Part shown: piece by piece, positions 1 to 64,000 of the stretch | How positions within the stretch are numbered: the stretch's first letter is position 1 | Layout of the letters: each line of letters begins with the position of its first letter | NCBI GenBank assembly: GCA_017979445.1 | Contig: CM030718.1 | Span: 22,253,021 to 22,317,020, forward strand | From: Akebia trifoliata | Taxonomy: Eukaryota > Streptophyta > Magnoliopsida > Ranunculales > Lardizabalaceae | Reading direction: 5' to 3' | Length of the DNA stretch: 64,000 bases | Notes under the pieces: generated by a model | Database searches by the model: none | What the model was told of the DNA's origin: nothing | What the model saw: only the letters and a program-made list of their open reading frames with translations | Position numbers and translations under genes: made by a program

Positions 1-87
1 TGTGAGATTAAATCCTGTCCGTTCGATATCGTTAGATCCAACGGATCATTTCTGTTTGCCAATCCGTTAGCCAGCGATTGCCCCCCC
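1..87. mobile_element. Right terminal fragment of a second giant palindromic element
   Basis: These bases repeat, in the same orientation, the right end of the giant inverted-repeat element at 483-6449 (compare 6363-6449). They run from TGTGAGATTAAATCC to GATTGCCCCCCC and are followed by a TA tract. They are also the inverted complement of the left end (483-580). The simplest reading is that another copy, or a solo end, lies immediately left of the window. The rest of that copy cannot be seen. Confidence 0.75.
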
Positions 88-114
88 TATATATATATTA
101 TATATATATATATA

Positions 115-468
115 GGATCACGTTCAATGGCAAACTTTTTGGCAAAACATTTTTCAAAACATGAGTTAGAAGTTTTGGAATGGGCTGATTTTTAGTGAGG
201 ATGATTTCTATAGTGAGGCGATCATCATCACCAAAAATCAGCCCATTCCAAAACTTCTAACCCCATCAAAAACAGTTTACAAAAAATGAACGGTCCACGA
301 TTTTCCAACTTGTAAACATGGGTTAGAAGTTTTGGAATGGGCTGATTTTTGGTGAGGATGATCTCCTCATCGTAGAGATCATCCTCACCAAATATCAGCC
401 CATTCCAAAACTTCTAACTCATGTTTTGAAAAATGTTTTGCCAAAAAGTTAGCCATTGAACGCTACCC
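115..468. mobile_element. Palindromic MITE in a (TA)n tract, family 1
   Basis: The element is flanked on both sides by TA repeats (88-114 and 469-482). Its ends are inverted: the left begins GGATCACGTTCAATGGC and the right ends GCCATTGAACGCTACCC. Each half contains its own hairpin built from GAAGTTTTGGAATGGGCTG and its complement, so one motif of about 45 bp appears four times in alternating orientation. There is no coding potential. It matches 58099-58479 and 58923-59300. It is a non-autonomous DNA element, and its superfamily is unassigned. Confidence 0.8.
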
Positions 469-639
469 ATATATATATATATGGGGGGCGATCGCTGGCT
501 AACGGATTGGCGAACGGATTGGCAAACGGAAATGATCCGTTGGATCTAACGATATCGAACGGACAGGATTTAATCTCACACGAACTGTTTAAGTTATAAA
601 GTTAAGGGTTATTTATTGCGCCATCCCTTAATTTATCGT

Positions 640-1085
640 TATTTCGTGCTTCCTCCCTCTCCTCTTTAAACTAGAGATAACAGAACAGAGAGTTCTCATT
701 CTCTTCGAAGAGAACTCTCTCTGGCTCTCTCTTCTCACTCTCTTCGAACTCGTTGCTCTCACACGATCATTCTCTCACGCTCTCTCTCACTCTCGCTACC
801 TCTCTCTCTCTCTCGCCCTATTCCTCGCTGAACCCTCGCACAAACGGCTCACTCGCTGTCTCCCTTTCTCTCTCTCTCTCTCTAACTCTCGTTGCCTCCC
901 TCTCTCACTCTCGCTGCCTCTCTCTCTCTCTCTCGCCCTATTCATCGTTGAAACCCTCGCACGAACAACTTTCGTTCTCATTCTCTCTCGCACGAACACG
1001 AACACGAACGGGACCCTATTCCTTCCTGCAACTCCATCTCACGAACATGAATGGCTGCCAATCTCTCGCCCTATTTGACAGAACT
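640..1085 (+). other. CT-rich leader and possible first exon of the captured chimera
   Basis: The CTCTCT-rich stretch contains an imperfect palindrome at 690-722 (GAGAGTTCTC...GAGAACTCTC). The last ATG (1047) gives MNGCQSLALFDRT and runs into a GTAAGT donor at 1086. This looks like a 5' leader plus first exon, from the exportin-7 locus or from a third donor. I cannot tell which. The long frames in this tract on both strands are low-complexity by-products of the CT repeat. Confidence 0.4.
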
Positions 1086-2172
1086 GTAAGTTTTTTTTTC
1101 AATTTTTTCTTTTTTGGAAATTCTCAGATATTGTATGGTATTATTCTATGAACATGACTAATTTATTCATTCATTCGTGAAGTCAAAAAAATCTGGATTT
1201 ATTGTGATTTGATTTTCGATTTTATTTATTGTGATTTTAGTTTCAGATTTTTTGTAGACAATAAATCAGGAATTATTTAGGGGTTTTTTTTTCCGATTTA
1301 ATTTTTTTTGGGTTATTTATTTTCTATCTGATCATCATGTTATGATTTTATTTGTTTAAGGGTTTTTTTTTCCGATTTTATTTATTGTGATGCATTTGTT
1401 TTAAATCTGGATACTTATTTAAAAAAATTCTGATTTTTGATTTGGGTAGCTAATCAATTATGGAAAAAGAATGCCACTTTTCTATGTACTGGATCAATTA
1501 TGGAAAAAGAATGCATACCTTTCTTATCTTGTTTTCTGTTTACCTTATTTATGGTGCATCAGGCATGAATTCTATGGCTTTTGCTCTGTGATTTAGGAAA
1601 CTATCTCAAGTTTTAATTTGTAGAAGACCTCACTCTAGTATTGGACAAGACACGATATGATTTTGTGTGTGTGTATTTCTATATGTTTTATGAGCCTATC
1701 TTCTCTTTAATGTGAAAAATATCCAACTTCTACTGTTTATATAGTTAAACAAATGACTAGTAACTAGTGTTAATGATATGTAAACGACATATTGTATGAG
1801 CCTACCTTCTCTTTATTGTGATAAATATCCAACCTCTAGTATTTATATTGTCAAAAGATTTTTCTAGTGCTTAATGATACGTAATTTTAGGTAGTTCTAT
1901 GAGTGAAAGCTTTTCTGTTGCATCCCATAGTTGTGAATTAGCCACTTAGTTCTTATTTTATCCTCCACTTGTTAGTGCACCGGTTTAATTATGGATAAAT
2001 TATTGGTCCACAGTTTTAGCTTGATCACTATATCATTGATTTTTCTGTTATTTAATTTTTTTCGTGCTGAATTTTTTCCATATGTTCTTTTGCATTGAAC
2101 TTCTGTTATTTAATTCTTTATGCTTGATTCCTTGGTGACTCGAGATATTTTGATCCTTCATGTGATGTGCAG

Positions 2173-2507
2173 TTGGCAGTAGATTGCAAGAGCTTGCACT
2201 CTCTCTTTCACTTAAGTGTTTGTGTTTCGATTTTTTGGGGACATCTTTGGATGAAAGTTCTGAAGAGTTTGGTTCTGTCCAGGTACAAATTAACAGTTAA
2301 ATGATACATTCATTTCACTTGGTCTTCTAGTTTTAAGTGTGACAAATTGAGTTGTGAAATTTTTTTCTTTATTGAACTATGAAAGCTTCAATCACTCTGG
2401 TTATCTCACAGATTCCATCTTCTTGGAGGTCAGTCCTGGAGGATCCTTCAACCCCGCAGATTTTTTTTGATTACTATGCAATCACCAAGCCCCCTCTTTC
2501 AAAGGAG
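2173..2507 (+). pseudogene. XPO7: Captured exportin-7 (RanBP16-like) gene fragment, left arm
   Basis: Two exons with GT-AG introns are seen. Exon 2173-2282 follows TGTGCAG, ends at CAG|GTAC, and reads RLQELALSLSLKCLCFDFLG then TSLDESSEEFGSVQ. Exon 2412-2507 follows CTCACAG, ends at GAG|GTTAG, and reads IPSSWRSVLEDPSTPQIFF then DYYAITKPPLSKE. The block FDF.GTS.DESSE..G.VQIP.SWRS.LEDPST.QIFFDYY is the conserved central part of exportin-7, a HEAT-repeat nuclear transport receptor that works with Ran. Only about 66 codons of a roughly 1,050-residue protein are present, so no transport function is expected. The splice sites look usable, and the frame is open through both exons and into the next captured exon. 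Confidence 0.85.
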
Positions 2508-2769
2508 GTTAGATTATAGTAGTTTTAACTCTCAGTCTGTTTTTTGTGGTTGTTCTTCTTTCAAACTTCTTTTCTCATCTATCTCAGTCTATTAAATGTC
2601 TTAACTCTCAATGTGTTTTATTTATGGTTTTGATTAGTTTTGGTACTTGCTTAGGAGCTAGTACAGTTAATTGATGCACTATTTTGTTTATATTTCTTGC
2701 TTGGTAAGTTACATGTGAATTGAATTACACATACCTTACAATAACTAAGTACTTTTTTTTTTGGTGCAG

Positions 2770-3018
2770 ATTTATGGTGGGGTGTTCGTGAACAATATTC
2801 TTGGTTTATCTATTCTTCTATCACTGATTTATGTTCAAGACTTGCAATGAGTTTTCTCAGCCGAAGTGTTGATTGTTCTTAGTATTTGTGCTATAATGGG
2901 TCTTCTTACTAGTCTCCGCTCCAGATTCCCACTTTGAACATGCTTCATAGCCTACCTTTTGTACCCATTATCTTTGGTGTTGATTTATGTTCTCAACTAT
3001 GTTTTCAACTAGTCTTAG
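2770..3018 (+). pseudogene. NCL: Captured last exon of an NCL-like Na+/Ca2+ exchanger, left arm
   Basis: After the acceptor GGTGCAG the frame reads GGVFVNNILGLSILLSLIYV, then QDLQ, then stop TGA where the right arm has TGG. It continues as FSAEVLIVLSICAIMGLL, a second TGA, TCFIAYLLYPLSLVLIYVLN and a TAG (TGG in the right arm) before the final TAG at 3016-3018. This fits the C-terminal membrane helices of plant EF-hand Na+/Ca2+ exchanger-like proteins, which end in a short ...WS tail. Three tryptophan codons have become stops, so the exon is dead as an exchanger. Its acceptor lies downstream of the exportin exons, so splicing would give a chimeric transcript ending here. Family assignment is from memory of the motif. 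Confidence 0.7.
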
Positions 3019-3157
3019 AGTTACAGAAGGTGAACATTTGATGGATGAGGCGATGGCTAAGCGATGGATAATGGGCCAGCCTTCTTTTTCTTTTTCTTTA
3101 TTTTCTTGAATATGTAAATTAAGGAGCATTCCCCTTTTGCATTTGTATTTTTATTTT

Positions 3158-3714
3158 GATTCTCATTTTGATAGAATGTTTCAGTCGAGAGAAAAATTAA
3201 GTTGGTCTCAACCAAAACGATCCAAACATTTCAAAACAGTGCAAAACATTCAATACTTCGAGGTCAGTAGTGTTTTGTGGCAATGTTAGCCAAAGTATAA
3301 AAAAAATTCAAATCTCTTAGAATTGTGCAGAGCTTGTGAAATTATTAGCCACTGACTTTTAGGCTCGTTTTAGTACACATGAGAGAATTTTTTTTTAGAG
3401 TCTTGATAATATGACTCGTCAGGTCGCATACTTAATTGACTCACTGATATGACAAGTTAGAGAATCGTAAATCTGTATGCCTCGGGATTTTTATTATAGT
3501 GGATGGTAATGCTATTCCTCAAGAGCTTGCGAAAATAATCTCCGATTATGTAATCTGTAACTATACTCGTGTAGTTCTTACTGAGTAAAACCAGCCTACC
3601 AAAAAATAAATAAACAAAACTGAATTGGCATGTGCTGAAGATTATTTTGTTTGGGAGATTTTCCAAAAGCTCATGACATTTAGTCTATAAATTGATTTGC
3701 CTTGACATTGTATT
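3158..3714. other. Spacer (loop) of the giant inverted repeat
   Basis: About 557 bp of AT-rich, non-palindromic sequence separates the two arms. It would form the loop if the arms paired in RNA. I see no recognisable gene. A 69-codon minus-strand frame at 3457-3666 shows no motif and is probably chance. Confidence 0.6.
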
Positions 3715-3853
3715 AAATAAAAATACAAATGCAAAAGGGGAATGCTCCTTAATTTACATATTCAAGAAAAAAACGAAAAAGAAAAAGAAGGCTGGTCCAT
3801 TATCCATCGCTTAGCCATTGCCTCCTCCATCAAATGTTCACCTTCTATAACTC

Positions 3854-4102
3854 CTAAGACCAGTTGAAAACATAGTTGAGAACATAAATCAACACCAAAG
3901 ATAATGGGTACAAAAGGTAGGCTATGAAGCATGTTCAAAGTGGGAATCTGGAACTGAGGCTAGTAAGAAGACCCATTATAGCACAAATACTAAGAACAAT
4001 CAACACTTCGGCTGAGAAATCCCATTGCAAGTCTTGAACATAAATCAGTGATAGAAGAATAGATAAACCAAGAATATTGTTCACGAACACCCCACCATAA
4101 AT
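3854..4102 (-). pseudogene. NCL: Captured last exon of an NCL-like Na+/Ca2+ exchanger, right arm
   Basis: This is the inverted copy of 2770-3018 with the same 249-bp length. On the minus strand it keeps the W codons at QDLQWDFSAEVL and at VFNWS, followed by the native-looking stop (complement of 3854-3856). It shares with the left arm the TGA after the RFPL codons (probably an old TGG). It is therefore the better record of the captured exon. It spans two or three predicted membrane helices. Confidence 0.7.
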
Positions 4103-4363
4103 CTGCACAAAAAAAAAAGTACTTAGTTATTGTAAAGTATGTGTAGTTCAATTCACATATAACTTACCAAGCAAGAAATATAAACAAAATAGTGCATCAA
4201 TTAACTGTACTAGCTCCTAAGCAAGTACCAAAACTAATCAAAACCATAAATAAAACACATTGAGAGTTAAGACATTTAATAGACTGAGATAGATGAGAAA
4301 AGAAGTTTGAAAGAAGAACAACCACAAAAAACAGACTGAGAGTTAAAACTACTATAATCTAAC

Positions 4364-4698
4364 CTCCTTTGAAAGAGGGGGCTTGGTGATTGCATAGTAA
4401 TCAAAAAAAATCTGCGGGGTTGAAGGATCCTCCAGGACTGACCTCCAAGAAGACGGAATCTGTGAGATAACCAGAGTGATTGAAGCTTTCATAGTTCAAT
4501 AAAGAAAAAAATTTCACGACTCAATTTGTCACACTTAAAACCAGAAGATCAAGTGAAATGAATGTATCATTTAACTGTTAATTTGTACCTGGACAGAACC
4601 AAACTCTTCAGAACTTTCATCCAAAGATGTCCCCAAAAAATCGAAATACAAACACTTAAGTGAAAGAGAGAGCACAAACTCTTGCAATCTGCTGCCAA
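4364..4698 (-). pseudogene. XPO7: Captured exportin-7-like gene fragment, right arm
   Basis: This is the inverted copy of the left-arm fragment. Exons lie at 4589-4698 and 4364-4459 (110 and 96 bp, the same lengths as in the left arm), with complementary AG/GT borders conserved. Amino-acid differences from the left arm include RLQEF and KCLYF. Because it is antisense to the left copy in genomic terms, read-through of the whole element would give a transcript whose two exportin fragments are complementary. Confidence 0.82.
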
Positions 4699-5935
4699 CT
4701 GCACATCACATGAAGGATCAAAATATCTCAAGTCACCAAGGAATCAAGCATAAAGAATTAAATAACAGAAGTTCAATGCAAAAGAACATATGAAAAAAAT
4801 TCAGCACGGAAAAAATTAAATAACAGAAAAATCAATGATATAGTGATCAAGCTAAAACTGTGGACCAATAATTTATCCATAATTAAACCGGTGCACTAAC
4901 AAGTGGAGGATAAAATAAGAACTAAGTGGCTAATTCACAACTATGAGATGCAACAGAAAAGCTTTCACTCATAGAACTACCTAAAATTACGTATCATTAA
5001 GCACTAGAAAAATCTTTTGACAATATAAATACTAGAGGTTGGATATTTATCACAATAAAGAGAAGGTAGGCTTATACAATATGTCGTTTACATATCATTA
5101 ACACTAGTTACTAGTCATTTGTTTAACTATATAAACAGTAGAAGTTGGATATTTTTCACATTAAAGAGAAGATAGGCTCATAAAACATATAGAAATACAC
5201 ACACACAAAATCATATCGTGTCTTGTCCAATACTAGAGTGAGGTCTTCTACAAATTAAAACTTGAGATAGTTTCCTAAATCACAGAGCAAAAGCCATAGA
5301 ATTCATGCCTGATGCACCATAAATAAGGTAAACAGAAAACAAGCTATGAAAGGTATGCATTCTTTTTCCATAATTGATCCAGTACATAGAAAAGTGGCAT
5401 TCTTTTTCCATAATTGATTAGCTACCCAAATCAAAAATCAGAATTTTTTTAAATAAGTATCCAGATTTAAAACAAATGCATCACAATAAATAAAATCGGA
5501 AAAAAAAAACCCTTAAACAAATAAAATCACAACATGATGATCAGATAGAAAATAAATAACCCAAAAAAAAATTAAATCGAAAAAAAAACCCCCAAATAAT
5601 TCCTGATTTATTGTCTTCAAAAAATCTGAAACTAAAATCACAATAAATAAAATCGAAAATCAAATCACAATAAATCCGGATTTTTTTGACTTCACGAATG
5701 AATGAATAAATTAGTCATGTTCATAGAATAATACCATACAATGTCTGAGAAATTTCCAAAAAAGAAAAAATTGAAAAAAAACTTACAATTCTATCAAATA
5801 GGGCAAGAGATTGGCAGCCATTCATGTTCGTGAGATGGAGTTGCAGGAAGGAATAGGGTCCCGTTCGTGTTCTTGTTCGTGCGAGAGAGAATGAGAACGA
5901 AAGTCGTTCGTGCGAGGGTTTCAACGATGAATAGG

Positions 5936-5981
<46 letters not shown>

Positions 5982-6037
5982 CAGCGAGAGTGAAAGAGAG
6001 AGTGAGAGAGGGAGGCAACGAGAGTTAGAGAGAGAGC

Positions 6038-6069
<32 letters not shown>

Positions 6070-6075
6070 GAGCGA
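5936..6075. repeat. (GA)n microsatellite tract in the right arm
   Basis: Long GAGAGA runs with a few interruptions lie here, equivalent to the shorter CT tract at about 860-945 in the left arm. Expansion here accounts for most of the length difference between the arms. Arginine/glutamate-rich or leucine/serine-rich frames across it are spurious. Confidence 0.9.
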
Positions 6076-6454
6076 GAGAGGGAGGCAGCGAGTGAGCCGT
6101 TCGTGCGAGGGTTTCAGCAAGGAATAGGGCGAGAGAGAGAGAGGTAGCGAGAGTGAAAGAGAGCGTGAGAGAATGATCGTGTGAGAGCAACGAGTTCGAA
6201 GAGAGTGAGAAGAGAGAGCCAGAGAGAGTTCTCTTCGAAGAGAATGAGAACTCTCTGTTCTGTTATCTCTAGTTTAAAGAGGAGAGGGAGGAAGCACGAA
6301 ATAACGATAAATTAAGGGATGGCGCAATAAATAACCCTTAACTTTATAACTTAAACAGTTCGTGTGAGATTAAATCCTGTCCGTTCGATATCGTTAGATC
6401 CAACGGATCATTTCTGTTTGCCAATCCGTTAGCCAGCGATTGCCCCCCCTATAT

Positions 6455-6486
<32 letters not shown>

Positions 6487-6899
6487 GGGTCAGGTTCAAG
6501 GGCCATATGAGAAAACATATGTAAAAACTTTCGTTTTGAATAAAATTTTAAAATATGGGTTAGAAATTTTGGATTTAGCTGATTTTTGGTGAGGATGATC
6601 TCTATGATGGGAAGATCATCAAAAAAAAAAAAAAAATCAGTTCAATCTGAAACTTCTAACCCCATTAAAAGTGATTTAGAATGTGGACCGTCGATATTTT
6701 ACCCATTTTTATCACTAATTTGTAAATCACTTTTGATGGATTTAGAAGTTTCTGATTGAGCTGATTTTTTGTGAGGATGATCTTTTCATCATAGTGACCA
6801 TCTTTGCAAAAAATCAGCTCAATCCAAAACCTCTAACTCTTATTTTGAAAAACGAAAGTTTTTTCATATGTTTTCTCATATGGCCCTTGAACCGCCCCC
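6487..6899. mobile_element. Palindromic MITE in a (TA)n tract, family 2
   Basis: The ends are GGGTCAGGTTCAAGGGCCAT and the inverted GGCCCTTGAACCGCCCCC. TA tracts flank it (6450-6486 and 6900-6916). The inside has two sub-hairpins around TTGGATTTAGCTGATTTTTG-type motifs, and a centre containing GTGGACCGTCGA. It is the same family as the three copies at 59315-60567. No coding capacity. Confidence 0.8.
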
Positions 6900-6916
6900 A
6901 TGTATATATATATATA

Positions 6917-7304
6917 GGGAGCAGTTCGGCAGCCCTAAAGTTTGCCAAGTTTGGTGCCAAACATTTTGTGTAAATCACTTTTGATGGGGTTAGAAGTTTT
7001 AGAATATGCTGATTTTTTGTGAGGATGATCTCTACGATGAAGAGATCATCCTCACAAAAAATCAGCTCATTTTGAAACTTCTAACCTTAATTTACAAGTT
7101 GAAGAATCGTGGACTGTCCAATTTTTGTAAATCACTTTTGATGGGGTTAGAAGTTTTGGAATAGGCTGATTTTTAGTGAGGATGATCTCCTCATCATAGA
7201 GATCATCCTCACAAAATATCAGCTCATTCCAAAGCTTCTAACCCATATTTTGAAAAATGTTTGGCACCAAACTTGGCAAACTTTAGGGCTGCTGAACCGT
7301 CCCC
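6917..7304. mobile_element. Palindromic MITE in a (TA)n tract, family 3
   Basis: It begins GGGAGCAGTTCGGCAGCCCT and ends with the inverted AGGGCTGCTGAACCGTCCCC, between TA tracts (6900-6916 and 7305-7318). The architecture is the same as the other families: outer inverted ends, two internal hairpins and a central GGACTGTCC-like core. The terminal sequence differs enough to call it a separate subfamily. Confidence 0.8.
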
Positions 7305-7318
7305 ATATATATATATAT

Positions 7319-9478
7319 AATTTGATGAATTACTTAAAAGCAATTGAATGATGGATTTCAATACTTATATAATATAAGTATATAAAGAAAATATCTCCAT
7401 GATTTCTAAAATTGTCAAAATGATATATGCCTAAATATAAGGATAAACATAGTATACAAACACATTGGTAAAGTAAAAAAAAATTGAACAAAATAAGATA
7501 CAAACAAAATCTTTATTTTTATAAAATATTAATGTGATTATGAAAAAAAGAAGTATTGATGATATTCTAAGTCAATAATAATATTTTTTATAAATTATTT
7601 TTATTTGTGTATCGTTCCTTGAATATAACATAGGGTCATCCAACAAATGAACTATCGGTCATTGGCATATTTGATAAATAAAATGAATCAAGTACCTTCA
7701 ATTATAATCATTGACATTTTTGATAAATAGTGCAAATGAAAACAAGAGAGTTTAGAGATATGAGCTTCAAAAGAACTTTTCATTATTACCCTTCGCTCAA
7801 TGATTTTTCCCTTAGTGCACATTATTTTTTTAGATTCCTTGGCTCAATTGTGTCATGTGTGACCGACTTTTTTTTTACATGTTTAAAGACTGATGAAAAA
7901 TTTTCATTGACTCATACAATCTGTAAAAAAAATTCTTTTATATATTATCATATCTATAAATTGATGATATATGATATTTTTGTGATAAGTTTTAATTTTA
8001 TCTCAAGTAGTTTAATGAGATCATTAATTATTATTTTTTTCTTTTACTTCTTTTGTATAGTAGGATTTCTTTTTTTATTTATTTATTATTTTCATCAATA
8101 ATTACCTACCAAAAAGAAGGAATAGGAGTTATATGTTCAGTTATAATTGTGTAATGCTTAGATTTGCAATTCAATACTGGGATATATAATTTTAATATAA
8201 TCTTGTTTTTTATTTATTTTATCATAAGAATTTATTATAGTGAAATTATAAGAATAACTTAAATACAATGCGTAGGTATTTGCAAAATACATTATATGTA
8301 CTCCATAGACAAATTTGTTATTTTTCTTGTATTATTTGTTTTCAATTTAAAGCATTAATTTATATCGAATATATTTATATCATTATGTTATTAATATAAT
8401 AGATCTTATTTTAAATACATATACTTATATATATAAATCCAAATATTTTAGGATATATGATTCGCAAGGAGGTTTTGTTTTGTAAGGGGACAATTATCTT
8501 GTAAGTTATGGTATAGTACCCCCAATATTAATTGTAATACAAATGAATAAGACCTATATCATTATACACACTATTTAATTTCTAATAATATATTTATAGA
8601 AATATTTGAGATTATTATAGGAATTAAGTGTTGTTAACTTGTTTTGCATTGATAGATTTCTATATTTAGAAATTAAAAAATCTTTTAAAAATATTGAAAG
8701 GTTGATTTAATCTTTTTTTTATAAATAGGATTATTTAGATTGTTTTCTTTCAATTTCACATTTAAGCATAAGTAGATATAGATTAAGATATTCTAAACTA
8801 ATGAAATTATTTATTTATTATACATAATTACTTATTAATTTTGTTTTGATTGTAGTTTCAAAAGAACAATCAATTAAATCAACTATGAAAATAATTTTTT
8901 TTAAAGCAAGTATATCGACCTGACGTATCGTATTTTCTTACTGTTGAAGTAGAAGATAATGATTATGGGTTGATGCAAAGTAGCTCAAAGAGAAGTTACT
9001 TAGATGTTAACTTGGTAGATCTCACAGTAAATCTGAAAAGTCTTGTAAAAATTAACCACACAAATCTTTTAACAAATTTGATAAATCATGTAAGAGTCAA
9101 CTTGACAGATCCTAGGTTATGTATTTGAATTTCAAACTTTCAACCTAATGATCAAGACATGGTTTAATGATCATATCTGTAAAGGGTCATTGTTAGGTCT
9201 ATCAACATAAATCCCCCTAAAATAATTTGAAAAATAAAAACATCAGTTTAATCATATTTGATTTAAAGAGTATGATAGTTGTTTAGAGTATAACATAATA
9301 AAAAATGCTATTTTTGGTTTATATTGTTATATTTTTTAAATAGATAATAGAGAGCATGAGTGATAATTCTTTTATTACTAAAAGATTTACAAATTGAAAA
9401 AACAAAGAACGATTGTGAAGCCATGTTAAAGTAGTGATAGTGCTTATAATTAAGCATATAAGAGGAATCAAATTTTAT
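7319..9478. other. AT-rich intergenic stretch without recognised genes
   Basis: About 2.2 kb of very AT-rich DNA. A 123-codon frame at 7730-8101 is rich in F, Y and I and has no motif. I take it as chance. The right part may hold the lost N-terminal half of the hAT gene that follows, but I cannot recognise it. Confidence 0.5.
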
Positions 9479-9920
9479 TAAATAAAATATAATATATATA
9501 GATATTCCTTTTGAAATAATCAGATCAAGTTTGAAGAGACTATAGTATTCGGTTAATTGTGTTAGATTTTTTTTACAACAAGGACTAGTTTTTTGTGATC
9601 ATAATGAATTTAAGTATTCAATTAATCATGGAAATTTTCTTAAGTTTTTATATTTTTTAATTGATCATAATAAAAATACTAAACATATAAGTTAAATTTC
9701 ATCAAATAAAAAATAATACATATAGACATTCCTTTTGAAATAATCAGAACAAGTTTGAAAATACTATAGTATTCGGTTGATTGCATTCATTGATTGTGTT
9801 CTATTTTTTTTACAACAAGTATTAGTTTTTTGTGATCACAATGAATTTGAGTATTCAATTAATCATAGAAAATTTCTTAAGTTTTTATATTTTTTTAATT
9901 GATCATAATAAAAATATTAA
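9479..9920 (+). repeat. Tandem duplication of about 230 bp inside the hAT pseudogene
   Basis: Two consecutive diverged copies (about 9479-9680 and 9690-9920) share ATTCCTTTTGAAATAATCAG, TAGTATTCGGTT, TTTTTTGTGATCA and TTCTTAAGTTTTTATATTTT. Only one copy is expected in the transposase coding order, so this is a duplication within the decaying gene. Confidence 0.8.
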
Positions 9921-11371
9921 AAGTGTTGTATTATAAAATGCTTCTTGTAATCTTAAATTAATTTCATTGGATATTCAAAAAGATATTGTAAGTACAATTA
10001 CAACTTAAACCACAAAGATTTAATGAGCTTGGAGATGCATTATTTGTTATATTGGTTGATGCGTTCCGTGATAAGTCTATTAAAGAACAAATGGTTATCG
10101 TTTTATGTTATGTGGACAAGTGGGAGGTATGTAATTGAGTATATTCTAGGCATTATGTATGTTTAAAAAATCACTATATTATTATTTAAGGAAATAATCA
10201 AAACTCTATTTTCAAATCATGGATTGAGTCCAATGAGATTGCTTGGGCAAGGTTACAATAGAACCAATAATATGCAAAGTGGATTTAATGACCACAAAAC
10301 TCTTATCATGAAAAAGAATGAATCAACATTATATGTTAATTGTTTTACATATAAACTTCAATTGGTACTTATTGTCGGTGTCAAAAATCATATTCAAATT
10401 GTTTTATTTTTTAATATAATTTTTAGCGTGGTGAATATTGTTAGAGCATCATGCAAATGACATGATATTCTTCGAGATTATCATATTTCTACAATTATTG
10501 AAATATTGAAAAATAATGAACTTTCGAGTAGACAAGACCTAAATCAAGAGATTAGTCTCAAACGGTTTAGAGATACACATTAAGGCTCCCATTTTAGTAT
10601 ACTATCCAATTTCATTAGCATACTTTCCTCCATGATTTATGTGTTTGATTTTATCGTAGAAGATGACTCGAACTCATATTAAAGAGCAAAAACATCCATT
10701 TATTTAGATTTGTTGTAACATTTTAATTTTGTATTCAATCTACATTTGATGAAAAATATATTAGGAATCATCAATGAACTATCAAAAGCGTTGTAACAAA
10801 AAGATCAAAACATTGTGAATGTGATGACCTTGATTATCTAAGCAACAATTACAGATAATGAGTGAAATCATTTTCTTGGCGAAGTTTATCTTTTTTTGCA
10901 CCAAACATGATATCATCATTTTTAACATGGACAATAAGTTTTTTACTCTAGATCGACCATCATGTAGAACTAAAGAATTTACAAACTTACGTCATTATCG
11001 TGTCAAATTATTTTACATTATCATAGACATGCAACTATAGGAGCTCAACAACCATTTTATTGAGGTAAATACTAAATTGCTTATTTATATGACATGTCTC
11101 AATCCAACTAGTTTATTATCTACTTTTGATAAAGAAAAATTGTTTCATCTTATTTAATTTAATCTGTCAAAATTTTCAACAATTAATCTAATAATCCTTG
11201 ATAATCAACTTCAGACATACATTCTTGATATATATTCAAACGATGAGTTTTCATAAGTGAAGGGAATAATAGACTTACTCAAAAGATGGTTGAGAAGAAA
11301 AAAATATTTTGTATCCATTGGTTTACTTGCTTATGACACTAATATTAATCTTTACAGTTGTCATTACCATC
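9479..11371 (+). pseudogene. hAT transposase pseudogene (TTF/DUF4371 type), 5' part
   Basis: Broken frames preserve the order of a plant hAT transposase with a TTF-type zinc finger. A tandemly duplicated N-proximal piece (CVRFFLQQGLVF-like) lies at 9479-9920, then LGDALFVILVDAFRD (10030-10075) and QMVIVLCYVDKWE. Next come GQGYNRTNNMQSGFND (10250-10290) and CFTYKLQLVLIVGVKNHI (10340-10400), then DTH.GSH (about 10570) and RHYRVKLFYIIIDMQLQELN (10990-11055). Many stops and frameshifts exclude activity. The gene is cut at 11371 by the gypsy element and resumes at 30243. In a working member this protein binds the terminal repeats and cuts DNA with an RNase H-like fold. Confidence 0.82.
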
Positions 11372-13109
11372 TGAAAGCGCCCTCAATCCGCGGGGTGCGC
11401 GGATCCGCTTTTGACGCTTGAGGTTTGGGAGTCGCCACCTAGTTGTTATGGTCTAGGAACCAAACTGACTCTAACATGGATAAAAAGAACTAATCTACAA
11501 TAAAAAATCTGAATTCGGGGATCAAGTTACGGGGTTGGAAGGTGTTAGGCACCAACCCAGCCCGGTCAAAGCCGGTCTCTACTAACTTCCCAAGTAAATT
11601 ACATTGCTAAAACCTAGATAAAAATAAATAAAAATAAAAATTTACCTTTCCAATAGCAAGGACTTTGATCCCTCAGATCTGACAAAAATAGCTCCTTGTA
11701 CCGTGCTCCCTTGCTTCGTTCTGTCTCCGGATTTGACTTCGGATCTCCTAGATCAAGGTATCTCCTTGTTTCTGAATCTGAACTCTTCAAGTTTGTTGCG
11801 GATTTGGGGGTGTTTTTGGAGGGCTTTTAGGTGTTTTCTAGACTAAAATTGAAGGGGGGATGTTAGGTAAGGAGTTGGGACTCCAAAACTAGGGTTTATG
11901 GGGGGCTATGGGAGCTTCTAGACCTACTTTTCTTAGGGTTTATAATTTGATACGAAAATAGGGTGTGAACACCTCTATTTATAGATGTTTTTAGGGGTGG
12001 ATTTGGATAGAGTTAGTGTTTAATTAGAGATCTTTTAATTAGAGTTGTGTTTTAGTTTGACTTGTTTTAGGTAGAATTGTGTTTTAATTAGAATTGTTTT
12101 AGGTAGAATTGTTTTTAAGTTAGAACTCTATTAGATAGAGTTATTAATCAATTATAATTCTATTATGACTTTTGGTCTTATTTGATTGACTTTTAATGTT
12201 TTGACTTTAGTCTTAATTGATTGACTTTTAATATCTTGACTTTAGTCTTGCTTAATTGACTTTAATTTTGACTTCAGTCTCACTTGATTGACTTTAATAC
12301 CTTGACTTCAGTCTTGCTTGATTTACTTTTAATTTTTGGAGAACCCTCCTCTAAAATATCTTTAATTCTTTGGACCCCCAAATGGAGGGGTCCTTAAAGA
12401 AATATCCCACGAACCCTCAACAATTTTACCTGAGAGCCCGATTGATCGATTTTTTAGGTTCAAAATTTTAAATTAATTTCATTAATGTTTTAATTTAATT
12501 ATTTAATATTTTATTTATTAATTTCGAATTTTTAATTATGAAAATTGTGAAATTACCGTTTTGCCCCCGGAGAGGACTTTTCACGTTTTAAGTCGGTTTT
12601 TTTTGTTCTAGGATGTTTTAGAATCGATTTTTCGTAAGGAATTCAATGGAAATGTTAGTTTGTGTCATTTATGAAAATTTTATGTGAAATGATTGTGAAC
12701 TTTATGAGGGGCATTTTCGTAATTTTGTCGAAATTCTGGAAAATTGGTGAAATGATTTATTTGGTTCCGATTTGTTATTTTATGTGTTCGAGAGAGTTTT
12801 CCTAAGCGTAACGTAGGCTCTAGGTTGTTTTGAGGTTAGGGATATTTTGGTAATTTGGTAATTTTTAGTGATTTTTATCGTGAAGTTTCTTTCTGGTCTG
12901 CAAGATGATGATTTCTATGTTTCTGGGGTCGTATTTTCCTAGCGTAGCGTAGTTTTCTAAGGTTTTGTCAGTTCGAGATACCTCATCCGGATTTCTGAAA
13001 CATATCTGGTAACAAAATAAAGCATTGGAATACACATCCATCATTGGGAATCATTGCATCGGGTTGACGAGTTGATTAATCAGGCGGATGCGAAAATGGG
13101 GTGTCTACA
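11372..13109 (-). repeat. 3' LTR of the Tat/Ogre element
   Basis: It runs (minus strand) from TGTAGACACCCCATTTTCGC to GGGCGCTTTCA. It contains a TATA-like CTATAAATAGAGGTG (complement of about 11971-11985) and blocks of TTGACTTTAGTCTTG-like short repeats (12160-12330). It is very similar to 28504-30242, differing by scattered substitutions and small indels. Confidence 0.93.
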
Positions 13110-13125
13110 GATGCCCCTCTTTGGC
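13110..13125 (-). other. Polypurine tract of the Tat/Ogre element
   Basis: Directly before the 3' LTR on the minus strand lies CCAAAGAGGGGCATC, a purine-rich run of the kind used to prime plus-strand DNA synthesis. Confidence 0.65.
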
Positions 13126-13477
13126 AGAGGGTTGAAGCAAACTAGATAGCAAATCTATTTTGGTAGATAGTGCGATATCTGAATGCCAAAGCTAGTGACA
13201 GTTCATTTTGCAGCCTGATTTAGCAATTCGTCAGGGTGTTCGGATCCTTGAGGGTAAGGCTCTCCCCGAATCAAAAGGTTGTCAGGTCCTTGAGCGCAAA
13301 CTCTCACTGACGGCGTCAGATCCTTGAATTTTAAAGAATTCTCCCTGACTAAAAAGTGCAAATGTGCAAGTGTGTGCACTGTGTGAAACTGAGTAAAACC
13401 TGAGCATAAATTGAGCATAGTCTGAGCATAAACTGAGCATAATTTGAATATAAACTGAGCAAAATTTGAATATAATC

Positions 13478-14112
13478 TGAGCATAAACTGAGCATAGTTC
13501 CGAGAAAAACCTCGGCGGTATCTGAGCATAATTCCGAGAAAACCCTCGGCGGTAACTGAGCATAGTTCCGAGAAAACCCTCGGCGGTATCTGAGCATAAC
13601 TGAGCATAATTCTGAGAAAACCCTCGGCGGTATCTGAGCATAGTTCCGAGAAAACCCTCGGCGGCATCTGAGCATAGTTTCGAGAAAACCCTCAGCGGTA
13701 TCTGAGCATAATTCCGAGAAAACCCTCGGCGGCATCTGAGCATAATTCCGAGAAAACCCTCGGCGGCATCTGAGCATAGTTCCGAGAAAACCCTCGGCGG
13801 TATCTGAGCATAGTTCCGAGAAAACTCTCGGCGGTACCTGAGCATAGTTCCGGGAAAATCCTCGGCGGTAACTGAGCATAGTTCCTAGAAAATCCCTCGG
13901 CGGTAACTGAGCATAGTTCCGAGAAAATCCTCAACGGTAACTGAGCATAGTTCCGAGAAAACCCTCGGCGGTATCTGAGCATAGTTCGAGAAAACCCTCG
14001 GCGGTAACTGAGCATAATTCCAGAGAAAACCCTCGGCGGTAACTGAGCATAGTTCCGAGAAAACCCTCGGCGGCAACTGAGCATGTTCCGAGAAACCCTC
14101 GCGGTATCCGAG
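13478..14112. repeat. 34-bp tandem array near the 3' end of the Tat/Ogre element
   Basis: About 18-19 units of TGAGCATAGTTCCGAGAAAA followed by CCCTCGGCGGTATC. Degenerate monomers (TGAGCATAA) extend left to about 13390. Each unit contains the inverted pair CCGAG/CTCGG around AAAACC, a possible small stem-loop. A unit of 34 bp shifts the frame by one per repeat, so every minus-strand frame shows the same RRGFSRNYAQ-like motif cycling. These long frames are by-products and are not annotated as proteins. Tandem arrays between pol and the 3' LTR are common in Tat-lineage elements. Confidence 0.9.
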
Positions 14113-15523
14113 AACGAATAAATCTGGAAGATAATGAATCTGGAAGAGAAATGATCGATTCCAAGAATGATTGGATCTGAAAAAGAATCTGGAGAACGAA
14201 AGAATGTCATATCTCCTATGTGAGATCAAAATGCTTTTGTTTGAACCTCAAGGATGTATCAAAAAGTTTTATGAATTTAAAACATGAGTTTTTATTTCTT
14301 TTGAACCTCAAAAGTTTTTCGAAAAAACTGTTATCAAGAGGGTAACCTTAGTTTGGGGTTCCTATTATTTTTTTAGGATTAACATTGCTCGAAGACAAAA
14401 TGCCCCTAGTTTGACAATGTACGTGGCATTAAGATAATTGAACACATCGTGCAAAAATTAAAAAAAAACCCCTAGTATAAGGGGGAAAAGTTACATTAAA
14501 GAAGAAAGAAAATGCCCCTTGTATGAAGGTTTGAAATAATTGATTACCACAAGCGCAATAAAGACTCAACTTTTAATTTTGATTAATTTTATTGAAGGTT
14601 TTGAGTCAGGCTCAAGAGTACAAATTATTTCCTTTCGAGATTCATCATAGAATTCACCCTTATCTCCCTTGGTTCACTTGGGGGAGTAAACATTTTCAGA
14701 TCGATTGTAGACAAGATACTTGTGGCTTCTGAGTCTATGCCTGGTTTAAGCTAAGTATTGAACTTGGTTATTCGGACTTCTGATGTTTCAGCTCGAACCG
14801 CTCTTAGCTTGGGATTTTCTTCTATTTTTCTTTGTTGCTCTAACTTTTGCCTAGATCGCCTTTTCAGGTTTTCGATCTAGCAGCGCTTTTTTTTCTTGCT
14901 TGACTCTGATTGTTGCCAAAGTTGTCCTTTCAGATTTTCAACCTTGCGAGCTTGCCTTAATTTTTGCCTAAGTCGCCCTTTTTTGGGTTTTCAACTTAGC
15001 AGGCTTCATCATTTTTTATCTTTCCTTCTTCTCTAAACTTCTAGAGTTACTGTCTGATCATGCTTTGCCACCTTCCTTGACTTTTCACACGGTACTTAGG
15101 AGGACTTTTATGGGTAAGCTTAGGACTGGGTATAAAAAGAAAGGGATTTTGAGGCTCAAAAACCCAAATGCCCCTTGTGTGGCATTTCTCTTTTCAATTA
15201 TTTTCTTTTTCCTAAATTTTCTTTCCCCTTTTTGATTTTTTTTTCTTTTGAATTTTTTCTTAATTTTTTATTGTGTGGGGAATAGATTTTTTTTTATTGA
15301 TGTGGTCGGGCCTGAAGTAACTTCTCAGGTTGCCTACGTACCCCAGAATTTTGGGATCAGACCAAAACGTAGTTCGAATTTTCCCTCCCCTAGGTTAGGT
15401 GATCGGGCTAGAAATACAAGGCACAATATATATATATTTTTTTTTTGAAAAGGCTGCAAAGGGCTGAGAAAGGAGATAATGAACTGGGTAGCAAGGAAAT
15501 TGATTCGGCCAAAGATGGCCTCC
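14113..15523 (-). other. 3' non-coding region between integrase and the tandem array
   Basis: About 1.4 kb without a convincing frame. Pyrimidine-rich tracts on the plus strand (for example 15180-15260) and loosely repeated TTTTGCC.AA.TCGCC-type pieces (14840-15000) are seen. Long untranslated 3' regions are usual in this lineage. Confidence 0.5.
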
Positions 15524-16773
15524 TTAAATGTAGTACCGTTTGATTTGGTCAAGGTTGGTTGGTTCTGGTAACTCGATTCCATCATGATCTTGAAGTCTGA
15601 CAGCTTTTCCTGGTAATATTTCTTTGACGATGAACGGACCTCCCCAATTTGGTTTGAACTTCCCCCTGGGATCAAAAATAGGTGCCCTGTTCTCTTTGAG
15701 TACTAAATCCCCGACTTGTAAGTGACGGGCCTTGATTTTCTTGTCAAACGCACGGGCGACTCTTCTTTGATAAGCTTGCACGTGGTACAATGCTCTTAGT
15801 CGTTTTTTTTCTTCTTCGATCAAATTCATTCTTCATACCGTTGGCGAACCCAATCTGCTTCTGACAACTGACTTTCTAACAAAATCCTGAGAGATGGAAT
15901 CTCCATTTCAACTGGCAAGACTGCTTCCATGCCATACACTAAGGAGTAGGGAGTAGCTCCGGTGGAGGATCGAATTGGGGTTCGATATGCCCATAATGCA
16001 AATGGCAGTTTTTCTGACCAATCTCGATGTGATTGACACATTTTTCTAAGGATAGTCTTAATATTCTTATTAGCTGCTTTGACTGCTCCATTAGTCTGAG
16101 GTCGGTAAGGAGATGATTTATGGTGTGAGATTTTGAACTTTGAACATAATTTGATAACCTCAACTTTGAAGTGCGACCCGTTATCAGAGATCAGCTCCGA
16201 AGGTACCTCGTATCGACTGATGATGTTCGTTTGAATAAACTTTGCAACTCGAGACGCAGTGAGGACAGCATAAGAGGCAGCTTCAACCCATTTGGTAAAA
16301 TAATCGATGGCAACCAGGATGTATTCGTGCCCGTTTGATGCCTTAGGCGATATTTTACCAATAATGTCAATTCCCCAGACTGAGAATGGCCATGGTGAAG
16401 TCAGACCCACTAATTGAGATGGCGGCACATGTATCAAGTTCGCATGTATTTGGCACTTATGACAGGTTTTGACCATGTGATGACAATCTGTTTCCATCGT
16501 GGGCCAATAGTATCCTTGTCTCATAATCTTCTTAGCTAACATTTTCCCACTCATATGAGGGCCACATTCTCCTGAATGTAGTTCAATCATTATCTGTTCA
16601 GCTTGATCTTCATCAACACACGACAAGTGAATCCCATCATAAGACTTTTGTATAAGCTTCCTGCGCACAGGATAAATTGAGACGCTAATCTTAGTAGGGT
16701 CTGTCGTTCTTTCCTCGATGCTTCTTCCGGGAATTCTTGTTTTTCCAACACTTTCTTTATGTCTGTGTACCAT
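15524..16773 (-). pseudogene. Integrase of the Tat/Ogre element
   Basis: The minus-strand frame 15826-16773 (315 codons) has the HHCC zinc-binding part (HSGECGPHMSGK, then CHKCQ), the catalytic core (IDIIGKISP, DYFTKWVEA, DNGSHF) and the typical HHKSSPYRPQTNG, with the catalytic E position occupied by A in GAVKAANKN. The C-terminal GPY/F-like part (KPNWGGPFIVKEILPGKAV) continues in another frame at 15524-15829, joined by a small frameshift near 15827. It would insert element cDNA into host DNA. The frameshift and the apparent loss of the glutamate argue against activity. Confidence 0.88.
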
Positions 16774-17494
16774 GGCTTTCCATCGGGTAGTCGAGTAGCA
16801 ATGTTGATCTGATGGCAGTACGCGGGTTTATTTTTGACTTCAACAGTGATCGGTCTCAATTCCATGCCAGGGGGCAAATGGATCATTGAAGATAAAGTTG
16901 CTAAGGAGTCAGCAAATTTGTTATCCTCCCTTGACAAGTGCTGGAATAGGATAGCTTTAAACTTACTGACTAAGTTTAGCAAATACTCATGATAGGGTTT
17001 CAACTTTTCATCCCTAGTCTTCCATTCTTCCAATGACTGATGTATGACCAAAGCTGAATCCCCCCGAAAACTTCAATTTCTGTAATACCTAAGTTCAAAG
17101 CAGCTTCGAGCCCTGCGATGCACGCCTCATATTCAGCCGTGTTATTAGTGTTCGAAAAGGCTAACTTAATAGCGATAGGAAAATGGCACCCTTCTGGAGA
17201 TAACAAGACTGCCCCTATTCCATACCCATTTTGATTGGCCGCTCCATCAAAGTATAACTGCCATGTTTGGTTCTGCGGTTCTTCTTTAACGTGCAAGATG
17301 TTCTCATCTGGGAATTGATCGACAGGCCTTATTCCTTCTACTACAGGGTGATCTGCCAAGTATTCTGCTACAGCTCTCCCCTTGATGGATTTCTGTGTAA
17401 CATGCGTGATGTCAAACTCTGATAGCAACAGTAACCATCGTGCGGTTCTCCCTGTCAATGCCGGTTTCTCAAAAAGATACTTGAGAGGATCCAT
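16590..17494 (-). pseudogene. Second (archaeal-type) RNase H and linker of the Tat/Ogre element
   Basis: Frame 17000-17494 reads WQLYFDGAANQNGYGIGAVL and NNTAEYEACIAGLEAAL, the additional RNase H typical of Tat elements (D, E and further D positions visible). The frame shifts near 17045, and the remainder (SLEEWKTRDEKLKPYHEYLL and LSREDNKFADSLATLSSM) follows at 16590-17051. It degrades RNA in RNA/DNA hybrids, in addition to the RT-linked RNase H. Confidence 0.88.
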
Positions 17495-18518
17495 CCGATA
17501 ATAGGATAATTGAATGAGACAGCATATAATGCCGGAGTCTCTGAGTAGCCCATACCAATGCTAAGCAAGTTTTCTCCAAGGATGAATACTTTCGTTCATA
17601 CTCTAACATCTTCTTACTGATATAGTAGATGGCCCTTTCTTTGCGAGTATCTTTGTCATACTGTGCAAGCATGCATCCCATAGCTTCTTCTGTGACTGAC
17701 AGATAAAGAAGAAGTGGTTCACCCGGTGTAGGTGGAACCAAAATAGGTGGATTTAAGAGATACTCCTTGACTTGGTCGAAAGCCTTTTGACATTGCTCAT
17801 TCCAAACTGTTGGTTCATTCTTCTTAAGAAGCTTGAAAATAGGTTCGCAGACGTTGGTGAGTTGAGCGATGAACCTGCTAACATACTGGATTCTGCCCAG
17901 AAAACCTCGAATCTGTTTTTCAGTCTCGGGAGGCGGCATCTCTTGGATAGCTTTAATCTTTACAGGGTCTACTTCGATTCCTCTCTGACTGACTACAAAT
18001 CCCAACAGCTTTCCAGAAGTTACTCCGAATACACATTTCTGTGGGTTGAGGCGGAGTTGGTACTTTTGAATCCTTGTGAGAAATTTTTCTAACGCAGTAA
18101 CATGCCCTAGTCGTTCTTTGGATTTGACTATCATATCATCTACATAGACTTCGACCTCTTTGTGTATCATGTCATGTAGTAAAGTCGTGGCTGCTCTTTG
18201 ATAGGTAGCTCCAGCGTTCTTCAAACCAAAAGGCATGACCTTGTAGCAGAAGGTCCCCCACTGTGTGATGAACGACGTCTTTTGCATATCTCGAGGATCC
18301 ATCTTTATCTGATTGTACCCTGAAAATCCATCCATGAAGGACAACAACGCGTGTCCTGCTGTACTGTCTACTAGAACATCTATGTGTGGTAAAGGGAAAC
18401 TATCCTTTGGGCTTGCTTTGTTTAAGTCTCTAAAATCCACACACATTCTAACTTTTCCATCCTTTTTCGGCACCGGGACGACATTGGCAATCCACTCAGG
18501 GTATTCTACTACTTCCAA
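17469..18518 (-). pseudogene. Reverse transcriptase and RNase H of the Tat/Ogre element
   Basis: A 349-codon open frame. RT motifs in order: WIANVVPVPKKDGKVRMCVD, RDLNKASPKD.FPLPHID, FMDGFSGYNQI, MPFGLKNAGATYQR, the catalytic YVDDMIVKS, then LGFVVSQRGIEVDP. The linked RNase H follows (PLLLYLSVTEEAMGCMLAQ, AIYYISKKM). This is the best preserved part of the element. It would copy element RNA into DNA. It starts at an internal Met: the true frame continues from the upstream polyprotein after a frameshift near 18520-18600. Confidence 0.92.
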
Positions 18519-18608
18519 AATCCAGCGTTAATCTTTGTAACTTCTTCTTTGATTTTCAAAGCCCATTCCGGCTTCATACGTCGAAGTTTCTGTTTGATTG
18601 GTCGAGCA

Positions 18609-20654
18609 TCAGGATAACGGAATCCGATGTTGGACAATATCTGTGCTTACCCCCGGCATATCCTCGTAAGACCACGCGAATACGTCTCTGAACTTTCTGA
18701 GTAAATCTACTATCCCTTTGCGTTCATCAGGAGATAAAGTGACCCCTATACGAATTTCTTGAGGACTTTCTTTTGTTCCGAGGTTGATAACCTCTACTTC
18801 CTCTATTAGAGGTTGAGCTTGACGTTCCTCTTCTTGTTTAAGTAATTTGATTATTTCAGGGGGAGGTTCTTCGTCAGAAGACTCTCCCTCCGAAGCCAAA
18901 TTATTAGTTGAATTATTATTGCGCTCGGGGTAATCAAAAATTTCTTTCATTTCATTGAAAAGAGATGGGGTAACAGGACTCATTGCAGACTTGACAGACT
19001 CACTCGACTCAGCAGGAAAAACAGACTCCCTAGAAATAACAGACTCAGCAGAAACAACTAACTTACTCGACTCAACAGAAATAAATGACTCAACTGGCAT
19101 GTCAGACTGAACAGGACTAATGGGACCGACAGACCCAGCCTTGACATGCAACACAGGACTGATTACATGATAATTTGATAGAGACCCAACAGCGGGTTTG
19201 ATTACAGACTGAGGATTTGGGATTCCTTTCCCAACTGATAACACTAAGATACCATGATCTTCAATGAATAGCTGATCTATGTTGAGGGAGTCTAGATCGA
19301 GCTGCCAGTCTTCAACTTTCTTCTCCTTAACTTCTATGCTTGCTTCCTTTTCGGGCCATTCCATGCCAAAAAAGATTTCAAACCCCGGCAGACGAGTACC
19401 TGTGATGTGATCAATAATGGCTCTGGGAACCCACAGTAGCGGAAGTCTTCTCCTTCTTTCACGAAATAACCATTGAGGGTCTTTCGATAGGGCTTCATTT
19501 TAATGAGATCTGTGGTACGCCTTTGCCTTTTAGCAATGGCCTTATCCCGTTTTGTCTTCCAATATTGGGCCCAATCTTCCTTAGTAGGCTTATATCCTAG
19601 TCCGAATGTGCCGATGGCCTCTTTAATTAATGGTGCCTCTTTAATACCTTGCTGTTTGCGACCTAAGCCCATACCAGGGAAGAATCTCATTTTCTTGAAT
19701 ATATTGGCCATGCAACAATTATAGGTATTTTCCATTGGAAAATACTCTTCATGGCTTGATCCCATTGGACTGAGCATATCTTTTCAAATTCGAACCCACT
19801 GAGCTCTACTCCCTGTTGTTCTGGTTGAATCTCAAGCAACGGCTTATCCTTAGCCTCAGTATTATTTATGATCCCTACAATTTCAGCATCTCCATGAAGA
19901 GTAATTACCAGCCCATCCTTGATAAATTTGACCTTCTGATGTAGCGTAGAAGGGATGGCTTTAATCTGGTGTAACCATGGTCTCCCTAACAGTAGATTGA
20001 AAGAGGACTGGATATCAATAACCTGAAATTCCACAGGAAATTCAGCTATGCCTGTGGACAGCCGAAGGTGCAAAATTCCCAGTACATCTCTCTTGGTGTT
20101 TCATAAGCTCTAACACCTTGATTAGTAGGTTTGAGATCTTCAGCCTTAAATCCGAGACAAGTAGCCGTTTTCAGCGGGCAAACGTTCAGTGCACTCCCGT
20201 TATCAATCAAAACTAAAGGTACCCTCATTCCGTTACAGTCAACTGTAATGTGCAACGGCTTAGTATGGCTTGCCCCTTCTTTTGGGAGATCCGAGTCCGA
20301 GAAGGATAGAATATTCTCCACGTAAGTTGCCCCTACTATACTGGCTAGCTGATCTGGAGAAGTTTCAAGGGAGACTTGGGCTGTGTTTAGTGCTTTGAGA
20401 ACAGCCTCCCTATGAGCAGTGGAAGCCATGAGTAAACCCCATACTGAGATATTGGCCCCTGATTTTTTCAACTGTTTGATCACGGAGTTATCCTCTTCGA
20501 TGCTTTCCTTGGTGGGATCATCTCCTTCTTTTCTTGCCAGGGCTGCAGGATTATCAACACAGAGTTCTTGTGGCTTAAAAACTCTTCCACCTCGAGTCAT
20601 ATGTCTAACTTCATCACAGAAAAGGGAGAAGGGCTCATCTTCTTCAGTCAACAC
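18609..20654 (-). pseudogene. Protease and protease-RT linker of the Tat/Ogre element
   Basis: This region is spread over overlapping frames (20046-20654, 19687-20073, 19334-19777, 18609-19364). The protease motif is VPLVLIDNGSALNVCPLKTA in the first, with DNGS in place of the usual D(S/T)G, as is common in Tat elements. The second carries FNLLLGRPWLHQIKAIPSTL, the second half of the protease fold. The third has a G-patch-like GMGLGRKQQGIKEA. The last is an acidic linker with ESV/SES repeats ending in YEDMPGVSTDIVQHRIPL, which normally precedes RT. Several frameshifts break the polyprotein. Confidence 0.85.
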
Positions 20655-22294
20655 GTATGGATCTTCGTCTGTTAAAGGTATCAGGGTTTTTCAGATTCAT
20701 TTGGGCCAACAGGTAACTAGTGAACGCGGGACTATCGTAACGAGGTGGGGATAAACAATAGGTATCATCCGAGGTTAAATCGAATGGTTCATAGTTTGTG
20801 GTAAAAACCTCATCAGTGAAGGCTATCCCGACAAGGGGGTAACTGGGCGGTTTAACTTGGATTGGATGGATGAGAGAAACAGGGTCGAATGGTAATGGGG
20901 TGTGAGAAACCATATTCAGGGTTGGTGGAGGTTGATAAGCAGGTAGTGGATTTGTGGTGACATTTGGTGGGCTAGGGATGGTGACCTTTTTGTTGTCAAT
21001 AAGGTTTTGAATGGCATGGCGCAAGGTGATACAACGATCCGTGTGATGGCCAGGATTTTGATGGAACTCGCAGAACACGTTAGCATTGTGTCCAGCTGGC
21101 AAGGGATTAGGTAAAGGTCGGGGTTGGATAGGGGTAAGAAGCCCTTTTTTCATCAATTTGTGAAGCGCTACAGTGAGACTCATCCCTAGATTGGTGAACT
21201 GACGCGGAGTCCGAGGTTGACTTGGGTGAGCTTGGTTATTAGTCCGGGCTGGGGGTTGAGCTGGGGTAACTGAGGTATTGGCGATGTAAGTATGGTTGAT
21301 GTTGGGTTTGGGAACATATGGTTTCTTAGGCCTGTTATCTGAGGGGTTAGAAAGGATCCCAGAGGCAAATGCATCCTCAAGTTGGCTCCCGGCTTGCAAC
21401 AAGGATTCAAAGGTAGGGAGGTATTGGGCCACTAGGTGTTGAGCATATCCTTGGAGAGGTTCTTTAGGATAATTGCTACTTGTTCCTTCTCCGAAGGTCT
21501 ATCCCACATTTGAGAAGCCTTGGCCCTCCAGCGACCAATGAAATCAGTGAATGTCTCCCCATTTTTCTGTTTAGTTGCTTCCAAATCCCTTTTTGAAGTC
21601 TCAATCTCGGTACTGTACTTATACTGATGTCAAAAGGCCTTTGACATGTTTTCCCATGTACCCACAGTAACTGGATCTTGAGACATTAACCAACGTAGTG
21701 CTGATCCCGATAGAGTTCTTTGGAACAATAATGTCATTTGTTCGTCGCTGAGCCCCATAGTGCGCATGTTGGTAACGTACACCTTAAGATGTGTTTTTGC
21801 ACACCCTGTCCCACTGAACTTGTCCATTTCAGGCATCACAAACTTTTCTGGCAAATGGATCCTAGGGATGCGATTCAAAGCTTCAATGCCTGCTGCGATT
21901 TCATCAATACCCTTTATACTCTTCATTGCTGACTCCAATTGAGACATTCTATTAGATAACGCCGGATTCTCATCAACATACTCTTCTTCTCTCCGTCGAG
22001 CTCGAAGACTTCACGTGGACGTTTCTCTTCAACCTTTTTTCCCTTTGGGTCATCTAAGGGAATTCCCGTTGATTCCGAGGTCTGTTCTAACATTTCCACT
22101 TTGCCTTTTATATTGCTGATATCATTGGCAAAGGCTGCCAAGATCTTACGGATCTCTGTGAGCTCAGATTCTGAAGCCATCTCTGCTTGTTGACTTGGTA
22201 CTGTGGTTCTTTCTAACCGACTGGACTTACGACTCCAACTAGGAGGTGGACGCTTGAGTTTGGGCGCAATGATAATCCTATATGACCCCATCAA
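20644..22294 (-). pseudogene. Gag of the Tat/Ogre element
   Basis: Three frames cover it. Frame 21923-22294 is the N-terminal, partly coiled-coil region. Frame 21630-21947 is the gag core, with FSGTGCAKTHLKVYVTNMRT and LSGSALRWLM. Frame 20644-21432 is the C-terminal part, proline-rich, with a zinc-finger-like CEFHQNPGHHTDRC. The stretch at 21433-21629 is in another frame. Gag packages element RNA. Frameshifts disable it here. Confidence 0.85.
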
Positions 22295-22421
22295 AGGTAG
22301 ATTTAGTCAATTTCGGTATTACCCCTTGATAATATTTTTAAGAATCATTTTATTGAGGTTTGTGCACCAATCCATTAATTAATCCATTCACACAATGAGT
22401 ACTTGAAAAGAAAATAAATAT

Positions 22422-23680
22422 TCATTCGAAAAGAAAGATAGTTTTATTGAAAACGACAAACAATATGTTCTTCTTTAAACATCTTTCAACAAATTTGTTT
22501 TGAACTATTTTTACATGGACGCTTGGCTTTGTCTTGATGGTCATCAGGATTGCTGTCAGGCTTGACCCTCTTGGCTCTAACAACTGCTCTCTGAATTCTG
22601 CTGGTCCGTCTGGATACCCTAAGGTGCGCTTGTTCCAAGCTTTCTCAATGAGGTGTACTAACTTTTCGGTCAAAGGCTCGGGGAAAAAGAAGCTTTATGC
22701 TGAGGTAAGGATAACTCTGTAGGTACATCGTACTGTTCTGGGATTAGATTAGGGTGGTAAAAAGATGTTTCTTCTAAACCAATCAGACGGACATAGTATG
22801 ATCCTTTGGTTCCTAGAACAGGGGGATCAGTCATCCACCAAGGGCACCTAAAATCGATATGACAGGCGAGGCGAGAGTCTAACCATTTGCTCCAAGCTTT
22901 GACTGAATTGTGACGCACTAACAGGTTTCTCTTGGAAAAATGCTCTGGGCCATATTCGAGGTTTGAGGGAACCTCTACGATTTTGAGACGGTCACAAAGT
23001 CACATATAGAGTAAGTAAGGGCTTCCTTTGAAGCTTTCCCGCTCACCATTTTTTATGGCATCTAACCCTGAGAAGGTTTCAGCTAAGATTAGAGGTACTA
23101 GGTTGGCTTTCCTTTAGAGCTGAGAGGCTATATCTATGAAGGACTCAGGGATAGTTTGGCCATCACTATTGGAGGTCAATATGTATTGAGCTAGGATTCC
23201 TAAGCACAATCGATAGTCTCTAGTGGCTCGCCAAGCTTCGGGTTTTACATTGATGGGGTGATTGCGGGAACGATACGGGCCCAGTAACGGTACTAAGTTT
23301 AATCTCCCGTCATTGACTAAGACTTTGGCTTCTTCCTTGGAAATGTTTAGCCCTGTGGCGAGTTCACCAGAATATCTGGTCTTCAATGAGGGCATGACTA
23401 GGGGTCCTGAAGTGGATATCCTCATGATGCCGCAATAATCCTCGTGAGTAGGGCATAAATGCATGTACCCCATATGGAATATGTGAAGATAGGGGTTCCA
23501 TCGCTTAGCCATAGCATGTAAGAGGTTCCAGTCGATTTCAAACTCATGGAAGTAAAGAGCACTCCTCAACATGAATCTCCCAAAATTGATCTTCTCTACA
23601 GGGTGCATTCCTATGACGGTTGTTTTGACCAACTGATCGATTGGGTTATCACCGACGGCTAACATCCTGGTTTGACACAA
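22422..23680 (-). pseudogene. Extra ORF upstream of gag in the Tat/Ogre element
   Basis: Pieces lie at 23114-23680 (188 codons, INFGRFMLRSALYFHEFEID, PYLHIFHMGYMHLCPTHEDY), 22670-22918 and 22422-22673. The middle of the ORF is in other frames. Plant Tat/Ogre elements often carry an ORF of unknown role before gag. The W..L..M..RW, P..EDY and tandem PL-rich features fit the plant-specific domain often annotated DUF7745. The function is unknown. Broken by at least two frameshifts. Confidence 0.65.
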
Positions 23681-24134
23681 AAGGGTATTTTAGTACTCTT
23701 CCAATGGTCCATGTAAAAGATCAATTTATTTTCTTTTGGAAAATCTTATACTTATGGAAAATATTTTCTGGAAAATATATTTTCTGAAAAATGTTTCTTC
23801 TAAAGAACACTTCTTTTGGAAAATTATTTTTTGAAAAATTTTTTTTTTTTCTTCTTTGAAAATTCGATTTCCATTTTGATTTAATTGGTCCGGTCCATCA
23901 TGATTGTTGGATCGGGATGGACTGGGTCATTATTGTAAAAGAATGGATTCTTTACTGGGTCGGTGCACCCATTTTAATTTTCAAAAATAAAATTTCTTTG
24001 ATCCTTGAGGACAATCATGCACTTTGATCTCATCATTCACATCACTCACATACATTCATCCAACAACATGCATTCATTCAATAAACAACCCGGGAACACC
24101 CACGATAAGTTCGAGTCGTGACCTACTGGGAAGG

Positions 24135-25881
24135 TGTAGACACCCCATTTTTGCACTCGCCTGATTAATCAACTCGTCAACCCGATCGCAAGGATTCCCA
24201 ATGATGGATGTGTATTCCATTGCTTTACTTTGTTACCAGATTTGTTTCAGAAATCCAGATGAGGTATCTCGAATTGACAAAACCTTATAAACCACGCTAC
24301 GCTAGGAAAATACGACCCCAGAAATCTAGAAATCATCATCTTGCAGACCAAAAAGAAGCTTCACGATAAAAATCACTAAAAATTGACCAAATTACCAAAA
24401 TACCCCTAACCTCAAAATAACCCTAGAGCCTACGTTACGGTTAGGAAAACTCTCTCGAACACATAAAATAACAAATCGGAACCAAATAAATCATTTCACC
24501 AATTTTAACAGAATTTGACAAAATTACGAAAATGCCCCTCATAAAGTTCACAATCATTTCACACAAAAAATTTCATAAATAACACAAAATAATATTTCCA
24601 TTGAATTCCTTACGAAAAATCGATTCTAAAACATCCTAGAACATTAAAAACCGACTTAAAACGTGAAAAGTCCTCTCTGGGGGCAAAACGGTAATTTCAC
24701 AATTTTCATAATTAAAAAATTCGAAATTAATAAATAAAACATTAAATAATTAAAGTGAAACATTAATGAAATTAATTTAAAATTTTGAACCTAAAAAATC
24801 GATTAATCGGACTCTCAGGCAAAATTGTTGAGGGTTCGTGAGATATTTCTTTAAGGACCCCTCCATTTGGGGGTCCAAAGAATTAAAGAAATAATGGAAG
24901 GGGGTTCTCCAAAAATTAAAAGTAAATCAAGCAAGACTGAAGTCAAGGTATTAAGTCAATCAAGTAAGACTAAAGTCAAAATTAAAGTCAATTAAGCAAG
25001 ACTAAAGTCAAGATATTAAAAGTCAATCAATTAAGACTAAAGTCAAAACATTAAAAGTCAATCAAATAAGACCAAAAGTCATAATAGAGTTCTAATTAAA
25101 TAATAACTCTATCTAATAGAGTTCTAACTTAAAAACAATTCTACCTAAAACAATTCTAATTAAAACACAATTCTACCTAAAACAATTTTAACTAAAACAC
25201 AACTCTAATTGAATACTAATTCTATCCAAATCAACCCTAAAAAAAAATCTATAAATAGAGGTGCTCACACCCTATTTTCGTATCAACTCATAAACCCTAA
25301 GAGAAGTAGGTCTAGAAGCTCCCCTAGCCCCCCATAAACCCTAGTTTTGGAGCCCCAACTCCTTAGCTAACATCCCTCCTTCAATTTTAGTCTAGAAAAC
25401 ACCCAAAAGCCTTCTAAAAACACTCCCAAATCCTCAACGAACTTGAAGAGTTTAGATTCAAAAACAAGGAGATACCTTGCCTCGGTTCAAAAACAAGGAG
25501 ATACCTTGCCTCGGAGATCCGAAGTCAAATCCGGAAACAGAACGAAGCAAGGGAGCACGGTACAAGGAGCTTTTTTTGTCAGATCTGAGGGAATAAAGTC
25601 TTTGCATCGGAAAGGTATTTTTTTATTTATTTTTATCTAGGTTTTAGCAATGTAATTTACTTGGGAATTTAGTAGAGACCGGCTTTGGCCGGGCGGGATT
25701 GGTGCCTAACACCTTCCAATTCCGTAACATGATCCCCGAATTCAGTTTTCTTGGTTTTAGATTAGTTTTTATCCGTTTAGAGTCATTGATCGGTTCCTAG
25801 ACCGTAATAACTAGGTGGCGACTCCCAAACCACAATGGTCAAAAGCGGATCCGCGCACCCCGCGGATTGAGGGCGCTTTCA
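24135..25881 (+). mobile_element. Solo LTR of the same Tat/Ogre family, opposite orientation
   Basis: It runs TGTAGACACCCC...GGGCGCTTTCA on the plus strand, about 1,747 bp, with a perfect target duplication GAAGG (24130-24134 and 25882-25886). It matches the LTRs at 11372 and 28504 in inverted orientation. It lies in the leader of the full element, so it inserted later and then lost its interior by LTR-LTR recombination. A TATA-like TATAAATA is at 25250. A short direct duplication (TTCAAAAACAAGGAGATACC) occurs at about 25456-25505. Confidence 0.95.
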
Positions 25882-25886
25882 GAAGG

Positions 25887-28484
25887 TTTCTAGACTCTAA
25901 GCTTACTACGTGCAATGCATTTTCATCTAGCCACCCTTGCCCAAGCACACCTATATACCTTTCGATACGTGGTGACTTGGTTTGATATACCGTATAGGTG
26001 ATAATCTAAAACCTCAATTCACTTCTCTGAAGCCAAAAACAGCCAGTTCGATCTCCAGTTGAAAGGTGGCGCACAATGCTGAGCAAGGGCCCACTTAAAT
26101 ACCTCTCGTCTAGAATAGACGTAGTCTATCCCCCTCGTACAGTAGGGTACAGTGGGGCAAGATCTGCTTAGGCACCGGTTTTGACCAAGAAGTGCAATTG
26201 ATATACTTAGATTACCTTTTATACCTACGGGTACGAGTCAAGAGTTGTAGCTTTCATAAATGGTTTGGCATCTCACGAGGGGACCGACCACGTACTAGTA
26301 CTACGTTGGCAATCGGGACATGTGACTGTGTGGCTCACAATAGGACAAAGGCTCAGGTTGCCCCAGCCTGGGTGCATCAATATGTCTCTCAGAATCACCT
26401 GCTCAGACGGTATTGATGCCCCAGTTCGATATACCCTAAGGTACGTGACTGGAGTTGTGGGTTTCATGAATGACGTCGCATCTCCGAAGAGACCGGGCCA
26501 CGCACTAGTGCCACATTGGCTAAATGGGACGTGTAAGTGAGTAAAGCGGTAAACGTGCATGTGGTGTGTGCAAAACAGGGTGGGGTGTGCCCGGGGCCTT
26601 TTCCAAACAAATGGGCCCATGGCCCAATCAAACCAATTATAACATGAATTATATGGATATAAGCACCATTCCAATCACATAAACATTTAATCATGATCAA
26701 CATTATGACCAACATCAAACATGTATTCCCAATGACATTATATCATATTAAATAGGCAATTATTATGAATTAATAATATGGTCCGCTTCACGATTTAAAC
26801 ATGCACATATACGGTATGTGGCAATCAATTAGACCCGATCATCGCAATAATTTGATAAATTTTATAGTCCAAATCAAGGGTGTTTTGGGGTGACCTTAAT
26901 CAAATTAATATTTTCGAGGATATTGGATTGAGAATGAAATGACAATCGTTAGACTAAGTAATTATAATGCTTTTTAACCCAATTGAGATAGGGAAAATAA
27001 AGGAACGAGACATTTAAGAAACAAATTAATTTCTTTAAAAAAAAAAAAAAAAAAAAAAACAAATTTAGAGGAACACTTTTTTATAAAAACCATTAAGGAT
27101 AACAAGCAAAAACATTAAAAAAAAATTTAAAAAAAACAAACAAAAAACGACTTGGTAGTAGGGTGTGTCAACATAACAAATAGTCATTGAATAACAAGGG
27201 TGTGGCTTTAGTAAAACGAGAAATTTACTCAACATTCACACCATCTTCTCACACGGCTTTCAGCCATGTTCTTCAGGCAAAAACAGGAAAAAAATTTTAA
27301 AACAGAAGCAGAGACCGATTGAGCTCTTCAAACCAATCGATTTGAAATCGGTTTGGTCGATTTAATGTTCATCATTCATCATTAATTTCCTGCAATTTTA
27401 AAACCAGTTTTAAGCAAAAGAAACCCGCTGCCATTAACGGCTTGCTTAGCTCACGATCATAGTGGATGCTGTCCCCACAGACTCCATGAGCCGAGATTTC
27501 ATCCTCGATCAATTTAATGATTGTGAGATCCTCAAGTTGCAAGCTGGCTGAAAATCTTTCATTCGGATCAGTCGGTTTCCATTGAAGACGACGAGATCCG
27601 AGCGAAACAGTGGAGGAGCCATCAAGTTGAAGCTCCATACCACTCCAGTGAATGAAGCAGATCGAGTGGGTTAGCATCAACTGGATTAGGAGATCAAAAT
27701 CGATCGATCTCGAGCTTAACAGGAAGAGTTCGGCTGAAGAAGACGATGGGTTTTCTTTTAAAAAGAAAATTTTAAAAGGGTTGAATGGGAAATAGATGAA
27801 TAAAATGGGTTTTTTTTATTAATAGCACCCCAAAATCATTAATTGATTTACTATGCACACACCCCCCAACAGTTCTGCCGACGGAAATTCAGAATTTTTT
27901 TTTTTTTTTTTTAATTTTATTGTTTGAGATGCTATTAATGGGCAGCCTCTCTTGCCTATAAAACATCTAAAAAATAAAAAATGAAAAACAATTACCTAAG
28001 AAACGAGTTATATCGAACATGTATCTCCCTTTTTAAAAAAAAAAATCCTTTGTCATCCAAAAATGGATTGACATACTTTAAAGTAGAAAATAAAAGAAAA
28101 TCCCTTGTTTAATTATTTCATCCTCAACGATCATTATTCCACCCTCAACAAAGTATTCGTCGAAACTTGGTATTATTTAAAGTCACCCCAAGTGACTCTC
28201 GATTGAATTATATGAAAATAATAATATGCTAGAACAACGTATTCAAAGTTGAACCGACATTAATGGTTAAACCCACCAATATAAAAACTAGCATACCATA
28301 TTCAAAGTTGAGCCGAGATTAATAGTTAAACCCACCAAAAAAGAAAAGAAAAGAAAAAAAAAAAAAACGATGAACGAACACTAAAAACTAACTAACTAGC
28401 AATTAAATAAAATCAACTAAAAATAAAAACTAGGTCATTGGCAATGTTCCCATACTTGGGGTTTTTCAAGTCTGATCCTCAATG
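25887..28484 (-). other. Leader (5' untranslated region) of the Tat/Ogre element
   Basis: This lies between the solo LTR and the PBS. It contains two diverged copies of a repeat (about 26210-26345 and 26430-26540) sharing CATCTC.CGA.G.GACCG and a CCACG.ACTAGT core. It also has poly(A) runs (27030-27060) and a 102-codon minus frame (27372-27680) that I do not recognise. Leaders of 2-3 kb are usual in Ogre-like elements. Confidence 0.6.
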
Positions 28485-28503
28485 TCCCCAGTGGAGTCGC
28501 CAC
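28485..28503 (-). other. Primer binding site of the Tat/Ogre element
   Basis: On the minus strand GTGGCGACTCCACTGGGGAC follows the 5' LTR end directly. This matches the tRNA-Arg-type PBS usually reported for Ogre/Tat elements (recalled, not searched) and sets the element's orientation. Confidence 0.85.
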
Positions 28504-30242
28504 TGAAAGCGCCCTCGATCCGCGGGGTGCGCGGATCCGCTTTTGACCCTTGAGGTTTGGGAGTCGCCACCTAGTTGTTATGGTCTAGGAACCAAACTGA
28601 CTCTAACATGGATAAAAAGAACTAATCTACCATAAAAAATCTGAATTCGGGGATCAAGTTACGGGGTTGGAAGGTGTTAGGCACCAACCCCGCCCGGCCA
28701 AAGCCGGTCTCTACTAACTTCCCAAGTAAATTACATTGCTAAAACCTAGATAAAAATAAATAAAAATAAAAATTTACCTTTCCGATAGCAAGGACTTTGT
28801 TCCCTCAGATCTGACAAAAATAGCTCCTTGTACCGTGCTCCCTTGCTTCGTTCTGTCTCCGGATTTGACTTCGGATCTCCTAGATCAAGGTATCTCCTTG
28901 TTTCTGAATCTGAACTCTTCAAGTTTGTTGCGGATTTGGAGGTGTTTTTGGAGGGCTTTTAGGTGTTTTCTAGACTAAAATTGAAGGGGGGATGTTAGGT
29001 AAGGAGTTGGGACTCCAAAACTAAGGTTTATGGGGGGCTATGGGGGCTTCTAGACCTACTTATCTTAGGGTTTATGATTTGATACGAAAATAGGGTGTGA
29101 GCACCTCTATTTATAGATGTTTTTAGGGGTTGATTTGGATAGAGTTAGTGTTTAATTAGAGATCTTTTAATTAGAGTTGTGTTTTAGTTAGACTATTTTA
29201 AGTAGAATTGTGTTTTAATTAGAATTGTTTTAGGTAAAATTGTTTTTAAGTTAGAACTCTATTAGATAGAGTTATTAATCAATTATAATTCTATTATGAC
29301 TTTTGGTCTTATTTGATTGACTTTTAATGTTTTGACTTTAGTCTTAATTGATTGACTTTTAATATCTTGACTTTAGTTTTCCTTAATTGACTTTAATTTT
29401 GACTTCAGTCTCACTTGATTGACTTTAATACCTTGACTTCAGTCTTGCTTGATTTACTTTTAATTTTTGGAGAACCCCCCTCTAAAATATCTTTAATTCT
29501 TTGGACCCCAAATGGAGGGGTCCTTAAAGAAATATCCCACGAACCCTCAACAATTTTACCCGAAAGTCTGATTGATCGATTTTTTAGGTTTAAAATTTTA
29601 AATTAATTTCATTAATATTTTAATTTAATTATTTAATGTTTTATTTATTAATTTCGAATTTTTTAATTATGAAAATTGTGAAATTACCGTTTTGCCCCCG
29701 GAGAGGACTTTTCACGTTTTAAGTCGGTTTTTGGCGTTCTAGGATGTTTTAGAATCGATTTTTCGTAAGGAATTCAATGAGAATGTTAGTTTGTGTCATT
29801 TATGAAAATTTTTATGTGAAATGATTGTGAACTTTATGAGGGGCATTTTCGTAATTTTGTCGAATTTTGTGAAAATTGGTGAAATGATTTATTTGGTTCC
29901 GATTTGTTATTTTATGTGTTCGAGAGAGTTTTCCTAAGTGTAACGTAGGCTCTGGGGTTGTTTGGAGGTTAGGGATATTTTGGTAATTTGGTAATTTTTA
30001 GTGATTTTTATCGTGAAGTTTCTTTCTGGTCTGCAAGATGATGATTTCTATGTTTCTGGGATCGTATTTTCCTAGCGTAGCGTAGTTTCTAAGGTTTTGT
30101 CAGTTCGAGATACCTCATCCGGATTTCTGAAACATATCTGGTAACAAAATAAAGCATTGGAATACACATCCATCATTGGGAATCATTGCAATCGGGTTGA
30201 CGAGTTGATCAATCAGGCGGATGCGAAAATGGGGTGTCTACA
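28504..30242 (-). repeat. 5' LTR of the Tat/Ogre element
   Basis: A 1,739-bp LTR, very similar to 11372-13109. It would drive element transcription leftwards. A TATA-like CTATAAATAGAGGTG (complement of about 29102-29116) lies mid-LTR, as in the other copies. Confidence 0.93.
29106..29117 (-). promoter_or_regulatory. TATA box of the 5' LTR promoter
   Basis: The minus strand reads CTATAAATAGAGG, conserved in all three LTR copies of the family here. That supports a functional core promoter position in the family. Confidence 0.6.
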
Positions 30243-30415
30243 CCATCGTTGAAAATGTTTTTTCTATTATGCATACCATAAAAATCGACTACGTAGTTAA
30301 ATGGATGAATGATAATTTGATCACATACATTGAGAAATATAATTTTGCTATTATCAACAATGAGACAATCACACATTGTTTTTAAAATATGAAAACTCGT
30401 CGAGAACAATTGTAA
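30243..30415 (+). pseudogene. hAT transposase pseudogene, 3' part (dimerisation domain)
   Basis: The sequence continues the gene cut at 11371. With one copy of CCATC removed, the frame reads TIVENVFSIMHTIK across the junction, then WMNDNLITYIEKYNFA and MKTRREQL with a stop at 30413-30415. This is the C-terminal hAT dimerisation (hATC) motif, where families usually read VERAFSAM. One in-frame TAA replaces a glutamine codon before NMKTRR. It proves that the gypsy element inserted into the hAT gene. Confidence 0.85.
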
Positions 30416-32738
30416 AACTTTTTACTTTATTTTATTGAAGTTGATAAATATCTTCTTTTTATAATCTTATTTCATAGATGATGAATGTCAAATGATATAT
30501 AGACGTATTATGCTATTAGTTTTTGTTATACCTTTTATATATTAAAGAACTTTAATTCTTATTTTTTTAAATGAAATTTAGTTGAAAATAAATTGTATAT
30601 TCTTTTGTCATTATAAATGAAAATGGAGTACAAAAATATAATTTTTATGATTATTGGTCAACTATCGTTTGCGATGATGAACCGAAGTTGACATTAAAGA
30701 AGAATATGATTATCGATCAATCATAATCAACACTCTGCCCTACTAACTAAGAATCCTGATTTCGCCCATATCCTAATTAATGCACACTAGAATATAATCA
30801 CCCAAACTAGCCTATACATGATCGAGTTCATCAACTTACTACTAATAACTCTCATTCTGTGCAAGGTCTTTTACGTTGTAGTCATACTGAGCCTTATCTC
30901 CATGAACAACATTTTCTTATTCTTCCTCCTCAGGCACATGCTTAGGCTCAAACTCACGTCGATGTTGTGACAACAACCAAAGTGGAACTTCATAAACATA
31001 CTCATTTGGTTTGTGTAACTGAAGAGGCAATAGTGGTAACAAGCTTAGGTTCTCCATAACAACATACAACTAATATATTACTTGTTGATTTATATCCATC
31101 TCACGGATGTTAGTAGTCAAATTATCAATAGCAACGATCTGAAAAATAAATTAGTTTATTAAATATATATTTTTATTTATAATTTTTTTAAATTAATTAA
31201 AACAAATACTAGACTGTGTCCCATTTTAACATCTATCCATATATAAAATGTATCAATCGTTCGTATAATCTTAAAGCATATATTGAGCCTCAACAAACCA
31301 CGTCGCTGAATTTTGATCCAAGGAAAACTGTACTATTTTCGAAACTCCTTGGATGTCCAAAAAGCTAAATTTTTTTATAAATTTTATTAAAGTATTTCAT
31401 ACAATTTTTTTTAATATAAATTGAATAATTTTTTATATAAATTGAATATTAATATTTAAAGTAAGTTGTAAATATAGACAAAATTGACCATCTACGCGAT
31501 ATCTAGTAAATCTATCTTCACAATTTATAATCATTGTAGTTTGTATTCTACCTTTTTTCCTCTTGTAGTTCACACTTGAGTGGGACCCGAGATAGTATAT
31601 TATAAACCAAACTGTCTCATGCATTTATTTGCAAGATAATACAAAACGATGTGCATAAAAATAACATAAGAACGATGTAGGTTGAAATCACAGGTTGTAT
31701 GCATCGTCTTGATATTCTCTGTTATAAGATGATATGGGGTTCACACAATCTGAAAAGAAGTAAAACACCAATATTTGAGTTAAAATTAGAGAAAATTTAA
31801 ATAATAATATTTGATTTTGTAAACACAAAATATAAAGTACTTATATTTATCACAAAGGGAACAAGAAAATCTAGTTTGGTTTGGTATGACAATACGCTAT
31901 GGTAAAAACCTCATTTTGTACTTGCCTAATTAGACAACCCATCACCTATTCGTTGTGGATTCCTTATGATGAGCGTAAATTGTGTTTGAAGAGCCGAAAA
32001 CTAGTGAGAGGCCCCCTTCATTGTCTCATATTTCTTCCCAATCCTAAGAGTTTTCAGTATTCTTCAAGATTTTATTATCTATTCTTGACATATTCGACTT
32101 AGTAAGTATGTACACTTAAGACTATTACGCATATCGAAAAACCTAAAGACCTCATAACACTAGAAAATGAGACCATGAGACTTAGAAATAATTACATTGA
32201 AATTGAAAGAAGTCTATTGTCAAAGGTTTTTTCGTATGCATTGCACCAATGGTTGGAGTTAGATGAAAAGTATGACAATAATTATATTGACCGTGATAGA
32301 GATCTCGAGGTATATAGGTGAACCAAAACATATCCCATAAGAATGTAATGTCCTTATAGAAGAGCTGATTTGATTTAGTCCATTCCATTAGCATTTGACA
32401 GCTCCACCTGAGGACCTTGATATAAGCAAACTTTTCTCCCAAGAAATAAATAGTCAGAATCTGACTAGACTTACTAAATTGGTAAGGATTTCACCCTTAC
32501 TAAGGGTCCTTGGGCTCATCTTGTGGCATCTGAAAACACGATTTTATGTTTTAGGATTGTAGATGACAAAATTTTATAAACTTTGGTTTTTTTTTTTTTC
32601 TTTTTTGAAGTTATTTTTCACCGTTGAATTTTAATTTCAAGTTTGGGAGTTATGTGAAAGTTCTAGCCAACCATTTTCAAAATCTTATATTAAGCTTAGA
32701 AGAATTTTTTTTTTATTTGAGTTTTTCAATGAAACTTA
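30416..32738. other. AT-rich intergenic stretch
   Basis: No gene is recognised. Short frames at 31433-31624, 31899-32102 and 32182-32442 show no known motif. A minus-strand frame near 30900-31060 with PLWLLSQHRREFEPK is undisturbed for about 48 codons but is not assignable. Confidence 0.5.
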
Positions 32739-33419
32739 AGGTATGTTTGATTGCATGGAAAATGACTTTCCATGGAATTTGAAATCCATGAAAAAATTGT
32801 GGTGGAAAATAGGTAGGATTGAAAAATCAAATTTCATTGTTTGATTTTACTTGGATAAAATCATGAAAAAAATATGAGAAAAAAGAAGAAGAGAAGATGA
32901 GGAGGAAGAAGAAGGGGGAAGGATGTGGTGGTGGCGGCGACAACGACGGAGACGGTGGTGGTGGCGGTGACGATGGCGATGGCAGCGGTGGAAGTAAGTG
33001 AGGAAAAAGAAGGGAGAATGTGATGGTGGCGGCGACGGAGGTAAGTGAGGAAGATGGGGGGGGGGGACGTGGTGGTGGTGGTGAAGGAGGTGAGGGATGG
33101 AGAAAAATAAGAAGAAGAGAGAAAGAGAGAAGGTGGCCAGAGATGGTGATGATAGAGACGGAGACGATGACGGCGATGGCAATGGTGACAGTGACGACGA
33201 CGACGGTGATGACAATGAAGATAGTATAATGGTGGTGGTGGTGGTAGGAAAGAAGAAGATATGAGTGGGGAAGAATTGATGATGAAAAATATGGGTGGAT
33301 TTTTTGATTGGGGTGGAAAGTGAATTTCCATTTCCATGTGCAATCAAACACTTGAAAAATGTTATTTTCCATGGAAATTGATTTTCCACCCTATTTCCTA
33401 TGTGCAATCAAACCTACCC
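32739..33419. mobile_element. Tourist-like (PIF/Harbinger-type) non-autonomous element
   Basis: Terminal inverted repeats AGGTATGTTTGATTGCA and (complement of the end) GGGTAGGTTTGATTGCAC are flanked by the 3-bp duplication TTA (32736-32738 and 33420-33422). Subterminal inverted pieces include TTTTCCATGGAA. The interior is purine-rich with GGTGGTGGCGGCGAC and GATGGTGAC repeats. The His/Ser/Pro-rich frames on the minus strand and the Gly/Glu-rich frame on the plus strand are low-complexity and are not annotated as genes. Confidence 0.65.
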
Positions 33420-33532
33420 TTAGAGTGTTGTAGCGTTGGATTGTTAATGTGGTAATCAATGAGCAAAACGACCCATTATAATGCTTAAAGTCTTACTATG
33501 TTAGTAAAAAAAGTATTTCACATAGACATATA

Positions 33533-34158
33533 CAGAGGTGTCAATGGGTACCGATTTGCCCGAAACCTAGAACTGAGATCGAAAATCCTGATTCTGGTTC
33601 TCTTTTTATTGGAACCAATTAGAGCCTGGTCTAATATGGAATCAAACTGATAGGAACTAGAACCGCTAGGTTCTATTCAATGGAAACCCGTTGGTACTTG
33701 AAATCAATTTATTTGATAATTTGTTTTTACCTTATACATGATTGAAGGATTTTCAATATTTTTAAATTAACATACATTATATAAAGTTCTTCAAGGACTT
33801 TAAAATGAGTTATTTCTTCTTAAATTTATTACTTGTAAAAGAAATGATTTTTTATTTTTGAAAATAAAAGTCATTAAATTATACGTTTAGTGGAACACAT
33901 TATTATTATTAAATTGATACTTTGCAAATAATATGTTATTTTTTTGATGGTTTTTTTTTCCCCAAAGGTTTTGAAATATTTTTTTTTCATTTGATTCTTG
34001 AGATCAGGAATCAACGGGCACCTGTGATTTTTGACAATCACGATTACACTTATTTTAAAATCGGAACAAACAAAAATCAGAATCAACTGATAAAATATAA
34101 TGATTATAATTCTAATTTTCATAAGAATCGAAGCAGAACCAACCCATTGACTCCTCTA
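33533..34158. mobile_element. hAT-type MITE directly upstream of the host gene
   Basis: The ends are CAGAGGTGTCAATGGGT and (complement) TAGAGGAGTCAATGGGT. The 8-bp flanks GACATATA (33525-33532) and GACAAATA (34159-34166) differ at one position, which fits a hAT target duplication. The interior is AT-rich and non-coding, with GGAACC-type subterminal motifs. Its right end is 280 bp before the ATG at 34439, so it may form part of the distal promoter. Confidence 0.7.
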
Positions 34159-34299
34159 GACAAATACACCATCAACCGATCAACTTCACACCTCAATATA
34201 CAAGATTTGCTATCATCAAATGAAGCTATTAAGTTGTTAAATCAACAGAAAATCAGCCACGTGTGGACGTTTTAATTCTAAGTTCAAGACGCGTGGCAG

Positions 34300-34438
34300 T
34301 TTACTGTTTATTCAAGAGGTTAACATCGTCATTTCACAACAGCAAATCCTCTCTCCTGCAACTAAAACCCTTCCTCCTCCTCTTTCTCCCTCTAAAACCC
34401 CTCTCAGAAACCAAAACCACAACCCCAAAACCACAGAG
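34300..34438 (+). promoter_or_regulatory. Probable 5' leader of the host gene
   Basis: Pyrimidine-rich sequence (CCTTCCTCCTCCTCTTTCTC, then CCAAAACCACAACCCC) runs up to the ATG, as in many plant 5' leaders. I see no convincing TATA box between the MITE and the ATG. The core promoter may be TATA-less. Confidence 0.45.
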
Positions 34439-35035
34439 ATGAGTTCCTTCAACACCACCAACTTCGATAGTCTCCTTCTTCAAAACCTAATGGGCAGATT
34501 ACAGCTCCGCCCTCCTTCTTCCCTCAACACCAACTCTCTTCCCTCTCAATCCCTAGAAGACTTTCTTCTCTACTCCAACTCAATCCACGAAGAAAACGAT
34601 GAAGACGATGATGATGACGAAAACAAAACCCAACTCTCCAAAGAAGAATCCAAGCTCGAAAAAGAGATTATTCGTACAATCCTCAGTGGAAAAATCGAAA
34701 CCCTAAAACCCAATTCAGGTCAAGCTGTTACTATAAGAGAACACCATGTTTGCGTTGGATTCCACCAAGAGACGGATTCGGATTATCGTGTTTGGGAGTG
34801 GCATGGCCACATAATGTTGTTTGATGAAGAAAATGGGTACACCCCAGAGTATATTTATGGGAATTACTTCGAGAGGATGCAAATTAAAGCGAATGAAGCT
34901 AAGGAAGAGAAGCACGAGGAGGAGGAGAAAGAAGAAAAAGGGGGAAATTTAGGGCTTAGGGAGTTGATTGATGGTGGTGATCCGACCAATGGTCGAATTC
35001 TTCGCCGCAATTTGAATGCTGGTTCTCCAAAGTAA
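34439..35035 (+). CDS. Conserved plant protein of unknown function (198 aa)
   Basis: A clean single-exon frame. Residues 1-45 are Leu/Ser-rich. An acidic run (EENDEDDDDDEN) lies at about 51-62, then a charged helix (SKEESKLEKEIIRTILSG). A conserved-looking core at about 95-147 contains HHVCVGFHQETDSDYRVWEW and MLFDEENGYTPEYIYGNYFE. A Glu/Lys-rich stretch (153-167) and a basic tail (RILRRNLNAGSPK) follow. No signal peptide or membrane segment is seen. I recall similar short proteins across plants, some labelled as histone acetyltransferase-like without good reason. I know no proven function. The first ATG follows a CT/CCA-rich leader typical of plant genes. The stop overlaps AAA|GTAAGG, a good donor, so an isoform with a downstream exon is possible. 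Confidence 0.85.
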   Translation: MSSFNTTNFDSLLLQNLMGRLQLRPPSSLNTNSLPSQSLEDFLLYSNSIHEENDEDDDDDENKTQLSKEESKLEKEIIRTILSGKIETLKPNSGQAVTIREHHVCVGFHQETDSDYRVWEWHGHIMLFDEENGYTPEYIYGNYFERMQIKANEAKEEKHEEEEKEEKGGNLGLRELIDGGDPTNGRILRRNLNAGSPK

Positions 35036-36859
35036 GGTTTTTCTTTTAAAAAGAAAAAAAGAAAAAAATAATTTTCATTTTCAGTGGATATGATTTTTTC
35101 TCTTACTAGTTATTAATGGGGGTGGCTAAGGCTCTAAGCTCTCCATCTACAAAGGGTTTAGTTTTGTGATTTGATTTATGGTTTTGGTTTCTAGTTATGT
35201 ATGAAAGAGGTTCACCTTATGACTGATTTTCTTCCACAATAGGTGACTGATCTTTTCCCATAATCCTTGTATGAAAATTTGGAAAAACTCTGAAGACATG
35301 TTTTTTCCAGGTTTTCATATTATTTATAAATTGTTTGATTGAGTTGTGGATTAATTTTATAATTGTGTAGAGCATTTTTAGTTCTTGGGGGCATGCTGCT
35401 GATATTTACTTGTAAATTGAATAAGTTTGAAGTTTGCAGAAGTTTATATATATATATAAGCTGAAATAAGTTAAGCAGCTTGGAGTAATTGGATTAAAAT
35501 GCAAGGTATTCAAAATATTCAGAGAATTAAAGGAAGTACTCATTTTTTTTTTTAATGTTGGCATGGAGGTTAAGAGTGGTGTTTGAGCATTTTAGTTATA
35601 GCTGAGAGCTATGTGGCTTGGGGTTTAGTGTATTTTTTTTATAATATGATCTAATCAAATTTCTTTATCTTGAATAGTTGCCTCATATTTTTTTTTGGGA
35701 TTGGAAAAGGGGGGGGGGGGGGTGTTAAATATATAGGAATGTGTTCTTTATTCACTATCTTTATCTCATTTTGACACAATGAATCTGTATCATGTTTAAT
35801 AAGCGAAGGATAATGGTGCTGCACGATCACATTTTTGAGATGCATTTAAATATAATTTTTAATTGCCAATTGAATTTGGGGGAGTAAAATCTTAATTACA
35901 AAAGTACGGATGTGTCCAAAACGTGTATAAGGACATATAAGAAATCTAGTTTTATGGATGCATGCCAAGTTTCATAGAGTCCTCATCCATCCATTTGGTA
36001 GTTTTTTTTTTTAAGTTGTACCCTCAAAGAATGTCTTTCGATGAGGGATTCCTGATTATATTAAGGAAGCATTTGCTTTGTGTTTCTTTTCTCATGTATC
36101 TTGACTCTTGAGTTGTTGTTTTGTTGATTATAAATATTTTGGTCATGGTTGACTTGCTTGATTTTGATGTGACTATAGTGTGAAAACATGGTCAACAACT
36201 CCTCAACACTATGTAAGTGGGATGTTTGTTGATGGTCCATAGACTATTCTATGGTGGAGCCTTTCTGGGGGTCTTGCTTTTGGTTGCCTAGGCCCACCTG
36301 GATTGAAATGTGAAAGAGTAATTGGTCTTTGACAACTTGAAAATTCAATAAACCAATTTATGTTTGGGCTTTCAATAAATCATATTAGTGCCCGACTCTA
36401 CACAAGTTGATGTGGATAGATCTACTTTGCATATAGGATACCACTTCCATTAGTTTCATTCTCTTTTCTTTTCTATCTTATCAAGAAAAAAAGGCACATG
36501 CAGCAGAGAAGTATACATTCACACTACATGAACAAGGGTTAAATTCGATGCAACTCTTTTAAACACTATGTGAAAAAGGGCTAAATTCGACGGATCATGG
36601 CTTCAAATTTACCCCTTTTTTCACGTAGTGTCACATATACTTTGAATGAAAACATCTGTGAAATGAACAATTTATGATCCTCTTGTTGCTTGGATCTGAG
36701 AGAGCTATATACGGTCCTTGATTGATAAATTAGATCTGCAATGATTACTTCCAACAAAAGGAAGAATGAAATTTGAAAAAGGGAATATGGGGATGAACAT
36801 GAGAAAAGGAAACATATAAAAGAAAGAAACATGTAAAAGCTTAGATTTAGTGGATACAA
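35036..36859. other. 3' flank of the host gene, no further gene seen
   Basis: AT-rich DNA with T runs, a short TA tract at 35447 and a G12 run near 35711. The 3' untranslated region of the host gene presumably lies in the first few hundred bases. No second exon is recognised. A small inverted pair around ATGTGAAAAAGGGCTAAATT (36500-36630) is visible. Confidence 0.45.
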
Positions 36860-38070
36860 TGGAATGAGTTAACCTAGTTTGTTTGCAAGAGACATAATGA
36901 AAGAGAAAAGTTGAGGAAATTGGTAGAGGCACAAGCTCTGGCACATAAAAAAAGTTAGAAATAGAAATAGTATACCTATAATAGTAGATAGAGATTTAAA
37001 TGATAAAGATGTAGGTGTTAAGATAATACATGATCAGTTATTGGCTATAAAACTAGTAATAGGGAAAGAAAGAATAACATAATTAGTGTGTATGCAGTTC
37101 AAGTTGGATTAGAAGAAAATGGCAAAGACAATTTTTAGAATACATGGATGAACTCATCCAAATAATAACTGAGAAATGATATTTATAGGTAGAAACTTAA
37201 ATGTTCCTATAGGAAAAAGTGAAGGGTATGAAAGGATTCATGGAGGACTTGGGTTTGGAGTGAGAAATTAAATGGGAAACAGATACTTGAATTCGCGACA
37301 TATGACTTTGCAATATCAAACACATTTAAAAAAAATGGGGGAAATATGAAGAACATCCGTATGATTTTTGTTGACATAGAGAAAACATGAGAAAGTACCT
37401 AAAGAGTTAATTTGGTGGACATTGGAAAAGAAATAAGTCCTGAATGGATATATTGACATAATTATGGACTTGTAAGGGGAGGATTATGTTTAAAAGCAAA
37501 TGAAGATGTGATAAATGAGTTTCTAGTTACAACTGGTTCACATTAGGAATGGTTTTAAGTTAGTATATGTTTACTTCAGTTATAAATGAAATAATTGCTT
37601 GTATTTTAGAGGTGCACCTTTGTGCATGTTATTGGCAAATAATGTAGTATTAGTTGATAAAACTAGAAAGGAGTCAACACAAAAATAGAATTATGGAGAG
37701 AGCTGTTAAAGTCCAAGGGCTTTAGAATAAGTAGAACCATGATCGAGTACACATAGTGTAAATTTAGTACTGACGCTTAGGAAGAGGAATGTCTAGTAAA
37801 AATTGAAGGTGTAGAAATATCTTAAAAAGACCAATTTCGTTATCTTTGGTCTATTATACATAATGATGGAAAGGTTGAGAAACAATAATGTTTACTAAAA
37901 ATTGGTGGTCTTGAAATACCTCGAAGAGACCAATTACGTTATCTTGGGTCTATCATCTGTAAGGATGGAGAGATTGAAGAAGATGTTACCCATAGGATTA
38001 GAGTTGGATGGTTAAAGTGCACAAAATTGGAATTTTGGGATTTGAAGGAGATGTACTTGACATGATTGAT
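36860..38070 (+). pseudogene. Decayed RTE-type LINE (endonuclease and RT remnants)
   Basis: Broken frames preserve the plant RTE order. The endonuclease part has VCMQFKLD (intact members: SAYAPQVGLD), LECSYRKK, HGGLGFGV-like and FATYDFAISNTF. The RT part has FVHVIGK, a KLERSQHKNRIME-like piece (old ..DETR.GV..KLELWR), LSLVYYT, then YLGSII-like LRYLGSIICKDGEIEEDVTH and RVGWLKC (37935-38020). One segment (RPISLSLVY... and RPITLSWVY...) occurs twice at about 37815-37880 and 37920-37985, a short duplication. It is dense with stops and inactive. LINEs of this type move by target-primed reverse transcription. Confidence 0.7.
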
Positions 38071-38221
38071 TGATATATGTTGCAGATGGGTTACTTACCT
38101 TCCTCTAGATTTATAGGGATAATGAACCATTGAGATAAAAAAATAATTTTTTTTTCTATTTTATCTAATAAAACCTTAAAATGATAATTCTTTATGTTTT
38201 TGGTTTCTTAAAAACCTAGGG

Positions 38222-38720
38222 GTCTTATTAGGTCTAGTTCTCAAAAGATCGCATCTCCCCTGCAATGTGGTTGAATACCCATGACAATTATAACATGTTA
38301 ATTAATATTGTATTTACCCTATCAAAAATAAAATAAAATCTTATTCACACTGAAATCCGAACTTGCTTTAGTTATGGATTTCCACTTTGAAATTCACATT
38401 AAGGTAAGATTGAAGTCTTTTCGTTATGAATTGGAGGTATCCCTGGATATGATAACATGTGATTATGAATTTATTTTCTGTGGCCTAATATGAAGTTGTC
38501 TTATTAGGCCTAGGTTTTAGAAGACTGCAATGTGGTTGAATATCCATGGCAACTATAACACATTAATTAATATCGCTTTCACACTTAAATCCGGACTCGT
38601 TTTGGTGATGGATTTCCACTTTGAAATTCACATTAAAGGTAAGATTGAAATCTTTTTGTTAGGAATTGGATGTATCCCTGGAAATGGGTAACATGTGATT
38701 ATGAAAATTTTTTCTGTCAA
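38222..38720. repeat. Diverged tandem duplication of about 250-270 bp
   Basis: Two direct copies (about 38222-38480 and 38495-38720) share TCTTATTAGG, TGCAATGTGGTTGAATA, TTAATTAATAT, ATGGATTTCCACTTTGAAAT and TAACATGTGATTATGAA. There is no coding signal. Origin unknown. Confidence 0.75.
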
Positions 38721-39159
38721 CCAATCAACATTAATGACTACAGATCATAGGCCACCAAGCTTTTTGGGAAGTTGTCTGTTTAACCTTTTGGGATCCTTTG
38801 CAAGGAATTCTCTACATGATATCTTATGGGATTTTAGAATGGCTAAGTGTATTTAACCGCTTGCTTGTTCTATTGGCACTATCTTTGAGATTAGTTACAT
38901 ATTGAACAATGTGTTTACATTCAGTCCATAAAAAGGCTCAATGTGCCAACCAGATTTATGGTCAAGATTGGCGGGACACTATTTTGTATTTCCTAGATCT
39001 TTTTAATATATGTTTGCTGTTTATAGAAAACTTACCCAAAGATTAATTTGTTGAAATTGTATTGACATTGGAACAAGGAGTCAAGGATAAATAGTTGTTT
39101 GATTGAAACCCTATTGTTTTTGGACACTTTTGTTTACTATGTTTATGTATATTGAGTTG

Positions 39160-39798
39160 TTAAATATAAGTATCAGGGAAGGTACTTGCGAGGTTAGTTG
39201 GTAATGTCTATGGGTATGGAGGAGAGATTGGAGAAGATGATTATAGATTTTTTGTGGAATGTGAAGGAAGGGAACATAAAATATCACTTGGGTAAGTGGA
39301 GGTGGTTTGTACTCCAAAGAAAGATGGGGTCCCAGGGATAAGAGGATTCTAGGTTTCTAATGCAACGCTTCTAGAAAAATGGTTCTGGCAGTTTGGGGAG
39401 GAGAGGTTGAGTTTGGGGAGGGGGGCGATCAAGGCAAAGTATGGGTGAGAAATTGCATGGCTGGGAGAGTGAGGAGGTGAAGTCCTCATTTGGGTGTAGT
39501 ATTTGGAAGGGGGTCATTTGAATTAGTTCCGAGTTTTAGAAATGGGTGAGGTTTAGGGTGGGGAGGGGGGATAAGTTTAGGTTATGGGAGGACTGGTGGT
39601 GTGGTGATTCACCTCTACGTCTCCAATTCCTTTGGTTGTACAACTTGTGCACAAAGAAGAATAGGTCATTTTAGTGTTTTTGATCCAAAATGAGAGGTGA
39701 CCCATCATGAGATTTGGGATTTAGGAGGGATTTCAACAGTGGGAAATTTAGGAACTTGCAGACCTAATTAACTAACTTGACCACGTTCCAAGGGAGCT
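39160..39798 (+). pseudogene. L1-type LINE fragment, part 1
   Basis: Decayed C-terminal RT region of a plant L1 LINE: ERLEKMIIDFLWNVKEG, HLGKWRWFVLQRKMG (old W..VC.PK..GGLG), then ENWFWQFGEE-like and KFRLWEDWWCGDSPL-like segments. It lacks the 5' part, as is usual for LINE copies. It is interrupted at 39798 by the solo LTR and continues at 42348. Confidence 0.7.
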
Positions 39799-42342
39799 TG
39801 TCACGCCCCGAAATCCCAACACGAATCCCTATGATTCATCGGTTAGAATCTCGAGGTGTGAGGTAATCAATCACACAATCTGACAGAACATTCATAAATA
39901 ATAATACTTATGAAAAGAAAATATAGCAGCGGAATAAACATTTAACTAACATCTATACGAGAGTCTATAGTAAATAGAAGAAATCGACAAACATTGATAT
40001 AAGTCAAGATCTTTAATCTCAAAATTCATTAGGTTACAAAAATTTCTAAACTACCATGTTTCTTATCTACAAACAAAAATCACTAGGATTCCCTACTAAT
40101 CCTCAACGACACGGTGGTGGCAAGACATCAATTTGTTCTTCCTCGAGGACCTCCTCAAAGAACGGCTCTTCAATAGCTGAATAATCTGAAAGGGGAAGGA
40201 TAGGGTGAGTAACAGGGGAATGTTACTCAGCAGGATGAACGCCGTTCTAACAGCGAGTCATACATGCACGAGTAATCATTAGAACAATTAAATAATGCAA
40301 GTTTTCATAATGTGACATACGATAAATGTCTAAACATACTCAGGAAACAGTTATAATAACTTTCAATCTATCATTTTCAATCATTTAAAGTAACATATGC
40401 ATCTTTTAAATGAAAACACCTATCAATCATTACAAAATAAGAAAAAGATACATAATAAGAACACGGCGGTGTAATCGATAAGAGTAGAGGAACACGCCGA
40501 TATAACCGCCTCGGCTATGGCAATACGATATTCCAAACTTAACCTCCGATGTGGAATCCCATCGTTATAATCTGATTTTGTGGCCGGTCTAGCATACCAC
40601 GGTTGGATGACCATTTATCCGGCTCAGACTGGCCGTTGACCAAGAACCCAATACTGAGTTCAACTAACGGTGAGGTCGACCGTTTGACGACTACAGACTA
40701 ATAGTGATCACTAACTAGCCCAGGAGACCCCTCGCGTCGAAGCCTATCAAGAGGCAATGCATGTGAACCCCGCCTAGCTCTACACTATACAGAGACCGCC
40801 TTTACACACAACGTTTCCAGAAAATAAGTAGGGAAAATTCCCGATTTCATAAGCTGTAATATGCTCTAAGGTATCCCATACTACCGAAGAGCATATGACA
40901 TCTAGTGTTATCCTAGATTGACTCGCCGCTTCCGGATACACAACAACGCGTCACTCTTTATGGGTTTTCTACAAACCTTTACTGGTAAACAAAATAATTT
41001 ATTTTGTATATAATATATCATTTCTTTTAATCGAAAATACAAACAAAATCTGGTAGTGCCCTCCAGTGACAGTTATCTGTCATTTCCATCCATCAGCAAT
41101 CTCATCTCTCTATCTCTCTATCACGTTTTACGTGGCATGACCACTACGTAGAGCTGGAGGCACTGTCCCATCAATCAGTCGAGAACATACGTTCTCTCTA
41201 TCCATCCATCAATTAAATCGATCAATCTATCATCTAATTTCCTACATATCTATTAAAGTAATTTTACTTTTAAAGTAATTCGAAATCCATAAAGCATCAG
41301 CCAATTCCATTCGATAGTTTTTGTTTGAGTTGAGAGACTCGAAAACAAAGATAAAACCATAAGACATAAAAGCTGAAATCTGTGAAAATTTAACTAAGTG
41401 TTGAAAACATGATTTTTCAAAGTCGAACTTGAAAACGAATTATTTATTTATTTATTAAAGAACTTAAAGTAATACTTAATTGTTTTTAATGAAATAAATG
41501 TAGAAAATGAGTATACATAGTATATGGAAGCAACACAAAACAAATTAGGACCAAACTCAACATTCGGATACTTTTCCGAATTGCTGATTTTTCGTTATTT
41601 TTCATTGAAACTCAACCAAAATTGATTCAAATATTATACTAACTATAAAATGCTTATGTTACATCAAATGAACTAAAACCAATCATAAATAAGTATGTAA
41701 ACATTATTCAAATCGTTCAAATATGTATAAACTTATGAAATAATCGATTTATCAACAATCATATGGATTTTCTATGAAATTATCGCATAACTAGAAGGTA
41801 GAAGGAAGGCAACCTACTTCAAGCTATTTTAATTCAACGGTTGAACGGAGTTTAAAATCGCCTCCGGCCAATCTTCAAATTTTTCTTCCGGCGAAAATCG
41901 GATTTCTTTGCGTCCACGCGTACCCTTGGCGAGAGGAACAACTTTCCTTCTTACTCCTAAGCTCGGATTGTTCTCGTTTGGCGTAGATCTGAGTTTCAAA
42001 TATTGAAGGAAAAGGGTTGAGATTTGTTTGGAGAGAAGAATAAGAAAAATCTGATTTTTCTAATAGGATTTAGATATTTATATCACTAAGTTGGGACATA
42101 CTTGTCATTTTGGGAATTGTTTTTCCCGAATGCCGAATTGGACAAACTTATACTCTATTTTGGGTGATTTTTCGACACGAATCTAATGGTATGATCGGTT
42201 TCCTCAAATTACCTCTCTAAGGTGTCGTTTACCTATTGGAAAAATATCTAATGCAAAACTCGAGGATTTGATAACTTTTAAATCAATGCACGGATCTAAA
42301 ATTCTTTCCTCGAGATACATTTTAGGATTTCAGGTCATTACA
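39799..42342 (+). mobile_element. Solo LTR (2.54 kb), probably Ty3-gypsy
   Basis: It starts TGTCACGCCCCGAAATCC and ends GGATTTCAGGTCATTACA. These ends are imperfect inverted complements of each other. A perfect 5-bp target duplication GAGCT flanks it (39794-39798 and 42343-42347). There is no coding frame of note inside. The TG...CA ends, 5-bp duplication and LTR-like length point to a solo LTR. A TIR element is less likely. A CT-rich region with CTCTCTATCTCTCTATC is at 41105-41125. The orientation given assumes the TGTCACGCCCC end is the 5' end. Confidence 0.75.
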
Positions 42343-42347
42343 GAGCT

Positions 42348-42941
42348 TGTCCGGATTGATAAGTGGGAATGGACGTGTGAAAAAGGAAAATGCTTTTCTG
42401 TTAAATCCTTTTTCTCAGTCTTGCAAAATTCCTCTCAACCTCTTGAACACTTCCTAGCCTCGATCATTTGGGGCTTGAAGGTGTCCTTTTTGAACTAGCT
42501 AGCTTCTCATGACAAAATCCTAACAGTTGATCATCTCATTAATAAAGGCGTCTTTATGCCCAACTTTTGTTCCCTTCGCAAGTCTAATGGTGAATTAGTG
42601 GACCACATTTTACTTCATTGCTTCCTTACCTCATCTTTTTGGTCCCACTTCCTAGCCCTCTTTAATCTTAGTTGGGGGTGGTTCCAAAACCGGTCTTGTC
42701 TTTCATTCAATGTTGAGATCTTTATTTGTTTTCTGGGAGAAAGAAAATACTTTGGAGTCTTCTTCCTTTTGCTCTATGTTGGGGGCTTTGTTTGGAGATG
42801 AACACTAGTTTTCTAAGTATAAGATTCCTCAACTCGGGAGCTTGTTATTAATATTTTAGGGTTACTTTTCTGTTGGCTAAAGTGTTAATAGACTTCAAAG
42901 GTGTTTTTTTTCCTGAAGAGTTTGTATTTTGGTGGGACTCT
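42348..42941 (+). pseudogene. L1-type LINE fragment, part 2
   Basis: It resumes the LINE after the solo LTR: DKWEWTCEKGKCFSVKSFFS, then IWGLKVSFLN, then MPNFCSLRKSNGELVDHIL and LHCFLTSSFWSHFL. This is the zinc-finger-like zf-RVT domain after RT (C..C..H..H/C spacing of plant L1). The frame is open for 76 and 81 codons on either side of one stop. It is interrupted at 42941 by the copia element. Confidence 0.78.
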
Positions 42942-43106
42942 TGTTAACATATATAATGTTTTATCCTTGCCCTTTTTGGTTTTTTCCTATTTCTATGTAT
43001 CTCATATAAATAGGAAGTAAAGAAATAAAGAAAATAATCTTTTCACTGGAATTTTTCTCTCTCCTCTCTCTCCCTTTTTGTCCAAACCCTAGATTAAACC
43101 TTTACA
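42942..43106 (+). repeat. 5' LTR of the deleted copia element
   Basis: 165 bp, TG...CA, with a TATA-like CATATAAATAGG at about 43003-43014 and a CT-rich tract before the end. It is followed immediately by the PBS. Confidence 0.92.
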
Positions 43107-43586
43107 TGGTATCAAATCACAAGAAGATCACGAGGACCAAGAATCGAAGAGACCCGTACTCAAAAAGAGCCCTAGGTTGTCTCCCTCCATTTTCCAGATC
43201 TCTAGGACTGTTGCCCCCCCATTTGCTAGCCAGCAGGGATTATCGCCCTTCACTGTTTAGTCACTAGGTGCTGTCCCACTTGGATCTTCGACCAATAGGG
43301 TTGCCACCACCAATTTTTTGGGCTGTCGACACCCAGTTTTCAGCCATAGGGGCTGCCGCCACCATCAATAAGGTCTTTGCACCCCACCGAAAATCATATC
43401 TCTTCTCCTAAATCCTTCGAAGGTTAGTAGGGCAGGTGTGAATTCATCTTTTGGCTGTTACAGCCCATGTCACAGTTGTAATAGCCCTAAAGATCAATAA
43501 ACAATTTCTCTGTGTTACTTAGAATGGAGAGTAGAGCCAACTCCAATGTTGGAGTAGTTGTTTAGTGTTTCCGAGTAGTATTTAGT

Positions 43587-44130
43587 ATGATTTGGATTTT
43601 TTTCAAGAGTTATTTTCTCCTAAAGTCATGTCAGAAGTCACTTCCGGACAATCTAAAAATAATGGGTTTGGATCCCCACAAGTTAGAGATGAAAATCCCA
43701 ATCTCTAGATCACCACAGTCAAACTCAATGGCACAAACTATTTGGAATGGGCCTAGTCTGCAAAGTTGGCTATTCATGGGAGAAGAAAGGCCGAGTATCT
43801 TAATGGGTAAGAAAAACAATCTAGTCCTTCAGATCCCAAGTATGAACAACGGGATGCGGATAATTCTTTGGTTATGTCTTGGTTGTTATACTCAATGCAA
43901 CCTCAGATTAGCAGAGGATATCTCTACTTGAAAATAACACAACGAATCTAACAATCGGTGACTCAAAACCTATTCCCAGGCTTAGAACGTTGCTAGGATT
44001 TATCAGTTGGAACATAACATATCCCATTTCAAACAGGGGGATAAGACATTGTCAGGCTACTTTTCTGAGTTGCATGGAATGTGGGAAGAGTTAGATCACT
44101 ACTTACCTTTTAATTGGGAACCAGACTACA
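43587..44130 (+). pseudogene. Gag fragment of the deleted copia element
   Basis: The relevant frame reads VKLNGTNYLEWA, then a stop, SAKLAIHGRRKAEYLNG, QPQISRGYLYL-like and ELDHYLPFNWEP. This is the N-terminal part of copia gag. It contains stops and ends at the deletion junction. The 43107-43580 leader before it has GTTGCC/GCTGCC-rich sequence and no clear frame. Confidence 0.75.
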
Positions 44131-44970
44131 ATTCTTATAGTCTACGTTGATGATATTATTATTACAGGGAATTGTCCTCATGAGATACAAAATTTGAAGA
44201 AACTTCTTGGAGAACAATTTGAAGTTAAGGATCTCAGACGACCCCTCAAATATTTTTTGGGTGGTGGCTCTCTCCAAGACGAGCATTTTTATCTCCCAAC
44301 GTAAGTATATATTGGATCTACTTTAGGAAACTGGAAAACTTGGAGTTAAACCAGTTTACACTTCCATTGAGCCAAATCACCGATTGGGAGAAAATGATGG
44401 TGAAGTTTTGGAGGATATCCGTCGTTACCAATGTCTAGTTGGAAAACTGATGTACTTATCTCTTACGAGACTAGATATTGCCTATGCAGTGAGTGTTGTC
44501 AGTCAGTTCATGAATGCTCCTTGTACGAACCATCTCGACGCTGCTTTACGTATTCTTCGATACCTGAAAGGGTGCCCAGGAAAGGGATTATTATTTCGGT
44601 TGCATGGTCACATGAGAGTGGAGGCATGGATTGATGCGGATTGGGCAGGTTTAGTTACTGATCGACGCTCAATTTTGGGGTATTGCACTATGGTGGGTGG
44701 TAATTTGGGTACTTGGCGAAGTAAAAAGCAGTCAATGGTTGCTCGCTCAAGTGTAGAAGTTGAGTTCCGAGCAATGGCATTATGTGAGTTGCTTTGGCTG
44801 CGATTGTTACTTCGTGAGCCTGGATGCTTACCTCCTCAATAATTCCAGTTATAATGTGATAACAATGCAACCAATAACATAGCTCATAATCCGGTACAAC
44901 ATGATCGCACAAAGCATATTGAAGTCGATCGCCATTTCATCAAAGAGAAGGTTACATCCAGTGAAATATG
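44131..44970 (+). pseudogene. RT C-terminus and RNase H fragment of the deleted copia element
   Basis: It begins TILIVYVDDIIITG (the catalytic YVDD box) and LLGEQFEVKDLR. Frame 44384-44842 gives YQCLVGKLMYLSLTRLDIAY, ALRILRYLKGCPGKGLLF, then RNase H motifs (IDADWAGLVTDRRSILGY, SKKQSMVARSSVEVEFRAMA). A degenerate tail to about 45060 holds the KHIEVDRHFI and DVLTK motifs. It cannot work without the rest of RT. Confidence 0.88.
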
Positions 44971-45098
44971 CACTATATTCATACCTACGTCCCAACAATT
45001 AGTAGATGTCCTCACTAAAGTTGTGGGTCGTCTTAGTTTTGATCATCTTATTAGCAAGTTAGGCATGCGTGTTATCTTCGCACCAACTTGTGGGGGAG

Positions 45099-45274
45099 TG
45101 ATAACATATATAATGTTTTATCCTTGTCTTTTTGGGTCTTTTTCTATTTCTATGTATTTAGTATTTATTATAAATAGGAAGTAAAAGAATAAAGAAAATA
45201 ATCTTTTCTCCGGAATTTTCCTCTTCTTCTCTCTCACCCTTTTTTTTTCCAAACCCTAGATTAAATCTTTACAA
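45099..45274 (+). repeat. 3' LTR of the deleted copia element
   Basis: 176 bp, slightly longer than the 5' LTR because of an extra TTTAGTATTTATTA-like insertion. It otherwise differs by scattered substitutions. Confidence 0.92.
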
Positions 45275-45279
45275 CTCTT

Positions 45280-45378
45280 TGTGGTCGAGATAGTTTTTGT
45301 TCTTTGCTGCTAGGCTGGTCATCTCGATTGCCTTTTATAAATTCTCCTTTTTATTCAATAAAGTTATTTAAAAAAAAG
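45280..45378 (+). pseudogene. L1-type LINE 3' end with poly(A)-like tail
   Basis: It resumes the LINE after the copia element: AGGCTGGTCATCTCGATTGC and TTTATTCAATAAAGTT, ending TTATTTAAAAAAAA at 45378. AATAAA-like signal and an A tail mark the LINE 3' end. Confidence 0.65.
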
Positions 45379-46100
45379 ATAGTTGATGCCAAAGACTTGG
45401 GCTCAAAATCTGCCCTCACCCGAGTTACTAATATCACATTAAAAATAGGCTTTTTTTGTAGCAGCACAAAATTTGGGGCTTAGACCCATATGTTGTGGGC
45501 TTACTGTGCAATCCGGTATGTCCTCATTCTGATTTTTTTTTTTGGAGAAACTAGAGACTCCTAGAAAGGCCCAGAGAGACCTAGAGAAGTGTGGATTATT
45601 CTAGAAAAATTTAGAGGGCTTTAGCAATGTTCCATGTTGTGCATGGTAGGAAAACTCCTAAGTTCTTAGATGTTATCTCACCCTCTCTTGTGGATGGTCT
45701 AGGCACTTAGGTACTCTCTCTCTCACTCATAGAAATGGACCATCCTTTCCCTCTTTCATCTTCCCGCTGCCTCTCTGTTCTTCTTCATTCCCGTCTCTCA
45801 CAAGGTGGAACTATTCTGATTTGTTCCGAGTTTTTTTTTTCCCTTTTGTGAGCTTTTGAGCGGTTTGGGTGTGTACAGTTGCTTCAAGGTAGTTGATGGA
45901 TTACTTTATTTATTTATTTTAATATTTTTATGAGTAAAATTTTATTAACAAGTGGTAAGGTGTCCAACTAAAACACAGTGTACAAACTGTGACTAAGGGG
46001 ATTTAGGTTACAAACCCACTCCCATCCTCCCACAAAATCGTCAAAGTGAACACCTCTAATCATTCAACCGTAGTATCCCTGTGTAGTCCAACAATATATA
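45379..46100. other. Intergenic stretch
   Basis: Nothing recognised. It contains a CT tract (about 45713-45725) and a poly(T) run (45530). It may be old repeat DNA. Confidence 0.45.
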
Positions 46101-46108
46101 CCTAAGAC

Positions 46109-47113
46109 TAGGGGTGCACATTGGATTGGGTAAATCCGAGATCCGAAGCCTTTTGGATTGGATTGGTTCGGATTGAGCATGGTTTGGTTTGGGTGTGGAT
46201 TGTAAAAAAAAAATCTGATTGTTTTAGTTCGGTTCCGGATTAGGGGTATAATAGAACTGAACCAATCTGAAAACCGAACTAATCCGAAGTATCTATTATA
46301 ATATATATAAATAAAACTCTTTCTTAGTTTCATTTTTCTATTCTCTATTTCTCTCTTCTTCAAGTTTGAAGAAAACCTAGCCATCATTCGTCTCCCTCAT
46401 CTCGCCATTCGCCACCTTGCTACCTTGTTGGAAAACGAAAAGGTTACCCATCTCTCTCTCTCTCTCTCAACTATGTTAGTATGTTATGAAGAGGTAACTC
46501 ATAAAAGTCTTCAACTTTATCTCTTCTGTGTTTTTCTAACAAAAACTCATAAAAAAATATACTCAAATCTTTCTCTCAACTCTCAAATGGATCTACCTAT
46601 TTATGGAAAATCTTTCTCAAAGAGTTTGATTCTTTATTTTTTTACAAGAATCTTTATACCGTGTTTGTCAGATAAAATATACTTACGAACCTAGATTTGG
46701 ATTTGTTAATCTACCATTTATGGGTTAGTTTCCTCACTAATCCATCTAAAATACCAATTTTAAAATTGTAATTTTTTAAAAATCTCATTGAGCTTTCTCT
46801 AATTTTCAATTTATATAGATTTCAGTCAAAATTTAATCATAAAATCATTTTCATTTTAAAAATATGCATTATTTGTGATCTGATCCAAATGGTTCATCTT
46901 TTGAAAGAAAAAGTACTAGTTTTTCTATTTTGAAAGTATGAGAACCGAGAGCCGATCCGAACCAAAGTTGGTTTGGATTGGTTCGGTTTTATATGGTAAT
47001 TGGATTGGTTCGGTTTTATATGGTAATTGGATTGGTTCGGTTCCAAATTTGTAGAACCGATCATGTTTGGTTCGGTTTCAATTTTGCCAAAATCCGAATC
47101 GTGTGCACCCCTA
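46109..47113. mobile_element. hAT-type non-autonomous element (1.0 kb)
   Basis: Terminal inverted repeats TAGGGGTGCACATTGGATTG and (complement) TAGGGGTGCACACGATTCGG are flanked by a perfect 8-bp target duplication CCTAAGAC (46101-46108 and 47114-47121). Subterminal arms are full of GGATTGGTTCGG motifs, including two and a half units of a 27-bp direct repeat (about 46976-47042). There is no transposase. The 107-codon and 89-codon frames inside have no motif. Confidence 0.92.
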
Positions 47114-47121
47114 CCTAAGAC

Positions 47122-47424
47122 CAATGCAAATCACATTAAAAAACCGTTGGAACAAGTTATTCAAGAATTCAAGTGTTACATTAATATTGTGTTCAGAATC
47201 TGTTATAAAAACCATAGTGCAACATAGGTCTCAAAGATCACATACAGTGCCATGTGGATTTGATTCCTGCATTGTGATGCAGTAGAATGTATAACCTTTG
47301 GTCTTGTTTATGACCGGTGTTAGATTTTGCCATATGGTCCAAAATTGGGATAAGTCTGATGATTGCAGTTATTCGATCACTTTGAATTTTTTACTAGGCA
47401 TGTTCAAATTATGTACTTGTTGAT

Positions 47425-47473
<49 letters not shown>

Positions 47474-48410
47474 AGCCCTCACACACATGTATGCATGCAC
47501 GTTCACCACATAATGTTTTCCTGGCTGTGAAATATTGTTTCATGTTTCTGTCCTCTTTTTCTCCATTTTCATTTCTGTCATTGAACTGGTAGGTTTTAGG
47601 TGGGAGGCTTGTATGGTGGGGAAGGCAAAGAAGCCATAGAGCTAAAGGGGAGGCTGTTTCAGTGCTACACTCGATCAGAGACTTCACTTTTGCTCTTGTG
47701 ATTGGATTTTAAACTTGTGATTTTAGTTCGTCATCTTTGATACATCCGCTTAATTAGAATGATGTAAACCAAACTATAAAGAACTTAAAGTTGAGGGCCT
47801 CTTATTTTACCAGACACTTGCCTTAGTTTTGACGAAATTGGAGGGTGTTAATGCCATACTGTTTCTAGATTTTGCTAAAAAAACACCATCATGAAAAAAT
47901 ACTGTATAAAATAAAAATTAAATTTGAAATAATACGTATGTGTGTATGTGAACTGATTTTTTGTCTCCATCAATGTGAACTTGTGGGAGGTTGACATCCA
48001 TCCATGAAATTTCATGTTCTGTTGCATTGCTACTGTATGGGTAATCTGATCTTAGTTGAGCGCTTCTCATATTGAGATTTGCATGGAATGAGATGAGGAT
48101 GAAACCTGTGTTTCCACTTGGGTTAGGCAAGTAAAAGTAGTGCCTTGGGATGGAGATGAGGGATATCATCGTAAGCAGAATACACGTGTCCCGACTGTGG
48201 TTTATAGGGTGAACTTGATAGCATAATCCGATGAGCTTAATAAGCAAGAAAGCATTTGTTGGGGGTCGATGGAGAGGAAAGTAGAGGAGAGGTGAGAATC
48301 TTGGAAATGGATGGTCATGAATCCCCGAGGTTAATAACTTGATCTTAAGAGAGGCATAGGAGAAAAGTCAAAAATAGATTGGTAAGAGGGAACAAGACGG
48401 GATCATCAGA
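47122..48410. other. Intergenic stretch with a TC/CA microsatellite
   Basis: A compound (TC)n(AC)n microsatellite lies at 47425-47471. I recognise no gene. Frames of 82-109 codons on the minus strand lack motifs. Confidence 0.5.
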
Positions 48411-48707
48411 GCCAGTTCTATAACAATCTCTTACAAAAGAGACATTTATTCTAACTTAAGCATCAAAGAATTTTTAAGTACTCTAGAACGACGATAACCA
48501 AAGGAAGAATGATAACAATAACAATTGTGCATCCAAGTATTCATTGTAGAGAACTTGGAGGTATTGGAGGTTCAAAGGTAAGATTTATCGTCACCAGTCA
48601 CATACCACATTATACTATTATAGTGAGATTTGGGTCTAAGAGGAAGATCCAAATCTGATTAATTGGTTCCTCCTCTTGTTGGTTGGTTGGCTAATCAGTT
48701 ACCCCCA
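48410..48707 (+). repeat. Possible gypsy LTR remnant
   Basis: It ends ...CAGTTACCCCCA followed by TTGGCACCGTCTCGGGTA (48708-), which resembles the TTGGCGCCGTCTGTGGG-type primer site common in plant Ty3-gypsy elements. Upstream CTAACTTAAGCATCAAAGA resembles such LTRs. The left border is undefined and no partner LTR is seen. Confidence 0.35.
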
Positions 48708-49046
48708 TTGGCACCGTCTCGGGTACATCTAGCCATTCTTCAATCAACTAGACCACCAAAATTCCATTTAAAAAGATCAAGTAAGGTGATTATGAGAATC
48801 AGATCAAGGGAATTTATTTTTATCCTTAGAATTCTCCAAAAGAGTAATAAATCCTCAACTACTTTGTCTACAATTAACATTCATAAATTGATAATAGATT
48901 CCAAGAGCTTAGCTTCCCATGTGTACTACAAATATTAAGCCAATCTTAGACCTTCGACCTCGCCTATAGCTTTTGACTACTACAAATTCAAATCTATTAT
49001 AATATCAAACTATTCTTAGAAACCAAATCGTTGCCTAACTATTATC

Positions 49047-49277
49047 TGTTAAATTGAACACAGAGAACACTAACAGGAGCTAACAGTTCTGGGAATGGCT
49101 TATCATTTATTGAAACTTCAACAGGCTTTTATAAAGTCTTACAGATAATAACATAAGCAGAACAAACCACGTTTACAGCCTAGAGACGTGGTAACAATTA
49201 AGACCTGCTCAAACGCAACAACTACCCGAACTACCCTGAAGAATTGGGCTACAGAATAACAAAGTCTGATCTCTTCA
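49047..49277 (-). repeat. 3' LTR of the scrambled copia element
   Basis: Reads (minus) TGAAGAGATCAGACTTTG...GTTCAATTTAACA. The same 231-bp length as 54167-54397. Confidence 0.92.
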
Positions 49278-49663
49278 TTCCCTCCCTTAAACTAGACTGT
49301 CTAAACAACTAGTTTATCATAGATGCATCACAAACTCCAAGCTGCTCTCTCATTCTTTGAAAAGACTCCAATTTCAGTGGCTTGGTGAATACATCAGCCA
49401 CTTGATCATGTGTACCACAGTGTTTTAAATGCACAATTCTATCATTTGCAAGGTTACGAAGGAAATGAAATCACACCTGAATATGTTTGCTTCTACCATG
49501 TAAGACAGGATTCTTGGCTAGCTTAATGGTTGAGCTATTGTCACAAAAGTGACAGTGCTCTCATTTCCTTCATACCCCAACTTCTCCAGCACCCTTTTCA
49601 TCCATACTGCTTGAGTTGAACATGTAGCAGCAGCCACGTATTCTGCTTCGGTTGTGCTTAAGG
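49278..49663 (-). pseudogene. Sense-oriented RNase H 3' end of the scrambled copia element
   Basis: This is the inverted copy of about 50880-51261. It holds the PPT (TTTAAGGGAGGGAA on the minus strand), the DQVADVFTKPLK tail and the AEYVAAA, QAVWMKRVL region, with a few substitutions and stops. The match to the plus-strand copy ends abruptly at 49663/49664, where RT starts in the opposite orientation. Confidence 0.88.
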
Positions 49664-51197
49664 AGGCTAACTGGGCACTTCTTACCAATACCGATCCAAT
49701 GAGTTATGAGGAAGCAACAGTTGATGCAAGATGGAGAGAGGCTATGGATTCGGAGATAAACGCCATTAAGAAAAATAATACATGGCACTTGACGTAGCTG
49801 CCAGCAGGTGCTAAAAGGATTGGGGTTAAATGGGTTTACAAGACGAAGGTAAATGAGCACGGTGAGGTAGAAAGATACAAAGCCCGCTTGGTTGCTAAGG
49901 GGTACACACAGAAATACGGCATTGACTGTGAAGAAGTGTATACACTTGTGTCACATATGGATACTGTTCGAATGTTTCTTGCTTTAGCTGCACAAAGAGG
50001 TTGGTATGTTTATCAACTCGATGTTAAATCAGTTTTTCTTCATGGAAACTTGACAGAAGATGTTTATGTCGATCAACCAAGAGGCTATGAGGTGAAAACT
50101 GCAATGCACAAAGTCTATAAGCTCAATAAAGCATTGTATGGGCTCAAGCAGGCGCCGAGGGCGTGGTTTAGCCGCATTGAAGCTTATTTTTTGAAGGAAG
50201 GGTTTGAGAAGTGTGAAAGTGAACAAATACTCTTCACCAAGGTCAACAAACAAGGTAAACTCTTGGTTATTAGCCTTTATGTTGATGACTTGATGCTAGA
50301 GATGATGAGAATATGGTCGTTGAATTTAAGAGATTAATGATGAATGAATTTGACATGTCGGACCTTGGTAAAATGAGGTTCTTTCTTGGGATAGAAGTTT
50401 TGCAGCTTAGTGAAGGAATTTTTATTCATCAGAAGAAGTATGTGTTGGAAGTTCTAAAGAAATTTGGAATGGAAAAATGCAACTCTGTTCAAAATCCAAT
50501 TTGCCCAGGTTCCAAGATTTTTCGAGATGATAATGGAGTGGAGGTAGATGGTTCTTATTACAGACAATTGGTAGGTAGCATGATGTATATGATAGCCACG
50601 AGACCGGATATTATGTATGCAGTCAGTTTGATCAGTAGATACATGTCGAAACCAACGGAGCTTCATCTTTTGGCTGCCAAACGAATTCTACGTTATCTAC
50701 AAGGAACTTCTGGCTTTGGACTGTTGTATAAGAAGGATGGGAATAAGAAGCTGATTGGATTCACTGATAGTGATTATGCTGGTGATGTGGAAGATAGGAA
50801 AAGCACCTCAGGCTATGCCTTTGTCTTAAGCTCAGCTGCAATAGCTTGGTCCTCACGCAAGCAGCCGATCGTTGCCTTAAGCACAACCAAAGCAGAGTAC
50901 GTGGCTGCTGCTGCATGTTCAACTCAAGCAGTATGGATGAAGAGGGTGCTGGAGAAGTTGGGGTATGAAGGAAATGAGAGCATTGCCATTTTTTGTGACA
51001 ATAGCTCAACCATTAAGCTAGCCAAGAATCCTATCTTACATGGTAGAAGCAAACATATTCAGGTGCGATTTCATTTCCTTCGTAACCTTGCAAATGATGG
51101 AATTGTGCATTTGAAACACTGTGGGGCACATGATCAAGTGGCTGATGTATTCACCAAGCCACTGAAATTAGAGTTTTTTCAAAGAATGAGAGAGTAG
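49664..51197 (+). pseudogene. RT and RNase H of the scrambled copia element (inverted block)
   Basis: It reads TNTDPMSYEEATVDARWREA, IGVKWVYKTKVNEHGEVERY, KARLVAKGYTQKYGIDCEEV, the QLDVKSVFLHG motif, GLKQAPRAW and the catalytic box SLYVDDLM. After a one-base frame change near 50320 it continues with FFLGIEV, LVGSMMYMIATRPDIMYAVS, then RNase H (GFTDSDYAGDVEDRKSTSGY, TKAEYVAAAACSTQAVWMK) and VADVFTKPLKLEFF. It is well preserved apart from one stop near 49797 and the frameshift. Its strand is opposite to gag and integrase of the same element. Confidence 0.92.
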
Positions 51198-51261
51198 CTT
51201 GGAGTTTGTGATGCATCTGTGATAAACTAGTTGTTTAGACAGTCTAGTTTAGGAGAGGGAA

Positions 51262-51485
51262 TGAAGAGGTCAGACTTTGTTATTCTGTAGCCCGATTCTT
51301 CAGGGTAGTTCGGGTAGTTGTTGCGTTTGAGCAGGTCTTAGTTGTTACCACATCTCTAGGCTGTAAACGTAGTTTGTTTTGTTTATGTTATTATCTGTAA
51401 GGCTTTATAAAAGCCTATTGAAGTTTCAATAAATGATAAGCCATTCCCAGAACTGTTGGCTCCTGTTAGTGTTCTCTGTGTTCAA
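51262..51485 (+). repeat. Internal third LTR of the scrambled copia element
   Basis: Starts TGAAGAGGTCAGACTTTG after the PPT-like AGGAGAGGGA and matches the outer LTRs inverted. It stops at GTTCAATTTAA, lacking the terminal CA, and passes straight into antisense linker sequence. TATA-like TTTATAAAAGCC is at 51404. Confidence 0.9.
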
Positions 51486-51912
51486 TTTAAAGAAGAGATT
51501 GCTCTTGATTTGGAATGGGGTGATGATGAGGAGTTGAATATTTCAAATGAGTCAGAAGACGAGAATGCAGGAAGCAATGAAGATGAAGAAGTTGCATCAA
51601 ACCTTGTGAATCCAGAAACTCTTGGACCTTAGAGTGTGAGATCGAGCTCAAGGGTCATAAGAACCCCTGTGTGGATGGGAGAATATGTCTCAGGGGAAGA
51701 GCTTTCTAATGAGACATATTCTCCCATCCACACAGGGGTTCTTATAATCCTTGAGCTCGATCTCACACTCGAAGGTCCAAGAGTTTCTAGGTTCACAAGG
51801 TTTGGTGCAACTTTTTCATCTTCATTGCTTCCTGCATTCTCTTCTTCTGACTCATTCGAAATATTCAGCTCCTCATCATCACCCCACTCCAAATCAAGAG
51901 CAATCTCCTCTT
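51486..51912. repeat. Snap-back hairpin in the scrambled copia element
   Basis: Arms of about 205 bp (51486-51693 and 51712-51912) are inverted copies of the integrase-RT linker region. They meet at GGGAGAATATGTCTC and GAGACATATTCTCCC with a loop of about 18 bp. The arms encode the same acidic linker (DDEELNISNESE, VIRTPVWMGEYVS) in opposite directions, with several differences between them. Frames crossing the hairpin on either strand are artefacts of it. Confidence 0.92.
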
Positions 51913-52976
51913 CAAAACTTTCATCCTAGTTCCATTTCTTGTCTTCCTCAAAGACAACATCCCGACTAATTACTACATTTTCCAAAACAGGATCATAAAG
52001 TTGGTAGGCCTTCGATTCTTCACTCACTCCCAACAGAACACAACTCCGACTTTTGTCTTCCAGCTTCGTTCTTCGTGCATCCGGAACATATGCATGTGCA
52101 ACACTTCCGAAAACCCTGAAATACGTTACTGAAGGTTTAACCCCACTCCACGCCTCTTCCGGTGTCATGTTTGTGACGAATAAAGTGGGGCTCCTGTTTA
52201 GGACATAGAAACTCCAGTTGACCGCCTCAGGCCAAAAGATCTTGGGGACACCTTTTTCAGACAACAAACTCCTCACCATGTTCATTACTGTCCGATTTTT
52301 CCTTTCTGCGACGCCATTCTACTGCAGTCAATTGCCTTTTAATTCCATTCTCTTTACAGATATCATTAAACTCATTCAAAGTAAATTCCCCACCACGGTC
52401 TGTTCTTAAGCACTTAATACCAAGACCTGTTTCTTTCTCTACACAGCTCTTAAATAACTTGAAAGAGGCAAATGCATCCGATTTATCAATCAGAAAATGT
52501 ACCCAAGCTTTTCTACTATAATCATCAATAAAGCATATTAGGTACCTCTTGTGGCTATTTGAAATGGGAGTAACAGGTCCACATATATCGGCATGAATGA
52601 GTTCGAGTTTCTGAGAAGCTCTCCATGTACTCTTCTTTGGAAAAGAGTCTCGATGTTGTTTTCCTTTTAAGCAAACAGTACACACAGCCTGGTATCGCTG
52701 ATCTTAGGCAAACCCCTCACCATTCCTTTGTGCTGTAATGTTTTGAGGCTTTGGTAACCAAGGTGACCGTACCTCCGGTACCAAAAATCAGTCATGTCTT
52801 GAGTTGGCTTGCAAGCATACCTCCTTCTTCACTTGCTTCTCTACTGGCTGTGACTTGGATTGCAATACGAACATTCTACTCGCAGTCATGTCGATTTTGA
52901 TGATCAAGCCTCTTGAGGAATGGTAAATTCGATATTTGTTGGATTTAATTAGCACGGGTAGTCCTTTCTCCTGCAA
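51913..52976 (-). pseudogene. Integrase of the scrambled copia element
   Basis: Minus-strand frames 52788-52976 (GAG-pre-integrase), 52257-52685 and 51926-52285. Visible: CTVCLKGKQHRDSFPK (HHCC part), LELIHADICGPV (first D), DDYSRKAWVHFLIDKSDAF, the RTDRGGEF box (second D) and FWPEAVNWSFYVLNRSPT, then GSVAHAYVPDARRTKLEDKS. A frameshift near 52310 falls just before the third acidic position, and another break is near 52700. It would insert the cDNA. Broken here. Confidence 0.9.
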
Positions 52977-53297
52977 CTAACCAATGCTAAGAAGATGATT
53001 CTTTAACTCAGGCACATAGAAGACCTCTGTGACAACATGACTAGTGCCCTCCAGAAACAGTCTCACATTCCCTTTCCCAACCACATTCATCCTCATATTA
53101 TTTTCGAGCCTCACCATTTGTGTGAAACTTTCATCCAAATCACAAAACAAAGAGCGATCACTACACATATGGTTACTACAACCAGAATCAAGGAACCATA
53201 AATTATTTCGATTACCTCCGTTCATCTCCACATATGCCATAAGCAGCAGTTCCTCTGACTCATCAAACTCCACATAGTTAGCCTTCTTTTTGGACAA
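52977..53297 (-). pseudogene. Protease region of the scrambled copia element
   Basis: The 106-codon frame contains NNLWFLDSGCSNHMCSDRSL, with the catalytic DSG, followed by VGKGNVRLFLEG and VFYVPELKNHLLSIG, a standard copia protease and pre-integrase junction. Its function is to cleave the polyprotein. Confidence 0.9.
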
Positions 53298-54074
53298 TCA
53301 TATTGATAATGTCCAAGCTGGTGATATTTGTAACACTCAATTGTAGCTTTGTCATAGGTCTGTTGGCCTCTTCCTCTGCCCCTTCCTCCTTGAAAAATTG
53401 TTCTTCCACGCCCTCTCGCATTATACCCTTCAGCATGAGTGACTTTGAGTGTTTGTTCTTCCCCACTTGAATGCCTCCGAAATTTCTGCTCATAAATTAA
53501 CAAAGAGCTTTGCAATTCATCAACTTACAAGCTCTTGATATTATTCAACTCTTCTATCAAACATACAATATAATTGTATTTCTCAAATAGAGAGCGCAGT
53601 ACCTTTTCAACAATCTTTGCTTCTTGCATATCTTTTCCCAAATTGCGCATATTGTTTGCGACAATCATCACTCTTGAGAAGTAATCATTGACTGATTCTC
53701 CTAACTTCATCTCGAGCACCTCGAAATCTCTTCTGAGTGTCTGCAGCTGCGCATTTCTGACTCGCTTATTCCCTTGATATCTTGTTTCCATCGAATCCCA
53801 AATCTGCTTGGCTGTCTTTCTGAAGTTTCAAGGTAGTCTTGTCTATGGCCTGGAAAAAGTAATTCTTTACCTTTAGATCCTTCAGCTTCATCTCTGCAAG
53901 ATCTGTTCTCTGTGCGCCATTAAGAACCTCTCCTCTGGCTGGTTCTATGACTCCTATCTCCACCAACGGCCACCATTCCTTCGAGCGAAGCAAATTCTCC
54001 ATGAGCATAGCCCAATGCTCATAATCACCATCGAATTTAGGAATACTCAACATAGATCCCTTCTCTGCTGCCAT
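53222..54074 (-). pseudogene. Gag of the scrambled copia element
   Basis: Frame 53766-54074 is the N-terminal part (MLSIPKFDGDYEHWAMLMEN, LRSKEWWPLVE). Frame 53525-53791 is the middle (LRRDFEVLEMKLGESVNDYF). Frame 53222-53515 carries an RGRGRTIFQGGRGRGRG stretch and a zinc knuckle CYKYHQLGHYQYDC, in which the second cysteine is replaced by tyrosine. Two frameshifts interrupt it. The ATG at 54074 is about 90 bp inside the PBS. Confidence 0.9.
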
Positions 54075-54152
54075 CTACACCCTTTTATGTTTCCTCACTT
54101 TCTCTTGTGTTTACACTCAAACTTAACTACCAATCAGACCCCTATGATATGG

Positions 54153-54164
54153 GCTCTGATACCA
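54153..54164 (-). other. Primer binding site of the scrambled copia element
   Basis: The minus strand reads TGGTATCAGAGCCC two bases after the 5' LTR, matching initiator tRNA-Met. It fixes 54167-54397 as the 5' LTR. Confidence 0.92.
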
Positions 54165-54166
54165 GA

Positions 54167-54397
54167 TGTTAAATTGAACACAGAGAACACTAACAAGAGC
54201 TAACAGTTCTGGGAATGGCTTATCATTTATTGAAACTTCAACAGACTTTTATAAAGCCTTACAGATAATAACATAAGCAAAACAAACCACATTTACAGCC
54301 TAGAGACGTGGTAACAACTAAGACCTACTCAAATGCAACAACTACCCGAACTACTTTGAAGAATCGGACTACAGAATAACAAAGTTTGACCTCTTCA
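54167..54397 (-). repeat. 5' LTR of the scrambled copia element
   Basis: 231 bp, from TGAAGAGGTC to AATTTAACA on the minus strand, with a TATA-like TTTATAAAAG (complement of about 54247-54256). It is flanked on the outside by TTATC. Confidence 0.93.
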
Positions 54398-54402
54398 TTA
54401 TC

Positions 54403-55402
54403 CAAAAAAAAAAAAGAAATTCTATTTGTTTCATACAATTGTTGCATAGGTAGGCATGGATGGTTCTTAGTCTTCAGTTGTTCCCTTTTCATGCAATTTA
54501 ATATTGTCGGTATCAATTAGGTTTTTTAGATTATAAAAATACTTTTGTGTTAAAATAAATGACACATGTTAACACTTTTTTAGTGTACAATTAGAGTATC
54601 TAGGTGAAATTTCTAAAATAATCTTTACCTTTTGTGTTAAAACTCGAAAACTTGGCTCAAATGTCCACCAAATCGAGTCAACTCGAATGAAAACTGCGAG
54701 TAGACTTGAATGATAAATAAAAATATATATCAATTTTATAAATATTTTAGAAATAATTTTTATATTTCAAAATCAATTAAAATATTTATTTTTGTGCTCC
54801 ACAAAAATATTATAGAGAACCAATAATTGATCAAATTTCTGATCCAACTTGGTCCATTTTGAATATTTGACTTCATAATTTGCTGAGTTGACACCATGAA
54901 TATTTTCCATTGAATTTGGGGGTCAATTCATCTCAAAGTCCAATCAAGTTGTGTCTACTCAATAAAGTTTTGAGTCGACTCGACAAGTTTTAAAAGTATG
55001 CTGTTTACTATTATAACTAGTAGGGCATATGCAAACACACATTTATTATAAGGGTCCTTTTGTAATTTAATTATTAATTAAGGGATGATAAAGATTGAAA
55101 AAAAATTGCTGACTCACAAAAGGCAGTAATGAAATTGCAAAAAAAAAAGTTACTGCTTATTAGCTACAAGAGACTTTTTATGTATAGTATAAATGAGAGA
55201 AGTGTGAAAATTATAGATGCAAACTCATGTCATTTTTTTTCCAAATTATAAAAGAGAGCTGCTATTCACATCTTCAACTTTTACTTATTATATCTCAATT
55301 TCTTGAATTATTTATCATACTCTAATTATAGATTAAACCAAACAATTCAAACATTACCAAAATTTGACTCATGCTATAGTTCAACCTTTGCAGTGGTCAG
55401 TG
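54403..55402. other. AT-rich intergenic stretch
   Basis: Starts with a poly(A) run at 54405-54416. Repeated ATCGAGTCAACTCGA-type wording (54670-54990, for example GTCGACTCGACAAG) recurs, but no element ends were found. No gene is seen. Confidence 0.45.
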
Positions 55403-55735
55403 TTAAGAAAATATGTGCTATCGAAACAAGAAAATGAATTGAAAAACAAACACAAGATGTAATCACACAAAGAAACATAGAGATTTTACGTGGTTCTCTT
55501 TAGATTGAGGTACATTTACGGATCATACTGATTCCATTATGAAGAGAAAAATTCGCAGTTACAAGTTACATCATTTCATCAAAACAAGAAATATAAATAC
55601 CCCAAGAAACCTAATTAAGGTTTTACATAATATTAGTTCGACTAGTGTGAAGGCGTGACTTGATTTACAATACCTTCTTGTTGACTAATTAATGGAGATC
55701 AAGTTACACCCAATAACTCAAGTTGATGTTTCCAA
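55403..55735 (+). repeat. Possible LTR remnant with TTTTACGTGGTTC motif
   Basis: Begins TGTTAAGAAAATATGTGC and contains GAGATTTTACGTGGTTCTCT and AAATACCCCAAG, wording common in plant copia LTRs. The right border and target duplication were not found, so this is tentative. Confidence 0.35.
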
Positions 55736-55772
55736 GTCTTCTCAAGAACCATTGTAAGGAATTGACGGTCCG

Positions 55773-55952
55773 ATGACTAGGGAAATGACAAAGAGGATGG
55801 AAGAGGCATTGCAAGGCTTGATTGTGGAAGTACAATACAAAGAGGCCATTCTAGAAGATTCTAAGGCTAACTTTGGAGATATCAAAGTTTCATCAAGGAT
55901 GGTCAACTATCTTTTTATGCAAGAGATCAATTTGGATGCAAGGGTTAATTGA
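55773..55952 (+). pseudogene. C-terminal tail of a Ty3-gypsy gag-pol
   Basis: An open frame of 59 codons, MTREMTKRMEEALQGLIVEV..., preceded in frame by IDGP. GPMTR....KR...ALQ.L is the typical C-terminal tail of plant gypsy polyproteins. It ends with TGA about 10 bp before the presumed LTR start. Everything upstream of it is missing or unrecognisable. It belongs to an element whose 3' LTR is the one that follows. Confidence 0.65.
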
Positions 55953-55962
55953 GAATTTTTTA

Positions 55963-56403
55963 TGTTCTAATTATCCTTAGTTTGATTTCTTTATTTCCTA
56001 AGGACTAATTAGACTTTCTTTATTTTTCCAAGGACTAATTAGAACCAATCTTGATCTAATTTATCTATAAAAGGGCACCTCATCTTGTAATTGAGACACA
56101 ATTGACAATTTACATTTTATGAGAATTGAAGTTTCTTCAAGAACTTTGTTTTGTTTCATGTGTTCTAGTTTGAGTTCTTTATGAGTTCTTTATAAGTTCT
56201 TGAAGGAGGGCATGAATCTTCGACTTATCAAATGAGTGATCATCCTTTGTGACGTCTCAAAGTTGGGGTTTTAAGGACATAACTTCCTTAAGGTTCTAAT
56301 CCGATCAACATCATCTTTTGTTTTTACACAACTTGTGTTTCCTTCGAATTAAAAGATTCCTAGAAGAGATCATCAAGAGGAGTTTTCAAGAGGAATCATA
56401 TCA
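55963..56403 (+). repeat. LTR of the decayed gypsy element
   Basis: The right border is clear: ...CATATCA followed by TTGGTATTAGAACACC (a diverged tRNA-Met PBS, 56405-56420). The left border is estimated at TGTTCTAATTATCC, just after the gag-pol tail. A TATA box CTATAAAAGGG is at 56065. The LTR thus has a polyprotein tail on its left and a PBS, leader and gag on its right. Confidence 0.7.
56065..56074 (+). promoter_or_regulatory. TATA box of the gypsy LTR
   Basis: CTATAAAAGGG in the middle of the LTR, about 110 bp from its presumed left border. It is well formed for a plant core promoter. Confidence 0.65.
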
Positions 56404-56420
56404 TTTGGTATTAGAACACC

Positions 56421-58032
56421 AAGATTACTGGAAAATACATCAAGATTGAAGTAATTCTTCGAAGATTTGGTTCAGGTGACATTCGAATTGGAGAACAACG
56501 GGGGTAGACCTTACTTCCCAACAAAGATTCATACCCATTTAAAAACCACTATGACTGGAAAACAGGTTCCTTCATAAAATTCACACAAATTTCTTAATTT
56601 TGTTGTTGTTTGTTTCCTCTTGTTGGATTTTCTTGTTGAAACTTCAAAGAATTATTGAAATTACATGTTCTATGTTGTTGTTCTTTAAATTCTTTCCCTT
56701 TTTTTCAAAACCATTGTTGTTACGTTCCTCATAGGAAAACCAGGCTCATTCATTGAAATTAGTTGCTGATTTTTTTTCGTTTAGAATTACACCTTGTTGA
56801 TCAATCTTCTTGAACGTTTTGAAGAACAAAACATATGTTGGGTTTATTGTAGATTAACAGCGATTCCTTGCTGGTCTTTATTGCTGGAAAAAATTCAGAA
56901 ACAACAAGATTCAGATCAGTCATAACAATTTTCAGAAAAAAAAAATCTGAATTAACATAAAATCAAACATTCCTTGTTGCTGTTAACATATGTTGCTGAT
57001 CTTTAAAGGTCTTTAATGGTCCTTCATTGATAATAATAAAATTAAAAAAAAAATTTCTTACATGATCAAGAAATCGCTTGCTGTAGTTTAATCAACCCAT
57101 CCCAACGTTAAAGTTGTAATCTGATTGCCATTCAAGGACATTGGATTTGTTTTGTCAAAATCTGTCCACACTAGATTTGTTGCTGGAACACAGCCATAAC
57201 AACAACTTTTCAATGTTCTCAAATTTGCTGAAACTTAGCCACAACTAACATATGTTGCTGTCCATAAATGTTTTTTTTGCTGAAATTCCACCACAGCACT
57301 TTTTAATTCTGATTTGCATTTGTTTCTTTCTTCGATGTATTACATACAAAAAAAAAACGTTGATGTTAAATCGCTGTAATCTTTTCCATTTTGTCTTTGG
57401 TTCCATTGCTGTAAATTCAAATCGGTCACAACGTGTGACATGCTGAAAATTTAGATCAGTAACCTCAAATCAAATAAACGACATCATCCTTGGCGTTGTT
57501 GTTCTATAGCAACGTGTATATTGAGAATTGTTTGCACTGATCTAAATTTCGTTTGTAATATATATATATTCTTGCTGGATTGTTGCTTTCCAACATTTCT
57601 TTTGATTGCTTTGAAAAAAAAAAAAAAAAATTGCTGCACTTCTTGCTCACTGATTCATAATGTTTCTTGTTGGATTTTCATGATGTTCATGACGATATCT
57701 AGCTGAAATTATTGTTTGCTCGATCATAATGTTTCTTGCTGGATTTTCATGATGTTTACAATGATTTCTTGTTGAAAATTGTTGCTTGCTGGTTCATAAA
57801 CGTGTTTATGCCAAAGATCATAATTGAAAAAAAAAAAAAAAAATTCTGAAACAAGTTTCTTACATGTTTTCATTTGATTTATTATTTTTCCTTACTGCAT
57901 CTCAATGACAACCAATTATTTCTGAACCTTTTGTTGCTTTTTTCAACAAACAACAAAGTTGTTGTAAAAAAAAAAAAAAAAAATCGTTCTTGTTCTTATT
58001 GAAAACTCAGCCACTTGTTGAAACTCAGCCAC
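56421..58032 (+). other. Leader of the decayed gypsy element, left part
   Basis: T-rich, low-coding sequence with many TTGCTG and TTGTTG motifs and imperfect repeats of TTTCTTGCTGGATTTTCATG at about 57660-57760. Several A or T runs are present. The frames at 57252-57446 and 57521-57706 have no motif. The leader resumes after the MITE chain at 60604-61100. Confidence 0.55.

Positions 58033-58098
<66 letters not shown>
58033..58098. repeat. (CA)n(TA)n microsatellite
   Basis: A CA run (58033-58074) passes into a TA run (58075-58098), which is the left border of the MITE chain. Confidence 0.95.
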
Positions 58099-58476
58099 GA
58101 GTAGCGTTCAATGGCCAACAGTTTGGCAAAACATTTTGGCAAACACATTTTTCAAAACATGGGTTAGAGGTCTTGGAATGGGCTGATTTTTGGTGAGGAT
58201 GATCTCTATGGTGAGGAGATCATCATCACCAAAAATCAGCCCATTCCAAAACTTCTAACCTCATCAAAAATGGTTTACAAAAAATGGACGGTTCACGATT
58301 TTTCAACTCGTAAAATGGGGCTAGAAGTTTTGGAATGAGCTGATTTTTGGTGAGGATGATCTCCTCACCGTAGAGATCATCCTCACCAAAAATCAGCCCA
58401 TTCCAAGACCTCTAACCCATGTTTTGAAAAAGTGTTTGCCAAAATGTTTGCCAAACTGTTGGCCACGGATAGGGAC

Positions 58477-58479
<3 letters not shown>
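58099..58479. mobile_element. Palindromic MITE 1 of the right chain, family 1
   Basis: GAGTAGCGTTCAATGGCCAA at the left end, and at the right end GTTGGCCACGGATAGGGACCC, which has lost similarity in its last bases. Four copies of the GTTTTGGAATGGGCTGATTT-type motif lie in alternating orientation. TA tracts on both sides. Confidence 0.8.

Positions 58480-58565
<86 letters not shown>
58480..58565. repeat. (TA)n microsatellite between MITEs
   Basis: About 85 bp of TA repeats. The Tyr/Ile (IYIYIY) frames crossing it on both strands are by-products. Confidence 0.95.
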
Positions 58566-58906
58566 GGGTCCCATTTAGCAACAAACATTTTGGCAAAACA
58601 TTTTCAAAACATGGGTTAGAGGTTTTGGAATGGGCTGATTTTTGGTGAGAATGATCTCTACGGTGAGGAGATCATCCTCACCAAAAATCAACCCATTCAA
58701 ATACTTCTAGCCCCAGTTTATAAGTTGAAAAATCGTGGACCGTCCCTTTTTTGTAAACCATTTTTGATGGGGTTAGAAGTTTTGGAATGGGCTGATTTTT
58801 GGTGATGATGATCTCTTCACCGTAGAGATCATCCTCACCAAAAATTAGCCCATTCCAAAATCTATAACCCATGTTTTGAAAAATGTTTGTTGCTGAACAT
58901 TTCCCC
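58566..58906. mobile_element. Palindromic MITE 2 of the right chain, family 1 variant
   Basis: GGGTCCCATTTAGCAACAAA at the left end, and GTTGCTGAACATTTCCCC at the right. Shorter (341 bp) but with the same double-hairpin interior. Confidence 0.78.
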
Positions 58907-58922
58907 ATATATATATATATAT

Positions 58923-59300
58923 GGGTAGCGTTCAAGGGCAAACTTTTTAGCAAATTTTTTGGCAAAACATTTTTCAAAACATAGTTTAGAGGTTTTGGAA
59001 TGGGCTGATTTTTGGTGAGGATGATCTCTACGGTGAGGAGATCATCCTCACCAAAAATCAGCCCATTCCAAAACTTCTAACCCCATCAAAAACAGTTTAC
59101 AAAAAATGGACGGTCCACGATTTTTCAGCTTGTAAACATGGGTTAGAAGTTTTGGAATGGGCTGATTTTTGGGTGAGGATGATCTCCTCACCGTAGAGAT
59201 CATCCTCACCAAAAATCAGCCCATTCCAAAACCTCTAACTCATGTTTTGAAAAATGTTTTGCCAAAAAGTTTGCCAAAAAGTTGGCCATTGAACGCCCCC
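58923..59300. mobile_element. Palindromic MITE 3 of the right chain, family 1
   Basis: GGGTAGCGTTCAAGGGCAAA to GTTGGCCATTGAACGCCCCC. The best preserved family 1 copy. Its halves are near-complementary over about 180 bp, with the core ATGGACGGTCCACGATTTTT. Confidence 0.82.
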
Positions 59301-59314
59301 TATATATATATATA

Positions 59315-59723
59315 GAGGGGGCGGTTCAAGGGCCATATGTAAAAACATATGAAAAACAATGGTTTTTCAAAATAAAGGTTAGAGATTTTGGATTGAGCTG
59401 ATTTTTGCAAGGATGGTCACTATGATGAAAAGATCATCCTCACAAAAAATCAGCTCAATCAGAAACTTCTAAATCCATTAAAAGTGATTTACAAATTAGT
59501 GATAAAAATTGGCAAAAAATCGACGATCCACATTCTAAATCACTTTTAATGGGGTTAGAAGTTTCAGATTGGACTGATTTTTTTTTCAGATGATCTTCCC
59601 ATCATAGAGATCATCCTCACAAAAAATCAGCTCAATCCGAAATTTCTAACCCATATTTTAAAATTTTATTAATGTTACATTGTTTTTACATATGTTTTCT
59701 CATATGGCCCTTGAACCTGACCC
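59315..59723. mobile_element. Palindromic MITE 4 of the right chain, family 2
   Basis: GAGGGGGCGGTTCAAGGGCC to GGCCCTTGAACCTGACCC. The interior has two hairpins around TTGGATTGAGCTGATTTTTG and its complement. TA tract on both sides. Confidence 0.82.
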
Positions 59724-59733
59724 ATATATATAT

Positions 59734-60149
59734 GGGGGCAGTTCAAGGGCCATATGAGAAAACATATGAAAAAACTTTCGTTTTTCAAAATAAGAGTTAG
59801 AGGTTTTGGATTGAGCTGATTTTTTGCAAGGATGGTCATTATGATGTAAAGATCATCCTCACAAAAAATCAGCTCAATCAGAAACTTCTAAATCCATCAA
59901 AAGTGATTTACAAATTAGTGATAAAAATTGGTAAAAAATCGACAGTCCACATTCTAAATCACTTTTAATGGGGTTTGAAGTTTCAGATTGGGTTGATTTT
60001 TTTTTTTTTTTTTTTGATGATCTTCCCATCATAGAGATCATTCTCACAAAAAATCAACTCAATCCAAAATTTCTAACCCATATTTTAAAATTTTATTAAA
60101 AACGAAAGTTTTTACATATGTTTTCTCATATGGCCCTTGAACCTGACCC
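59734..60149. mobile_element. Palindromic MITE 5 of the right chain, family 2
   Basis: GGGGGCAGTTCAAGGGCCAT to GGCCCTTGAACCTGACCC. Very similar to MITE 4 and MITE 6, with a T17 expansion near 59998-60015. Confidence 0.82.
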
Positions 60150-60160
60150 TATATATATAT

Positions 60161-60567
60161 GGGGGCGGTTCAAGGGCCATATGAGAAAACATATGAAAAA
60201 ACTTTCATTTTTCAAAATAAGAGTTAGAGGTTTTGGATTGAGTTGATTTTTTGCAAGGATGGTCACTATGATGAAAAGATCATCCTCACAAAAAATCAGC
60301 TCAATCAGAAACTTCTAAATCCATCAAAAGTGATTTACAAATTAGTGATAAAAATTGGTAAAAAGTCGACGGTCCACATTCTAAATCACTTTTAATGGGG
60401 TTAGAAGTTTCAGATTGGGCTGATTTTTTTTTGGATGATCTTCCCATCATAGAGATCATCCTCACAAAAAATCAGCTCAATCCAAAATTTCTAACCCATA
60501 TTTTAAAATTTTATTAAAAACGAAAGTTTTTACATATGTTTTCTCATATGGCCCTTGAACCTGACCC
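60161..60567. mobile_element. Palindromic MITE 6 of the right chain, family 2
   Basis: GGGGGCGGTTCAAGGGCCAT to GGCCCTTGAACCTGACCC, followed by a TA tract to about 60603. It closely resembles MITE 5, with a start-to-start spacing of 427 bp (419 bp between 4 and 5), so local tandem copying is possible. Confidence 0.82.
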
Positions 60568-60603
<36 letters not shown>

Positions 60604-61116
60604 GATATGTATGTACCACAGGTCACTTGCTGAACCATACACAACATAATTTTATTTTGTTGTATGAACATCGAATGCTGAATTTTAAGATTATTGAACT
60701 TTAGTTTCTGATTAAGTACCTTAAAGGAAGCTGATTTATTGTTTCTTCTTGCTGGGCTTTGTTATTAAAAAAAAAAAATCGATATTCACTGTTCGTAGTA
60801 CAGAAAATCGATAATTTGGAGTGGCTAACTTCAAACGGCCATAACTTTTGATCCGGATATCGAAACGACTATTAGTGCATATCAAATCGAAGCTCTTTTT
60901 GAGACCTACAAGTTAAATAGGCATAAACTTATTCCACACCGTTTTGACCCCAAATTCCATCGTTTTCATCACTTTTCGGGACTTAAAAGATTGTTGTATA
61001 TATTTTTTTTTTTCGTTTATTTAAGTTTACAGGTTCAAACCTTAAGTAAGGAAGGAGAAGAACCACATGAGACCGACATGAAATTCTTCATCAAGACCGT
61101 TCATGACTAATTTAAA

Positions 61117-61940
61117 TTGTTGAATTCAAGGTTGGACAATATGAAATCCTCCTATGAATCTAAACCATATCGAAGACATGAGTTCGAAGGGGAAGAAGAT
61201 GTTCATTCCGAAATGGAGAGAGTACATTATCGACGGGATAAGAAAGTTGATTTCAAAGAAGATAACAATTTGAAAAGTATAAAGATGACGATTTTGACCT
61301 TTCACGGAAAGAATGATCCTGAATTATATTTGGAGTGAGAAAGAAAGGTTGAGCACGTTTTTGATTGTCATAATTATTTTGCGGATAAAAAAATAAAGCT
61401 AGTCGCCGTGGAATTTACAAACTATACCAATATATGGTGGGATCAATTGGTGATCAATAGGCACAGAAATGGTAAGAGACCTATTTGATCATGGGATGAG
61501 ATAAAGTCAGTGATGCGTAAAAGATTTATTCCTAGCCATTACTATCGAGATTTGTATATCAAATTACAAGGGCTGGTTCAAGGTTCCATGAGTGTAGAGG
61601 ATTATTATAAAGATATGGAGATTGTCATGATTAGAACAAACATAAAGGAAGATAGAGAAGCAACCATGGCTAGATTCATTACCAGATTGAACAAAGAGAC
61701 TGCTAATGTGGTTGAGTTGCACCATTATGTGAAGATAGAAGTGTTACTGCACAAAGCCATTAAAGTGGAAAAGCAAATCAAGTCTAAAAGGTTCAGATCT
61801 AGATCATCTTCTAATAATCCGTGGAGACCAAATTGGATGGACAACAAAATTCCTTTCAAACCAAAAGAAGACGCAAAGTCGAAGCCTTCGATTTCTATTC
61901 TTAAAGATAGACCTGAAACAAAGCCTCTTATTAAGTCATG
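61117..61940 (+). pseudogene. Gag of the decayed gypsy element
   Basis: Frame pieces 61117-61338 and 61510-61941. Core motifs: MTILTFHGKNDPELYLE, then a stop where W is expected, ERKVEHVFDCHNYF and NIWWDQLVINRHRNG, then [34 protein letters not shown] and [16 protein letters not shown]. This is a retrotransposon gag core. Two tryptophan-type codons are now stops (61336 and about 61489). Gag packages the element RNA. Confidence 0.88.
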
Positions 61941-62530
61941 ACAGATTAAGTGTTTTAGGTGCCAAGGGTTCATACACATTGCTTCTGAATGCCCAAACAA
62001 AAGGGTTATGGTTGTATTGGCAAACAGAGACATTGAAAGTGCTAGTTCAAGTGACAACGAGATGCTTCCATTAGAAGATTGTTCTGAAGTAGAAGAGCCT
62101 GTGCATGGTGATTTACTTGTCACCAGGAGAGCTTTGAGTATACAGCCTAAGGATGAAGGAGATGAGGAGCAACGTGAGCATATTTTTCACATAAGATGCC
62201 ACTTGAAGGATAAAGTATGTACATTGATTATTGATAGTGGGAGTTGTACCAATGTTGCTAGTACCTTATTGATAGAGAAGTTAAATTTGAAATGGTAGAA
62301 ACATCCTAAACCGTATAAGCTACAATGACTGAATGATTGTAGAGAAGTGAAGGTAAACAAGCAAGTTCGGGTTCCTTTCTCAATAGGCAAGTATGTGGAT
62401 GAGGTTCTTTGTGATGTGGCACCGATGCATGCTGGTCATATATTGCTCGGTCGACCATGCAATTTGATAGAAGAGTGTGCAATCGAAAAATTGTATTGGT
62501 CCCTCTCAAACCTTTGCAAGCTTATGAGGA
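61941..62530 (+). pseudogene. Zinc knuckle and protease of the decayed gypsy element
   Basis: After a stop at 61939 the frame reads IKCFRCQGFIHIASECPNKR, a CCHC-type knuckle (C..C....H....C). Frame 62008-62298 has VCTLIIDSGSCTNVASTLLI with the protease DSG. After further stops (62296, 62327) the frame 62347-62544 reads VRVPFSIGKYVDEVLCDVAP and GHILLGRPC, the end of the protease fold. Confidence 0.85.
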
Positions 62531-64000
62531 CTAGGTCAGGATAGCAAATGAGTGGAAAATGAGAAAGAAACAAAAGTGTGAGCAAAAATGAGAGCAAAGT
62601 GAACAATATGGAGAGAAGAATAAAGTACTGAGTGTATTTGTTGAAAAACATGATGTTAAAAGTGTAATGACAGCAAGGCCACAAGTTCTAGTTCTTATGT
62701 ATAAAGATGTTTTTCTTTCCACTGACGATTTTAACTCATCTTTGCCTAGTGTTGTTGTGTCTTTATTGCAGGATTTTGAGGATCTCTTTTCTGAGGAGAT
62801 TCCACATGGTTTACCTCCTTTAAAAGAAATTGAGCACCAAATAGACCTGCTTATAGAGCTAATCCCGAGGAAACAAAGGAGATACAGAGACAAGTGGATG
62901 AACTGTTGTAGAATGAATTTATAAGGGAAAGTCTCAGCCCATGTTCGGTTCCTGTTCTCTTAGTACCAAATAAAGATGGAACATAGCGCATGTGTGTGGA
63001 TTGTCGAGCTATTAATAAGATAACGGTAAAATATAGGCATCCTATTCCTAGGTTAGATGATATGTTTGATGAATTGCATGGCTCTTATTTGTTTTTTAAA
63101 ATTGATTTAAAGAATGGGTATTATCAAATTCGCATGAAAGAGGGAGATGAATGGAAAACTGCATTTAAAACTAGATATGGGTTGTATGAATGGTTAGTAA
63201 TGCCCTTCGGTTTAATTAATGCACCTAGTACATTCATGAGATTAATGAACCATGTCTTGCGTGCTTTCATGGAAAAATTTGTGGTAGTTTACTTTGATGA
63301 TATTTTAGTCTATAACAAAAATGTTGATGACTATGTGAAGCATTTGCATGCTGTGTTTAGTGTGTTAAGAGAACACCAATTATATGTTAATCTTAAGAAA
63401 TATACATTTTGTATGGAATCTGTTGTGTTTCTTTGGATTTGTTGTTAGTTCGCAGGGAATTAGTGTTGATGAGGAAAAGGAAAGGGCAATAAAGGATTGG
63501 CCTACACCTAAGAATGCGAACGAGGTAAGAAGTTTCCATGGTTTAACAAATTTTTATCGAAGGTTTGTTAAGGATTTTAGTTTTATTGCTGCACCTTTGA
63601 ATAAACTTGTTAAAAAGAATGTTGTTTTTAATTGGGTTAATGTGCATGATCAGGCTTTCCAAACTTTGAAAGATAAGTTAACTAATGCACCTTTGTTGTG
63701 TTTGCCTAACTTTGATAAAGCTTTTGAAATAGAGTGTAATGCATCCGAGATTAGAGTAGGAGCTGTTTTGATGTAGGATTCTAAACCAATAGTTTATTTT
63801 AATGAAAAACTAAGTGGGACAGCATTGAATTTTCCTACTTATGACAAAGAGCTTTATGCATTAATGAGAACTCTTTAAACATGGCAACATTATTTATGAC
63901 CGAGGGAATTTATCATTCATTCTAATCATGAGAGCTTGAAATTCCTAAAGATCCAAGGTAAGCTTAATAAAAGACATGCTAAATGATTGGAGTTTATAGA
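62531..64000 (+). pseudogene. RT and RNase H of the decayed gypsy element (right end cut)
   Basis: Linker and pre-RT part: FEDLFSEEIPHGLPPLKEIE at about 62772-62831. [57 protein letters not shown] and the catalytic [10 protein letters not shown] (about 63283-63315). A one-base frameshift near 63420 leads to the frame 63384-63776, with [20 protein letters not shown] and RNase H start [17 protein letters not shown]. Then come stops in place of Q, Q, W and W (63774, 63876, 63897, 63984). It runs off the window. Confidence 0.9.

Follow-up and report, generated by a model that had tools for sequence, protein, structure and literature searches.

A 5,967-bp palindrome in the 64,000-nucleotide stretch of Akebia trifoliata DNA analysed here (the window) is a known class of transposon in an extreme form, one that lets the copying of its arms be traced. 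Two arms of ~2.7 kb surround a 557-bp loop, and each arm carries, from the outside towards the loop, a shared 971-bp terminal module, a piece of the XPO7 gene with its introns, and the last exon of an NCL-type exchanger gene (Table 1). Its ends and its relatives indicate a non-autonomous (TA)n-targeting Mutator-like element (MULE) rather than an unnamed class. We consider it probable that the palindrome formed when both broken ends of one element copied the same half inward during repair, and that the product then moved and its arms exchanged sequence.

Architecture and captured genes

A reading of the letters made without database searches (hereafter, the sequence-only reading) had proposed inverted arms at 483-3157 and 3715-6449, and these were recovered at 95.2% identity in a single gapped local alignment (element bases 26-2674). 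Compared region by region, with gap columns excluded, the left and right arms of this copy were 96.5-99.1% identical. The proposed exon sizes (110, 96, and 249 bp) and retained introns were also confirmed, with AG/GT borders present and left-arm exon coordinates counted by hand on the sequence, as were the (TA)n tracts on both sides of the palindrome. The claim that captured genes lie inside the arms held for the exon-bearing parts, but the outer ~971 bp is a transposon terminal repeat common to many elements; nor is captured DNA confined to the arms, as part of the loop also derives from the NCL donor. No ORF of at least 180 aa was present within 483-6449. A coding chimera was rejected on the premature stops in the exchanger exon, and a structured RNA of a known family was rejected as no Rfam match reached the gathering threshold within the window.

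Table 1 Features of the palindrome and its flank (window positions).
Feature	Position	Strand	Details
Right end of upstream tandem copy	1..87	-	C15:22247190 to about 22253107
Small palindromic MITE between TA tracts	115..468	.	End sequence resembles the element's TIR
Palindromic non-autonomous MULE (Pack-MULE), 5,967 bp	483..6449	.	Termini GGGGGG...CCCCCCC, in (TA)n
Left TIR module, 971 bp	483..1453	+	Whole-length homology to transposase-distal end of two transposase-coding elements
Candidate inward 5′ splice site of putative leader exon	1077..1091	+	GACAGAACTGTAAGT
XPO7-derived segment, left arm	1472..2709	+	Donor C14:34931523-34933013
XPO7 exon, 110 bp, left arm	2173..2282	+	
XPO7 exon, 96 bp, left arm	2412..2507	+	
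NCL-derived segment, left arm	2707..3157	+	Donor C11:47926782-47927494
Last NCL exon, 249 bp, left arm	2770..3018	+	Premature stops
Loop part 1	3154..3619	+	Unpaired continuation of NCL donor (C11:47927576-47928044)
Loop part 2, 101 bp	3616..3716	-	Common to interior of sister elements L016 and L017; oriented as right half
NCL-derived segment, right arm	3715..4164	-	
Last NCL exon, 249 bp, right arm	3854..4102	-	
XPO7-derived segment, right arm	4162..5399	-	Exons about 4364-4459 and 4589-4698
Right TIR module	5418..6449	-	Same end type as left

Both donor genes are still present, XPO7 on C14 and NCL on C11. The XPO7 donor locus matched 376 proteins with E-values of 1e-3 or lower (the best being 1.1e-23), and several of the 120 proteins listed against it are named exportin-7; used by itself, the 68-aa product of the joined XPO7 exons had no match in Pfam or PDB. 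Because the donor locus matches exportin-7 proteins, we assign the arm exons to XPO7, in agreement with the identity first suggested for them. The EF-hand exchanger identity suggested for the 249-bp exon likewise stands through its donor locus, where frames other than the last exon gave clear matches to PF01699 (1.5e-9) and EF-hands; the donor's last exon alone matched PF01699 weakly (E = 6.7e-4), under Pfam's cut-off. Relative to the donor, three in-frame stops precede the normal one in the left NCL exon (the last of them two codons ahead of it), and the right exon has a single premature in-frame stop, which it has in common with the left.

Relationship to transposase-coding MULEs

The same ends occur on larger elements, 10-11 kb long, that code for a MULE transposase domain. 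In those on C14 and C4, PF10551 was detected at E = 3.1e-33 and 1.5e-33, respectively, with a FAR1 domain in the C14 element, where scanned; their TIR pairs are about 570 bp (92% and 98%), their ORF listings show frame breaks, and both sit in TA tracts. All of the 971-bp module (1-971) aligns with the transposase-distal end of these two elements and only 1-640 with the other end, and the complete module is present in both arms of the window palindrome. At least four loci had a MULE domain 7.6-9 kb inside a TIR match, all four in the same relative orientation (150 domains scored of 587 candidates); at one, on C13, only the inner module part matched, and the two transposase-linked loci beyond C14 and C4 were assigned by position only. 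A search for TIR matches yielded at least 60, with 40 of 437 candidates scored, and a second at least 41, with 40 of 130 scored.

Eighteen non-transposase copies were fetched, and both ends were read in 13 of them (L016, L017, L021, L024, and L026 fall outside this set). Insertion was into TA tracts, some imperfect, in 11 of the 13; the TSD is unreadable within TA in these copies, the window copy included, and both relatives outside TA tracts (L014 and L025) have exact 9-bp TSDs. L014 is a sister palindrome whose paralogous empty sites hold a single copy of the target; the left flank of the C200 copy, used as a query, found no other near-identical locus.

Since its TIRs are shared with transposase-coding elements, its termini are GGG, its relatives have 9-bp TSDs, and its family targets (TA)n, the palindrome is best placed among the MULEs. 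The earlier statement that it matches no named family was not upheld, and a class outside the known superfamilies was rejected on the transposase-sharing TIRs and the 9-bp TSDs of relatives. Like a Pack-MULE, it is a non-autonomous MULE holding host gene fragments with identifiable donors, in line with the sequence-only reading of one Pack-MULE-like mobile unit with captured gene fragments within inverted arms. The usual Pack-MULE layout, which is no strict requirement, has captured DNA between the TIRs and not within them, whereas here the cargo sits in both arms.

The loop joint and the origin of the palindrome

The left half extends to base 4044 of the NCL donor (L023), while the right half exits NCL at 3475-3505 and continues to base 4098 of L016; the two loop parts meet at a short A-run. 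From these endpoints, the halves appear to be two copies of one half, each halted at its own point within the captured DNA. In copies on C15 (two, the window copy and its upstream neighbour), C13, and C200, the left half and the loop align unbroken across the joint; BLAST rows that were short or weak were filtered out of these comparisons. Neither this alignment nor the empty sites of L014 showed the two independent insertions that had been named as a refuting outcome. On C1, the relative L021 has the one-sided order TIR-XPO7-NCL-L016 DNA, with no recognised right end within the 8 kb read.

Excision-linked gap repair can generate internally changed cut-and-paste elements, and a failed repair is the origin that we favour. 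A (TA)n-targeting non-autonomous MULE would first have captured the XPO7 and NCL pieces, adjoining interior DNA of a sister element. After excision of, or a break in, one copy, repair would have gone wrong: one end would have copied terminal repeat-XPO7-NCL inward, and the other, bearing the same terminal repeat inverted, would have used the same half as template to give terminal repeat-XPO7-NCL-sister DNA. The strands would then have joined at a few matching bases (the A-run, where base 4044 of L023 faces base 4098 of L016), and the resulting palindrome would have had an asymmetric loop. Supplied in trans, a FAR1/MULE transposase may have carried this product to at least three contigs, local duplication would account for the adjacent second copy on C15, and the arms would later have exchanged sequence through gene conversion or renewed repair. 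In this scheme, we infer excision as the trigger, the identity of the invading strand, and mobilisation by a FAR1/MULE transposase. The repair model is favoured because both arms hold the 971-bp transposase-distal module and the halves end at different points, and because of the one-sided order on C1, the shared joint, the arm extensions in other lineages, and the informative sites described below.

Halves that end at different points might also be left by two linear Pack-MULEs that inserted next to each other in opposed orientation, lost their inner ends by deletion, and moved as a composite by their outer ends. Family members and MITEs do stand side by side in TA tracts, and L027 has two opposed ends just 44 bp apart. 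We nevertheless consider such an origin decidedly unlikely: the loop showed no recognisable inner termini or inner target duplications, arms have extended into non-TIR DNA in separate lineages, and the transposase-distal type occurs at both ends frequently (4 of 10 loci tested, plus L015 and the window group).

A replication accident in place of excision, in which a stalled fork switches template between inverted terminal repeats (FoSTeS/FoSTeST), is possible but unlikely. The few matching bases at the loop joint and the filler in the C9 copy fit this route as well as they fit gap repair, and the same product is predicted by both, so that sequence alone cannot separate them. FoSTeST has been proposed for multicopy Pack-TIRs of animals (in the accessible part of PMC8277862), while that of PMC4168063 mentions excision-linked gap repair as an origin of cut-and-paste elements with internal changes.

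Other copies and apparent concerted evolution of the arms

The palindrome is present as a unit on at least three contigs. The neighbouring C15 copies differ by indels (5,967 vs 5,917 bp) and, in the regions compared, by no substitution. Such a match might raise the suspicion of a false tandem copy or even a false palindrome in the assembly, but sequence differences separate the two arms, and the C13 and C200 copies are more divergent still and have different flanks, making an artefact extremely improbable. On C9, the centre is occupied by a 1,421-bp foreign filler that derives from an unrelated locus. This copy may have arisen through damage to the common palindrome, and its full arm groups among the others in the tree; we therefore do not count it as a separate origin.

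Different arm extensions are seen in sister lineages. The C5 relative (L019) joins NCL base 2642 to XPO7 base 3081, and in three copies of the L020 type both arms include a non-TIR block. Both arms of L014 and L015 continue past the TIR into a 711-bp block, and L025 and L026 hold the same block at one end, the direction of change presumably being from the latter pair to the former.

Among 78 informative sites, 69 group a copy's left arm with its own right arm and 9 follow other groupings, while at none do the left arms stand apart from the right arms; this count omits the upstream C15 copy (same as the window copy), the C9 copy (one arm partial), and gap columns. The arms of the palindrome thus appear to evolve in concert. 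Separate palindrome formation at each copy could also yield such within-copy similarity, but the joint shared by four copies speaks against it.

Potential for small RNA production

Of the 2,649 distinct 21-mers in the left arm, 1,787 recur in the right arm, and exact arm 21-mer matches to the donor loci number 636 for XPO7 and 271 for NCL. Both TIRs also carry a candidate inward 5′ splice site, the left-arm sequence having GATAGAATTGTAAGT as its right-arm counterpart. These features would suit a hairpin locus under selection that makes small RNAs against XPO7 and NCL, a reading compatible with the others. Several dispersed copies with degrading exons instead resemble an ordinary mobile element, and we regard selection for such a function as very improbable.

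A broader and doubtful proposal is that, in this family, end-templated inverted repair is the standing engine of gene capture and arm growth, and that these elements are self-made silencing cassettes against their donors. If so, each failed repair may lengthen the arms, bring in DNA of another locus (the C9 copy being an example), and make a captured gene into a hairpin, which arm-to-arm exchange would keep matched. Small RNAs that target host genes could naturally arise from long hairpins of captured gene pieces.

Comparison with known elements

In its behaviour, the palindrome is close to MuTAnT of Medicago truncatula (accessible part of PMC4486113). MuTAnTs share its G-rich ends, foldback structure, and TA-microsatellite insertion, and their 9-nt TSDs, seen in the few copies not inserted within perfect TA repeats, recall those of the relatives here. 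The autonomous AutoMuTAnT, with a Jittery-like transposase, is 4.9 kb, compared with 10-11 kb for the transposase-coding relatives in our data. MuTAnTs are mostly 200-300 bp, with no gene capture reported in that part of the paper; the elements here are 5-8 kb and hold host DNA within arms of up to 2.7 kb.

Non-autonomous MULEs with host gene fragments, as here, are the Pack-MULEs of PMC3310237, whose accessible text mentions MULEs with additional or extended TIRs, acquired DNA included. Since the extended-TIR principle is stated there, we claim no priority; the present element differs in having almost all of its cargo in the arms. The titles and abstract openings of the literature searched described no MULE whose two arms both hold captured host genes. 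Gene acquisition by MULEs has been called not understood or perplexing (PMC3310237, PMC8277862, accessible parts). Compared with the Pack-MULEs of PMC3310237, a single genome here allows donors, a one-sided relative, and several joints to be set side by side, along with a filler copy and same-end transposase elements. Capture and arm-extension steps can be ordered in this family, and the end-templated repair model is directly testable in it.

Galileo of Drosophila provides an animal parallel from the P superfamily, distinct from the plant MULE studied here. The accessible parts of PMC3573991 and PMC4168063 describe TIR growth in which DNA adjoining one TIR is copied to the opposite end, giving TIR1-F1-F1-TIR2, a process ascribed to conversion between TIRs. 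The extensions comprise element-internal DNA, tandem repeats, inserted elements, and other non-TIR sequence, with no captured host gene named in those parts.

SaTar arrays of guayule and rice (accessible part of PMC5907723) are non-autonomous MULEs stacked in microsatellites, as is seen around the window element. The gSaTars are about 400-1700 bp and, unlike the window element, are not mentioned there as having captured genes in their arms. The window copy itself is flanked by TA tracts and small MITEs, and the MITE listed in Table 1 belongs to a ~6.3-kb unit that is repeated upstream.

Layout of the palindrome and its captured pieces

The palindrome consists of two arms around a loop, each arm running inward from a 971-bp terminal module (the outer repeat, TIR) through a piece of exportin-7 (XPO7) to a piece of an NCL-type exchanger. 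Its arms are 95.2% identical in a single gapped local alignment, or 96.5–99.1% identical per region with gap columns excluded.

Coordinates of the palindrome, its parts and related copies
Feature	Position	Details
Palindrome	window 483-6449	arms 483-3157 and 3715-6449; loop 3158-3714
XPO7 piece, left arm	window 1472-2709	
NCL piece, left arm	window 2707-3157	
Second copy of the element with its MITE, immediately upstream	C15:22247190-22253502 (L009)	
Central insert of C9 copy	L013 2230-3650	source C14:689853-691266 (L033)

The window corresponds to C15:22253021-22317020 in a plant genome of 652.5 Mb (878 contigs). The XPO7 piece matches C14:34931523-34933013 (97% and 91% identity), where an additional open segment, which we take to be XPO7, lies beyond the captured part and is absent from the element. 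A region search with the donor XPO7 exons returned 376 proteins at E≤1e-3 (503 candidates), and several among the 120 matches listed are named exportin-7. At C11:47926782-47928044 lies the donor of the NCL piece and of most of the loop (94–98% identity), with Na_Ca_ex and EF-hand domains in its open frames. The loop's final 101 bp correspond to internal sequence of two sister elements, L016 and L017; elsewhere L016 contains an RNase H1 N-terminal fragment (PF01693). Relative to the donor, three in-frame stops precede the normal stop in the left NCL exon and one does so in the right exon, a stop that the left also has. Since both contain premature stops, these copies are unlikely to give a working protein.

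A Mutator-like family and its target sites

The family with these terminal modules is a Mutator-like element (MULE) family. The module has at least 41 genomic matches (40 scored of 130 candidates), with paired ends ~5–8 kb apart and cargo differing from pair to pair, including a tetraspanin-like piece in copy L014 (PF00335, E 1.5e-5, below Pfam's cut-off). Four of 150 scored MULE transposase domains lie 7.6–9 kb inside module matches, all in the same relative orientation. Two elements, on C14 (FAR1 and MULE domains) and C4 (MULE domain), were read in part; their terminal repeats are ~570 bp, with 92% and 98% identity. Because breaks occur in the reading frames of the portions read, we call them transposase-coding rather than proven active. 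The best relatives of the C14 protein (best 120 of 927) are mostly plant FAR1-RELATED SEQUENCE 5-like proteins.

Both ends were read in 13 of 18 fetched copies: 11 of the 13 sit in TA tracts, not all of them perfect; the remaining two, outside such tracts, have exact 9-bp duplications (GTTAAGTAT and TTAGTTATT). When the flanks of L014 are joined, they match paralogous sequence at three sites, two of them uninterrupted with a single target copy differing by one base (GTTAAATAT); at the third, a small deletion covers the target. At locus L027, two opposed family ends (103-603 and 647 onward) are adjacent insertions, separated by just 44 bp with a TA tract between them. Small palindromic MITEs are stacked in TA tracts beside the window element (115-468, 6487-6899 and 6917-7304), with related DNA at about 58.1–60.6 kb. 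The first of them ends in sequence similar to the element's TIR, so these MITEs may belong to that MULE family as short members.

Origin of the palindrome

In both transposase-coding elements, the transposase-distal end aligns with module positions 1-971, the other end only with 1-640; the two arms therefore share an end type. The left half extends through the NCL donor up to base 4044 of its locus (L023), the right half exits NCL at 3475-3505 and continues in L016-like DNA up to base 4098, and the halves meet at a few shared A residues. A one-sided relative on C1 (L021) has the order TIR–XPO7–NCL–L016 DNA and an XPO7/NCL junction absent from the palindromes, which we read as lost from them by deletion. 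The C5 palindrome (L019) shares a 221-bp deletion with the C1 relative and has a palindrome joint of its own. It also contains extra stretches of ~2.0 and ~1.3 kb (about 3651-5680 and 6403-7700) with short overlaps at their borders, perhaps nested transposons.

Extended arms recur in other copies. In L014 and L015, each arm has a 711-bp block after the module; L025 and L026 have it after the module at one end, plus a 135-bp part of it inside. In three L020-type copies (C3, C14 and C128), both arms contain the same non-TIR block; DNA resembling it lies at C5:28.43-28.53 Mb (88–94%), which may be a source, and also elsewhere, e.g. C3:11132083 (98%). We interpret these structures, together with the C9 copy described below, as the outcome of inverted copying that used one end as template again and again.

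Earlier work describes MULEs that target (TA)n, have a foldback structure and make 9-nt duplications (PMC4486113; PMC5907723), Galileo TIRs lengthened by internal DNA (PMC3573991, PMC4168063) and extended MULE TIRs with acquired sequence (PMC3310237); for animals, capture via gap filling with template switching has been argued (PMC8277862). Their combination within one traceable family is, to our knowledge, new.

Movement as a unit and probable exchange between arms

Since the window palindrome, the copy directly upstream and those on C13 and C200 align unbroken from the left end across the loop joint, the palindrome moved as a unit. With the upstream and C9 copies excluded, 69 of 78 informative sites group a copy's own two arms together; nine fit other groupings, and none splits left arms from right. 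The arm tree agrees (support 100/99 for C13, 100/98 for C15 and 99/96 for C200). This within-copy similarity is most simply explained by conversion between arms or by renewed repair that used the opposite arm. The upstream copy shows indels but no substitutions against the window copy in the regions compared, and the two share 384 identical bases of left flank; the pair either arose by recent tandem duplication (period 6,313 bp) or was duplicated in the assembly.

In the C9 copy, a full arm and a partial arm flank 1,421 bp of C14 sequence (94%), which the genome search matched nowhere else. The arm tree places the full arm among those of the other palindromes, so this copy may be a damaged derivative, one that may have acquired a new locus during repair.

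Possible RNA effects

Read-through RNA of the palindrome would form a long hairpin. We found 1,787 of 2,649 distinct left-arm 21-mers again in the right arm, and exact 21-mer matches of the arms to the donor loci number 636 (XPO7) and 271 (NCL). We hypothesize that such RNA could silence both donors. Most TIR ends displayed among the fetched loci contain AACTGTAAGTTTT, which looks like a candidate inward 5' splice site; among the exceptions are the window right arm (AATTGTAAG), one L015 end and both L019 ends, and it had no match in the TIR ends compared from L027 and L028. The ATG that precedes this candidate splice donor shows no such conservation in these TIRs, which suggests that the terminal repeat holds a non-coding leader exon.

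Other repeats in the window

Another large inverted-repeat arrangement (24130-25752 and 28634-30247, also 11502-12831; arms ~1.6 kb) possibly represents nested retrotransposon LTRs; nearby ORFs at 15.8–21.4 kb appear Ty3-like by eye. A Copia-like ORF fragment (50313-51197, by eye) ends within a 500-bp inverted repeat (49049-49548 and 50991-51490, 96%).
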